Assembly (NCBI RefSeq): GCF_000374125.1
Contig: NZ_KB893625.1
Location: forward strand, 944,091-983,123
Source: Niabella aurantiaca DSM 17617
GTDB taxonomy: Bacteria > Bacteroidota > Bacteroidia > Chitinophagales > Chitinophagaceae
DNA: 39,033 bases
Direction: 5' to 3'
Shown: positions 1-39,033 of the stretch, piece after piece
How the letters are laid out: every line of letters begins with the position of its first letter
Numbering within the stretch: position 1 is the first letter of the stretch
The notes under the pieces: model-generated
Told to the model about the DNA's origin: nothing
The model's database searches: none
Seen by the model: the letters and a program-made list of their open reading frames with translations, nothing else
Program-made: the position numbers and the translations under genes

Positions 1-8
1 TATCTGTG

Positions 9-60
9 CGATCTGCGGGCTGTTTTTCTCCCGCTGATCTTTTACGCGGATCTGTGCAGA
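9..60 (-). repeat. solitary copy of the unit-type repeat found in the 24.2-25.1 kb array
   Basis: Read on the minus strand, this stretch has GATC, then a CGGGAGA block, a short A-rich stretch, GCCCGC and a CAGAT ending. The same order occurs in each 85-bp unit at 24210-25070. It appears to be a dispersed intergenic repeat in opposite orientation to the array. Confidence 0.5.
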
Positions 61-166
61 CTATTCTCTACTGTGATTATCTGTGTGAAATGATTACCTG
101 TTCGGTTTATGTTTAAGATGATTTGCGATTGGGCCAACAAAATTTTACGGGGTTTGCGGGAATCCT
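61..166. other. leader region with no gene
   Basis: This AT-rich stretch lies between the solitary repeat and the promoter of the GntR-type gene. A 62-codon ORF overlapping it runs into the regulator gene in another frame and has no family features, so it was not called. Confidence 0.4.
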
Positions 167-174
167 TATTTTTG
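167..174 (+). promoter_or_regulatory. -7 box (TATTTTTG) of the GntR-type regulator
   Basis: The sequence exactly matches the Bacteroidota TAnnTTTG -7 element and ends 31 bases before the start codon. A T-run near 143-146 sits about 20 bases upstream, where a -33 element is expected, but it is not a clear TTTG. Confidence 0.45.
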
Positions 175-175
175 T

Positions 176-203
176 CTAATTGTAATACAAATAAAACAAT
201 TAG
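176..203. promoter_or_regulatory. palindromic operator candidate directly before the regulator gene
   Basis: The arms CTAATTGT and ACAATTAG form a perfect 8+8 inverted repeat with a 12-base spacer. They lie between the -7 box and the ATG at 206. This position suits autorepression by the GntR-type protein, which is inference. Confidence 0.45.
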
Positions 204-205
204 TC

Positions 206-877
206 ATGTTAGACGGGCTACAGCCTATCAAGAACCTCTCGATGTCGGAAATGGTCGAGGTAAGCCTGCAGCAATACTTCAGGGAGAAAGACTTTAAGGT
301 AGGGGATTCCCTGCCAACAGAGAAGGACCTGGCAACAACCCTTCAGGTAAGCAGAAGCGTGATCCGGGAAGCGTTGAGCAAATTTAAGATGCTGGGGATC
401 GTGGAGAGCCGGAAAAAGACGGGGATGGTCATATCGAACCCGGATCTCGTGGGGACCATCGGAAAAATACTGCACCCGAAAATACTGGATGATGCCACCC
501 TGCAGGATCTGTTTGAGCTGCGACTGGTCATTGAATCGGGGCTGGCAGACCTGCTCTATGTACGCAAGACCGAAAAAGCAGTGACTGAGCTGGAAACGAT
601 CGCCCGGAATGAAAAACCGGGTAAAGCCTTTGCCATCGATAATGAAATAGCGTTTCATGGCAAACTTTATGAGATCACCGGCAATCAAACGCTCAAGCGA
701 TTCCAGCTTTTATTATTGCCGGTATTTGCCTATGCCATGAGTATGAAGAAAAAATTCAAACCCGGAAGCGTGCGGCATATGGATCTGGTAGAAATACTCA
801 AAAAAGGCACCCGCAATGATTTCAAAGAAGGGATGTTCGAACATCTGCATCCGCATTATACCCGGCTGGAGAAATAA
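206..877 (+). CDS. GntR/FadR-family transcriptional regulator (FCD domain)
   Basis: This 223-aa cytoplasmic DNA-binding protein probably controls the adjacent glycan locus in response to a small sugar-acid ligand. Residues about 9-75 form the winged helix-turn-helix, including the pattern PTEKDLATTLQVSRSVIREA that is typical of GntR. Residues about 95-215 form the helical FCD ligand domain. His residues in EIAFHGKL and near the C-terminus (EHLHPHY) are candidate metal or ligand contacts. The start at 206 gives the usual short leader before the HTH. A start at 242 is possible but would remove part of it. FadR-type members often sense uronates or related acids, so the regulated substrate may be acidic, but no ligand can be read from the sequence. 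The gene precedes the propeller and SusCD genes on the same strand. Confidence 0.9.
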   Translation: MLDGLQPIKNLSMSEMVEVSLQQYFREKDFKVGDSLPTEKDLATTLQVSRSVIREALSKFKMLGIVESRKKTGMVISNPDLVGTIGKILHPKILDDATLQDLFELRLVIESGLADLLYVRKTEKAVTELETIARNEKPGKAFAIDNEIAFHGKLYEITGNQTLKRFQLLLLPVFAYAMSMKKKFKPGSVRHMDLVEILKKGTRNDFKEGMFEHLHPHYTRLEK

Positions 878-990
878 TTTTTTTTGGCATTGTACCGGGC
901 CCTATATACGTTATGTAGGACAATAATATATTTTGCGATCATAGGAGTGGTCATTGCAGGTTGCTGTAAAAAATTTTTAATCGATTAACG

Positions 991-2112
991 ATGCGTGCGA
1001 TCTTATTGACAGGATTATTGCTTTATGTTGCCACTGGCCGTTCACAGGCTTTTGAAGAAACGGTCATCTGGCCATTGAACGATACGATTCATGGAGTGTA
1101 CGAACATTTTGTATTTGGGCTTGCTTCAACAAAAAGGGGAACAGTACTGGCTTTTGCTGAGGGGCGTTTATCGCGCGGGGACGATAGTCCGCATCATATC
1201 ATATTAAAACGAAGCACGGACAATGGCAAACACTGGGAGTCCTCCCGGGTGCTGGTCCGCAGTACCAAGGGAATATGCTATGCCAATCCTACCCCGTTGG
1301 TCGACCGGCAGACCGGTACTGTTTTCCTGTTCTATGCGCAGAATTTTAATAACGATTCTTCAAGAGTATATTGTATAACCAGCAGGGATGAAGGCGCCAC
1401 CTGGTCCGGCCCCAGAGATCTGACGGCTCTGTTTGCCGGCGATCCTTTTAAAAGGCCCTTTCACCTTCCAGGTCCCGGACATGGCATCACCTTACGCAAC
1501 GGACGGCTGCTGCTGCAGGTATGGCATCGTTATTCCATAAGGGTTCCGGAACAGGAGCGGAAATACGGCTCATCGGTCATTTATAGTGATGATCATGGCC
1601 TAACCTGGAAACCGGGGGGATATATACCGGGTGCGGGGCGGGTTACAGCCGGCGAGGCCAGGATGGTGGAGCTGCCGGATGGAAAAATATTTTTTAGTGC
1701 ACGCGGCCGCTTCCTTTCGGTTGATTCAACAAAGCAGGGGCCGGTCATAACGCGGGTAGAGTCGCTGAGCAGTGATCAGGGCAGGAGCTGGTCCTACCCT
1801 CGGGAAAGTACCATTGAGCCTTTCACATCGGTCGATGCGGGAGTGGGACAGCTTTCGAAAGATGGCGTGCAGTATTTGTTGTTAAGCCGCCCCCTGGGTC
1901 CCAAGCGGGAAAACCTGGGTATCAGCTATAGTAAGGATCAGGGCAAAACCTGGTCCAGGCCGGTATTACTTTACAAGGGCCCCGCAAACTATTCGGATAT
2001 CACCGTTCTTCCGGATCAGACGATCTTGGTGCTTTATGGCCGGGGCAGGCCCCGGTACGGTGCGATGGTCCGGCTCCGGTTAGCAGACATCCTCGTACAT
2101 AATAAACAGTAG
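991..2112 (+). CDS. GH33-like (sialidase-fold) secreted beta-propeller protein, copy 1
   Basis: This 373-aa protein has an N-terminal signal peptide (about residues 1-20) and a six-bladed sialidase-like propeller. Several Asp-box repeats are visible (STDNGKHW, SRDEGATW, SDDHGLTW, SSDQGRSW, SKDQGKTW). AFAEGR followed by GDD matches the second conserved block of GH33. GEARMVELPDG aligns with the catalytic Glu block and ANYSD with the nucleophile Tyr block. The usual YRIP block is replaced by HFVFGL, so the first Arg of the carboxylate-binding triad is absent. Known GH33 enzymes remove terminal sialic acid. Here the missing Arg makes a different terminal sugar plausible. It is about 50% similar by eye to the paralogue at 2712 and probably arose with it by duplication. 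Confidence 0.8.
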   Translation: MRAILLTGLLLYVATGRSQAFEETVIWPLNDTIHGVYEHFVFGLASTKRGTVLAFAEGRLSRGDDSPHHIILKRSTDNGKHWESSRVLVRSTKGICYANPTPLVDRQTGTVFLFYAQNFNNDSSRVYCITSRDEGATWSGPRDLTALFAGDPFKRPFHLPGPGHGITLRNGRLLLQVWHRYSIRVPEQERKYGSSVIYSDDHGLTWKPGGYIPGAGRVTAGEARMVELPDGKIFFSARGRFLSVDSTKQGPVITRVESLSSDQGRSWSYPRESTIEPFTSVDAGVGQLSKDGVQYLLLSRPLGPKRENLGISYSKDQGKTWSRPVLLYKGPANYSDITVLPDQTILVLYGRGRPRYGAMVRLRLADILVHNKQ

Positions 2113-2229
2113 GTGGCTGTTGTTTTCCAAAACAGCGGTCAATTTACAGATCATCAAAAAGGGGTGCAGCTGGCTGCGAACGCATTTGCCGGGGTGATGG
2201 AGATCTGCAACCGGATTCAGGAATATCAA

Positions 2230-2521
2230 AAGCATGAAGATACAATTACTGATCATTGTCATGGACACCTGCCTGGTCCTCCCGCTGCTGTTTTCCGGTT
2301 TGGGATCGGTAAGAAAATAAAAGTGGGCTGCCTTTGATCAGGAACAGCCGGATCCGTTCCAGCCCCGTGCAGGATGTATACCGGTGTATGAACCGGGATA
2401 AAGCAGACAGCGCCGGCCATATGAGCTGGGATCTCACCGCGGTGTTGGTAGCCATTAAGGGATACCGGCCTTCCATACCCTGCGCCGGATCATGCATCAG
2501 CCCGTGCATCGGCTGCAATAG
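2230..2521 (+). pseudogene. decayed C-terminal part of a nucleoside hydrolase-like gene
   Basis: No intact ORF is present, but pieces in different frames read like the end of a Bacteroidota inosine/uridine-type nucleoside hydrolase. LLFSG in one frame is followed by GIGKKIKVG in the next. A third frame from about 2335 then gives NSRIRSSPVQDVYR and GHMSWDLTAVLVAIKGY. Still another frame gives MHQPVHRLQ before a TAG at 2519-2521. The order and content fit the FSGFEIG, SWDQTAVLVA and LMMHQP regions I recall from this family. At least two frameshifts and an internal deletion are needed. It sits between two paralogous propeller genes and may mark a past rearrangement. The family assignment is from memory. 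Confidence 0.55.
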
Positions 2522-2561
2522 TATCCCGGTACAGCACCCCTAAAAAATAACGGGTAAAATA

Positions 2562-2592
2562 TTTGGTGGTTGTCATAAAAGTTCTATTTTTG
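2562..2592 (+). promoter_or_regulatory. promoter of the propeller/SusCD operon (TTTG, 19-base spacer, TATTTTTG)
   Basis: TTTG at 2562-2565 and TATTTTTG at 2585-2592 match the Bacteroidota -33/-7 pattern with ideal spacing. It is the best promoter in the window and lies about 120 bases before the gene at 2712. The downstream leader contains short arms TCTGA and TCAGA around an AT-rich core, a possible operator. Confidence 0.6.
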
Positions 2593-2711
2593 ATATGTCT
2601 GACAATATTACAATTTTTAAATCAGATGTTATCTGCCGGGGTCACGGGATTAAAACCGGCTGCTTGCGCCGGTTGCAAGAATGACCGGAAGAAACTGGAA
2701 AAACGGGAGCG

Positions 2712-3854
2712 ATGAAAATAAGATGCTTGTTTGTTGTCCTGCTAATGGGTTTGCCGGTGCATTTAATTGCCCAAACCCTTGTGCAGTCCGTATTGTGGCC
2801 ACTGGGGATCGACTCGGCGCACCGGATCAAAGAACATTTTGTATATGGGCTCATCGAAGCCGGCAATGGTGATGTGCTGGCATTTGCCGAAGGACGCATC
2901 CAAAAGGGAGACGACCGGCCGCACCATATTGTATTAAAACGCAGTAAAGATAAAGGGAAGCATTGGTTGCCTTCCCAGGTGATCGTGGCAAGCACCGGGG
3001 AATCCTTCGCCAATCCCACGCCGGTTAAGGACCGGAAGACCGGGAAGATCTTTCTTTTTTACGCCCGCAATTTTAATAATGATTCCAGCCGGGTATATTA
3101 TATCGCCAGCACCAACCAGGGGGAGCGCTGGTCGGCGCCGGTTGAAGTGACCCACCTGTTCGGGAACGATCCCCTCCGGCGGCCTTTTCATCTTCCGGGC
3201 CCGGGTCATGGAATAACGCTGGACAATGGCCGTATGCTGGTACAGGTATGGCACCGGTTTCCGGTGAAGAAAAGTGTTGGAGAACGGAAGTATGGTGTTT
3301 CTGTTTTGTACAGCGACGACCAGGGCCGCAGCTGGAAGAGCGGGGGATACCTGCCGGGTGTTGATTCCTTTACTGCCAATGAATCGCGACTGGTGGCGCT
3401 GGGTGGTTCCAAAGTATTGCTGGATGCGCGTTTGAGCGAACCGGGCGCTTTTGTGAACAGGGCACAGTCGGTCAGCACCGACGGAGGCCTTACCTGGTCC
3501 TGGCCCGTAAGGAGTTCTATCGATCCCTTTACTGCGGTGGATGCAGGGTTGACTTCTTTAAAGCACGAAGGGCACCTGTATATCCTGTGCAGCCGTCCGT
3601 TGGGCCCGGGGAGGAATGACCTTGCCGTGAGCTTTACTGCAGACGGGGCGAAGAGCTGGTCAAAGCCTGCGTTGTTATTCAAAGGTCCCGCCAACTATTC
3701 GGATATCGTGGTGCTGAAAGACGGCAGCTTTTTGGTGCTTTACGGCAGGGGAAAACCCCGGTATGCAGCAGTGGCCCGGTTTGACTGGAGATGGTTGCTC
3801 CATGCGTCCGGAACAGGGCCGGAAAAAAGCGGGCCCGCGGTGCTCTCAAAGTGA
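2712..3854 (+). CDS. GH33-like (sialidase-fold) secreted beta-propeller protein, copy 2
   Basis: This 380-aa paralogue of the gene at 991 has a signal peptide ending near AQT (residues 1-21). It has the same block order: EHFVYGL in place of the sialidase YRIP block, AFAEGR with GDD, Asp-boxes (SKDKGKHW, STNQGERW, SDDQGRSW, STDGGLTW), a TANESRLVAL Glu block and ANYSD for the Tyr block. The first triad Arg is missing here too, so the change is shared and not a random defect of one copy. The remaining catalytic-type residues look intact. It is likely a periplasmic or secreted exo-glycosidase of altered specificity. It is the first gene after the promoter at 2562. The start at 2712 gives a clean signal peptide. 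Confidence 0.8.
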   Translation: MKIRCLFVVLLMGLPVHLIAQTLVQSVLWPLGIDSAHRIKEHFVYGLIEAGNGDVLAFAEGRIQKGDDRPHHIVLKRSKDKGKHWLPSQVIVASTGESFANPTPVKDRKTGKIFLFYARNFNNDSSRVYYIASTNQGERWSAPVEVTHLFGNDPLRRPFHLPGPGHGITLDNGRMLVQVWHRFPVKKSVGERKYGVSVLYSDDQGRSWKSGGYLPGVDSFTANESRLVALGGSKVLLDARLSEPGAFVNRAQSVSTDGGLTWSWPVRSSIDPFTAVDAGLTSLKHEGHLYILCSRPLGPGRNDLAVSFTADGAKSWSKPALLFKGPANYSDIVVLKDGSFLVLYGRGKPRYAAVARFDWRWLLHASGTGPEKSGPAVLSK

Positions 3855-3946
3855 ACAGAACAACATTGATCATCTTCAAATTTCAGACACAGGGAGTCGC
3901 CGGGAATGGGGCCGCTTGTGTTCGTATATCGATAATGCCGGAATAT

Positions 3947-5116
3947 ATGAAAAGAAAAATTTGTTGGAGCCTGCTGCTGCTAAGCATGACCGGCCTATTT
4001 TATTCCTTTGATACCACGGGTCCCGGAAAAGGAACCGCAGGGATCCGGTGGCTCGATATTTCGGGGGATACCTCAAGACAGGTGGTGGTTGCCCGCGGCA
4101 CGGATGCAATATACCAGGGGCATGTCACTACGGTCTTGTTGCCCGGTACCCAAACGATCTATGGTGTGTGGACGATCGGGCACGGCGGGTATTGCGGTCC
4201 AATGAAACGCAGTGATAACGGAGGCGTAACATGGACCGGCCTGCTCAACGTTCCGTCTAATTGGCAGACCGTAAAAAATTGTCCGGCTGTTTACCGGCTG
4301 CCGGACGCCCGGGGCCATTACCGGCTGTTTGTCTTTGCGGGCAACGGGCCGGATGGAAGCATGTATCAGTCCGTTTCAAACGACGAGGGAAAGACCTGGT
4401 CACCCATGGTTTCCAACCATACAGGCCCCAATGTGATGCCCTTCTGCACCATCCTGCCCATTGAAGGAGGGAAGCGCCTGCTGGGAATGTCCAATACAAG
4501 AAGACCCGGGGAAACAAAGGAGAAGCGATCGAATGTGGTGACCCGGAGTTATTCATCGGATGGCGGATTTACCTGGAGCCCCTGGGAGATCGTATTGGAC
4601 ACAAACGGCTTTAAGCCCTGCGAACCGGAACTGATCCGCTCGCCCGACGGCAGGGAACTGTTGTGTTTGCTCCGGGAGAACCAGCAGCGCCGGTCCTGGT
4701 ATATGCGCAGCAAAGATGAAGGCAAAACCTGGTCGGCGCCGCAGGTGCTGCCGGAAACATTATTTGGAGACCGGCATCAGGCAAAATACAGCAGCGATGG
4801 TCGTTTGGTGATCGTATTCCGCGACACGGGGAAAAACAGTCCCACCCGTAACCATTTTGTGGCATGGATCGGCACTTATGAAGATATCCTGAAGGGGGAT
4901 CCGGGGCAGTTCCGTGTAAAACTATTGCATAGCTACAAAGGGGGCGACTGCGGGTACTCGGGGCTTGAGCGATTGCCGGGTGATACATTTGTGGCCACTA
5001 CATACATTAAATACAGGCCTGGGCCGGAAAAGAATTCCGTCGTCAGCGTGCGGTTCAGGCTCCATGATATTGAAGAGCAGGCGAAGCGGCTGAAAAACGG
5101 GATGCTGCCGGAATGA
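3947..5116 (+). CDS. secreted sialidase-like (BNR/Asp-box) propeller protein
   Basis: This protein has about 389 aa from the ATG at 3947, which starts a typical signal peptide (MKRKICWSLLLLSM). The frame is open back to 3791, but that extension overlaps the end of the previous gene and has no signal sequence. Asp-boxes include SDNGGVTW, SNDEGKTW, SSDGGFTW and SKDEGKTW. EPELIRSPDGRELL resembles a Glu-bearing blade and GYSGLERLPG the later Tyr blade. The N-terminal block reads YQGHVTTVLL, again without the sialidase Arg, and it lacks the AEGR signature of the two upstream paralogues. It therefore belongs to another sialidase-family subgroup. The exact reaction cannot be assigned. It lies 92 bases after copy 2 and precedes SusC. 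Confidence 0.75.
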   Translation: MKRKICWSLLLLSMTGLFYSFDTTGPGKGTAGIRWLDISGDTSRQVVVARGTDAIYQGHVTTVLLPGTQTIYGVWTIGHGGYCGPMKRSDNGGVTWTGLLNVPSNWQTVKNCPAVYRLPDARGHYRLFVFAGNGPDGSMYQSVSNDEGKTWSPMVSNHTGPNVMPFCTILPIEGGKRLLGMSNTRRPGETKEKRSNVVTRSYSSDGGFTWSPWEIVLDTNGFKPCEPELIRSPDGRELLCLLRENQQRRSWYMRSKDEGKTWSAPQVLPETLFGDRHQAKYSSDGRLVIVFRDTGKNSPTRNHFVAWIGTYEDILKGDPGQFRVKLLHSYKGGDCGYSGLERLPGDTFVATTYIKYRPGPEKNSVVSVRFRLHDIEEQAKRLKNGMLPE

Positions 5117-5251
5117 ACAGAACGGCGGGGCGCTCTTTTTATACGCGTCAAAAAGTCCTTTGTTACGAAGCGTCCAATGCTATGAATGTGATCAACTCCC
5201 GGGGCGGTTATCATGCGTCCTGCTTTATAACAACGATTCTTAACCATAACA

Positions 5252-8200
5252 ATGTTTTCCATGCAGCAAAAAAAAATGCTCCTGACATTTCTGCTGGCAG
5301 TCTGCAACATCCTGTTGCTCCATGCCCAGCGGCAAACCGTAAGAGGCACTATTACCGATGCCTCTTCAGGAAAAAGACTATCTGATGTTACCGTAACGGT
5401 TGCTGGTACCAATACCGCTATAAAGACGAATGAAGAAGGACAATTCCTGATCAGCGTACCGGACCTGAACGGCACGCTCCGTTTCACCCACACTTCGTAC
5501 CAGGCACAAAATGTTACGCTGAAGGGCCGTGCAGTATTGGACGTTTTCCTTACAGGCGACTCCCGAGAGCTGAATGAAGTGGTCGTTATCGGTTACGGAA
5601 CGGTGAATAAAAAGGACCTGACGGGTTCTGTGGGCAGAGTGGACGTCAGCCAGATGGCCAAAGCCCCTGTTGCATCGATCGATCAGGCATTGGCCGGGAG
5701 AGTTGCCGGCGTAACGGTTGCCGCTACGGACGGGCAGCCGGGAGATGCGCTGAATATAGTGATCCGGGGCAATAACTCTTTAACCTATAGCAACGCTCCG
5801 TTGTATGTTATAGATGGGTTTCCTATGGAGGATTTCAACACCTCTTCCCTGAACATGAATGATATTGAATCCATAGACATCCTTAAAGATGCTTCCGCCA
5901 CCGCGATCTATGGAGCCAGGGGCGCAAATGGGGTGGTGATCATTACTACAAAAAGAGGGAAAGCAGGAAATGCCCGGATCAGTTACCAGGGATCACTGGG
6001 AAGATCCGTTGATGGCGGGCACAAATATGAGCTGCTTTCTCCCTACGAATTTATAAAACTGCAACTGGAAATAGATTCCGCTAAATCGGCTCCTCTGTAT
6101 TTCCGGGGCGACCGGCAAAACCTGGACGATTACCGGAATGTAAAAGGGTTCGACTGGTATGACAACATTGTAAGACCGGCGGTTTTTCAATCGCATACCA
6201 TTAATGTGACCGGGGGGAATGCGGACACGAGGTATCTGGCTTCAGGCTCGTATGCAGGCCAGGATGGCCTTGTGGTAAACAGTGATTACGCGCGCTACCA
6301 GGCAAGGTTGAAACTTGATCAGAATATCAGCAAACGGATGCGCTTCGGAATGAACTTCAACTATGCCGATGAGAACCGGAGGGGGATCCGGCCCAGGGAG
6401 CAGGAAGGCAAGGCACAGGGTTCCGGCGTTTCACAAATACTCAATCTTTTATATCAGGCCTGGACCTATCGTCCCATAACCGGTCTGGACAGCATTGATC
6501 TTTCCGATGAAGACATTGACCCGGAAATAGGCGATTATTTGTTTAACCCCGTTTTGTCGGCCCGGAACCAAAGCGATATTAATAAAAGGAACACCCTTAC
6601 CTTAAACGGATATCTTGAGTACGACATCCTGAAATCATTAAAGCTGCGGATAACAGGAGGCGTAAACCTGTTTAATGATAAAAACGAGATCTTTAATAAT
6701 TCGCGTACACGCGGCGGAAGTCCCTATACCGCCATCGGGCGTTCCAATGGTCCCAACGGGGCGATCTTTCAGAACCAGGTAGTGAACCTTACCAATGAGA
6801 ACAGTCTTACTTATGATAAACAGTTCAACAGGAACAACCGCCTGACGGCCACCGGTGTGGTGTCCGTTCAAACCCGGAAGGCGGCGGCTTTTGGATACAA
6901 GGCCAATAAGGTGCCCAACGAGGAACTGGGTGTAAGTGGCCTGGATGACGGGATCGTATATGATAAATCTTCGTCGTCTACCCGCTGGGGACTGGTATCC
7001 TTTACCGGAAGAGTGAATTATAATTGGTTTGGTAAGTATTTGTTTACGGCTACCATGCGGGCAGACGGATCCTCCAAATTTCCTCCCAACAGCAAATGGG
7101 GCTACTTCCCCTCGGGAGCCTTTGCCTGGAGGCTGGGGGATGAGCCGTTTATGAAGAATATGAAGGTCATCAGTGATGCCAAGCTAAGGGCCAGCTACGG
7201 ATTAACCGGTAATAACCGCGTTCCAGATTTCGGATACCAGCAGCAATATGTATTGGGTACGTATTATTCGTTTGGCAACAGCCCGGCCGGCGCTTATTAC
7301 TCCAATAACCTGGCAAATACCGCGCTGAAATGGGAAACGACCCGGCAGCTGGATGCCGGCCTGGAGCTGGGGTTCTTTAAGAACCGGTTGAACCTGGAGG
7401 TGGATTATTACCGGAAGCAGACTTATGACCTGTTGCTCAATGCCACCATCGCTACCAGTACGGGGTATCCCAGCGCTCTGGTAAACATCGGCCGCACGCA
7501 AAATACCGGTTGGGAGTTCACATTGAATACAACCAATATCCGTTCGAAAGATTTTAGCTGGGCTACGGATTTTAATATTGCCTTCAACCGTAACAAATTA
7601 CTGGGGCTGGTTGGGGGAGAGGACATCCGCTATACGACGGTATCGGGCTTTAGTACCGGCTTTGGAAATCCGGCATGGATCAGCCAGGTTGGCGCACCGA
7701 TCACACAGTTTTACGGGTTTATCTATGACGGGGTGTATCAGGAAAGTGATTTTGAGCCGGGTGCGAACACGCCAACAACCGGTGGCACACTGGCAACACC
7801 CGCCTGGGCTCCGGGGGATGCGAAATATAAAGACGTTACGGGAGATGGGGTCGTGGATGATAAAGACCTGATGGTGCTGGGAACCCCCTATCCAAAACAC
7901 ATAGGCGGGATGAACAACAGTTTCACCTACAAAGGATTTCAGCTGGATGTATTCCTGCAGTGGTCATACGGGAATGAATTGCTGAACGCCAACCGGGTCT
8001 TCCTGGAAGGGCTGAATGCCATCGCCCCTGGCAGGAATCTCCTGGCCGGTTACGCAGATCACTGGACACCGGAAAATACGCAAACGGACATTCCGAAACC
8101 AAATGCAAAAGGGATCAGCGGTATCTGGTCGGGCCGTTATATTGAAGACGCATCGTTCCTGCGGTTAAAGACGGTCTCCCTTGCGTATACGATTCCTGCC

Positions 8201-8386
8201 AAACGGCTGAAGCCTGTTAGATCAGCACAGGTGTTTGCACGGGCGCAAAATCTGCTTACCTGGACCGGCTATTCCGGGCCCGATCCTGAAGTGTCGACAA
8301 AAGGATTCGGTCTTACCTCCGGGTTTGATTTTTCTGCCTACCCGGTTTCCAGGACCTACGTATTGGGATTGAACCTGAATTTTTAA
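5252..8386 (+). CDS. SusC/RagA-family TonB-dependent outer-membrane receptor
   Basis: This 1044-aa outer-membrane importer takes up oligosaccharides with the SusD partner encoded next to it, powered by TonB. Residues 1-26 are a signal peptide (ends LLLHAQ) and about 28-105 a carboxypeptidase-regulatory-like beta domain. LNEVVVIGYGT at 107-117 is the hallmark TonB-box/plug junction. The plug follows, with AGRVAGV near 148 and KDASATAIYGARGANGVV near 212-229. The rest is a 22-strand-type barrel ending in an aromatic residue (NLNF). There is no STN domain, so direct anti-sigma signalling is unlikely. Length is normal for the family. The ATG at 5252 is used; a start three codons later (5261) would also keep the signal. 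Confidence 0.95.
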   Translation: MFSMQQKKMLLTFLLAVCNILLLHAQRQTVRGTITDASSGKRLSDVTVTVAGTNTAIKTNEEGQFLISVPDLNGTLRFTHTSYQAQNVTLKGRAVLDVFLTGDSRELNEVVVIGYGTVNKKDLTGSVGRVDVSQMAKAPVASIDQALAGRVAGVTVAATDGQPGDALNIVIRGNNSLTYSNAPLYVIDGFPMEDFNTSSLNMNDIESIDILKDASATAIYGARGANGVVIITTKRGKAGNARISYQGSLGRSVDGGHKYELLSPYEFIKLQLEIDSAKSAPLYFRGDRQNLDDYRNVKGFDWYDNIVRPAVFQSHTINVTGGNADTRYLASGSYAGQDGLVVNSDYARYQARLKLDQNISKRMRFGMNFNYADENRRGIRPREQEGKAQGSGVSQILNLLYQAWTYRPITGLDSIDLSDEDIDPEIGDYLFNPVLSARNQSDINKRNTLTLNGYLEYDILKSLKLRITGGVNLFNDKNEIFNNSRTRGGSPYTAIGRSNGPNGAIFQNQVVNLTNENSLTYDKQFNRNNRLTATGVVSVQTRKAAAFGYKANKVPNEELGVSGLDDGIVYDKSSSSTRWGLVSFTGRVNYNWFGKYLFTATMRADGSSKFPPNSKWGYFPSGAFAWRLGDEPFMKNMKVISDAKLRASYGLTGNNRVPDFGYQQQYVLGTYYSFGNSPAGAYYSNNLANTALKWETTRQLDAGLELGFFKNRLNLEVDYYRKQTYDLLLNATIATSTGYPSALVNIGRTQNTGWEFTLNTTNIRSKDFSWATDFNIAFNRNKLLGLVGGEDIRYTTVSGFSTGFGNPAWISQVGAPITQFYGFIYDGVYQESDFEPGANTPTTGGTLATPAWAPGDAKYKDVTGDGVVDDKDLMVLGTPYPKHIGGMNNSFTYKGFQLDVFLQWSYGNELLNANRVFLEGLNAIAPGRNLLAGYADHWTPENTQTDIPKPNAKGISGIWSGRYIEDASFLRLKTVSLAYTIPAKRLKPVRSAQVFARAQNLLTWTGYSGPDPEVSTKGFGLTSGFDFSAYPVSRTYVLGLNLNF

Positions 8387-8405
8387 AATAATAAAAGCGA
8401 TTAAA

Positions 8406-10328
8406 ATGAGACGATTTGCCATTTTCATACTGACGATCCTGACGGTGGTGCTCATCCTGGGTTCATGTAAAAAGATCCTGAATCCTGTTCCCACTGATTT
8501 CTTGGATGCGCATACCTTCTATCAGAAAAAAGCCAATCTGGATGCCGCACTGGCCGGTGTTTATTCAGCTTTGGGTAGCAGCTCGTTATATGGGGAGACC
8601 TACCAGTGTTACATTACGACCGGTACCGAAGATGCATTGGTTTTTCAGGGTTCGATCGGTAACCCCAAGATCGGCTATTATAATGAAACGCCTTCGTATA
8701 ATGAATCTACACGCATGTGGGCCAATCTCTATACGGGAATTAACCGGGCCAATGAGCTCCTGGAAAATATAGATGGACCAAAGGATATCTCGGCTTCTGA
8801 AAAGAAAATAGTGGAAGGTGAGGCGCGGTTCTTAAGAGCCTATTATTACTTTTTGCTGACGCAATGGTTCGGGAATGTGCCACTGCGACTTGTGCCGTCT
8901 GATACACCGGATCAGGGCGATCAGGCCTTTACACCGGCAAAAGAGGTCTATGACTTTGTAATTGCTGAAATGGAAGCGGCTGAGGTACTCCTGGAGGGGC
9001 AAACGGCTGATAAAACTGCCAATACAGAGCGGGTGACGCAGACGGCAGTGGAGGCGGTCCTGGCCCGGGTTTGCCTGTATGCGGCCGGGGAACCGATTAA
9101 CGACCGGTCAAAGTATGAAGACGTGATCAAATGGTGCAGGAAAGTAATGAATTCAGGATTGCACCGGCTGAATCCGGACTACAGGGAAATTTTCCGGCTG
9201 CAGCTGAAAGACCAGTACGATAATGTTTCCCGGGAAAGCATCTGGGAGGTTGGGTTCTATGTAAATACGGCAGCGCCCGAAACGAACGCCGGTAAATTTG
9301 TACGTGTAGGCATCAAGTCTTCCAACGACCTGGTGGGGCGGAGCGACGGATGGGTGGCAGTGCACCCCCGGTCGTTCAGGGCATACGAGGGCATTGACCT
9401 GGTTGCCGGAACGGGCACCACGTCAACGGTTACCACGGATACCACGCCTGATTCCAGGAGGGACTGGAACATTGCGCGCTTCAAATATTCCGGAGGCTCT
9501 ACAACCAAGCCCCCAACAAAAACGATGCTCTCCGCGGGGAATTATTGGGGCCGGTTTCCCGGAAAATGGAGGCGGGAGGAAGAAATCCCCCCGCATGACC
9601 CTACCAGGAGCCCGGCGAATATCCCGGTGATCAGGTATGCAGATGTATTGCTGATGCTGGCCGAAGCCGAAAATGAATTGAACGGCCCCAATGCCGAGAT
9701 CGTGAACTATGTAAACGATATCCGCAAAAGGGCCTATGCAGAAGATATAAATGGCAAAATGTTGCGGGAGATCCGGATGACCAATGCCGGTTCGGGCTAC
9801 AGTGCTGTGCCGGCAGTGACCATTTCCGGAGGGGGCGCTTCCGTAGCTGCTACCGCCCGGGCAGTACGGTCGGGCAGCACGCTGACCGGTGTTTACCTTA
9901 CCGGCACGGGTGTGGGCTATACCTCGCTGCCGGTGATCACCATTTCCGGTGGCGGTGGGTCCGGTGCTACTGCCGAAGCGGTAGCATTGACAGATTATCA
10001 TCTGCAGCCGGAGGACTATGAGAGCCAGCAGGCATTCCGGAAAATTATCCAGGACGAGCGGCTCCGGGAATTGCATGGTGAGTTCCTGAGAAGACAGGAT
10101 CTGAAGCGTTGGGGAATACTGGTATCAACCGTAAAACAGCTTGCCGAAGATGCCGAGAAGGGGAATGCGGAGCTGCGGATCAACCCATATGCATCGGGCA
10201 GCGGTATTCCCGCCAAAGCACATTTTATATTGCCGGGAAGTAATGTATCGGCTAAAGATGTCTACCTTCCGATTCCCCTGAGAGAGATGATGTATAACAA
10301 GCTTGCCGTTCAGAATGAAGGATTCTGA
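8406..10328 (+). CDS. SusD/RagB-family glycan-binding lipoprotein with a repeat insertion
   Basis: This 640-aa surface lipoprotein forms the lid on the SusC pore and binds glycan. The lipobox LILGSC puts the lipidated Cys at residue 21. TPR-like helices (RANELLENID, ARFLRAYYYFLL, AEAENELNGP) and the C-terminal RLRELHGEFLRRQDLKRWG are typical. It is longer than the usual 500-600 aa because of an insertion at about 455-528. That insertion holds two copies of a motif about 40 residues apart: NAGSGYSAVPAVTISGGG from 460 and GTGVGYTSLPVITISGGG from 500. Such Gly-rich repeats occur in secreted adhesive proteins. Here the insert lies between the last helices, probably on the exposed face. It follows susC by 19 bases. 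Confidence 0.93.
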   Translation: MRRFAIFILTILTVVLILGSCKKILNPVPTDFLDAHTFYQKKANLDAALAGVYSALGSSSLYGETYQCYITTGTEDALVFQGSIGNPKIGYYNETPSYNESTRMWANLYTGINRANELLENIDGPKDISASEKKIVEGEARFLRAYYYFLLTQWFGNVPLRLVPSDTPDQGDQAFTPAKEVYDFVIAEMEAAEVLLEGQTADKTANTERVTQTAVEAVLARVCLYAAGEPINDRSKYEDVIKWCRKVMNSGLHRLNPDYREIFRLQLKDQYDNVSRESIWEVGFYVNTAAPETNAGKFVRVGIKSSNDLVGRSDGWVAVHPRSFRAYEGIDLVAGTGTTSTVTTDTTPDSRRDWNIARFKYSGGSTTKPPTKTMLSAGNYWGRFPGKWRREEEIPPHDPTRSPANIPVIRYADVLLMLAEAENELNGPNAEIVNYVNDIRKRAYAEDINGKMLREIRMTNAGSGYSAVPAVTISGGGASVAATARAVRSGSTLTGVYLTGTGVGYTSLPVITISGGGGSGATAEAVALTDYHLQPEDYESQQAFRKIIQDERLRELHGEFLRRQDLKRWGILVSTVKQLAEDAEKGNAELRINPYASGSGIPAKAHFILPGSNVSAKDVYLPIPLREMMYNKLAVQNEGF

Positions 10329-10399
10329 TGCAGGATCATACGCCATTTTATTATAGACGACTGACTGGAAAAATGATAATGATTTTAAATAAATAATTT

Positions 10400-11338
10400 A
10401 TGGAACATGTACTTGCCCTGGATGGCGGTTTAAGCAAATTCAGCCCGCTTCGGAAGATTATTAGTTTTGATGATTTTGACAGGGGACTTTGCGGCTGGAT
10501 CGATCTTCACCCGAACTATGTTGGGGAAAATTTTAATACGCTGCGTTACAGTCACGTTGATAAAACGCAGTGGGGGCCTATCATGCTCAGCTCGGCAAGT
10601 TTTCGTTTTGCAGGCACCCATGGTTCTATGGATGGAACCTATTCGATGAAGCTGTCAACGCGGCCGGTTGCGGATAAATATACCGCAGCTCCGGCACCCG
10701 GAAGTTTATCGCATGGCATCAAACGGCTTACCACACATCTGCCGAAAGGCCTCCGGCAGTTCGAAATGTGGTATGCCTATACACCTGAACAGGACCGGCA
10801 GGGATTGAGTGAACAGGCCATGCGGGCATTTGGGGTGTTTTTCGATATCCAGGATGATGACCACCGCTATTTTATCGGGGCCCGGTATTTAAATGCAGTG
10901 GATGGAGTGATGGTCCGGAAATGGCAGGTCTTCCAGTCAAAAGACGTAACCGACCTGGCCTGGGCATACGGTGTTGAGAACGATTGGTGCAAACGGGGAA
11001 TTGATGCGATGTGGTATGGAGAGCGCCGGCAGGATGGATCCACGGATGGGTTTGAATGGGTGCCGGACGGATATCAGGATCTCTGCTACAATGAAAGCGA
11101 TGACAAGATCAACTGGAGTTATTTTCGCTTGCTCATAGATACAGAGAAACGGGAATACGTAGAGTTGCAATCGGGCAGCACGGTCTTTGATCTCCGGGGT
11201 ATGAAACCTACGCTTACCCCTCCGTATGCGCGGATAAAAGGGCTCTTTAATCCCGGTGTGTGGGTGGAGAATGATACAGACAGACGCGTATTTCTTTATA
11301 TTGATTCAATCGTTATTTCAGGAGGGGATAAACAATGA
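10400..11338 (+). CDS. unrecognised protein in the SusCD operon (312 aa), no signal peptide
   Basis: I do not recognise this family with certainty; the pattern may be one of the DUF families reported from Bacteroidota glycan loci. It is rich in Trp, Tyr, Asp and Gly and looks mainly beta, like a jelly-roll. Examples are RKIISFDDFDRGLCGWIDLHP near the start and RVFLYIDSIVIS at the end, which resembles the last strands of concanavalin-type domains. The N-terminus (MEHVLALDGGLSKF) has no signal peptide or lipobox, which is odd beside exported enzymes. Its stop overlaps the ATG of the next gene (ATGA), so the two are translationally coupled and probably work together. It could be a cytoplasmic sugar-processing or binding protein. 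Confidence 0.8.
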   Translation: MEHVLALDGGLSKFSPLRKIISFDDFDRGLCGWIDLHPNYVGENFNTLRYSHVDKTQWGPIMLSSASFRFAGTHGSMDGTYSMKLSTRPVADKYTAAPAPGSLSHGIKRLTTHLPKGLRQFEMWYAYTPEQDRQGLSEQAMRAFGVFFDIQDDDHRYFIGARYLNAVDGVMVRKWQVFQSKDVTDLAWAYGVENDWCKRGIDAMWYGERRQDGSTDGFEWVPDGYQDLCYNESDDKINWSYFRLLIDTEKREYVELQSGSTVFDLRGMKPTLTPPYARIKGLFNPGVWVENDTDRRVFLYIDSIVISGGDKQ

Positions 11339-11670
11339 TGAACTTTCAGGCTTCGGCGGTAGAACGCCGTATTACAGTGACGCAGGACTTTGCCTCCCAC
11401 CCGATGGAAGCGGGTTGGGCTTCGGAAGCCCTTTTCTTTTTGATCGTGGAAGAAGTATCCGGAGGGTCCGCTGCTTTGGAAGCGGCAGTTGAAATATCGG
11501 CTGACGGGATCAACTGGATCCCGGAGGGAACGGTATTTTCCCGCATTCAGGCACCGGGGCATTACGGCGTAAAAGTAGCGCAGTTTGGTAACTGGCTGCG
11601 GGTCCGTGGTAAGATAACAGGGGCCGGCCCGTCGTTCGTACTTTCAGTTCATCTTCATCTTAAGGGTTAA
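11335..11670 (+). CDS. unrecognised small beta protein (111 aa), coupled to the upstream gene
   Basis: No family is recognised. The protein is short, lacks a signal peptide and has alternating hydrophobic and polar residues typical of a beta-sandwich (for example RRITVTQDF, ALFFLIVEEV, FVLSVHLHLKG). The start overlaps the stop of the 312-aa gene by four bases, and the symporter gene begins three bases after its stop. This strict packing argues that it is real and that its product acts with both neighbours. A role in substrate binding or in a complex with the 312-aa protein is a guess. Confidence 0.7.
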   Translation: MMNFQASAVERRITVTQDFASHPMEAGWASEALFFLIVEEVSGGSAALEAAVEISADGINWIPEGTVFSRIQAPGHYGVKVAQFGNWLRVRGKITGAGPSFVLSVHLHLKG

Positions 11671-11673
11671 GAC

Positions 11674-13104
11674 ATGCACCGGATCGATTATATTATCCTG
11701 ATCGTTTACTTTGTCGGCATTGTGGTTTTAGCGGGTTTTTTCAGCCGGTCGCAGCGTTCCCTTAAAGATTACCTCATGGGGGGCGGAAAGATCCCCTGGT
11801 GGGCGGCCGCGCTGGCCGGCATCGCAACAATAACCAGTGCCATTTCCTATATCGGTGCCGTAGGGTTGGGGTACAGTACCAATTTTTCATTTTTGCAATA
11901 TCGTCTTGCGATACCCATTGCCGTCCTGATCATTTGCGTTGTGATCCTTCCGTTCTTTTTTAAGCTCAGGCTTTATTCCATTTATGAATACCTGGAAAAG
12001 CGATTCAATCTTACGGTACGACTGCTGGGCAGCGGGTTATTCATCCTGTTTAAAAGCTGTTTTTTAGCCATCGGGATCTATGCACCGGCGATTATCCTCA
12101 GTGCACTAACGGGTATCAATATGATGTGGGTAGTGCTGATCACGGGCGTCGTAACAACTTTATATACCATGGCAGGTGGTATGAAGGCGGTTATCTGGAC
12201 CGATATTCCCCAGCTGATTATTAAATTTGGGAGCATCTTTGTGATCATCGCTATTGCGGTAATGAAGATTGACGGCGGCGTGCACACCGCATGGGACCTG
12301 GCGTATGAACACGGGAAATTTGAATTCTTTAATTTTTCAACGGACCTTTCAACACCCTACACCGTATGGAGCGGGATCATCGGCGGAACCTTTTTAATGG
12401 TGGCGCAATTTGGAACGGACCAGGCCGAAATGCAGCGCTTCCTGACCGTTGACGCGCTCCGCAAAGCAAACATCGCATTTATTGCGTCCCTGCTGGTGGC
12501 CACATTGATCGGGTTTTTGATCTTTTTTGAAGGAGCTGTCCTGTTTGCTTTTTTTCAAAGTAAGGGCATAACGAATATCCCCACCAACCAGGTGTTCATC
12601 CGGTTTGTTGTAGAAGAGCTGCCGGTTGGGTTTCGCGGGTTTCTGATAGCGGCACTTTTTGCAGCCGCCATGTCAACGATCAGCGGGGTGCTGAACTCAC
12701 TGACCACGGTAACACTTTCCGACTTTTATAATCGCTTTCGTGAAAAAGAAGCCTCTGTCCGGCAGGCCCGGATCGTCACGCTGGCGTTTGGATTGTTTTC
12801 AACCTTGCTCGCTTGCCTGGGTGGTGTGCTGGGCAATCTGCTGGAGGCCGCAACAACGATCAACAATTTTTTTGGGGGCGCCCTGGTGGGCGTATTCCTG
12901 CTGGGTATGCTCAGCAAGCGGGCAGGGCCTAAGGGGGCGTTAGGCGGCTTCATTATCGGGTTTCTCACCGTGGTGTATGTCGCCTGTTTTACCCGCGTGG
13001 CCTATATGTGGTACAGTGCGTTCGGCGGAATAACGACCATCGTGGCCGGTTGGCTCATAAGCCGGATCTGCAAAGAAAAAGGAAAAAAAGTGCTGCCGGA
13101 ATGA
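11674..13104 (+). CDS. sodium:solute symporter (SSS family)
   Basis: This 476-aa inner-membrane transporter has about 13 hydrophobic segments. The N-terminus matches the family: DYIILIVYFVGIVVLAGFFS, then SLKDYLMGGGKIPWWAAALAGIATITSAISYIG. The conserved internal GGMKAVIWTDIPQ and the later FRGFLIAALFAAAMSTISGVLNSL also fit. SSS members import sugars, sialic acid, uronates or other solutes with Na+. In this locus it probably carries the monosaccharide or modified sugar released in the periplasm into the cytoplasm. Substrate cannot be read from the sequence. It starts three bases after the 111-aa gene. The C-terminus is basic and cytoplasmic (RICKEKGKK). Confidence 0.92.
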   Translation: MHRIDYIILIVYFVGIVVLAGFFSRSQRSLKDYLMGGGKIPWWAAALAGIATITSAISYIGAVGLGYSTNFSFLQYRLAIPIAVLIICVVILPFFFKLRLYSIYEYLEKRFNLTVRLLGSGLFILFKSCFLAIGIYAPAIILSALTGINMMWVVLITGVVTTLYTMAGGMKAVIWTDIPQLIIKFGSIFVIIAIAVMKIDGGVHTAWDLAYEHGKFEFFNFSTDLSTPYTVWSGIIGGTFLMVAQFGTDQAEMQRFLTVDALRKANIAFIASLLVATLIGFLIFFEGAVLFAFFQSKGITNIPTNQVFIRFVVEELPVGFRGFLIAALFAAAMSTISGVLNSLTTVTLSDFYNRFREKEASVRQARIVTLAFGLFSTLLACLGGVLGNLLEAATTINNFFGGALVGVFLLGMLSKRAGPKGALGGFIIGFLTVVYVACFTRVAYMWYSAFGGITTIVAGWLISRICKEKGKKVLPE

Positions 13105-13147
13105 TTCTTAGACAGATCTTCTTGAATGAATACGTAATACGCCAATC

Positions 13148-14815
13148 ATGATAAAGATGAATTCAGGGGTAAAATATGCAATGTGCATTTTAGTGCTGCT
13201 GGGCGCCGCGGCCTGCAGTGTATCCGGACAGAGCAGGGAAGCTGGTATTCCTCATTCCGTGGAAAGTATCCTGAAATGGAATGATTTCAGGGGATACATC
13301 CGGCAGTTTAATGCAGACGATGATGAATCGGTGATCCAGTTCATACCGAATAGCGGGGCAGATGCATTTCTGAAAGACAATATACCCTATTTTAATTGTC
13401 CGGATAAAGGGTTTGAGCAGACTTATTACTTCCGGTGGTGGGTTTACCGGAAACATATACAAAAAACACCCGGAGGGTTTGTGATTACTGAATTTCTTCC
13501 GAAGGTTCCGCAGGCGGGGAAATACAATACGATCAGCTGCCCGGCGGCGCATCATTTTTATGAAGGGCGCTGGCTGCGGGATCCGGAATATTTAAGCGAC
13601 TACGCTAATTTTTGGTTTAAGGGCGGAGGAAGCCCGCGTTCCTACAGCTTTTGGCCGGCAAATTCGATACTGGCGTTTGCCAGCGTGTACCAGGACAGTA
13701 CCCTGGTTACAGCATTGCTGCCCTATCTGGTTGAAAATTACCAGGCATGGGAAAAAAGCAATTTATGCGCAGATGGGTTGTTCTGGCAGGCCGATTTAAA
13801 GGATGGAATGGAGGCGTCGATCGGCGGCTCCGGGAAACGGGCAACGATCAATTCCTATATGACCGGAGAGGCGATGGCCATTGCAGCAATTGCAAAAATT
13901 GCCGGAGATCAGGATCTTGCTGCGGTATTTTCAAAAAAGGCGGCACACCTGAAACAGTTGTTGCTCACAAAACTCTGGGATGCCAAAGCCGGGTTCTTTA
14001 AAACCCTTCCCTTAAGTAAAGAAGAGTTTGCCGGAATATCGGTTCCGGAACGATACCGGAGATCCTTTTCTTTATTTACCGGGGATGCCGGTCAGCTGGC
14101 AGATGTGCGGGAGCTGCATGGCTACACCCCCTGGTATTTTAATATTCCTGGAGCACAACAGTCCGTTGCCTGGAAATTTCTGATGGACACCGATGGCTTT
14201 CGCGCGCCATTTGGACCAACAACGGCCGAGCGCAGGCATCCGGGCTTCCGGATCTCCTATATGAGCGAGCCCTATATTTGCCAGTGGAACGGACCCGGCT
14301 GGCCGTATGCAACTTCGATAACGCTGAAAGCGATGGGCAACCTGCTGCATAATTATCGCCAGTTCTATGTTTCCCGGAATGATTTTATCCGGATCCTGGA
14401 AACCTATTCAAAGAGTCACCGGCTCATTAATGAGAAGGGCAAAAAGGTTTTCTGGATCGATGAAAATCTCAATCCTTTTACCGGAGAATGGTTGTCGAGG
14501 CAGATCAGTACCGCAAAGAGGGGCATCCATTATGGTAAGGATTATAATCATTCGGAGTTCTGTGATATCATCATCAGTGATTTAATGGGGATCCGGCCTT
14601 CTATGAAGAATGAACTGGTGATCGATCCCCTGATACCTGCCGGTTATTGGAATTGGTTTTGCCTCGACCGGGTCCGTTATCATAATAAAGCGATCTCCAT
14701 ACTCTGGGATAAGGATGGCTCAAAATATAAAAAGGGACGCGGTTTTTCCATCTTTATAAACGGCGTGTTAAAGCATCATTCGGCGTCCATACGCAAAGTG
14801 AGCATTCCCCTGTGA
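13148..14815 (+). CDS. MGH1/GH63-like alpha,alpha-toroid glycoside hydrolase, exported
   Basis: This 555-aa protein has an N-terminal export signal ending near LGAAACS; the Cys at about residue 23 could be lipidated, though the lipobox is not classical. It shows the helical toroid pattern of mannosylglycerate-hydrolase/GH63-type enzymes. SYSFWPANSILAFASVY opens the barrel. FWQADLKDGMEASIGG (about residues 212-227) carries the expected acid Asp. Later come ELHGYTPWYFNIPG, QWNGPGWPYATSITLKAMGN and a terminal NHSEFCDIIISDL with the likely second catalytic acid. It probably removes a glycosyl unit from the imported or surface-cut oligosaccharide. The gap to the symporter is 43 bases. Confidence 0.8.
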   Translation: MIKMNSGVKYAMCILVLLGAAACSVSGQSREAGIPHSVESILKWNDFRGYIRQFNADDDESVIQFIPNSGADAFLKDNIPYFNCPDKGFEQTYYFRWWVYRKHIQKTPGGFVITEFLPKVPQAGKYNTISCPAAHHFYEGRWLRDPEYLSDYANFWFKGGGSPRSYSFWPANSILAFASVYQDSTLVTALLPYLVENYQAWEKSNLCADGLFWQADLKDGMEASIGGSGKRATINSYMTGEAMAIAAIAKIAGDQDLAAVFSKKAAHLKQLLLTKLWDAKAGFFKTLPLSKEEFAGISVPERYRRSFSLFTGDAGQLADVRELHGYTPWYFNIPGAQQSVAWKFLMDTDGFRAPFGPTTAERRHPGFRISYMSEPYICQWNGPGWPYATSITLKAMGNLLHNYRQFYVSRNDFIRILETYSKSHRLINEKGKKVFWIDENLNPFTGEWLSRQISTAKRGIHYGKDYNHSEFCDIIISDLMGIRPSMKNELVIDPLIPAGYWNWFCLDRVRYHNKAISILWDKDGSKYKKGRGFSIFINGVLKHHSASIRKVSIPL

Positions 14816-14839
14816 CGAAAATTAAAAGTCCTCAATGTT

Positions 14840-16696
14840 ATGCAAACAAAAATGGCTGCGATTAAAACCGGCGGGATCTTTCTTCATCTTTTTATAAGCA
14901 AAGGATCTGCCTGTTTCCGGGAATATGTGCAAAACGGGTTCAATGTATTCCGGATAGGAACGGTACAAAAAGCGGCGATCGCGGCTTTGCTAATGGTGCT
15001 GCTGTATGTTCCGGTAACCGGGCAGTCCATAAAAGCTGCCGGTCGGTTTTATTTTACGGATGATTTTGAAAAAACTACCAGGGGAGGCCGTTCGCAATTT
15101 TGGATTGAGGATCATACGGGAGACGACTGGAATATTGTAGCCCTGGCCAAAAACCATGTGTACGGCGTGCGGGCTACGGCAGAGCGGTCCTATTCCTGGC
15201 TGCATGTATTTGAGCGGGATGTGGATCTGACCGCCCGTTTTTACATAAAAGAAGCAGAACCGGAGGAGGCCTTGCTGGGTTTTTCGGTGCGGTTCAATTC
15301 AAAAGAAGCATTGACCGGCATTTGGTACGACCTGTCTGAAAAGCATTGGTATATCAGCGAGCGGCGTGGCCTGGATTTTACAGAAAGGGTGTTGGTCACG
15401 AGCCCGGTCGTGGCCCTGAAGCCGGGTGCCTGGCAGAAGGTGCGGATCATTGCCCGCGGGAACCGGTTGGAATTCTATTGCAACGATATGAAAAAGCCGC
15501 TGATGGTTACAGATGCGCTTACGCATGATTCGCCCGGAAGGGTGGCATTCTGTGCCCGGCAGGCGCAGGTGTATTTTGATGATCTGGTATTGAAGCTCCT
15601 CAGCCGGCAGGGCCGGGTAAACAAGGGTGTGCTGGAATACAACCTGAATCCGGAAGACGGGAAGTTCAGGGAAGGAGCGTCAGTCATTGAAAAAAAGAAC
15701 GGTGAGCTGGTGTTATTGCACCGTTCCGAAGAATATCATTCAACCGACAGTGGCGCTACTTTCAAAGGTCCTTTTCCCATTACCTGGCCGTACAATAATG
15801 ATGCGCACCACAGTATGCTGCGGCTGAGATCGGGCCGGATCATTAAAATGGTGGCCGAATACAATACCACCGGTAAACATGCATTTGATGCGCCACTGCG
15901 GTACCGGGCCAAAATATCGGAAGATGATGGGAAAACCTGGTCGGATGCCGGTGTTACCTGGAACGACTTTGTGCCGGATGCCCTTACCATGAACGATAAG
16001 ATCACGCAGATGCCGGATGGCCGGATCTTTTTTGTAATTACACGGCGCACGCATGTAGATCAGCCGGCACGGGGACATAAGTCCGTAATTTATTACAGCG
16101 ATGATGAAGGGAAGACCTGGAAGGAATCGGCCAACGATACAAAATCCATCACCAAGCTGGATCATTACTGTGAAAGCAAGGTCATTTATACAACGGATGG
16201 TAAATTACGGCTCTATACGCCCTGGTCGGAGGCGCCCGGTATCCATTATGCGGAATCCAGTGATAATGGGGTTTCCTGGAAAGGCGATCATCCGAGTGAT
16301 TCCCTGAAGAATTCGAGGTCTTCTTTCGCGCTCATTGAAGACCCTTATGCTCCCAAACCTACATTCTATATGGTTTGGGTGTACGATGATCTTTACGCAT
16401 CGCTGATCAATTACCTGCCGCGCGACCGGCTGGCGCTGGCCAGGAGTTATGATGGTAAGACCTGGGAGTACCTGATGGATGTGGAACGGTGGGTGAGCCC
16501 CAATGTAAAAGCCGGGCGCCGGGCCATTGTACAGATCCTGGATCCCAGTCTTACCGCCACCAAAGACTATTTATTCATTACCATTGGCCGGTCTGAGAAA
16601 GAAGGGAAGCAGGGCCACAATGAGCAGCGGTTACGCCTGTACCGGGTTAAAAAGGCAGACCTGGAACCCTACCGGGACTGGCCTTCCGTATATTGA
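14840..16696 (+). CDS. two-domain protein: concanavalin-like module plus sialidase-type propeller
   Basis: This 618-aa protein has a hydrophobic segment near residues 42-60 (AAIAALLMVLLYVPVTGQ) that serves as signal peptide behind an unusually long leader; the true start may be internal. Residues about 65-250 form a concanavalin/3-keto-disaccharide-hydrolase-like jelly-roll (FYFTDDFEK, then RVAFCARQAQVYFDDLVLK). Residues about 255-618 form an Asp-box propeller (STDSGATF, SEDDGKTW, SDDEGKTW, SSDNGVSW). The jelly-roll may bind the glycan or have its own activity. It is the fourth sialidase-fold protein of the locus. It lies 24 bases after the MGH1-like gene and ends the operon. Confidence 0.78.
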   Translation: MQTKMAAIKTGGIFLHLFISKGSACFREYVQNGFNVFRIGTVQKAAIAALLMVLLYVPVTGQSIKAAGRFYFTDDFEKTTRGGRSQFWIEDHTGDDWNIVALAKNHVYGVRATAERSYSWLHVFERDVDLTARFYIKEAEPEEALLGFSVRFNSKEALTGIWYDLSEKHWYISERRGLDFTERVLVTSPVVALKPGAWQKVRIIARGNRLEFYCNDMKKPLMVTDALTHDSPGRVAFCARQAQVYFDDLVLKLLSRQGRVNKGVLEYNLNPEDGKFREGASVIEKKNGELVLLHRSEEYHSTDSGATFKGPFPITWPYNNDAHHSMLRLRSGRIIKMVAEYNTTGKHAFDAPLRYRAKISEDDGKTWSDAGVTWNDFVPDALTMNDKITQMPDGRIFFVITRRTHVDQPARGHKSVIYYSDDEGKTWKESANDTKSITKLDHYCESKVIYTTDGKLRLYTPWSEAPGIHYAESSDNGVSWKGDHPSDSLKNSRSSFALIEDPYAPKPTFYMVWVYDDLYASLINYLPRDRLALARSYDGKTWEYLMDVERWVSPNVKAGRRAIVQILDPSLTATKDYLFITIGRSEKEGKQGHNEQRLRLYRVKKADLEPYRDWPSVY

Positions 16697-17075
16697 TTCC
16701 GGGGGCAGCGGTCCGCCTGTGTTTCCGGAAAGACCGGGTTCGCCCTTGCGGATGTTTCACTGTTGCCGGGCAACCGCAACGCTTTGAAGAGCTGACCGAG
16801 GAACGAGGCGGGCCCCAAAGCCTGTTTATCCTTGATTGTTGTTCTGAATTTATTTCAGCATCTATGCATGCCGCCATTTAACAGACCCTGAAACAGGAAT
16901 GGATCCCGGAACAAGTCCGGGGTGACATCTTCAGGGTGACCTTACATTTATTTGAAATGCAACAATTTGGAAAGCACCCTTATTGGAAAGAAGGCCCGCA
17001 ATGGCGGAGGTGTTGTTGCGGACAATAATGACCATGACCGGCACATTTTTTAAAGCGGTAAATGTTCAATAGTGT
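16697..17075. repeat. intergenic region with dispersed repeat, copy A (core about 16855-17000)
   Basis: No gene is supported. From GCATCTATGCAT near 16858 to GCAACAATTTGG near 16965 the sequence matches a second stretch at about 20943-21015 in the same order, including CCCTGAAACA in the middle. An internal segment with TCCCGGAACAAGTCCGG forms an inverted repeat (CCGGA and TCCGG arms). A reverse-complement copy of its middle also occurs at about 20850-20930. It looks like a mobile or REP-like intergenic element. Confidence 0.5.
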
Positions 17076-17083
17076 TATTTTTG
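17076..17083 (+). promoter_or_regulatory. -7 box (TATTTTTG) of the sulfatase gene
   Basis: This is an exact TAnnTTTG match 38 bases before the sulfatase start. T-rich sequence lies upstream near 17046-17051, but the -33 spacing is not ideal. It suggests that the sulfatase has its own promoter rather than reading through from the propeller operon. Confidence 0.4.
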
Positions 17084-17120
17084 TTACTTAAGTTGTTGAA
17101 ACGATTACAAAAAGCCCCAT

Positions 17121-18980
17121 ATGATGCTGCGTCGAATCATACGTATTGCCTGCACCACAGGTCTGCTGTTCTTATACAGCCTGACAGGCTCTGTTGCACA
17201 TGCTCAAAAAGCGCCCAATATTGTTGTTTTTATTTCGGATGATCTGAATCAGCAGGATGTCGGATGCTACGGCAACGCGGATGTGCACACTCCCAATATG
17301 GACCTGTTGGCAAAAGAGGGCATGCGCTTTACCCGGGCCTACGCGGCTTCATCGATGTGCACGCCCTCGCGCAGTGCGATCTTTACCGGGTTGTATCCGC
17401 ACCGGAACGGATCGCAGATGAACCATTTTACGGTACGCCCGGGTATTGGAGGGCTTCCTCAGTTCCTGCAGAAGCTGGGATACCGCGTAGTCATCTCCGG
17501 CAAGATCGATGTATTTCCCCTGGCAAATTTTCCCTTTGAGGTCATTGGAAAGGAGTTTGGTAAATACGCCCCTACCGGGAACCGGGTAGACCGGAAAAAG
17601 GAAACGGTGCACATGATCGAAAAGCATTTCAGCGAAAAGCCCGACCAGCCTGTTTGTTTGATCGTGGCACCCTGGTTGCCCCACGTGCCCTGGTTCCCGC
17701 ACAAGGACTTTGACCCTGCAAAAATAAAAGTTCCGCCTTACCTCGCTGATACAAAGGAAACCCGTGGCGCACTGGCCTCTTATTACCAAAGCATCAGCGC
17801 GGCAGACGATATGCTGGGAGAGGTGATGCAGGCCATTGACCGTGCGGGACAAACGCAGCGTACGCTGTTCATGTTCACTGCCGATCAGGGAGCACAGTTC
17901 CCTTCCGCCAAGTGGACGGTTTATGACAAGGGATTGCGGGTGCCCCTGATCGTACGCTGGCCGGGCCATGTATCCAAAGGAAAGGTCTCCGATGCATTGG
18001 TTTCTTTGGTAGACATTACGCCAACCCTGGTGGATGCAGGTGGTGGTGCGGCGGTGCCGGGGCTGGATGGACGATCATTTAAGCCGGTGCTGGATGATGT
18101 AAAACAGCAGCACCATCAGTTTGTTTTTGCAGAAACTTCGGTGGAGCCCCATTTCTGGTACAATTACACACCGGCACGGAGCATTATTACGGCGGATGGA
18201 TGGCATTATATAAAAAACTATCATCCGGGTAAACGCTTTATTACCCACATTGATAAAGTAGAACGGAATGAGTTTTATTTCGATTCCTGGGTCAACGCGG
18301 CAGCACGGGATCCGCACGCCCGGTTTTTGCTGAACCGGTATAGTTATCGTGCTCCGGAAGAAATGTACCAGACAAAAGCCGACCCGGAGGAGTTTCAGAA
18401 CCGGGCGCAGGAAGCCGGCCATAAAAATAAATTAGCGGAGCTCCGGGGCCTGCTAAAGAAAGAATTGTCGCGACAGGGAGAAACAGATGAAATGATCCGG
18501 CTTGGCTCGTTGCCCCGGTTTTTTGATCATAGTTATATGATCGCGCAAAATAAAAGCGCCTCCGATCTGTCGTTCAACAGGAAGCGTTGGGATCCGGATA
18601 CACTCTACATTACCGCATATCTGACACAGATCGATAAGGGGGGCATTGTTTGTGATTACTTTGATAATTTTAAATTATTCGCGCATCATGGAAAAATAGG
18701 TGTCGGCCTGGAAGGGGATAAGATCCTGCAGAGCGCTTTACTTATGGATAAAGAGGGACAGCTGGTCTTCCGGTTGTCTAAGGATGGAGACCTGGTGGCG
18801 TTGTTTAACAACCGGCAGGTGCTCACTGCGAAATTGCAGCAGGGCCTTACGCAGATAAAAGGTGGGTATGTGACCTGTGGCATGTTACAGGGATTGAAGA
18901 TGGAAGGACGTCTGCAGCCCTATCAGGGAACGATATACGACCTTCAGTTTACCATGAATCGGTTGGATCAGTCTCCATAG
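17121..18980 (+). CDS. S1-family sulfatase with C-terminal extra domain (sulfamidase-like)
   Basis: This 619-aa exported sulfatase has a signal peptide ending AHA|Q. NIVVFISDDLNQQDVGCYGN holds the Asp-Asp calcium ligands. CTPSR at residues 80-84 carries the Cys that must become formylglycine. PHVPWFPH, FTADQG and FPSAKWTVYDKGLRVPLI supply other metal and sulfate contacts. FPSAKW followed by YDxGLRVPLIVRWPG resembles N-sulfoglucosamine sulfohydrolase-type subfamilies. After about residue 455 a further ~150 residues look like a beta-sandwich (GIVCDYFDNFKLFAHHGKIG, TIYDLQFTM). The sulfatase would desulfate the glycan before or during cleavage by the neighbouring enzymes. A matching maturase is not in the window. 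Confidence 0.9.
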   Translation: MMLRRIIRIACTTGLLFLYSLTGSVAHAQKAPNIVVFISDDLNQQDVGCYGNADVHTPNMDLLAKEGMRFTRAYAASSMCTPSRSAIFTGLYPHRNGSQMNHFTVRPGIGGLPQFLQKLGYRVVISGKIDVFPLANFPFEVIGKEFGKYAPTGNRVDRKKETVHMIEKHFSEKPDQPVCLIVAPWLPHVPWFPHKDFDPAKIKVPPYLADTKETRGALASYYQSISAADDMLGEVMQAIDRAGQTQRTLFMFTADQGAQFPSAKWTVYDKGLRVPLIVRWPGHVSKGKVSDALVSLVDITPTLVDAGGGAAVPGLDGRSFKPVLDDVKQQHHQFVFAETSVEPHFWYNYTPARSIITADGWHYIKNYHPGKRFITHIDKVERNEFYFDSWVNAAARDPHARFLLNRYSYRAPEEMYQTKADPEEFQNRAQEAGHKNKLAELRGLLKKELSRQGETDEMIRLGSLPRFFDHSYMIAQNKSASDLSFNRKRWDPDTLYITAYLTQIDKGGIVCDYFDNFKLFAHHGKIGVGLEGDKILQSALLMDKEGQLVFRLSKDGDLVALFNNRQVLTAKLQQGLTQIKGGYVTCGMLQGLKMEGRLQPYQGTIYDLQFTMNRLDQSP

Positions 18981-18999
18981 GCCGGCAACAGTCCCGTTT

Positions 19000-19380
19000 T
19001 TAATAGCGATCGTTTAGTGCCTGGTTCAGGTCTGACTGAAGAGAAAGATCGAAAATGCCCGGCTTCAGGCTTATGACCTTGCGGGCATAATCGATGTACT
19101 GGTCTTTCAGCAGCTTGTGCGATTGATCGCCCGCGCGTTTTAACGCTTTTAGCTTCAGGAAAAGAAGCGAAGCCTGAATTAAAAGTTCATCATAATTTGT
19201 TTTTTCCGTTATGGCATGATCGTTGTTCAAAACACCGTCTATGATTGCCCCGGAATAGCGCTCATGAATAACAGTCAGTGCATCCGCTGTTTTATCTGCT
19301 TCGATAAGTCCAAGCACTTTGCCGGCCAATGCCCTGAACAAGTCATTTAGCGGCCTTAAAAGATAATCTTTCCGGTACAT
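19000..19380 (-). CDS. small helical protein of unknown function (126 aa)
   Basis: The protein is almost all alpha-helical and soluble, beginning MYRKDYLLRPLNDLFRALAGKVLGL. The opening pattern (DY-hydrophobic-R then an amphipathic helix) resembles small DUF6483-type proteins, but this is from memory and unproven. No catalytic motif is visible. It is convergent with the sulfatase gene, 19 bases separating their stops. Continuous helix periodicity and an ATG start with no overlap make it likely real. Confidence 0.65.
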   Translation of the reverse strand: MYRKDYLLRPLNDLFRALAGKVLGLIEADKTADALTVIHERYSGAIIDGVLNNDHAITEKTNYDELLIQASLLFLKLKALKRAGDQSHKLLKDQYIDYARKVISLKPGIFDLSLQSDLNQALNDRY

Positions 19381-19533
19381 GATTAAATGTACTAAAAATT
19401 GTCCGTACGGTCCTGTTGCCCGCAGAGCGCCATATGCTGACCGTTTATAAAAAAAGTGTGGATATATGTGTGATATATGATATATTTATGCTTCCCAACA
19501 TTTTTTAACGGCTGCTTAAATCAAAAACTAACA

Positions 19534-20718
19534 ATGAAAATTTTTATTTCTCTTGGATGGCTGCTATTGTTTGCAGTCTCCTGTCAGAAACAGGAAGCCC
19601 GTTTCTTTCCAGATGATCCTTCGATGGCTTCGCACAAACAGCAAATAGCAAAGGCTCCCCTTCGATGCGGCGTAAAATTCGTTGCAGCCAATGCCGGTGC
19701 ACATACAAAAATGGCCGCAATACAGACGGCCCCGATGGCCTCCGTTCCTGCTGATGAACTATTGGTGTACCTGGATTTTGACGGGGCAGCGGTATCTCCC
19801 GGCCAGCCGGATGCAACGGGGTACAAATCGTCAATTATACTCCGGAACGGGAATTGCCCCGCTCCGGATCTGAGCAGGCAGCAACTGGATCAGATAGTAG
19901 AAAGAGTGGCGGATGATTTTTCACCATTCAATATCAGGGTTACTACCGACTATAATGCATTTTTGGCGTATCCGGTGGAAAACAAACAGATAACAATCCT
20001 TACTACACTTCCGAATGTTGTCGGATTTTCGAGCGGAGTTAACGGTGTTGCTCCGTTTTCGGCGCCCGGAGTACGGAAGCCTGGTGATCCGGCATTCGTA
20101 TTTACGGTTCCCATAGGAGATAACCTGGAAGAGATCGCTTCGATTATTTCTCATGAGACGGGGCATTGCCTGGGGTTGGCGCATCAGAATTATTTTGACG
20201 ATCAGTGCACGCAGATTGGAGAGTATCACCCCGGTATAGGGGAGGGACCGCTTTCTTTTTGCCCGATTATGGGAAGCGCGGACAAACGCGTCTCCAACTG
20301 GTATGCGCAAACCTGTATCAATAGTTTCTGGGGGGTGGCTCTGAATGATTTTGAATTGATCCACAAACAGGTCCGTCTGGTGGAGGATGATTATCCTGAT
20401 TTTATAGAAAAGCATGCGGCGCTCACCAGCCCTTCTGTTACCGGTGTGCTGGGGGTTGAGGGCGATATTGATTTTATCCGGATGCATTTTAAAAAGCCCA
20501 CGGTCCTGACGGTAGCCAGCGAAAATATCGATCTGAAAGTTTCTGTTTATACAAATGGCGGTAAGTTAACGGGAGTGTATAACGATCCCGACGATACCGG
20601 TGTAACCCTTCCCCGGCTGTCGGGCAACCGGATCCTTAAAGTAGAAGCTGTGGACAATGCGTATATGTCTTCCCGGTTCATGACCGGCAGGTATTATATC
20701 AATGGGGCAGGCATTTAG
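19534..20718 (+). CDS. metzincin-type zinc metalloprotease, predicted lipoprotein
   Basis: This protein has about 394 aa from the ATG at 19534, which begins MKIFISLGWLLLFAVSC; Cys17 is a likely lipid site. The open frame from 19477 lacks such a start. The zinc motif HETGHCLGLAH lies at residues 207-217, with Glu208 catalytic and His207, His211 and His217 as ligands. About 35 residues on, LSFCPIMGSA supplies the Met-turn, so the metzincin core looks complete. Residues after about 300 (TSPSVTGVLGVEGDIDFIRMHF) resemble a C-terminal pre-peptidase/beta domain. It is surface or periplasmic. The target protein is unknown. It has no functional link to the neighbouring glycan genes. Confidence 0.85.
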   Translation: MKIFISLGWLLLFAVSCQKQEARFFPDDPSMASHKQQIAKAPLRCGVKFVAANAGAHTKMAAIQTAPMASVPADELLVYLDFDGAAVSPGQPDATGYKSSIILRNGNCPAPDLSRQQLDQIVERVADDFSPFNIRVTTDYNAFLAYPVENKQITILTTLPNVVGFSSGVNGVAPFSAPGVRKPGDPAFVFTVPIGDNLEEIASIISHETGHCLGLAHQNYFDDQCTQIGEYHPGIGEGPLSFCPIMGSADKRVSNWYAQTCINSFWGVALNDFELIHKQVRLVEDDYPDFIEKHAALTSPSVTGVLGVEGDIDFIRMHFKKPTVLTVASENIDLKVSVYTNGGKLTGVYNDPDDTGVTLPRLSGNRILKVEAVDNAYMSSRFMTGRYYINGAGI

Positions 20719-21072
20719 GCCGGGTGCACGTATCCGTCTGCGGATCAAAATATATTCCCAGGAACGGGAGCATTCCCAATTGTCGCTGTCATGCTGCGTT
20801 TTCCATTTGCATAGGAAACTCAATGGAGCCATGACAAATCTGCTTTGGGTCATCCTGAAGATGTCATCCCGGACTCCCGCCCGGATGACCGGTCGGACGG
20901 GTGTTCCGGGATCTATTCTTGTTTCAGGATCTGCCTAAATCATGCATCTATGCATATTGTGGTTTAATGGGCCCTGAAACAAGTTCAGGGAGACATTGCA
21001 TTTATGGAAGTGCAACAATTTGGAATGCACCTCCATAAAACTGCCACACCTGCGCATTTTTACGGAAAACCG
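20719..21072. repeat. intergenic region with dispersed repeat, copy B, in inverted and direct parts
   Basis: No gene is supported. From about 20850 to 20930 the sequence is a reverse-complement relative of copy A (CCTGAAGATGTCA, GTTCCGGGATC, TTGTTTCAGG). It is followed directly by a forward part: GCATCTATGCAT, CCCTGAAACA, then GCAACAATTTGGAATGCACC. The two halves are head to head, forming a large imperfect inverted repeat. Confidence 0.5.
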
Positions 21073-21080
21073 TATCTTTG
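21073..21080 (+). promoter_or_regulatory. -7 box (TATCTTTG) before the small ORF at 21180
   Basis: This is an exact TAnnTTTG match about 100 bases upstream of the 71-aa ORF. No convincing TTG is seen 19-21 bases further upstream, so it rests on one element. Confidence 0.35.
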
Positions 21081-21179
21081 CTGTTGAAGCCCTTTTAGTT
21101 AAACCATCATTGCATCAAAGGTCTGCATTGTATTCCTCGTCTTTTGGCCTTTAATGTGATAACCATAAAAAACAGACTT

Positions 21180-21395
21180 ATGACATTGAACCAATTTCTG
21201 GCAGCTGACAGAGCTGAGCAGATGAAAGCCATATGGCGGACAATCTTAATTTCGGAGAAAACAGATACCGAATTTACGTACTCCCTTTATCAGCTTTTTG
21301 ACTTTTATGTAGAGGTGAAAGTCTCCATCAAAGATAAAAAGGTCTGCAAGTTCGAGTGCTTTAGCCAGCCCCAGAACCGTTTCCAGATCATTTGA
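21180..21395 (+). CDS. small conserved-looking hypothetical protein (71 aa)
   Basis: It begins MTLNQFLAADRAEQMKAIWR and contains LYQLFDFYVEVKVS and KVCKFECFSQPQ. This resembles short ~70-aa hypothetical proteins that I recall as common in Chitinophagaceae, with an acidic first helix and a YVEV strand. No enzymatic motif is seen. The in-frame ATG at 21180 is preferred over the 21144 start because it gives the family-like N-terminus. It stands alone between repeat copy B and the GH16 area. Confidence 0.6.
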   Translation: MTLNQFLAADRAEQMKAIWRTILISEKTDTEFTYSLYQLFDFYVEVKVSIKDKKVCKFECFSQPQNRFQII

Positions 21396-21503
21396 TCCGG
21401 ATCGGGATGCGGCATTCGGGTAGCGGGACCGTAACCGGAGAACAGCACAAAACAGGGTGCCGGGTGGACGCTTACAGGCATCGCTGCCCTATAATGACAA
21501 TAT

Positions 21504-21522
21504 AATTGTATCTTCAACAATT
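21504..21522. promoter_or_regulatory. 19-bp palindromic operator candidate (AATTGT-N7-ACAATT)
   Basis: The sequence AATTGTATCTTCAACAATT has perfect 6-base arms. It matches 17 of 19 positions of AATTGTAACTTTAACAATT at 25320-25338, before the GH51 operon. It lies 27 bases before the short ORF at 21550 and upstream of the GH16 gene. A common regulator for the two sites is inferred. Confidence 0.5.
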
Positions 21523-21549
21523 AACGGTTGCTCCCGTTGCCGGTGGGTG

Positions 21550-21777
21550 ATGAAAGCAATGAAAAGTTTTATCGGGAAATTTAAAAAAGTAGGAGCCACA
21601 GATAATGACCCTCTGCATTGCGGGGTGCCGGAGACTGTTCGCATAAATGATAATAAGGTGAAATTAGCAGGTTTGTTTTTCGCTTGTTTGCTGATCGGGG
21701 GAATCGTAAATAATCCGTGCCATGCACAACCGGGCTTTGGGAAGACAACAAAAATAAATACAGGCTGGTCCCGGTAA
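21550..21777 (+). CDS. doubtful 75-aa ORF with an internal signal-like segment; possible gene stub
   Basis: It starts MKAMKSFIGKFKKVG, then after about 35 residues has KLAGLFFACLLIGGIVNNPCHAQ, which looks like a signal peptide with a cleavage site, followed by only 15 residues. Exported proteins do not normally end there. A likely reading is the truncated front of an outer-membrane or secreted protein whose body was lost. It may instead be a genuine short membrane peptide. It lies directly downstream of the operator candidate at 21504. Between its stop and the GH16 start there are 70 bases with no other feature. Confidence 0.3.
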   Translation: MKAMKSFIGKFKKVGATDNDPLHCGVPETVRINDNKVKLAGLFFACLLIGGIVNNPCHAQPGFGKTTKINTGWSR

Positions 21778-21847
21778 CGGTCGTCTTATAAACCCCAACT
21801 CTTCATCCCAAACATCTCACATTTAACTCCTCATCCACAACATCATC

Positions 21848-22693
21848 ATGAAACAACTTAACAATTACCGGCCGGCAGCATGGATCTGCAGTTTTCTTTT
21901 ACTGGGAGCCTGCAATACCGGGCCACGTCTGGCAAAGGACGGGTACCGGCTGGTTTGGTCCGATGAGTTCAACAAACAGGGAGCCGTGGATACGGCGGTC
22001 TGGCGTTTTGAGAAAGGATTTGAACGCAACCATGAGCTGCAGTGGTACCAGCGGGAAAATGCCTGGTGCGAGAACGGCCTGCTGGTGATCGAAGCACAGA
22101 AGGAAACAAGACCCAACCCCCGGTATCGGGAGGGGAGCCGTGAATGGCGTGATCAGCGGCCACAGATAGAATACACTTCCTCCAGCATTAATACAAGGGG
22201 CACAAAGAGCTGGCAATATGGCCGTTTTGTGATGCGGGCAAAGATCCGGACGGGAAAAGGGCTCTGGCCGGCCTTTTGGACCCTCGGTACCCGCAGGGAA
22301 TGGCCGTCCAACGGGGAAATTGATATCATGGAATATTACCGCGGCGACCTGCTGGCCAATATCGCCTGCGGAACAACCGAACGCTATAAGGCAAAATGGT
22401 TTACAGTGAAAAAACCGGTTGCTTCCTTCGGAGATAAGAACTGGAGCGAAAAATTTCACATCTGGCGGATGGACTGGGATGAGAAAGAAATAAAGCTGTA
22501 TGTAGATGATCAGCTCATGAACCAGGTGCCGCTGGATCAGCTGGTAAACCCGGATGGATTCCATCCCTTTAAGCAGCCGCATTATATCCTGCTCAATCTG
22601 GCCATCGGTGGCGATAATGGCGGCGATCCCTCGCTGACCGCATTTCCCAGCCGGTACCTGGTCGACTATGTACGGGTGTACCAGAAAAAATAA
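21848..22693 (+). CDS. GH16-family beta-glucanase-type lipoprotein
   Basis: This 281-aa lipoprotein (LLLGAC, Cys22) has a single GH16 jelly-roll. GEIDIMEYY holds the ExDxxE catalytic motif: Glu157 nucleophile, Asp159, Glu162 acid/base. Upstream, LVWSDEFN and the substrate-cleft Trp residues (WPAFWTLG) are typical. HIWRMDWDEKEIKLYVDD and the final YLVDYVRVYQKK complete the fold. GH16 enzymes cleave beta-1,3 or beta-1,4 bonds in glucans, galactans, agar or xyloglucan; the sub-specificity is not clear. Surface or outer-membrane location is likely. Full catalytic residues suggest it is active. Confidence 0.92.
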   Translation: MKQLNNYRPAAWICSFLLLGACNTGPRLAKDGYRLVWSDEFNKQGAVDTAVWRFEKGFERNHELQWYQRENAWCENGLLVIEAQKETRPNPRYREGSREWRDQRPQIEYTSSSINTRGTKSWQYGRFVMRAKIRTGKGLWPAFWTLGTRREWPSNGEIDIMEYYRGDLLANIACGTTERYKAKWFTVKKPVASFGDKNWSEKFHIWRMDWDEKEIKLYVDDQLMNQVPLDQLVNPDGFHPFKQPHYILLNLAIGGDNGGDPSLTAFPSRYLVDYVRVYQKK

Positions 22694-22843
22694 GAGGAAC
22701 ACCTGCCAGCGTGCACAGATATCTTTGAATGCAAAAAGGTGTTAAGGAGCGTGCCTGTTTGTGTATTCAGTGAGGAAAAACAGCAATATCAAAATGTACA
22801 GCACCTCTTCCACAGCTGCATCCCTGTAATCCGGAAAAGAAAC

Positions 22844-22851
22844 TACATTTG
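22844..22851 (+). promoter_or_regulatory. -7 box (TACATTTG) of the DUF2264 gene
   Basis: This is an exact TAnnTTTG match 35 bases before the ATG at 22887. A second exact match, TATCTTTG at 22720-22727, lies further upstream in the same 190-base gap. Neither has an obvious TTG -33 element. Confidence 0.4.
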
Positions 22852-22886
22852 CTGACTCAGAACCTGGTATAAAAAAGTTGAATTTG

Positions 22887-24113
22887 ATGAAAAAACTTAT
22901 TGGACTGGTTATGTTTTGCCTCATAGCAGGCAGTAGTTATGGTCAGGAAGCAAAAGATGCAAACGGCAGGCGGATGCAATGGGTGCAGATGCTGGATAAA
23001 GTGGTACGCCCTGTTTTTATGAACATGGCGGCAGACCAGTTGCGGAAGAATATGCCAAAGGAGATCTCCCCGGTGAGCGACAATCCGGACGCCCGGATCA
23101 AAGCCCAGTACCTGGAAGCGCTGGGGCGGGCATTCAGTGGCATAGCTCCCTGGCTGAACGCGGAGGGCGGCCCGGCGGCAGAAGTAAAGCTGCGGGACCA
23201 GTACCGCGCTCTGGTGATCGCTTCCATCAGCAATGCTACGGACAGCACCCGGGCAGATTATGTATTATGGAAAGGTGCGCAGCCACTGGTTGATGCGTCC
23301 TTTTTTGCGCTGGGCCTGGTGCGGGCGCCCTGGATCTGGGAGCACCTCGGCAGCCGGACGCAGCAGAATGTGGTCCGGTGCCTGAACCAGACACGTGCCA
23401 CCATACCGGGATATAATAACTGGATCCTGTTCTCCGGCATGATCGAAGCATTTTTCCTCAAATATGGATATGCATACAACCCGCTGACCATTGAGTACGG
23501 TGTGCGTACATTTATGTACCACTGGTACACGGGCGACGGCCTGTTCAGCGACGGGGAGCATTTTCACAATGATTATTACAACAGCTATGTGATCCAGCCT
23601 TATTTGCAGGAGATCATCGGGATCGCTTATCAGAAAGGCGGCCGGTATAAACAGGAACGCGAAAAACTTTTGAAGATCAACGAGCGGTATGCGGAAATAC
23701 AGGAACGTACCATTAACGCGGACGGCAGTTTCCCCGCCTATGGCCGGTCGATCGTGTACCGGTCGGGCGCCTTTCATCACCTCGCCAATATGGCTTACAA
23801 AGAGCAGTTGCCGGCATCCCTGGCACCAGCGCAGGTGCGCGAAGCCCTGTATGCCGTAATGCAAAAAACACTTGCCCCGCCGGCTACCTATGATAAGAAC
23901 GGCTGGATGGTGATCGGGCTCAATGGGAAGCAACCCGGACTTGCCGATGTGTACAATAACCAGGGAAGTCTGTACCTGTGCACGGAGGTCTTTCTGCCGC
24001 TGGGTCTGGCGCCGGATGCGCCTTTCTGGAAGGATGCCCCCCGCGCCTGGTCGTCCAAAGCCATCTGGAACGGAGCCGACTTTCACGGGGATCATGCCGT
24101 AGACCTAAAGTAG
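22887..24113 (+). CDS. exported DUF2264 protein, alpha/alpha-toroid enzyme candidate
   Basis: This protein has about 408 aa from the ATG at 22887 (MKKLIGLVMFCLIAGSSYGQ, a signal peptide). DUF2264 features include AFSGIAPWL, YVLWKGAQPLVDASFFALGL, NNWILFSGMIEAFFLKYG and the conserved GDGLFSDGEHFHNDYYNSYVIQPYL, rich in acids and His that could line a catalytic cleft. The family is linked to glycan loci, and I recall members with beta-glucuronidase-type activity (CAZy GH154), so action on a uronic-acid side chain is plausible. Length is normal for the single-domain form. It is followed by the repeat array. Confidence 0.85.
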   Translation: MKKLIGLVMFCLIAGSSYGQEAKDANGRRMQWVQMLDKVVRPVFMNMAADQLRKNMPKEISPVSDNPDARIKAQYLEALGRAFSGIAPWLNAEGGPAAEVKLRDQYRALVIASISNATDSTRADYVLWKGAQPLVDASFFALGLVRAPWIWEHLGSRTQQNVVRCLNQTRATIPGYNNWILFSGMIEAFFLKYGYAYNPLTIEYGVRTFMYHWYTGDGLFSDGEHFHNDYYNSYVIQPYLQEIIGIAYQKGGRYKQEREKLLKINERYAEIQERTINADGSFPAYGRSIVYRSGAFHHLANMAYKEQLPASLAPAQVREALYAVMQKTLAPPATYDKNGWMVIGLNGKQPGLADVYNNQGSLYLCTEVFLPLGLAPDAPFWKDAPRAWSSKAIWNGADFHGDHAVDLK

Positions 24114-24209
24114 CCCTCCCGATCCTCAAATCTCCCCCGGAGTTTCGGATCTGCGTCAGGATAAGAAATAGTATGTTGGGATAAAACATGCCAGTGCTTC
24201 AGTTTAGGC
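24114..24209. other. short gap between the DUF2264 gene and the repeat array
   Basis: No coding region is supported. An imperfect GC-rich segment follows the stop codon, with no clear U-tract terminator. Confidence 0.3.
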
Positions 24210-25070
24210 GCTTCATTTCGCGCAGATAAAATGCAGAGAGCTCTATCGGCAAATACAATGGAAAAGATCAGCGGAGATCCGCGGGAGATACTGCCCGCTG
24301 ATCTGCGCTGATGAAATGCAGAGCGATCTATCGGCAAAATATAACAGAAAGATCTGCGAAGATCCGCGGGAAACACCGCCCGCTGATTTACGCAGATGAA
24401 ATGCAGAGCGATCTATCGGTAAAATACAACGGAAAGATCAGCGAAGATCCGCGGGAAATACTGCCCGCTGATTTGTGCAGATGAAATGCAGGGAGCTCCA
24501 TCGGCAAATACAACAGAAAGATCAGCGGAGATCCGCGGGAGATACCGCCCGCTGATCTTCGCAGATAAAATGCTGAGCACTCTATCGGCAAATACAACGG
24601 AAAGATCAGCGAAGATCTGCGGGAGATACTGCCCGCTGATTTGCGCAGATGAAATGCGAAGCGCTCCACCCGCAGGTAGAACGAAAAAGATCAGCGGAGA
24701 TCCGCGGGAGATACTGCCCGCTGATTTACGCAGATGAAATGCTGAGCACTCCACCCGCAGGTAGAACGAAAAAGATCAGCGGAGATCCGCGGGAAACACT
24801 GCCCGCTGATTTACGCAGATGAAATGCTGAGCACTCCACCAACAAGTAGAACGAAAAAGATCAGCGGAGATCCGCGGGAAATACTGCCCGCTGATTTACG
24901 CAGATGAAATGCTGAGCACTCCACCCGCAGGTAGAACGAAAAAAATCGGCGGAGATCCGCGGGAAACACCGCCCGCTGATTTACACAGATGAAATGCTGA
25001 GCACTCCACCTGCAGGTAGAACGAAAAAGATCTGCGAAGATCCGCGGGAAACACCGCCCGCAGATCCGGG
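24210..25070. repeat. tandem array of ten 84-85 bp units with internal inverted repeats
   Basis: The landmark GCGGGA recurs at 24281, 24366, 24451, 24535, 24619, 24704, 24789, 24874, 24959 and 25044: spacings 85, 85, 84, 84, 85, 85, 85, 85, 85. In most units ATCAGCGG pairs with CCGCTGAT about 20 bases later, so each can fold into a hairpin; a few copies have one-base changes (for example AATCGGCGG at 24946). The first five units carry a TCGGCAAATACAAC-like linker and the last five a CCGCAGGTAGAACG-like linker, so two subtypes lie in blocks. Apparent minus-strand proteins here simply read through the repeat in shifting frames. There is no CRISPR-like unique spacer. Confidence 0.9.
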
Positions 25071-25309
25071 CAACGTTTACCTTTCTGCGATCCCAGCAGC
25101 GCTCATCCCCGTTTAAGTGACTTAGCCGGGCAGTTTTGGGAGCACGCACCAACCGGAACGTTAAATAAGGACCAAATGAGTAAAAGGCGCAACGCGCCGC
25201 AGATCTTTGTAACCAGGAGCGCGCCCCGGCCCCCGGCTGCAGCGCGGCGGTCATCTCATAGGCCAGCCTGTATGAATATCACGTGACGACCGGTAAAAGA
25301 TGCGGTAAA
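25071..25309. other. GC-rich non-coding stretch between the array and the GH51 regulatory region
   Basis: About 240 bases without a supported gene. It contains GGCGC-AAC-GCGCC near 25178 and a run of short GC-rich palindromes near 25200-25250. No tRNA or known riboswitch was recognised. Confidence 0.35.
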
Positions 25310-25362
25310 CCCGATTATTAATTGTAACTTTAACAATTGTAAAATGCACTTTAACAATCGGG
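25310..25362. promoter_or_regulatory. complex operator upstream of the GH51/GH43 operon
   Basis: Three nested signals overlap here. Outer arms are CCCGATT (25310-25316) and AATCGGG (25356-25362). Inside is AATTGTAACTTTAACAATT (25320-25338), a near copy of the site at 21504. ACTTTAACAAT occurs directly at 25327 and again at 25348, exactly 21 bases apart, i.e. two helical turns. This is the layout expected for cooperative binding of a regulator. The start codon is 51 bases downstream. Confidence 0.55.
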
Positions 25363-25413
25363 TTGAAACAGGTGTAGCCAGAAGAAGGATGCATTGCTTG
25401 TAATTTTCTGCAT

Positions 25414-27378
25414 ATGAAACAAAAACTACAGATCCTCATTTTTTTGTTTTTAGCGCTCCGGGTACCGGCGCAGGACAAACTGTTCAAAATAGCAGTGGAT
25501 AAGCCCGTGGCAGCCATTGCGCCCACGATGTACGGTGTTTTTTTTGAAGACATCAATATGGGGGCAGACGGCGGCATTTATGCAGAACTGGTAAAGAACC
25601 GGTCCTTTGAATTCTTCAGGCCATTGATGGGCTGGAAGGTGGAGCAGGAGCCGCACCGGGAAGGTGCGGTGCTGGTATTGAACCGGAAAGGGCAAAACAC
25701 GAACAACCCGCGTTTTTTGCGGGTAACGCTTCAACCGGGGCAACGGCAGGCCCTTTCGCTCACCAATGAAGGGTTCCGGGGTATGGGGATCAAAAAAGGA
25801 TTGTATTACGATTTCTCTTTTATGTATGCAAGCATGGAATCGGATATAAAGATCAGGGTATCATTGCGCAATGCAAAGGGGCAGGCGATCGGGGAAGCAG
25901 CACTGGTCCCACCCGCCACCGGGGGCGCCTGGAAAAAGCAGGAGATCCGGTTCGCGGCAACCGATACGGAAGAAAAAGCCCGGCTGAAGATCAGCATTGA
26001 AGGCAGCGGCGTCATCGACCTGGACATGATCTCTCTGTTTCCCGGCGATACCTGGAAGGGAAGGAAAGGCGGCATGCGGGCAGACATGGTGCAAATGCTG
26101 GCCGACATGAAGCCCGGCTTTATTCGCTTTCCCGGTGGCTGTATCGTGGAAGGTTTCGATCTTTCGCAGCGCTATCAATGGAAAAAAACGATCGGGCCCA
26201 TAGAAGAACGGCAGCTGCTGATCAACCGCTGGAATTTTGAGTTTGCCCATCGCCCGGCTCCGGATTATTTCCAGACATTTGGCCTGGGCTTTTTTGAATA
26301 CTTCCAGCTGGCCGAGGACATTGGTGCAGAACCCCTGCCCATACTCAACTGTGGTATGGCCTGCCAGTTCAATTCGGCCGAGCTGGTTCCGCTCGATCAG
26401 CTGGATCCGTACATACAGGATGCCCTGGACCTGATCGAATTTGCAAACGGAGCCGTTACCTCAACATGGGGGAAGATACGGTCAGATATGGGCCACCCGG
26501 AACCGTTTCATTTAAAGATGATGGGCGTGGGCAACGAGAACTGGGGCCCGCAATACCTGGAGCGGCTGCAGCTGTTTCAAAAAGCGATCAGTGCCCGGTA
26601 CCCGGATTTTAAAATCGTTGCCAGCTCGGGCACGGGTCCGGAAGGGGAGCGGTTTGACCTGCTGAACCGTGGATTGCGGGCGATGAATATCGATTTTGTG
26701 GATGAGCATTATTATCAGCCTCCGCAATGGTTCTTCGGCAATGCAAAACGGTATGACTCTTATCCCCGTACCGCTACGAAAGTATTTGCCGGGGAGTATG
26801 CAGCCCATCCGGCCGGTGTGGCGCCGGAAAAAAAGAACAACTGGCTGGCGGCATTATCGGTAGCCGCCTTTCTGACCGGTGTGGAGCGGAATGCTGCAGT
26901 GGTAGAAATGGCATCCTACGCACCCCTGTTTGCGCATACCGAAGGTTGGCAGTGGTCGCCGGACCTGATCTGGGTGAATAATCTGAACGTATGGGGCACA
27001 CCAGACTATTATGTACAAAAACTTTATTCATTGAACAAGGGCTCAAAAGTGCTGCCACTTACCATGAACGACGAAGTGGTGGCAGGGCAGGATAGTTTAT
27101 ATGCATCTGCTGCTTTAGATGAACACACCGGTGAGGTGATCCTGAAAGTGGTCAATGCGCTTCCGCGGGCACAATCCGTAAGCCTGTCGCTAACAGGATT
27201 AAAAAAACCGGCAACCATTGCCCGGTTAAGCCGGCTCCAAAGCAGCGATCTTTACGCGATGAATTCGGCGGAGCATCCCCGGGCCATTTACCCGGAAGAA
27301 ATCGCGATCCCCTGGTCCGGCAAACAACCCTCCATAACCCTGATGCCTTATTCCTTTAACGTGATCCGTATAAAATGA
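25414..27378 (+). CDS. GH51 alpha-L-arabinofuranosidase
   Basis: This 654-aa protein has a signal peptide (ends VPAQ). GVFFEDINMGADGGIYAELVKNRSFE is a GH51 hallmark. A beta-sandwich and carbohydrate-binding-like segment (about 80-210) precedes the TIM barrel. The acid/base Glu375 lies in VGNENWG and the nucleophile Glu461 in FAGEYAAH. DEHYYQPPQWF and the C-terminal beta-sandwich (PYSFNVIRIK) are typical. It removes L-arabinofuranosyl groups from arabinan, arabinoxylan or arabinogalactan in the periplasm. The stop overlaps the next ATG. Both catalytic residues are present, so activity is expected. Confidence 0.95.
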   Translation: MKQKLQILIFLFLALRVPAQDKLFKIAVDKPVAAIAPTMYGVFFEDINMGADGGIYAELVKNRSFEFFRPLMGWKVEQEPHREGAVLVLNRKGQNTNNPRFLRVTLQPGQRQALSLTNEGFRGMGIKKGLYYDFSFMYASMESDIKIRVSLRNAKGQAIGEAALVPPATGGAWKKQEIRFAATDTEEKARLKISIEGSGVIDLDMISLFPGDTWKGRKGGMRADMVQMLADMKPGFIRFPGGCIVEGFDLSQRYQWKKTIGPIEERQLLINRWNFEFAHRPAPDYFQTFGLGFFEYFQLAEDIGAEPLPILNCGMACQFNSAELVPLDQLDPYIQDALDLIEFANGAVTSTWGKIRSDMGHPEPFHLKMMGVGNENWGPQYLERLQLFQKAISARYPDFKIVASSGTGPEGERFDLLNRGLRAMNIDFVDEHYYQPPQWFFGNAKRYDSYPRTATKVFAGEYAAHPAGVAPEKKNNWLAALSVAAFLTGVERNAAVVEMASYAPLFAHTEGWQWSPDLIWVNNLNVWGTPDYYVQKLYSLNKGSKVLPLTMNDEVVAGQDSLYASAALDEHTGEVILKVVNALPRAQSVSLSLTGLKKPATIARLSRLQSSDLYAMNSAEHPRAIYPEEIAIPWSGKQPSITLMPYSFNVIRIK

Positions 27379-29561
27379 ACCGTGTACCCATGCCCATCCG
27401 CCGGAAGAACCGGCTGCGGTCTTTGATATTGCTTGCGCTCATCGCAGCGGGCAGCACTCTTTTTGCCCAGTCCCGTAAGGATGCTGCGCCCCGGTACAGC
27501 GCCTACCTTTTTGCCTACTTCACCGGCAACAGCAAGGCCGGAGAAGCGATCCGGTTTGCGGTCAGCGCGGATGGATATCATTTCAGGGCACTGAATGGCA
27601 ACCAGCCCATCGTTGCTTCAGAAAAGATCAGTACGACCGGTGGTGTGCGGGATCCGCATATCCTGCGGGGCGCCGGCGGCCAAACATTTTATATGGTCGC
27701 CACCGATATGGTATCGGCCAACGGCTGGAACTCCAACCGGGCAATGGTATTGTTGAGATCAAAAGACCTGGTCCACTGGTCTTCTTCGGTGGTCAACATC
27801 CCGGAGACCTTTAAGACTTTTGAAAAGGTAAACCGGGTGTGGGCGCCGCAAACCATCTACGATCAGGAAAAGAAAAAATACATGATCTATTGGTCCATGC
27901 GCGCCGGAGATGAACCGGATGTGATCTATTATGCTTATGCCAATAAAGATTTTACGGCGCTGGAAACGGAGCCCGTACCATTATTCCATAACCCGCACGG
28001 CACGGCCTGCATCGATGGCGATATTGTTTTTAAAGACGGAAAATACTACCTCTTTTTTAAAACGGAAGGCAATGGTAACGGAATTAAAATTGCGGTTTCG
28101 GACCGGCTCACCGGCGGGTATACATTGCGCGACCGGTATGTGCAGCAGACCAAAGACCCCGTGGAAGGCGCCGGGGTTTTTAAACTGAATGATGGCAGCG
28201 GGTATATTTTAATGTATGATGTATATACGAAAGGACGCTACCAGTTTACAAAGACAAGCGATTTTGAGCATTTTAAAGTGGTGGATGAAGAAGTGTCGAT
28301 GAACTTTCATCCCCGGCATGGAACGGTGCTGCCCATTACAAAAGAAGAAGAGGCCCGGTTAACGGGCAAATGGTTACAGCCGCAGGCGATCATTACATCC
28401 GTACAGGCAAAAGAGATCAGGAGGAACAATATTGTTTTTGATACGGCAGGGAAAAAATTATACCTGCCCGTGCTACCCGGTACGGCGCTGAAGCGGTTCG
28501 ATCCGGAGTTTATAAAACTACCGGGCGTAACCACCATACCATCCGGACCGGTCGATTTTTCAAAAGGACCGGTGCGCTACCGGGTTTTAATAAATGGGCG
28601 ACAGACGGAAACATTTACGGTGGGCCTGCTGCAGCATCACAATCCCGTATTGAACGGGTATTACGCCGACCCGGAGATCCTGTATGCCCAAAAAACAAAG
28701 AAATTCTATATCTATCCCACCAGCGACGGTTTTACCGGATGGGCGGGCAATTATTTTAAAACATTTTCATCTCCCGACCTCGTCAACTGGACCGATGAAG
28801 GGGTGATCCTCGATCTTCCAACGCAGGTAAGCTGGGCCAATCGCAACGCATGGGCGCCCTGCATCATCGAAAGGAAGATCAACGGGCAGTATCGCTACTT
28901 TTATTATTATACCGCAGCACAGAAAATAGGTGTGGCCGTGGCGGGGGATCCTGCGGGTCCGTTTGTGGATTCCGGCAAACCGTTGATCGCACAAAAGCCG
29001 GAAGGTGTCAAAAGAGGACAGGAAATTGACCCGGATGTGTTCACCGACCCGCAAACGGGGAAAAGTTACCTGTATTGGGGAAATGGCTATATGGCTGTGG
29101 CCGAGCTTGGTGAAGACATGATCTCCATCAGGCCCGGAACGGTAAGAGTGATCACGCCCGGTAAAACCTTCCGGGAAGGGACCTATGTATTTTACCGGAA
29201 AGGGACCTATTATTTCATGTGGAGCGAGAATGATACCCGCAGTCCGAACTACAGGGTGCGTTATGGTACGGCACCAACGCCGCTCGGCCCCATCCACGTG
29301 CCGGAAAATAATGTGGTACTGGAAAAGAGCGCAGCCGCGGGTATTTATGGCACCGGGCATCATTCGATACTGCAGCTGCCGGGCACTGATCGCTGGTACA
29401 TCGTGTATCACCGGTTCACCTATCCCAGCGGTATTGCTATGGGAGAAGCGGCCGGTTATCACCGGGAAGTATGCATCGATACGCTGGAATTTGATGCCGA
29501 TGGAAACATCCGGAAAGTAACGCCTTCGCATCGGGGCGTTGGCCCGGTGCATTTAAAATAG
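27375..29561 (+). CDS. tandem GH43-GH43 exported glycosidase
   Basis: This 728-aa protein is coupled to the GH51 gene by an ATGA overlap. It has a signal peptide ending LFAQ. The first five-bladed propeller (about 30-400) has GVRDPHIL with the base Asp, IDGDIVFKDGKYY with the second Asp and VEGAGVFKL with the acid Glu. The second (about 410-728) has YYADPEIL, EIDPDVFTD and REGTYVFYRKG. All three catalytic acids are therefore present in each domain. GH43 enzymes cleave alpha-L-arabinofuranosyl or beta-xylosyl bonds. Two active domains may remove two side-chain types. It is longer than a typical single-domain GH43 of 300-550 aa. Confidence 0.92.
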   Translation: MNRVPMPIRRKNRLRSLILLALIAAGSTLFAQSRKDAAPRYSAYLFAYFTGNSKAGEAIRFAVSADGYHFRALNGNQPIVASEKISTTGGVRDPHILRGAGGQTFYMVATDMVSANGWNSNRAMVLLRSKDLVHWSSSVVNIPETFKTFEKVNRVWAPQTIYDQEKKKYMIYWSMRAGDEPDVIYYAYANKDFTALETEPVPLFHNPHGTACIDGDIVFKDGKYYLFFKTEGNGNGIKIAVSDRLTGGYTLRDRYVQQTKDPVEGAGVFKLNDGSGYILMYDVYTKGRYQFTKTSDFEHFKVVDEEVSMNFHPRHGTVLPITKEEEARLTGKWLQPQAIITSVQAKEIRRNNIVFDTAGKKLYLPVLPGTALKRFDPEFIKLPGVTTIPSGPVDFSKGPVRYRVLINGRQTETFTVGLLQHHNPVLNGYYADPEILYAQKTKKFYIYPTSDGFTGWAGNYFKTFSSPDLVNWTDEGVILDLPTQVSWANRNAWAPCIIERKINGQYRYFYYYTAAQKIGVAVAGDPAGPFVDSGKPLIAQKPEGVKRGQEIDPDVFTDPQTGKSYLYWGNGYMAVAELGEDMISIRPGTVRVITPGKTFREGTYVFYRKGTYYFMWSENDTRSPNYRVRYGTAPTPLGPIHVPENNVVLEKSAAAGIYGTGHHSILQLPGTDRWYIVYHRFTYPSGIAMGEAAGYHREVCIDTLEFDADGNIRKVTPSHRGVGPVHLK

Positions 29562-29593
29562 GACTGCTTAACCTCTAAACCGGTTCTTAAATC

Positions 29594-32065
29594 ATGATAA
29601 AACGGATTGTATTCTTACTGGTAATCGTTGCTGTATGCAGCCGCGCTTTGGCAAATGCTCCCGATTCGGTCTGGCTTTTTGCCTACGCAAAACTGCAACA
29701 GGAAGGAAGGGACGGGCTGCATTTTGCCTGGAGCAACGACGGGCAAAGCTGGCATGCCATTGGCCCGGAGTTCGGTTTTTTAAAGTCGGACTATGGGCGC
29801 TGGGGCAGCGAAAAGCGCATGTTTCAACCGGTGCTGTTTCCCGGTACAGGAGGAACCTGGCATTGTGTATGGAACCTTACGGGCGATGCCGGACCGGTTG
29901 CCTGTACGGCTTCGCAGGACCTGGTGCGTTGGATGCCTCAATCTTATTATCCGGATCTGAAAGCGGTACCGTCTGTATCTGTACAGCAGGTGACGGCAGC
30001 AAGGCAGCAGCAGGCAGCGGCGCTGATACTGGGTGTGCCACAAAAGGGAAGCCGGCTTAAAGTGTCCTGGACCCTGGTGGATGGCTTGCTGAAAAAAGAA
30101 CAGCTTACAGGGTACCGGAACCAGCTCTGGGGCGAAACTACCCGCGAAGACAGCATGCGGTTTGCGGCGCTGAAACCGGTAACGGTATCTATCCATCCGG
30201 AAATGGCCCGTTCAAAGAAGATCAGCAACCTGCTGATGGGCGTATTCTTTGAAGACATCAACTATGCGGCAGATGGCGGTCTCTATGCCGAGCTGGTGCA
30301 GAACCGGGGATTTGAATATGATCCCGCTGATAAAGAAAACCGCGATCCGGAATGGAATGCTAAAAAAGCCTGGAGCGTTTCCGGGAAGGGGCTGGAATTT
30401 ACCATTGCTTCAGTTGACCCGATCCATTCCAACAATAAGCATTATGCAGTACTGCGTACGGATGGCTCCGGCGGCACGCTGATGAATGAAGGCTTTGATG
30501 GCATGGCTGTAAAAGCGGGCGAGCGGTATGATCTTTCCCTGTTCGCCCGGTCGCTTTCCGGAAAAAACAGTAAGCTCGCCGTGCGGTTGAAAACAAAAGA
30601 TGGTACGGTGATCGCAGCTTCCGTGATCAACGGGTTAACACCGGTTTGGAAAAAGCAAAGCCTGGCGCTGGTGGCAACGAAAACCGTAACCGATGCCAGA
30701 CTGGAACTCATTCCGCAGGCGGAAGGTGCCCTTGCGCTGGATATGATCTCATTGTTTCCGCGTAACACGTTTAAAGGCCGTAAGAACGGGCTGCGTGCAG
30801 ACCTGGCGCAGCATATTGCAGACCTGCATCCCCGGTTTATCCGGTTCCCGGGCGGTTGTGTGGCGCATGGTGATGGCATCGAAAATATCTATAACTGGAA
30901 AAATACGATCGGTCCCCTGGAGGCCCGGAAACCACAACGCAATTTATGGGGCTATCATCAAAGCATGGGGCTTGGTTATTTTGAATACTTCCGGTTTTGT
31001 GAAGACATCGGCGCCGAACCGGTTCCCGTAGTGGCGGCCGGTGTGCCCTGCCAGAATTCGGCGCAGCACGGGCATCCGTTGGGTGGACAGCAATGCGGCA
31101 TCCCGCTAAAAGACATGGACCGTTACATACAGGATGTGCTGGACCTGGTGGAATGGGCCAACGGCGATGTGCATACCCAATGGGGGAGGCAGCGTGCTGC
31201 CGCCGGTCATCCGGAGCCCTTTCATTTAAAGTATATCGGGATCGGTAATGAAGACCTGATATCGGATGTATTTACAGAGCGGTTCACCATGATCTATAAT
31301 GCAGTGAAGAAGAAATATCCGGATATTACCGTGATCGGTACCGTGGGACCTTTCTTTGAGGGGTCGGATTATGAGGCAGGCTGGAAGCTGGCGTCCCGGC
31401 TGCAGGTGCCCATGGTGGACGAGCATTACTATGTGCCGCCGGGCTGGTTTATTTATAACCAGGATTTTTATGACCGGTATGATCGCAACGGTCCCGGGGT
31501 ATATGTTGGCGAATACGCAGCCCATTTGCCCGGCAGGCCCAATAACCTCGAAACGGCGCTGGCAGAAGCCATACATCTTACGGGACTGGAGCGCAACGGC
31601 GATGTGGTCCGCATGTCGTCGTATGCCCCGCTGCTCGCAAAAGAAGGGCATACCCAATGGAACCCGGATCTCATTTATTTTAATAACAGCATGGTAAAAC
31701 CTACCACCGGCTATTATGTGCAGCAGCTGTTCGGAAGAAATGCGGGGGATGTATACATTCCCGCTACCGTGCATTATTCCGATAACAACAAAAAGGTACA
31801 AAACCGCATTGCCTGGTCGCTGGTACGGGACTCCGCGAGTCGCGACCTGGTCTTAAAACTGGTGAACCTGTTGCCGGCAAGCGTTAATGTAGCGGCTGAT
31901 CTGCAGGCCTTCCGGCTGGCGCCAATGGCAACGAAAACAGTAATGCAGGGTAACCCTGCCAGTAAAGAAGTGCTTCCTGTAACTACCACCATCCCGCTCA
32001 GGGAAGTGGAAGCCCTGACCCTGGCACCCTATTCGCTGACCGTGGTCCGGATACCGCAGCAATAG
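29594..32065 (+). CDS. GH51 arabinofuranosidase with degenerate GH43-like N-terminal domain
   Basis: This 823-aa exported protein has a signal peptide ending ALA. Residues about 20-200 resemble the start of the GH43 domain encoded just upstream (SVWLFAYAKL against AYLFAYFTG), but the base-Asp block RDPHIL is replaced by MFQPVLF. This part is probably a binding or remnant domain and not an active propeller. Residues about 205-823 form a full GH51: GVFFEDINYAADGGLYAELVQNRGFE, acid/base Glu553 in IGNEDLISD, nucleophile Glu640 in VGEYAAH, and the terminal sandwich. It shares close similarity with the first GH51 gene. The two probably act on different linkages or positions. It follows the GH43-GH43 gene by 32 bases and ends the operon. 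Confidence 0.92.
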   Translation: MIKRIVFLLVIVAVCSRALANAPDSVWLFAYAKLQQEGRDGLHFAWSNDGQSWHAIGPEFGFLKSDYGRWGSEKRMFQPVLFPGTGGTWHCVWNLTGDAGPVACTASQDLVRWMPQSYYPDLKAVPSVSVQQVTAARQQQAAALILGVPQKGSRLKVSWTLVDGLLKKEQLTGYRNQLWGETTREDSMRFAALKPVTVSIHPEMARSKKISNLLMGVFFEDINYAADGGLYAELVQNRGFEYDPADKENRDPEWNAKKAWSVSGKGLEFTIASVDPIHSNNKHYAVLRTDGSGGTLMNEGFDGMAVKAGERYDLSLFARSLSGKNSKLAVRLKTKDGTVIAASVINGLTPVWKKQSLALVATKTVTDARLELIPQAEGALALDMISLFPRNTFKGRKNGLRADLAQHIADLHPRFIRFPGGCVAHGDGIENIYNWKNTIGPLEARKPQRNLWGYHQSMGLGYFEYFRFCEDIGAEPVPVVAAGVPCQNSAQHGHPLGGQQCGIPLKDMDRYIQDVLDLVEWANGDVHTQWGRQRAAAGHPEPFHLKYIGIGNEDLISDVFTERFTMIYNAVKKKYPDITVIGTVGPFFEGSDYEAGWKLASRLQVPMVDEHYYVPPGWFIYNQDFYDRYDRNGPGVYVGEYAAHLPGRPNNLETALAEAIHLTGLERNGDVVRMSSYAPLLAKEGHTQWNPDLIYFNNSMVKPTTGYYVQQLFGRNAGDVYIPATVHYSDNNKKVQNRIAWSLVRDSASRDLVLKLVNLLPASVNVAADLQAFRLAPMATKTVMQGNPASKEVLPVTTTIPLREVEALTLAPYSLTVVRIPQQ

Positions 32066-32436
32066 TCCGTTCCATGCGGGCAATTGCCGGAGTTCCTCCC
32101 CAATAATGCCGTAGCGCCAATGTCACCCTTGTGGCTGTGTGCGGGGTTTGTAATAATTGATGGACTTTTGATACAGCGCTATAAGTTCGGCCCATACATG
32201 GATGGCAATGGCCTTTTTGTAAACGTTCTCATAATCTTGCGCAGACCTCCAGGTCTGTACAGGAGTGTTGCTTAGCCTCAGGTTGTTTTGATATCCGGCT
32301 CGGGGTATGGAAATTCATGCAGGCCATGAGCGCCCGCGAAAAGCACGACTGAGTGCAGCATATACAGGTACTGATTGCGGTGCAGGAAATGTACCTTGCT
32401 GGCACTCAACCCATTATTTGTGCATTAAAGCCCGGA
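32066..32436. other. intergenic region between the arabinose operon and the defence genes; possible gene remnant
   Basis: No complete gene. On the minus strand, 32123-32314 is open for about 63 codons without a start and contains NTPVQTWRSAQDYENVYKKA and KSINYYKPRTQPQ, which look protein-like. I do not recognise the family. It may be the tail of a deleted gene at the edge of the acquired region. AGACCT-CC-AGGTCT near 32245-32260 is a short palindrome. Confidence 0.35.
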
Positions 32437-33393
32437 TTATATCGGTTTTTTGTACGGTTCTTTCTCAATTATTGCGGCTTTGATTTTTTCTCTTAAATAA
32501 TTTCTAAAGTCAATCTCTCCCTCTATTACTTTGACAAACTCTTCAAGATCAAACATGACCATTAGTGCGCTCTTTACCAATGCCTCTTTGGCAGCAGTTA
32601 TTCCAGAAGCCGAATATCCCGAGGCCGAAATAAAAATACCATGAGCGTTGGTTCTGTGATAAATTCTTCCTAAATGTGAAAAAATATCATCGCTTCCTAT
32701 GGAATCCTTCTTCCATTTCATTTCCACCAAAAAAATCTGATTGTCAATTTCAATTACTCCGTCTAGTTGTTCAATTATTCCGTCTCCAGGCTCTCCCAAT
32801 CGTTTGAAATCATCCTTTATTAAAATCTCAAATACTTTGAAATATCCATTTAACACGAATTCTAATTTTTTTCCCCGTTTTTGAGCATTGTTTTCGTTAA
32901 AGAGAGAGAATAATTCATTTTTTATTTTGCTTAATTGTTCTGTTTTTTTTTGAATTTCTTCTATTTTCTTATGATGCTCTTTTCTCCTGAGATTTTGTTC
33001 ATTTTCTCTTTCTTGTTTCATTCTTGTAAAAGAATCTTTTACATTAATCACTTTTTGGATTTCAGAAACAAGTCCTTTAGCCTTCAATTGATCGCTTTCC
33101 CAACAAGTGGAAAAAGCCTCAAATTCTGTTATTCGTTTGAGTATTTCTCTTCGTTGACGTAAGTATTTATCACTGTTTTGGTTAATTCTTTCAAGGATGA
33201 CTCGGCAAATTTCATACTTTGATATTGCTTCAGGGTTTGATAAAACTTTAGCTGTTATATCACTATAAAGAGCTTCCTCTACACCAGCCCCATTGAAGAA
33301 TGTTAAAACGGATTTTTTTGATCTATTAAGCAATGGAATAGTTTGAACAACTAAGTCAAATAAGTCAGGTGGGTAGTGATAAATATCATTCAT
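32437..33393 (-). CDS. Mrr-like PD-(D/E)XK restriction endonuclease
   Basis: This 318-aa protein has three parts. Residues 1-120 form a conserved helical domain, with TIPLLNRSKKSVLTFFNGAGV and VINVKDSFTRMKQERE, a pattern I recall from widespread endonucleases. Residues 121-170 form a charged coiled coil. About 172-290 form the nuclease core: KKLEFVLNGYF (Glu178), LDGVIEI (Asp211) and FLVEMKW (Glu224, Lys226), giving the D...ExK metal site. SGYSASGITAA resembles the Mrr fold. Such proteins cut DNA, often modified DNA. The gene follows the RT-nitrilase on the same strand after 171 bases and has the same AT-rich base use. No methyltransferase is nearby, so a stand-alone type IV-like role or a partnership with the RT is possible. 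Confidence 0.85.
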   Translation of the reverse strand: MNDIYHYPPDLFDLVVQTIPLLNRSKKSVLTFFNGAGVEEALYSDITAKVLSNPEAISKYEICRVILERINQNSDKYLRQRREILKRITEFEAFSTCWESDQLKAKGLVSEIQKVINVKDSFTRMKQERENEQNLRRKEHHKKIEEIQKKTEQLSKIKNELFSLFNENNAQKRGKKLEFVLNGYFKVFEILIKDDFKRLGEPGDGIIEQLDGVIEIDNQIFLVEMKWKKDSIGSDDIFSHLGRIYHRTNAHGIFISASGYSASGITAAKEALVKSALMVMFDLEEFVKVIEGEIDFRNYLREKIKAAIIEKEPYKKPI

Positions 33394-33564
33394 TAGCGAT
33401 TGGTTTTTCTTTTGATACTAATAATGAAGCAACTCAATACTTTGAGAGTAGCATGAGAGCCGTTTTTTCTTGAATCCTTGTGTCGGTATGACTTTTTCTA
33501 AGCATTGGCTTAATGTTTTTTTCTTTTAGAAAGTTCATACTGTTCGGCGTTTAAGGCCTTTGAC
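33394..33564 (-). other. 171-base spacer between the RT-nitrilase and nuclease genes
   Basis: Read on the minus strand it is AT-rich with no strong hairpin or promoter. A 17-codon open segment ending KRKKH directly follows the RT stop in another frame. It could hold a second promoter or a small RNA, but nothing distinct is seen. Confidence 0.25.
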
Positions 33565-36525
33565 TTATTTTCTCCTTGAATTAAGTATTTTGAAATTAGG
33601 GGGTGTAGGCTTAAATATTTTGTTCCTTTTCTGTAACTGATATTCTAATTTTTGAAACTCTCTCAGAGCTGCTATATCTATTGTCCCCGTAATCAATGAA
33701 ACATTGTTTCCGCCCTTTATTTTTAAAATATCCTTTCTATACGTTTCCGCCGGCTGCGTAATCCTGCTGTCTCCATAATGTGAGGAGTTGACTTGAACAA
33801 CATAACTATGTATATCTCGGGCAACTGATTCAATAATATTGGAAAAGTAGTTTACATCAGGATTGTGTTCTACTGTAGCAATAAAGTCAACGTGACCTCG
33901 AAATATTGCCCTTTTGCGGATGTCGGCCAGTTCAAAGCAATTAAATATGCTAAAGTGTATGTCATTCCATACATATAATCTTAATTGTTCATTTTCCATT
34001 TCTTTGAAAGGTATCTTTATTTTTCGGCCCTGTATTTCTTCAATTTCTTCAGGAGAGTAGTCCTTTTTTAGTCTAAAATCAATTAACGCATTCTGATATC
34101 TGTTGTAAGTAAATGGTAGTATTGTGGCGACATAGTTTAGCGCAAATCCTTCATTATTTACTATATGCTCTACTCCACAGCAAATCGCTATATTGTTTCG
34201 TTTGGAAAAAGACGCTAACATAGGAAGCCATTGAAACGGAATAGAAATCTCTGGGAAAATAATAATATCACACTTTTGAGTATGCAATGATTCATTAAGT
34301 AATTGATTGATTTCATCTAATCGTCTAAAGGAAAGGTTGGGTTTGCCCAGTAAAGAAGATTTGGAATTTTCAAAATCAATAACTGCATTAACCAACCCGA
34401 TCTTTAATTTGTCCTTGACTTTGCCTGCTTTAATTTCTATCTTTTTCCCTTCATATTTTCTATCATTGACTTTTGCAAAAGGTTCTTCTTTTGGGTAAAA
34501 TTTTCGATATGCATTTTCCGCATTTTGTGATAACTTATTCATGTCGATATATTTTCCGAATAAATAGTTATACTGGCTACTAAAATATTTCTTATTTAGT
34601 TCGCTTGGTTTAAACCAACTTTTCATTCCATAAAATAAGCATACTTCATGATAGTGAATGAAACGCGGGGAGTACTCGATTTTTCTTTTTGAAAAAGCAA
34701 ATTTTGTTTTATCTGGTTTAAGTTGCTTGTTTAGGTAGTTGAACCCCTCCTCTTGCACGCAATAATTCAGTAATGGATAGTAGAGATAGTTGTGTCTGAA
34801 AAGGTTCGAACCAATTAAAGCCTTAGCTTGCTTTAGAACCAGCTCTATAGTAATGAACTCAAAGAAAAACGTGGTTACATTACTATAGCGGCTGTCTCGT
34901 AAACTGTCTATTATTGCATCATTAAAGAATGCGATATTTAGCGATGCTGCCATAGAGAAGCAATTGGTTAAATGGGTTAGCAGGCTTGCTTGAATATCCA
35001 TGTATTCTGGTGCAGTAATTTTGCGTTCTCTGATTTTGATTCTAAAAATGTTTTCTATCTGATCTTTTGCAAATTTTATTAACTCGTCTTTCGCTGCGTT
35101 AACCACATAGAATGTAAATACTTTTTCCCAAAGTGCATTTAATTCTAAACTTCGTTTTCCTGAAAAAAAAGTAACAATCTTATCGTTAATTTCTTCAAAT
35201 CGTTCTTTGGATAGTTTTTCGGCGGCTACTGTTGTTGAAATAAGTTTTGCAAGATGCTTAGATGCTCCTAATTTATCAGCATTAAACCCATCTATTGATC
35301 TAAGTTTATTAACAGTGTCGGAATAGGAGATTTTGTAAGAAGCATTCTCAAAACTTTCGAAAATATTCTTCGATTCAGGTTGGAATTTAAACTCGCTGCT
35401 GTTCTTTTTAATCTCCTTTTCAAACTCGTCTAGTAAATTGGCGCTTTCGCTTGCTAATAAGTGGTATAACTTTACCTTTTTTATCTGAAAGGGTAAGGCA
35501 TTTTTTCCTATTTTAATATGGTATTCTGCATTAGCTCCATTTTTCTCTACAGCGACACCAGGATCTCTTCCCCAGATCCCATTATCAACCAGGAATTGGT
35601 CAATAAATGAGTTGACAGGTGACGGAGACTCCGGAAATATTTTTGGATTTGATACGACAAACATAATGTCATCAACATATCGTCCATAAAATTCGGGTTT
35701 TACTTTTTGAGTTATAGCATCATCAAAGTCCTTCAAATAATAATTAGCGAGTATGTTAGAAGATATTAGGCCAATCGGTATTATTCGTTTACCTTTCTGT
35801 TCTATTAAGTTTTCATCTTCTAGTAATTTTGAAAATGCTATATGAACTCCCTGAAGAAAATTATTGAGCCAATTAAATTCGGGATCAATATCTCTTATGC
35901 TGGCAAAATCAAGGTCAATAGAGTTGTAGTAGCTTTTTAAGTCTAAGCTTAAAATAGCTACATCAAGATTGAGTTGATGTAGCCCCTTTGCTTTTTTTAT
36001 AGCATCATCGCGCCAGTTATTATAGCTAATAAAGTATTTTCTAAAAAGTTTGATTGAATTTTCTTCGAATTGATTATCATAATTCCTCAGCAATCTGTTG
36101 CCATAACAAGGGAAACTTAGTTTTTCGTCGAGTTTGTGTCCGATTTTCATAATCCATAAAATCGAGACAATATGGATTTCAATGGGACACAAAATGAATG
36201 GTGTTTCTTTTTCTATTACATATTCCCGAAGCTTATTGGCATTAGAGAAGTAAAATGCTTCATCTGCTAATAGCCCTTTATTGTCTTCAAAGTTTTTGGG
36301 CATCAAAGATGCTCTTATTGATTTATAATGCCTAAATATTCCCGTTTGGGGATTTTGTGCATAGGCGTTGATTTCATCTACCAACTTTTCCAACTTTTTA
36401 GCGATGTTTGGCCCTTCATATTCAGCAAGCGAAATACGCAATGGCAAAGAAAAATTTTCATGATACACATAGGATTTCAACTTCTTGTAGGCAGTTTTTA
36501 CCTCAGTAATATTAGTTAAGGTCAT
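33565..36525 (-). CDS. reverse transcriptase-nitrilase fusion (DRT1-like anti-phage protein)
   Basis: This 986-aa cytoplasmic protein has two enzyme domains. In the RT part (about 90-360), LSLDLKSYYNSID (192-204) carries the first metal Asp195, IGLISSNILANYYL (251-264) is the motif-B region, and GRYVDDIMFV (281-290) holds the YVDD catalytic box. A helical linker follows (about 360-700). The C-terminal nitrilase domain (about 705-945) has FPEI with Glu759, RLKKDYSPEE with Lys820/Lys821 and FNCFELADI with Cys863. The Glu-Lys-Cys triad therefore appears intact. RT-nitrilase fusions are the defence-associated RTs named DRT type 1, in the UG (unknown group) RT class. It probably makes DNA, and perhaps a nucleotide-like signal, during phage infection. 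Base use is much more AT-rich than the flanking genes. Its substrate and template are unknown. Confidence 0.93.
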   Translation of the reverse strand: MTLTNITEVKTAYKKLKSYVYHENFSLPLRISLAEYEGPNIAKKLEKLVDEINAYAQNPQTGIFRHYKSIRASLMPKNFEDNKGLLADEAFYFSNANKLREYVIEKETPFILCPIEIHIVSILWIMKIGHKLDEKLSFPCYGNRLLRNYDNQFEENSIKLFRKYFISYNNWRDDAIKKAKGLHQLNLDVAILSLDLKSYYNSIDLDFASIRDIDPEFNWLNNFLQGVHIAFSKLLEDENLIEQKGKRIIPIGLISSNILANYYLKDFDDAITQKVKPEFYGRYVDDIMFVVSNPKIFPESPSPVNSFIDQFLVDNGIWGRDPGVAVEKNGANAEYHIKIGKNALPFQIKKVKLYHLLASESANLLDEFEKEIKKNSSEFKFQPESKNIFESFENASYKISYSDTVNKLRSIDGFNADKLGASKHLAKLISTTVAAEKLSKERFEEINDKIVTFFSGKRSLELNALWEKVFTFYVVNAAKDELIKFAKDQIENIFRIKIRERKITAPEYMDIQASLLTHLTNCFSMAASLNIAFFNDAIIDSLRDSRYSNVTTFFFEFITIELVLKQAKALIGSNLFRHNYLYYPLLNYCVQEEGFNYLNKQLKPDKTKFAFSKRKIEYSPRFIHYHEVCLFYGMKSWFKPSELNKKYFSSQYNYLFGKYIDMNKLSQNAENAYRKFYPKEEPFAKVNDRKYEGKKIEIKAGKVKDKLKIGLVNAVIDFENSKSSLLGKPNLSFRRLDEINQLLNESLHTQKCDIIIFPEISIPFQWLPMLASFSKRNNIAICCGVEHIVNNEGFALNYVATILPFTYNRYQNALIDFRLKKDYSPEEIEEIQGRKIKIPFKEMENEQLRLYVWNDIHFSIFNCFELADIRKRAIFRGHVDFIATVEHNPDVNYFSNIIESVARDIHSYVVQVNSSHYGDSRITQPAETYRKDILKIKGGNNVSLITGTIDIAALREFQKLEYQLQKRNKIFKPTPPNFKILNSRRK

Positions 36526-36542
36526 ACTTGAAATTATTGATT

Positions 36543-36568
36543 AAAAAAAGCCACTCAGGCAGTGGCTT
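36543..36568 (-). terminator. strong intrinsic terminator hairpin between the XRE gene and the RT gene
   Basis: On the minus strand AAGCCACT pairs with AGTGGCTT across a 5-base loop, followed directly by a seven-base T-run. It would end the XRE transcript only 17 bases before the RT start codon, so the RT must have its own promoter or be expressed through regulated read-through. Confidence 0.75.
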
Positions 36569-36598
36569 GATTTGTGATAAAGATAATTGATAAATAAT

Positions 36599-37000
36599 TT
36601 ATTTTTTTTCTATTAATTTCTTTAACTCGACCATCATCTCATCCTTCTCCTTCAGCATCCTTTCATATAATGCCATCTTTTCCTCATGAAGTTTTAATAC
36701 GGCGTCAACAGGGTTAAAAACGGGGTTGTGTTGAACAACAGCAGCTCCATCATGAAAGGTACTTGAAATGACAGTGATCGCCTGTTCCTCGTCAAAATTC
36801 TGAAATGCCTCAACCGGTATTTTCAACACAGCGGAAATTTGTTGCAGCAGGGGCGTATCAATCGTTTCTTTGGCTTCCAGCAGGGATATTTTCTTTTGGT
36901 TCCAGTCATCGCCCAGTTCATAAGCCAGGGTTTCCTGTTTAATGCCCAGCATTTCGCGAAAGCGCTTTACATTCCGGCCTTCGTGTATCTTTTTCTCCAT
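36599..37000 (-). CDS. XRE-family helix-turn-helix regulator
   Basis: This protein has about 133 aa from the ATG at 37000 (MEKKIHEGRNVKRFRE). The longer start at 37018 adds six residues and is less typical. Residues about 8-62 are the HTH (MLGIKQETLAYELGDDWNQKKISLLEAK). The C-terminal third is a charged amphipathic helix, probably a dimerising coiled coil (EEKMALYERMLKEKDEMMVELKK). Such proteins are common in Bacteroidota, often beside mobile or toxin-like genes. It is divergent from the 208-aa gene, and the repeats at 37056-37100 are a suitable operator. It probably represses both directions. Linkage to the RT gene is by position only, with a terminator between. Confidence 0.88.
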   Translation of the reverse strand: MEKKIHEGRNVKRFREMLGIKQETLAYELGDDWNQKKISLLEAKETIDTPLLQQISAVLKIPVEAFQNFDEEQAITVISSTFHDGAAVVQHNPVFNPVDAVLKLHEEKMALYERMLKEKDEMMVELKKLIEKK

Positions 37001-37055
37001 AATTGCTGTATTTATCAATGGTTCAAATTTAGGGCTTTATAAGCAGTCAGCCACT

Positions 37056-37100
37056 GGTATAAAGATAGCTAAAATATCCCGCAAGCGGTATAAAATATCC
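37056..37100. promoter_or_regulatory. operator-like repeats between divergent XRE and 208-aa genes
   Basis: GGTATAAA occurs at 37056-37063 and 37087-37094. AAAATATCC occurs at 37071-37079 and 37092-37100, exactly 21 bases apart. Such phased repeats in a divergent promoter are a good candidate XRE-binding site. Confidence 0.45.
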
Positions 37101-37110
37101 GGTAGATAAC

Positions 37111-37141
37111 TTGCATATCCCTGGGTGGTGGAGGTACTTTG
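37111..37141 (+). promoter_or_regulatory. promoter candidate of the 208-aa gene
   Basis: TTG at 37111-37113 and TACTTTG at 37135-37141 are separated by 21 bases, close to the Bacteroidota -33/-7 arrangement (TAnnTTTG here lacks one T). The start codon is 38 bases downstream, next to the XRE operator repeats. Confidence 0.4.
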
Positions 37142-37179
37142 TGCTGTTCTTATGACTCAAAAACACTAAAACCAACGCA

Positions 37180-37806
37180 ATGAAAAACAAGGATCCCTTT
37201 TGCATGCGGGGCTGGGGCAGGGAAGGCATTACAGACCCCATCGAAGTATTTGCTGAAATTTTTTCTTATATGGATATGGGCGGCTGGCGAAGGCTCATAA
37301 CAAAAATGGCAGCACATGCATTGTCCGGCAACATATACCGCCGGCGCGCGCCCGGCGATGTATTGGTGGATATGAAAGTAGTACGGTCTGCACTGATGGC
37401 GGCACAGGCGCTGCAAGGCGCCACCGGTAAGGATAGGGCCGTTATCCGGCAGGATCTGTGCTATCCGGGGCCGTATGGCGCGGGCAAAGACCAACGCCGG
37501 TACTGGGACGAATTTCCGCGCAACCTGTCGTTTAAAGAGTATGCCCATCCCTACCGAGTATTTAAAAAACGGTTCCGGAAGCGCCCGCTCAGCCATTGGA
37601 TCAGCGATTGGGAGCAACTGGCAGCCGCCGCACTGAGTCCCTGCAACCTGGACGGAGAACGGTTGGTACTGCGCACCAGCACCGGCTTATTAAAACTGCT
37701 GGAAGCCGCACATGTAGCATGGACGCGGGATGGCGGTGGCGGGTTTGCAAAACAGCATGCCACCCGGCAACCCGAAGGGCAAACGAAACCGGCACCCACT
37801 TCTTAA
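37180..37806 (+). CDS. conserved Bacteroidota protein of unknown function (208 aa)
   Basis: No signal peptide or membrane segment. MRGWGREGITDPIEVFAEIF and MDMGGWRRLITKMAAHALSG, and later YWDEFPRNLSFKEYAHPYRVFKKRF and WISDWEQLAAAALSP, are motifs I recall from proteins found beside XRE regulators and SymE-like genes in this phylum. It may belong to a three-gene unit with them. The reaction is unknown. The ATG at 37180 gives a typical start after the promoter. The C-terminal 20 residues are Gly, Gln and Thr rich and probably disordered. Confidence 0.75.
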   Translation: MKNKDPFCMRGWGREGITDPIEVFAEIFSYMDMGGWRRLITKMAAHALSGNIYRRRAPGDVLVDMKVVRSALMAAQALQGATGKDRAVIRQDLCYPGPYGAGKDQRRYWDEFPRNLSFKEYAHPYRVFKKRFRKRPLSHWISDWEQLAAAALSPCNLDGERLVLRTSTGLLKLLEAAHVAWTRDGGGGFAKQHATRQPEGQTKPAPTS

Positions 37807-37825
37807 CCCTCATAAAACAACCATT

Positions 37826-38089
37826 ATGGCCATTATTGCAACCATGAAAAACAGTGCGGTCCTTCCAAAACAGCGCCGCTTAAAAGTGTATGAAAAGATC
37901 ATGATCTACAATGCCGGGTATCTGCGCAGCACCGTATCCCGTATCCCGGAAATACGGTTGATGGGCAAATGGCTGGCGGATGGCGGCTTTATGTCGGGCG
38001 ATGCAATACGGGTTTCCGTAGAAGCCGGTAAGCTGGTGATTACGCGGGATGCGGATGGGGAGGAGGGGATGGAAGCCTCGGCGGGCTGA
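37826..38089 (+). CDS. SymE-like protein (type I toxin family)
   Basis: A protein of about 87 aa from the ATG at 37826, or 81 aa from 37844. SRIPEIRLMGKWLADGGFMSGD, then IRVSVEAGKLVITRD, matches the SymE C-terminal pattern (IRLxGKWLxxAGFxxG). In E. coli SymE is an SOS-induced, antisense-RNA-controlled toxin; whether this copy is toxic is not known. The gene starts 19 bases after the 208-aa gene's stop and is probably co-transcribed. An antisense RNA could be sought on the minus strand opposite 37800-37850. Confidence 0.75.
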   Translation: MAIIATMKNSAVLPKQRRLKVYEKIMIYNAGYLRSTVSRIPEIRLMGKWLADGGFMSGDAIRVSVEAGKLVITRDADGEEGMEASAG

Positions 38090-38154
38090 CCAAAGGCCTG
38101 CTTTGTCCTGCCGGGGCATTTGCATAGCAAAATTAGCAGGGTGATGACATCATA
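38090..38154. other. short gap after the SymE-like gene
   Basis: No gene or clear terminator is seen. Confidence 0.3.
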
Positions 38155-38253
38155 CTTTCGTCACCCTGAGCGCAACAAAGTGAAGCCGAAGGGGCTCCCG
38201 GTTTTCGGGCGTCCGGTATCACAGGGGTGCTTCGGCTGCGCTCAGCAGGACGG
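38155..38253. repeat. dispersed CACCCTGAGCGCAACAAAG repeat with inverted partner
   Basis: The 34 bases at 38155-38188 are repeated exactly at 39000-39033. A related inverted copy (CTTCGGCTGCGCTCAGCAGG) lies at about 38230-38250, so a hairpin can form. The CACCCTGAGCGC core is a common dispersed intergenic repeat in bacteria. Confidence 0.65.
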
Positions 38254-38317
38254 TAGTATAATTGATATCTAATTTACAGCGGATATGAGAGGTTGATCAA
38301 TCCATTACGTTTCTTTT

Positions 38318-38343
38318 TCCACTTTTTCTTGGCAAAAAGTGGA
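38318..38343. repeat. perfect 10+10 palindrome (TCCACTTTTT / AAAAAGTGGA)
   Basis: Arms at 38318-38327 and 38334-38343 flank a 6-base loop. In RNA this would be a hairpin with T-rich arms. A shorter relative lies at 38816-38842. Confidence 0.7.
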
Positions 38344-38815
38344 GTAAAAGCCAAGGTTAAACGAATGCTCCGCCGTTTAACCGGCCACGCACTGCACATC
38401 CGGATCGAAAAGTAACGTTACTACTTTTTCTGAAGAGGTTTGGTTGAAGAACCTGCTGCCTGCTTGTTGTACAGCATTACTGCGCTGCTTTTTTACGGTA
38501 AGGCTTTTCTTTTGAACGTACATCCGCCACGTAAAAAAGAGGCGCTGCGTCACTTATTGATTGTTGTAGTTTCTATTTCAAGGTAATTATAGAAAAAGCC
38601 CACCCGATGAAAGTAAAACAAAAAGCGGAACGTACGCTTGCTTAGAAGGTAGTCCGCCGGGCAGTGAAAAGGGAAAACAAGCGGAATGGCGGCGGCGGAT
38701 GGCGCAGGCAAGTGTATGGCCCGTCGCCAAAGCCTGTAGCGCCGGTTTCCCTGGTCCCACCTCCCGGCGAAGAACAAACAGGCGGGATTCACCTCCTGGC
38801 GGACGAGATTTTTGC
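38344..38815. other. non-coding stretch with a further palindrome
   Basis: GGTTAAAC at 38355-38362 and GTTTAACC at 38375-38382 are perfect 8-base arms, 12 bases apart. ORFs of 60-117 codons here are on both strands, overlap each other and lack family features, so none is called. Confidence 0.5.
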
Positions 38816-38842
38816 TCCACTTTTCATCGCTGGAAAAGTGGA
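38816..38842. repeat. perfect 9+9 palindrome (TCCACTTTT / AAAAGTGGA)
   Basis: Arms at 38816-38824 and 38834-38842 with a 9-base loop. They nearly copy the arms at 38318-38343, so the pair flanks a segment of about 470 bases and may mark the ends of a small element. Confidence 0.6.
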
Positions 38843-38999
38843 AATAAAAGATATACGACCTTGAAATATTCCGGCTTTTCAGGAACGAGTGGCATCGCCG
38901 CATTGATTAGGTTCCTCTATCAAAAAATCAGCACGGCAACAGCAGGATTGTACTTCTATACTAACATCATCGTCATTGACAGGCCAATGGCATGCACTG

Positions 39000-39033
39000 C
39001 TTTCGTCACCCTGAGCGCAACAAAGTGAAGCCG
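39000..39033. repeat. second exact copy of the 38155-38188 repeat, cut by the window end
   Basis: All 34 bases match the earlier copy in the same orientation. The two direct copies bracket the hairpin-rich region. Confidence 0.7.

Follow-up and report, generated by a model that had tools for sequence, protein, structure and literature searches.

Class 3 UG/Abi reverse transcriptases (RTs) have been defined as multidomain proteins that combine an RT with a nitrilase or phosphohydrolase domain (PMC13275509), and a nitrilase fusion has been noted for RT classes 1 and 5 (PMC8934634). The DNA made by DRT1 is carried by Ser402, the priming loop being unresolved in the cryo-EM map, and the exchange S402A abolishes immunity (PMC13275509). 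The 19 C-terminal residues of DRT1 are exchanged between tetramers and lie over the pocket of the nitrilase. Immunity is lost or strongly reduced in each of the variants S402A, C1116A, D324N/D325N, K1219A, and A1223F, the effect of K1219A and A1223F equalling that of removing the tail (PMC13275509).

The window analyzed here, a stretch of 39,033 nucleotides from Niabella aurantiaca DSM 17617, contains on its minus strand an uninterrupted open reading frame of 986 aa (33565-36525), which a first-pass annotation had read as an intact RT-nitrilase fusion of DRT1 type. Our analysis upheld the intact fusion and its two complete active sites, with D195, YVDD 283-286, E759, K820, and C863 all in place, but assigned the protein to the UG5-nitrilase family by score and by tree. 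We found no functional study under the UG5 name in the openly licensed literature. The statement of the same annotation that the role of the nitrilase and the product of the RT are poorly understood is partly outdated for DRT1 (PMC13275509).

Family assignment and relatives

RT_UG5-nitrilase (PDLC03780) was the best PADLOC profile, matching the full length of the window protein (residues 4-985) with 826.9 bits and an E-value of 6.6e-249. The Drt1a profiles PDLC03745 and PDLC02171 reached only 120.3 and 56.8 bits, whereas 1316.8 and 1889.6 bits were obtained with Drt1a profiles for the UG1 protein P0010. Identity with DRT1 was rejected on these scores and on the tree placement outside the UG1 clade. 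A search for Drt1a in 295 genomes of the class at E 1e-60 gave no match, but is uninformative since the 14 control genomes gave none either. From Pfam only RVT_1 (residues 177-302, 7.2e-10) exceeded the cut-off, and no NCBIfam model exceeded its own. Nothing pointed to a retron or group II intron RT: retron_St85_RT reached 40 bits at a cut-off of 235, and the Pfam listing contained no group II maturase domain. Compared to the UG5-nitrilase RTs (PDLC03780/PDLC02995), the window protein displays the same full-length match, domain order, and invariant residues, and no defining difference. It is a plain member of this known but under-studied family and, judged from its combination of RT and nitrilase domains, a class 3 UG/Abi RT.

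The top match of the PDB sequence search was DRT1 (9YFD, 3.6e-15, best via the nitrilase), which a three-sequence profile matched at 2.3e-23. As 9YFD was absent among the 50 matches listed in the fold searches (library up to April 2026), DRT1 was compared by sequence only. DRT1 (PDB 9YFD, PMC13275509) shares the RT with a C-terminal nitrilase, the catalytic tetrad, the lid motif, and a serine in the post-RT linker. It differs in length (1229 aa versus 986 aa), in the low Drt1a score, in its separate clade, and in the register of the priming serine, which is off by one. RT_UG5_small, accompanied by a separate nitrilase, is a related RT with the same Ser377, and the nitrilase encoded by its next gene carries the lid tail; RT and nitrilase are two proteins there and one in the window protein. 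A UG6 RT with a separate nitrilase (G131; P0007, P0008) resembles our locus in having a nitrilase next door, but belongs to another RT family and was matched only through the nitrilase.

Relatives of the UG5 type are by no means rare. At least 80 loci, all matching at 2e-60 or better, were obtained when genome contigs were scanned with a profile; of the 584 pattern matches listed, 476 encode some relative, although those beyond the 80 may be other RTs. From viral contigs 80 loci were kept, of which L137-L140 were taken as true relatives because of their long matches, whereas in the remaining 76 the similarity is limited to a smaller stretch, in most cases of the RT. Among 50,697 phage records there was no match to a fragment of the DRT1 nitrilase. 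The closest relative among the matches listed is that of Pedobacter sp. ASV28 with 75% identity, followed by Flavobacterium jejuense and Pontibacter. Further relatives bear titles such as Clostridia, Halanaerobiales, Fusobacteriaceae, Grimontia, Pseudomonas, and methanogens, and many of them are metagenome bins. In the class of the host, matches were found in 5 out of 395 sampled genomes, its own included, one of them (G131) via a UG6-associated nitrilase. The GC content is 0.33-0.34 in the AT-rich insert and 0.45-0.56 elsewhere in the window. This low GC content and the patchy spread in the class fit horizontal transfer, in agreement with the acquired region proposed earlier. DNA similarity to the Pedobacter copy covers only 33589-36511 and ends within 25 bp of the gene ends; the Pedobacter gene is flanked by a 193-aa ORF without Pfam family and by 3HCDH and RuvB genes, with gyrA about 3.5 kb upstream.

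The tree was built from 56 RT domains, including 24 of the 66 fused and 6 of the 15 split-type RTs as well as 20 of the 76 viral-contig RTs, which were the first ones passing a length filter. Drt8_L237 and P0007 form long branches, and the letter composition of three rows was flagged. The window protein (P0001) joins the Pedobacter protein (L057) at 100/97 within a 30-row UG5 group, the support of which (94/89) falls slightly short of the starred threshold. A separate clade (99/95) comprises four UG1 proteins and leaves the window protein outside, and the twenty viral-contig RTs form another clade. Within UG5, fused and split forms are intermingled, with five changes needed for the fused label and four for the split label. 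Thus, nitrilase and RT have parted or joined several times while staying neighbours, and the persistence of the nitrilase gene beside the RT despite these changes suggests that both function as a pair. Four of the 84 loci (L090, L110, L113, L132) fitted no class, and the structure alignment was made without 5 of the 63 fused loci (non-ATG start or N) and, on account of their source, without P0004 and P0009. At one locus in Ochrovirga pacifica (L127, 7983-12099) the UG5 matches fall into three frames, and residues 134 and 156 are separated by about 1.1 kb of other DNA; this gene is perhaps interrupted by an insertion.

Active sites, linker serine and C-terminal tail

The RT catalytic residues D195 (35941-35943) and YVDD 283-286 (35668-35679), spanning 35668-35943 on the minus strand, are invariant in the alignments of all 66 fused sequences including the window protein. 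They are also kept in 16 out of 16 rows of the split-form alignment, consisting of the 15 split-type RTs and the window protein. The nitrilase (carbon-nitrogen hydrolase) domain comprises residues 702-980 (33586-34422, minus strand). Its catalytic residues E759 (34249-34251), K820 (34066-34068), E827 (34045-34047), and C863 (33937-33939), spanning 33937-34251 on the same strand, were each found in 66 of 66 fused sequences, again with the window protein included. The counterpart of C863 in the alignment with UG1 is the cysteine of the GAICYD stretch, which is C1116 in DRT1. Of the lysines 820-821 formerly placed in a catalytic triad, K820 is invariant and K821 is not, and E827 is a fourth invariant residue besides E759, K820, and C863.

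A nitrilase domain could also serve solely as an oligomerization scaffold, with the RT-made DNA as the effector, and the nitrilase domains of DRT1 do form all intra-tetramer contacts (PMC13275509). Such a role is improbable, since a scaffold would not need the four catalytic residues that are conserved in every fused sequence and since C1116A abolishes defence in DRT1 (PMC13275509).

Ser377 (35395-35397, minus strand) is a candidate DNA-priming residue in the otherwise variable post-RT linker. This position is a serine in 64 of the 66 fused sequences, the exceptions being Thr and Asn, in 54 out of 56 fused sequences thinned to less than 60% identity, and in all 15 split-type RTs. In the thinned set its conservation is second only to that of K350 within residues 293-701, the mean conservation of residues 357-411 being 44%. 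No other Ser, Thr, or Tyr between residues 284 and 822 reaches a conservation of 75%. In an hhalign comparison of RT plus linker, Ser377 was placed opposite residue 401, just before Ser402 of DRT1, at a point where the register is weak; for the linker alone the probability was only 10-21%, and the register around Ser377/Ser402 was uncertain and one residue off. We infer that Ser377 and Ser402 may be the same site one residue apart, and Ser377 may carry the DNA made by the RT.

In AbiK, priming takes place on a tyrosine. Likewise, a class 3 mechanism might operate here with another priming residue, such as a tyrosine, while the conservation of Ser377 would reflect a role in folding at the end of the linker helix. 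Ser377 is located near the end of a predicted helix (residues 363-380), where a conserved serine could be structural, and the fold search also finds AbiA. Moreover, S402 is stated to be not conserved in other class 3 DRTs (PMC13275509). However, Ser377 is far more conserved than its surroundings, lies in a stretch predicted at low confidence (residues 371-380, mean pLDDT 62), and coincides in position with the priming loop of DRT1. Between residues 140 and 800, all further hydroxyl residues with a conservation of at least 75% (Y164, Y168, S255, S256, Y280, Y283) are situated in the RT domain. Priming on a different residue hence appears unlikely, and Ser377 is retained as the candidate.

The tail of the protein carries the motif K972-x-x-P975-P976 (33598-33612, minus strand), a candidate lid over the nitrilase. 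In the hhalign alignment, F-K972-x-x-P975-P976-x-F of the UG5 tail is paired with K-T-x-P-A-G at the end of UG1 proteins, so that K972 stands at DRT1 K1219 and P976 at A1223 (9YFD numbers by offset). The likeness to DRT1 is at the motif level only, the second position being P in UG5 and A in UG1. K972 is conserved in 63, P975 in 61, and P976 in 51 of the 66 fused sequences. K..P[PA] occurs in the last 70 residues of 56 out of 66 proteins compared to 7 out of 864 other 70-aa windows. Among the ten tails without it, L074 ends at the contig end, five (L135, L139, L140, P0004, P0009) have K-x-x-P followed by I, E, or D, and in four (L096, L100, L103, L117) the motif is fully missing. Separately encoded nitrilases possess the lid tail in 14 of 16 rows (e.g. 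FKPTPPDF); of the remaining rows, one is truncated and one is a fragment of 19 aa. In sequence terms, Ser377 and the C-terminal motif suggest a mechanism of the DRT1 kind.

The AT-rich slot, its neighbours and upstream signals

The RT-nitrilase gene shares an AT-rich cargo slot (32443-36589) with a gene for a 318-aa Mrr-type restriction endonuclease (32437-33393, minus strand; Pfam Mrr_cat 3e-5, PADLOC mREase_IV 7e-7). The slot is adjoined by an HTH (XRE-like) regulator gene (36599-37018, minus strand; likely start ATG at 37000), supported by PADLOC HTH_VI at 2e-7 and by Pfam HTH_3 at only 0.012. Three congeners carry the HTH gene and the sequence after it with 84-89% identity. Their similarity ends at or just inside the HTH gene, at 36589 (G403), 36590 (G406), and 36746 (G395), and beyond it each congener has different AT-rich ORFs. 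On the far side of the slot only G406 matches in the DNA compared (32260-32442, 72%). At 38144-38266 the window contains a repeat of about 100-120 bp with many copies in its own genome and in congeners.

The first-pass annotation had noted an unusual neighbour and, with it, a possible variant system. In a multi-gene system of this kind, HTH regulator, RT-nitrilase, and Mrr nuclease would act together. All three genes are indeed encoded on one strand, and the two AT-rich genes occupy one slot. However, no Mrr relative was found in the DNA around the 84 RT-nitrilase homologue loci, and an HTH gene was near only one of them (L079), some loci being short. An 84%-identical Mrr relative in genome G310 adjoins Cas9-like and Cas1 genes, with no RT-nitrilase among the ORFs of the 14 kb examined around it, and its DNA similarity of 76% ends at the gene boundaries. 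Furthermore, a terminator separates the HTH and RT genes. Joint action of the three is thus the least probable of the alternatives considered here, and the Mrr-like gene is disfavoured as a partner. Its absence at the relatives, the G310 context, and similarity stopping at gene ends indicate that the insert most likely consists of two independent modules. The Mrr-like gene probably is a module independent of the RT-nitrilase, which appears to be a single-gene unit, and the HTH regulator is context rather than part of it. A drt1b gene lies beside about 18% of the drt1 genes (PMC13275509), whereas the next gene of our RT-nitrilase is the Mrr-like one.

The HTH family was found in 14 of the 17 genomes of the genus, with up to 13 matches in one, some of them partial. 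The copies examined (window 36599-37018, L020-L022, L027-L056, L222-L241) are often followed by AT-rich variable defence cargo. Several adjoin Gabija, Ssp, DRT8, SIR2, or restriction genes; products encoded beside them include type I and cytosine methyltransferases, SspC, GajA, Drt8, SIR2, AbiH, and several PADLOC candidates. Taking one hand-picked cargo protein per slot, 12 out of 20 matched PADLOC at E 1e-10 compared to at most 4 out of 20 controls, which were the largest ORFs at 20 other places in genomes of the genus, with four family matches of one member each. For L222, L224, L231, and L235 the nearer ORF was taken instead of the largest and all four matched; without them, 8 of 16 cargo proteins match. 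The 20 slots exclude the window, L020, L227, and L238, the cargo of the latter two resembling that of L020 and L222; the L020 cargo matches PDC-M11A at 2.9e-215. Among all downstream ORFs, 82 proteins match 635 PADLOC families at 1e-5, many being redundant models, whereas 7 families were matched by 37 upstream ORFs, most of which are smaller and which come from a shorter stretch. AT-rich cargo is absent in three slots (L225, L229, L232), and the contrast to the other flank is slight in L231 and L236. In total, 24 HTH slots were inspected out of 66 HTH matches listed.

Reused regulators of defence islands are known elsewhere, e.g. RptR in Gammaproteobacteria (PMC12255303), and the HTH family may serve the defence modules of the genus as a reusable header or landing site. 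The richness of the slots in defence genes supports a defence role of the RT-nitrilase, by company only; from its family and neighbourhood it is likely a phage-defence protein. Behind another HTH copy of a congener, a DRT8-type RT is encoded (L237, 3049-4641, plus strand; PADLOC 1.8e-161), so that more than one type of defence RT is accommodated by slots of this kind. An HTH gene with 55% identity (L079, 14668-15090, minus strand) is located about 3.8 kb from another UG5 RT-nitrilase in Chryseobacterium hagamense.

A perfect intrinsic-terminator hairpin with a T run (36548-36568, minus strand) stops 22 bp short of the RT start codon, so that a promoter would scarcely fit in between. Expression of the RT may depend on read-through from upstream or be attenuated. 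The hairpin could instead belong to an adjacent non-coding RNA templating the RT, as in DRT2 and DRT9. This is very improbable, since it has the shape of an ordinary terminator, any such hairpin occurs in only 6 of 78 upstream stretches including that of the window, no Rfam model matched in the window at gathering scores, and the DNA similarity to the Pedobacter gene is confined to the gene. An upstream RNA template was rejected on the lack of an Rfam match and the rarity of the hairpin. The sequence TATCTTTAT is located at 37059-37067 (minus strand) before the HTH start and again at 36577-36585 (minus strand) between the HTH stop and the RT start. There are 3 matches in the window versus 0.31 expected, the third inside the RT gene, although local AT-richness makes chance matches more likely. 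Upstream of 30 aligned HTH copies the sequence is partly conserved, and it possibly represents an operator.

Proposed mode of action

What can be read from the sequence is the family, the intact active sites, the near-invariant Ser377, the lid motif, the lack of a constant partner gene, and the acquired slot. We consider it reasonably probable that the window protein is a single-gene anti-phage protein of the UG5-nitrilase family that works like DRT1, with Ser377-primed DNA, assembly, and a lidded nitrilase. The RT domain would add dNTPs onto its own Ser377 without a template, and the resulting short single-stranded DNA tag would lead to assembly, bringing the nitrilase domains into an active oligomer. 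The K-x-x-P-P tail of one subunit would form a closed lid over the C863 pocket of the next. Phage replication activity would act on the DNA tag and release the lid, and the freed nitrilase would either hydrolyse an essential cell metabolite or make a toxic product. Thereby the cell would stop before the phage matures, i.e. undergo abortive infection. In the split relatives, such a tag would govern a nitrilase encoded by a gene of its own. The same filament as in DRT1 need not form, because UG5 is about 240 residues shorter. Purified class 3 'DRT5S' and 'DRT5L' are reported to make DNA without a template, and covalent DNA linkage is reported for 'DRT5' (PMC13275509); as names, these would suit the small and large UG5 forms.

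More tentatively, with chances a little short of even, all nitrilase-type class 3 RTs might share one device, in which a single post-RT serine with a random DNA tag arms the nitrilase and locks it via a K-x-x-P-[AP] lid. UG5 would then represent a second lineage that has diverged deeply, and the tag would act in trans on the separate nitrilase subunit of split UG5 systems. If this is true, the published non-conservation of the DRT1 priming serine would be a matter of alignment. The candidate priming serine and the lid motif turn the question of whether UG5 works like DRT1 into two point mutants, and with the split forms nature already provides a means of uncoupling the DNA tag from the nitrilase. 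Because the catalytic residues are shared, a nitrilase substrate found for one family would make the other family the obvious next test.
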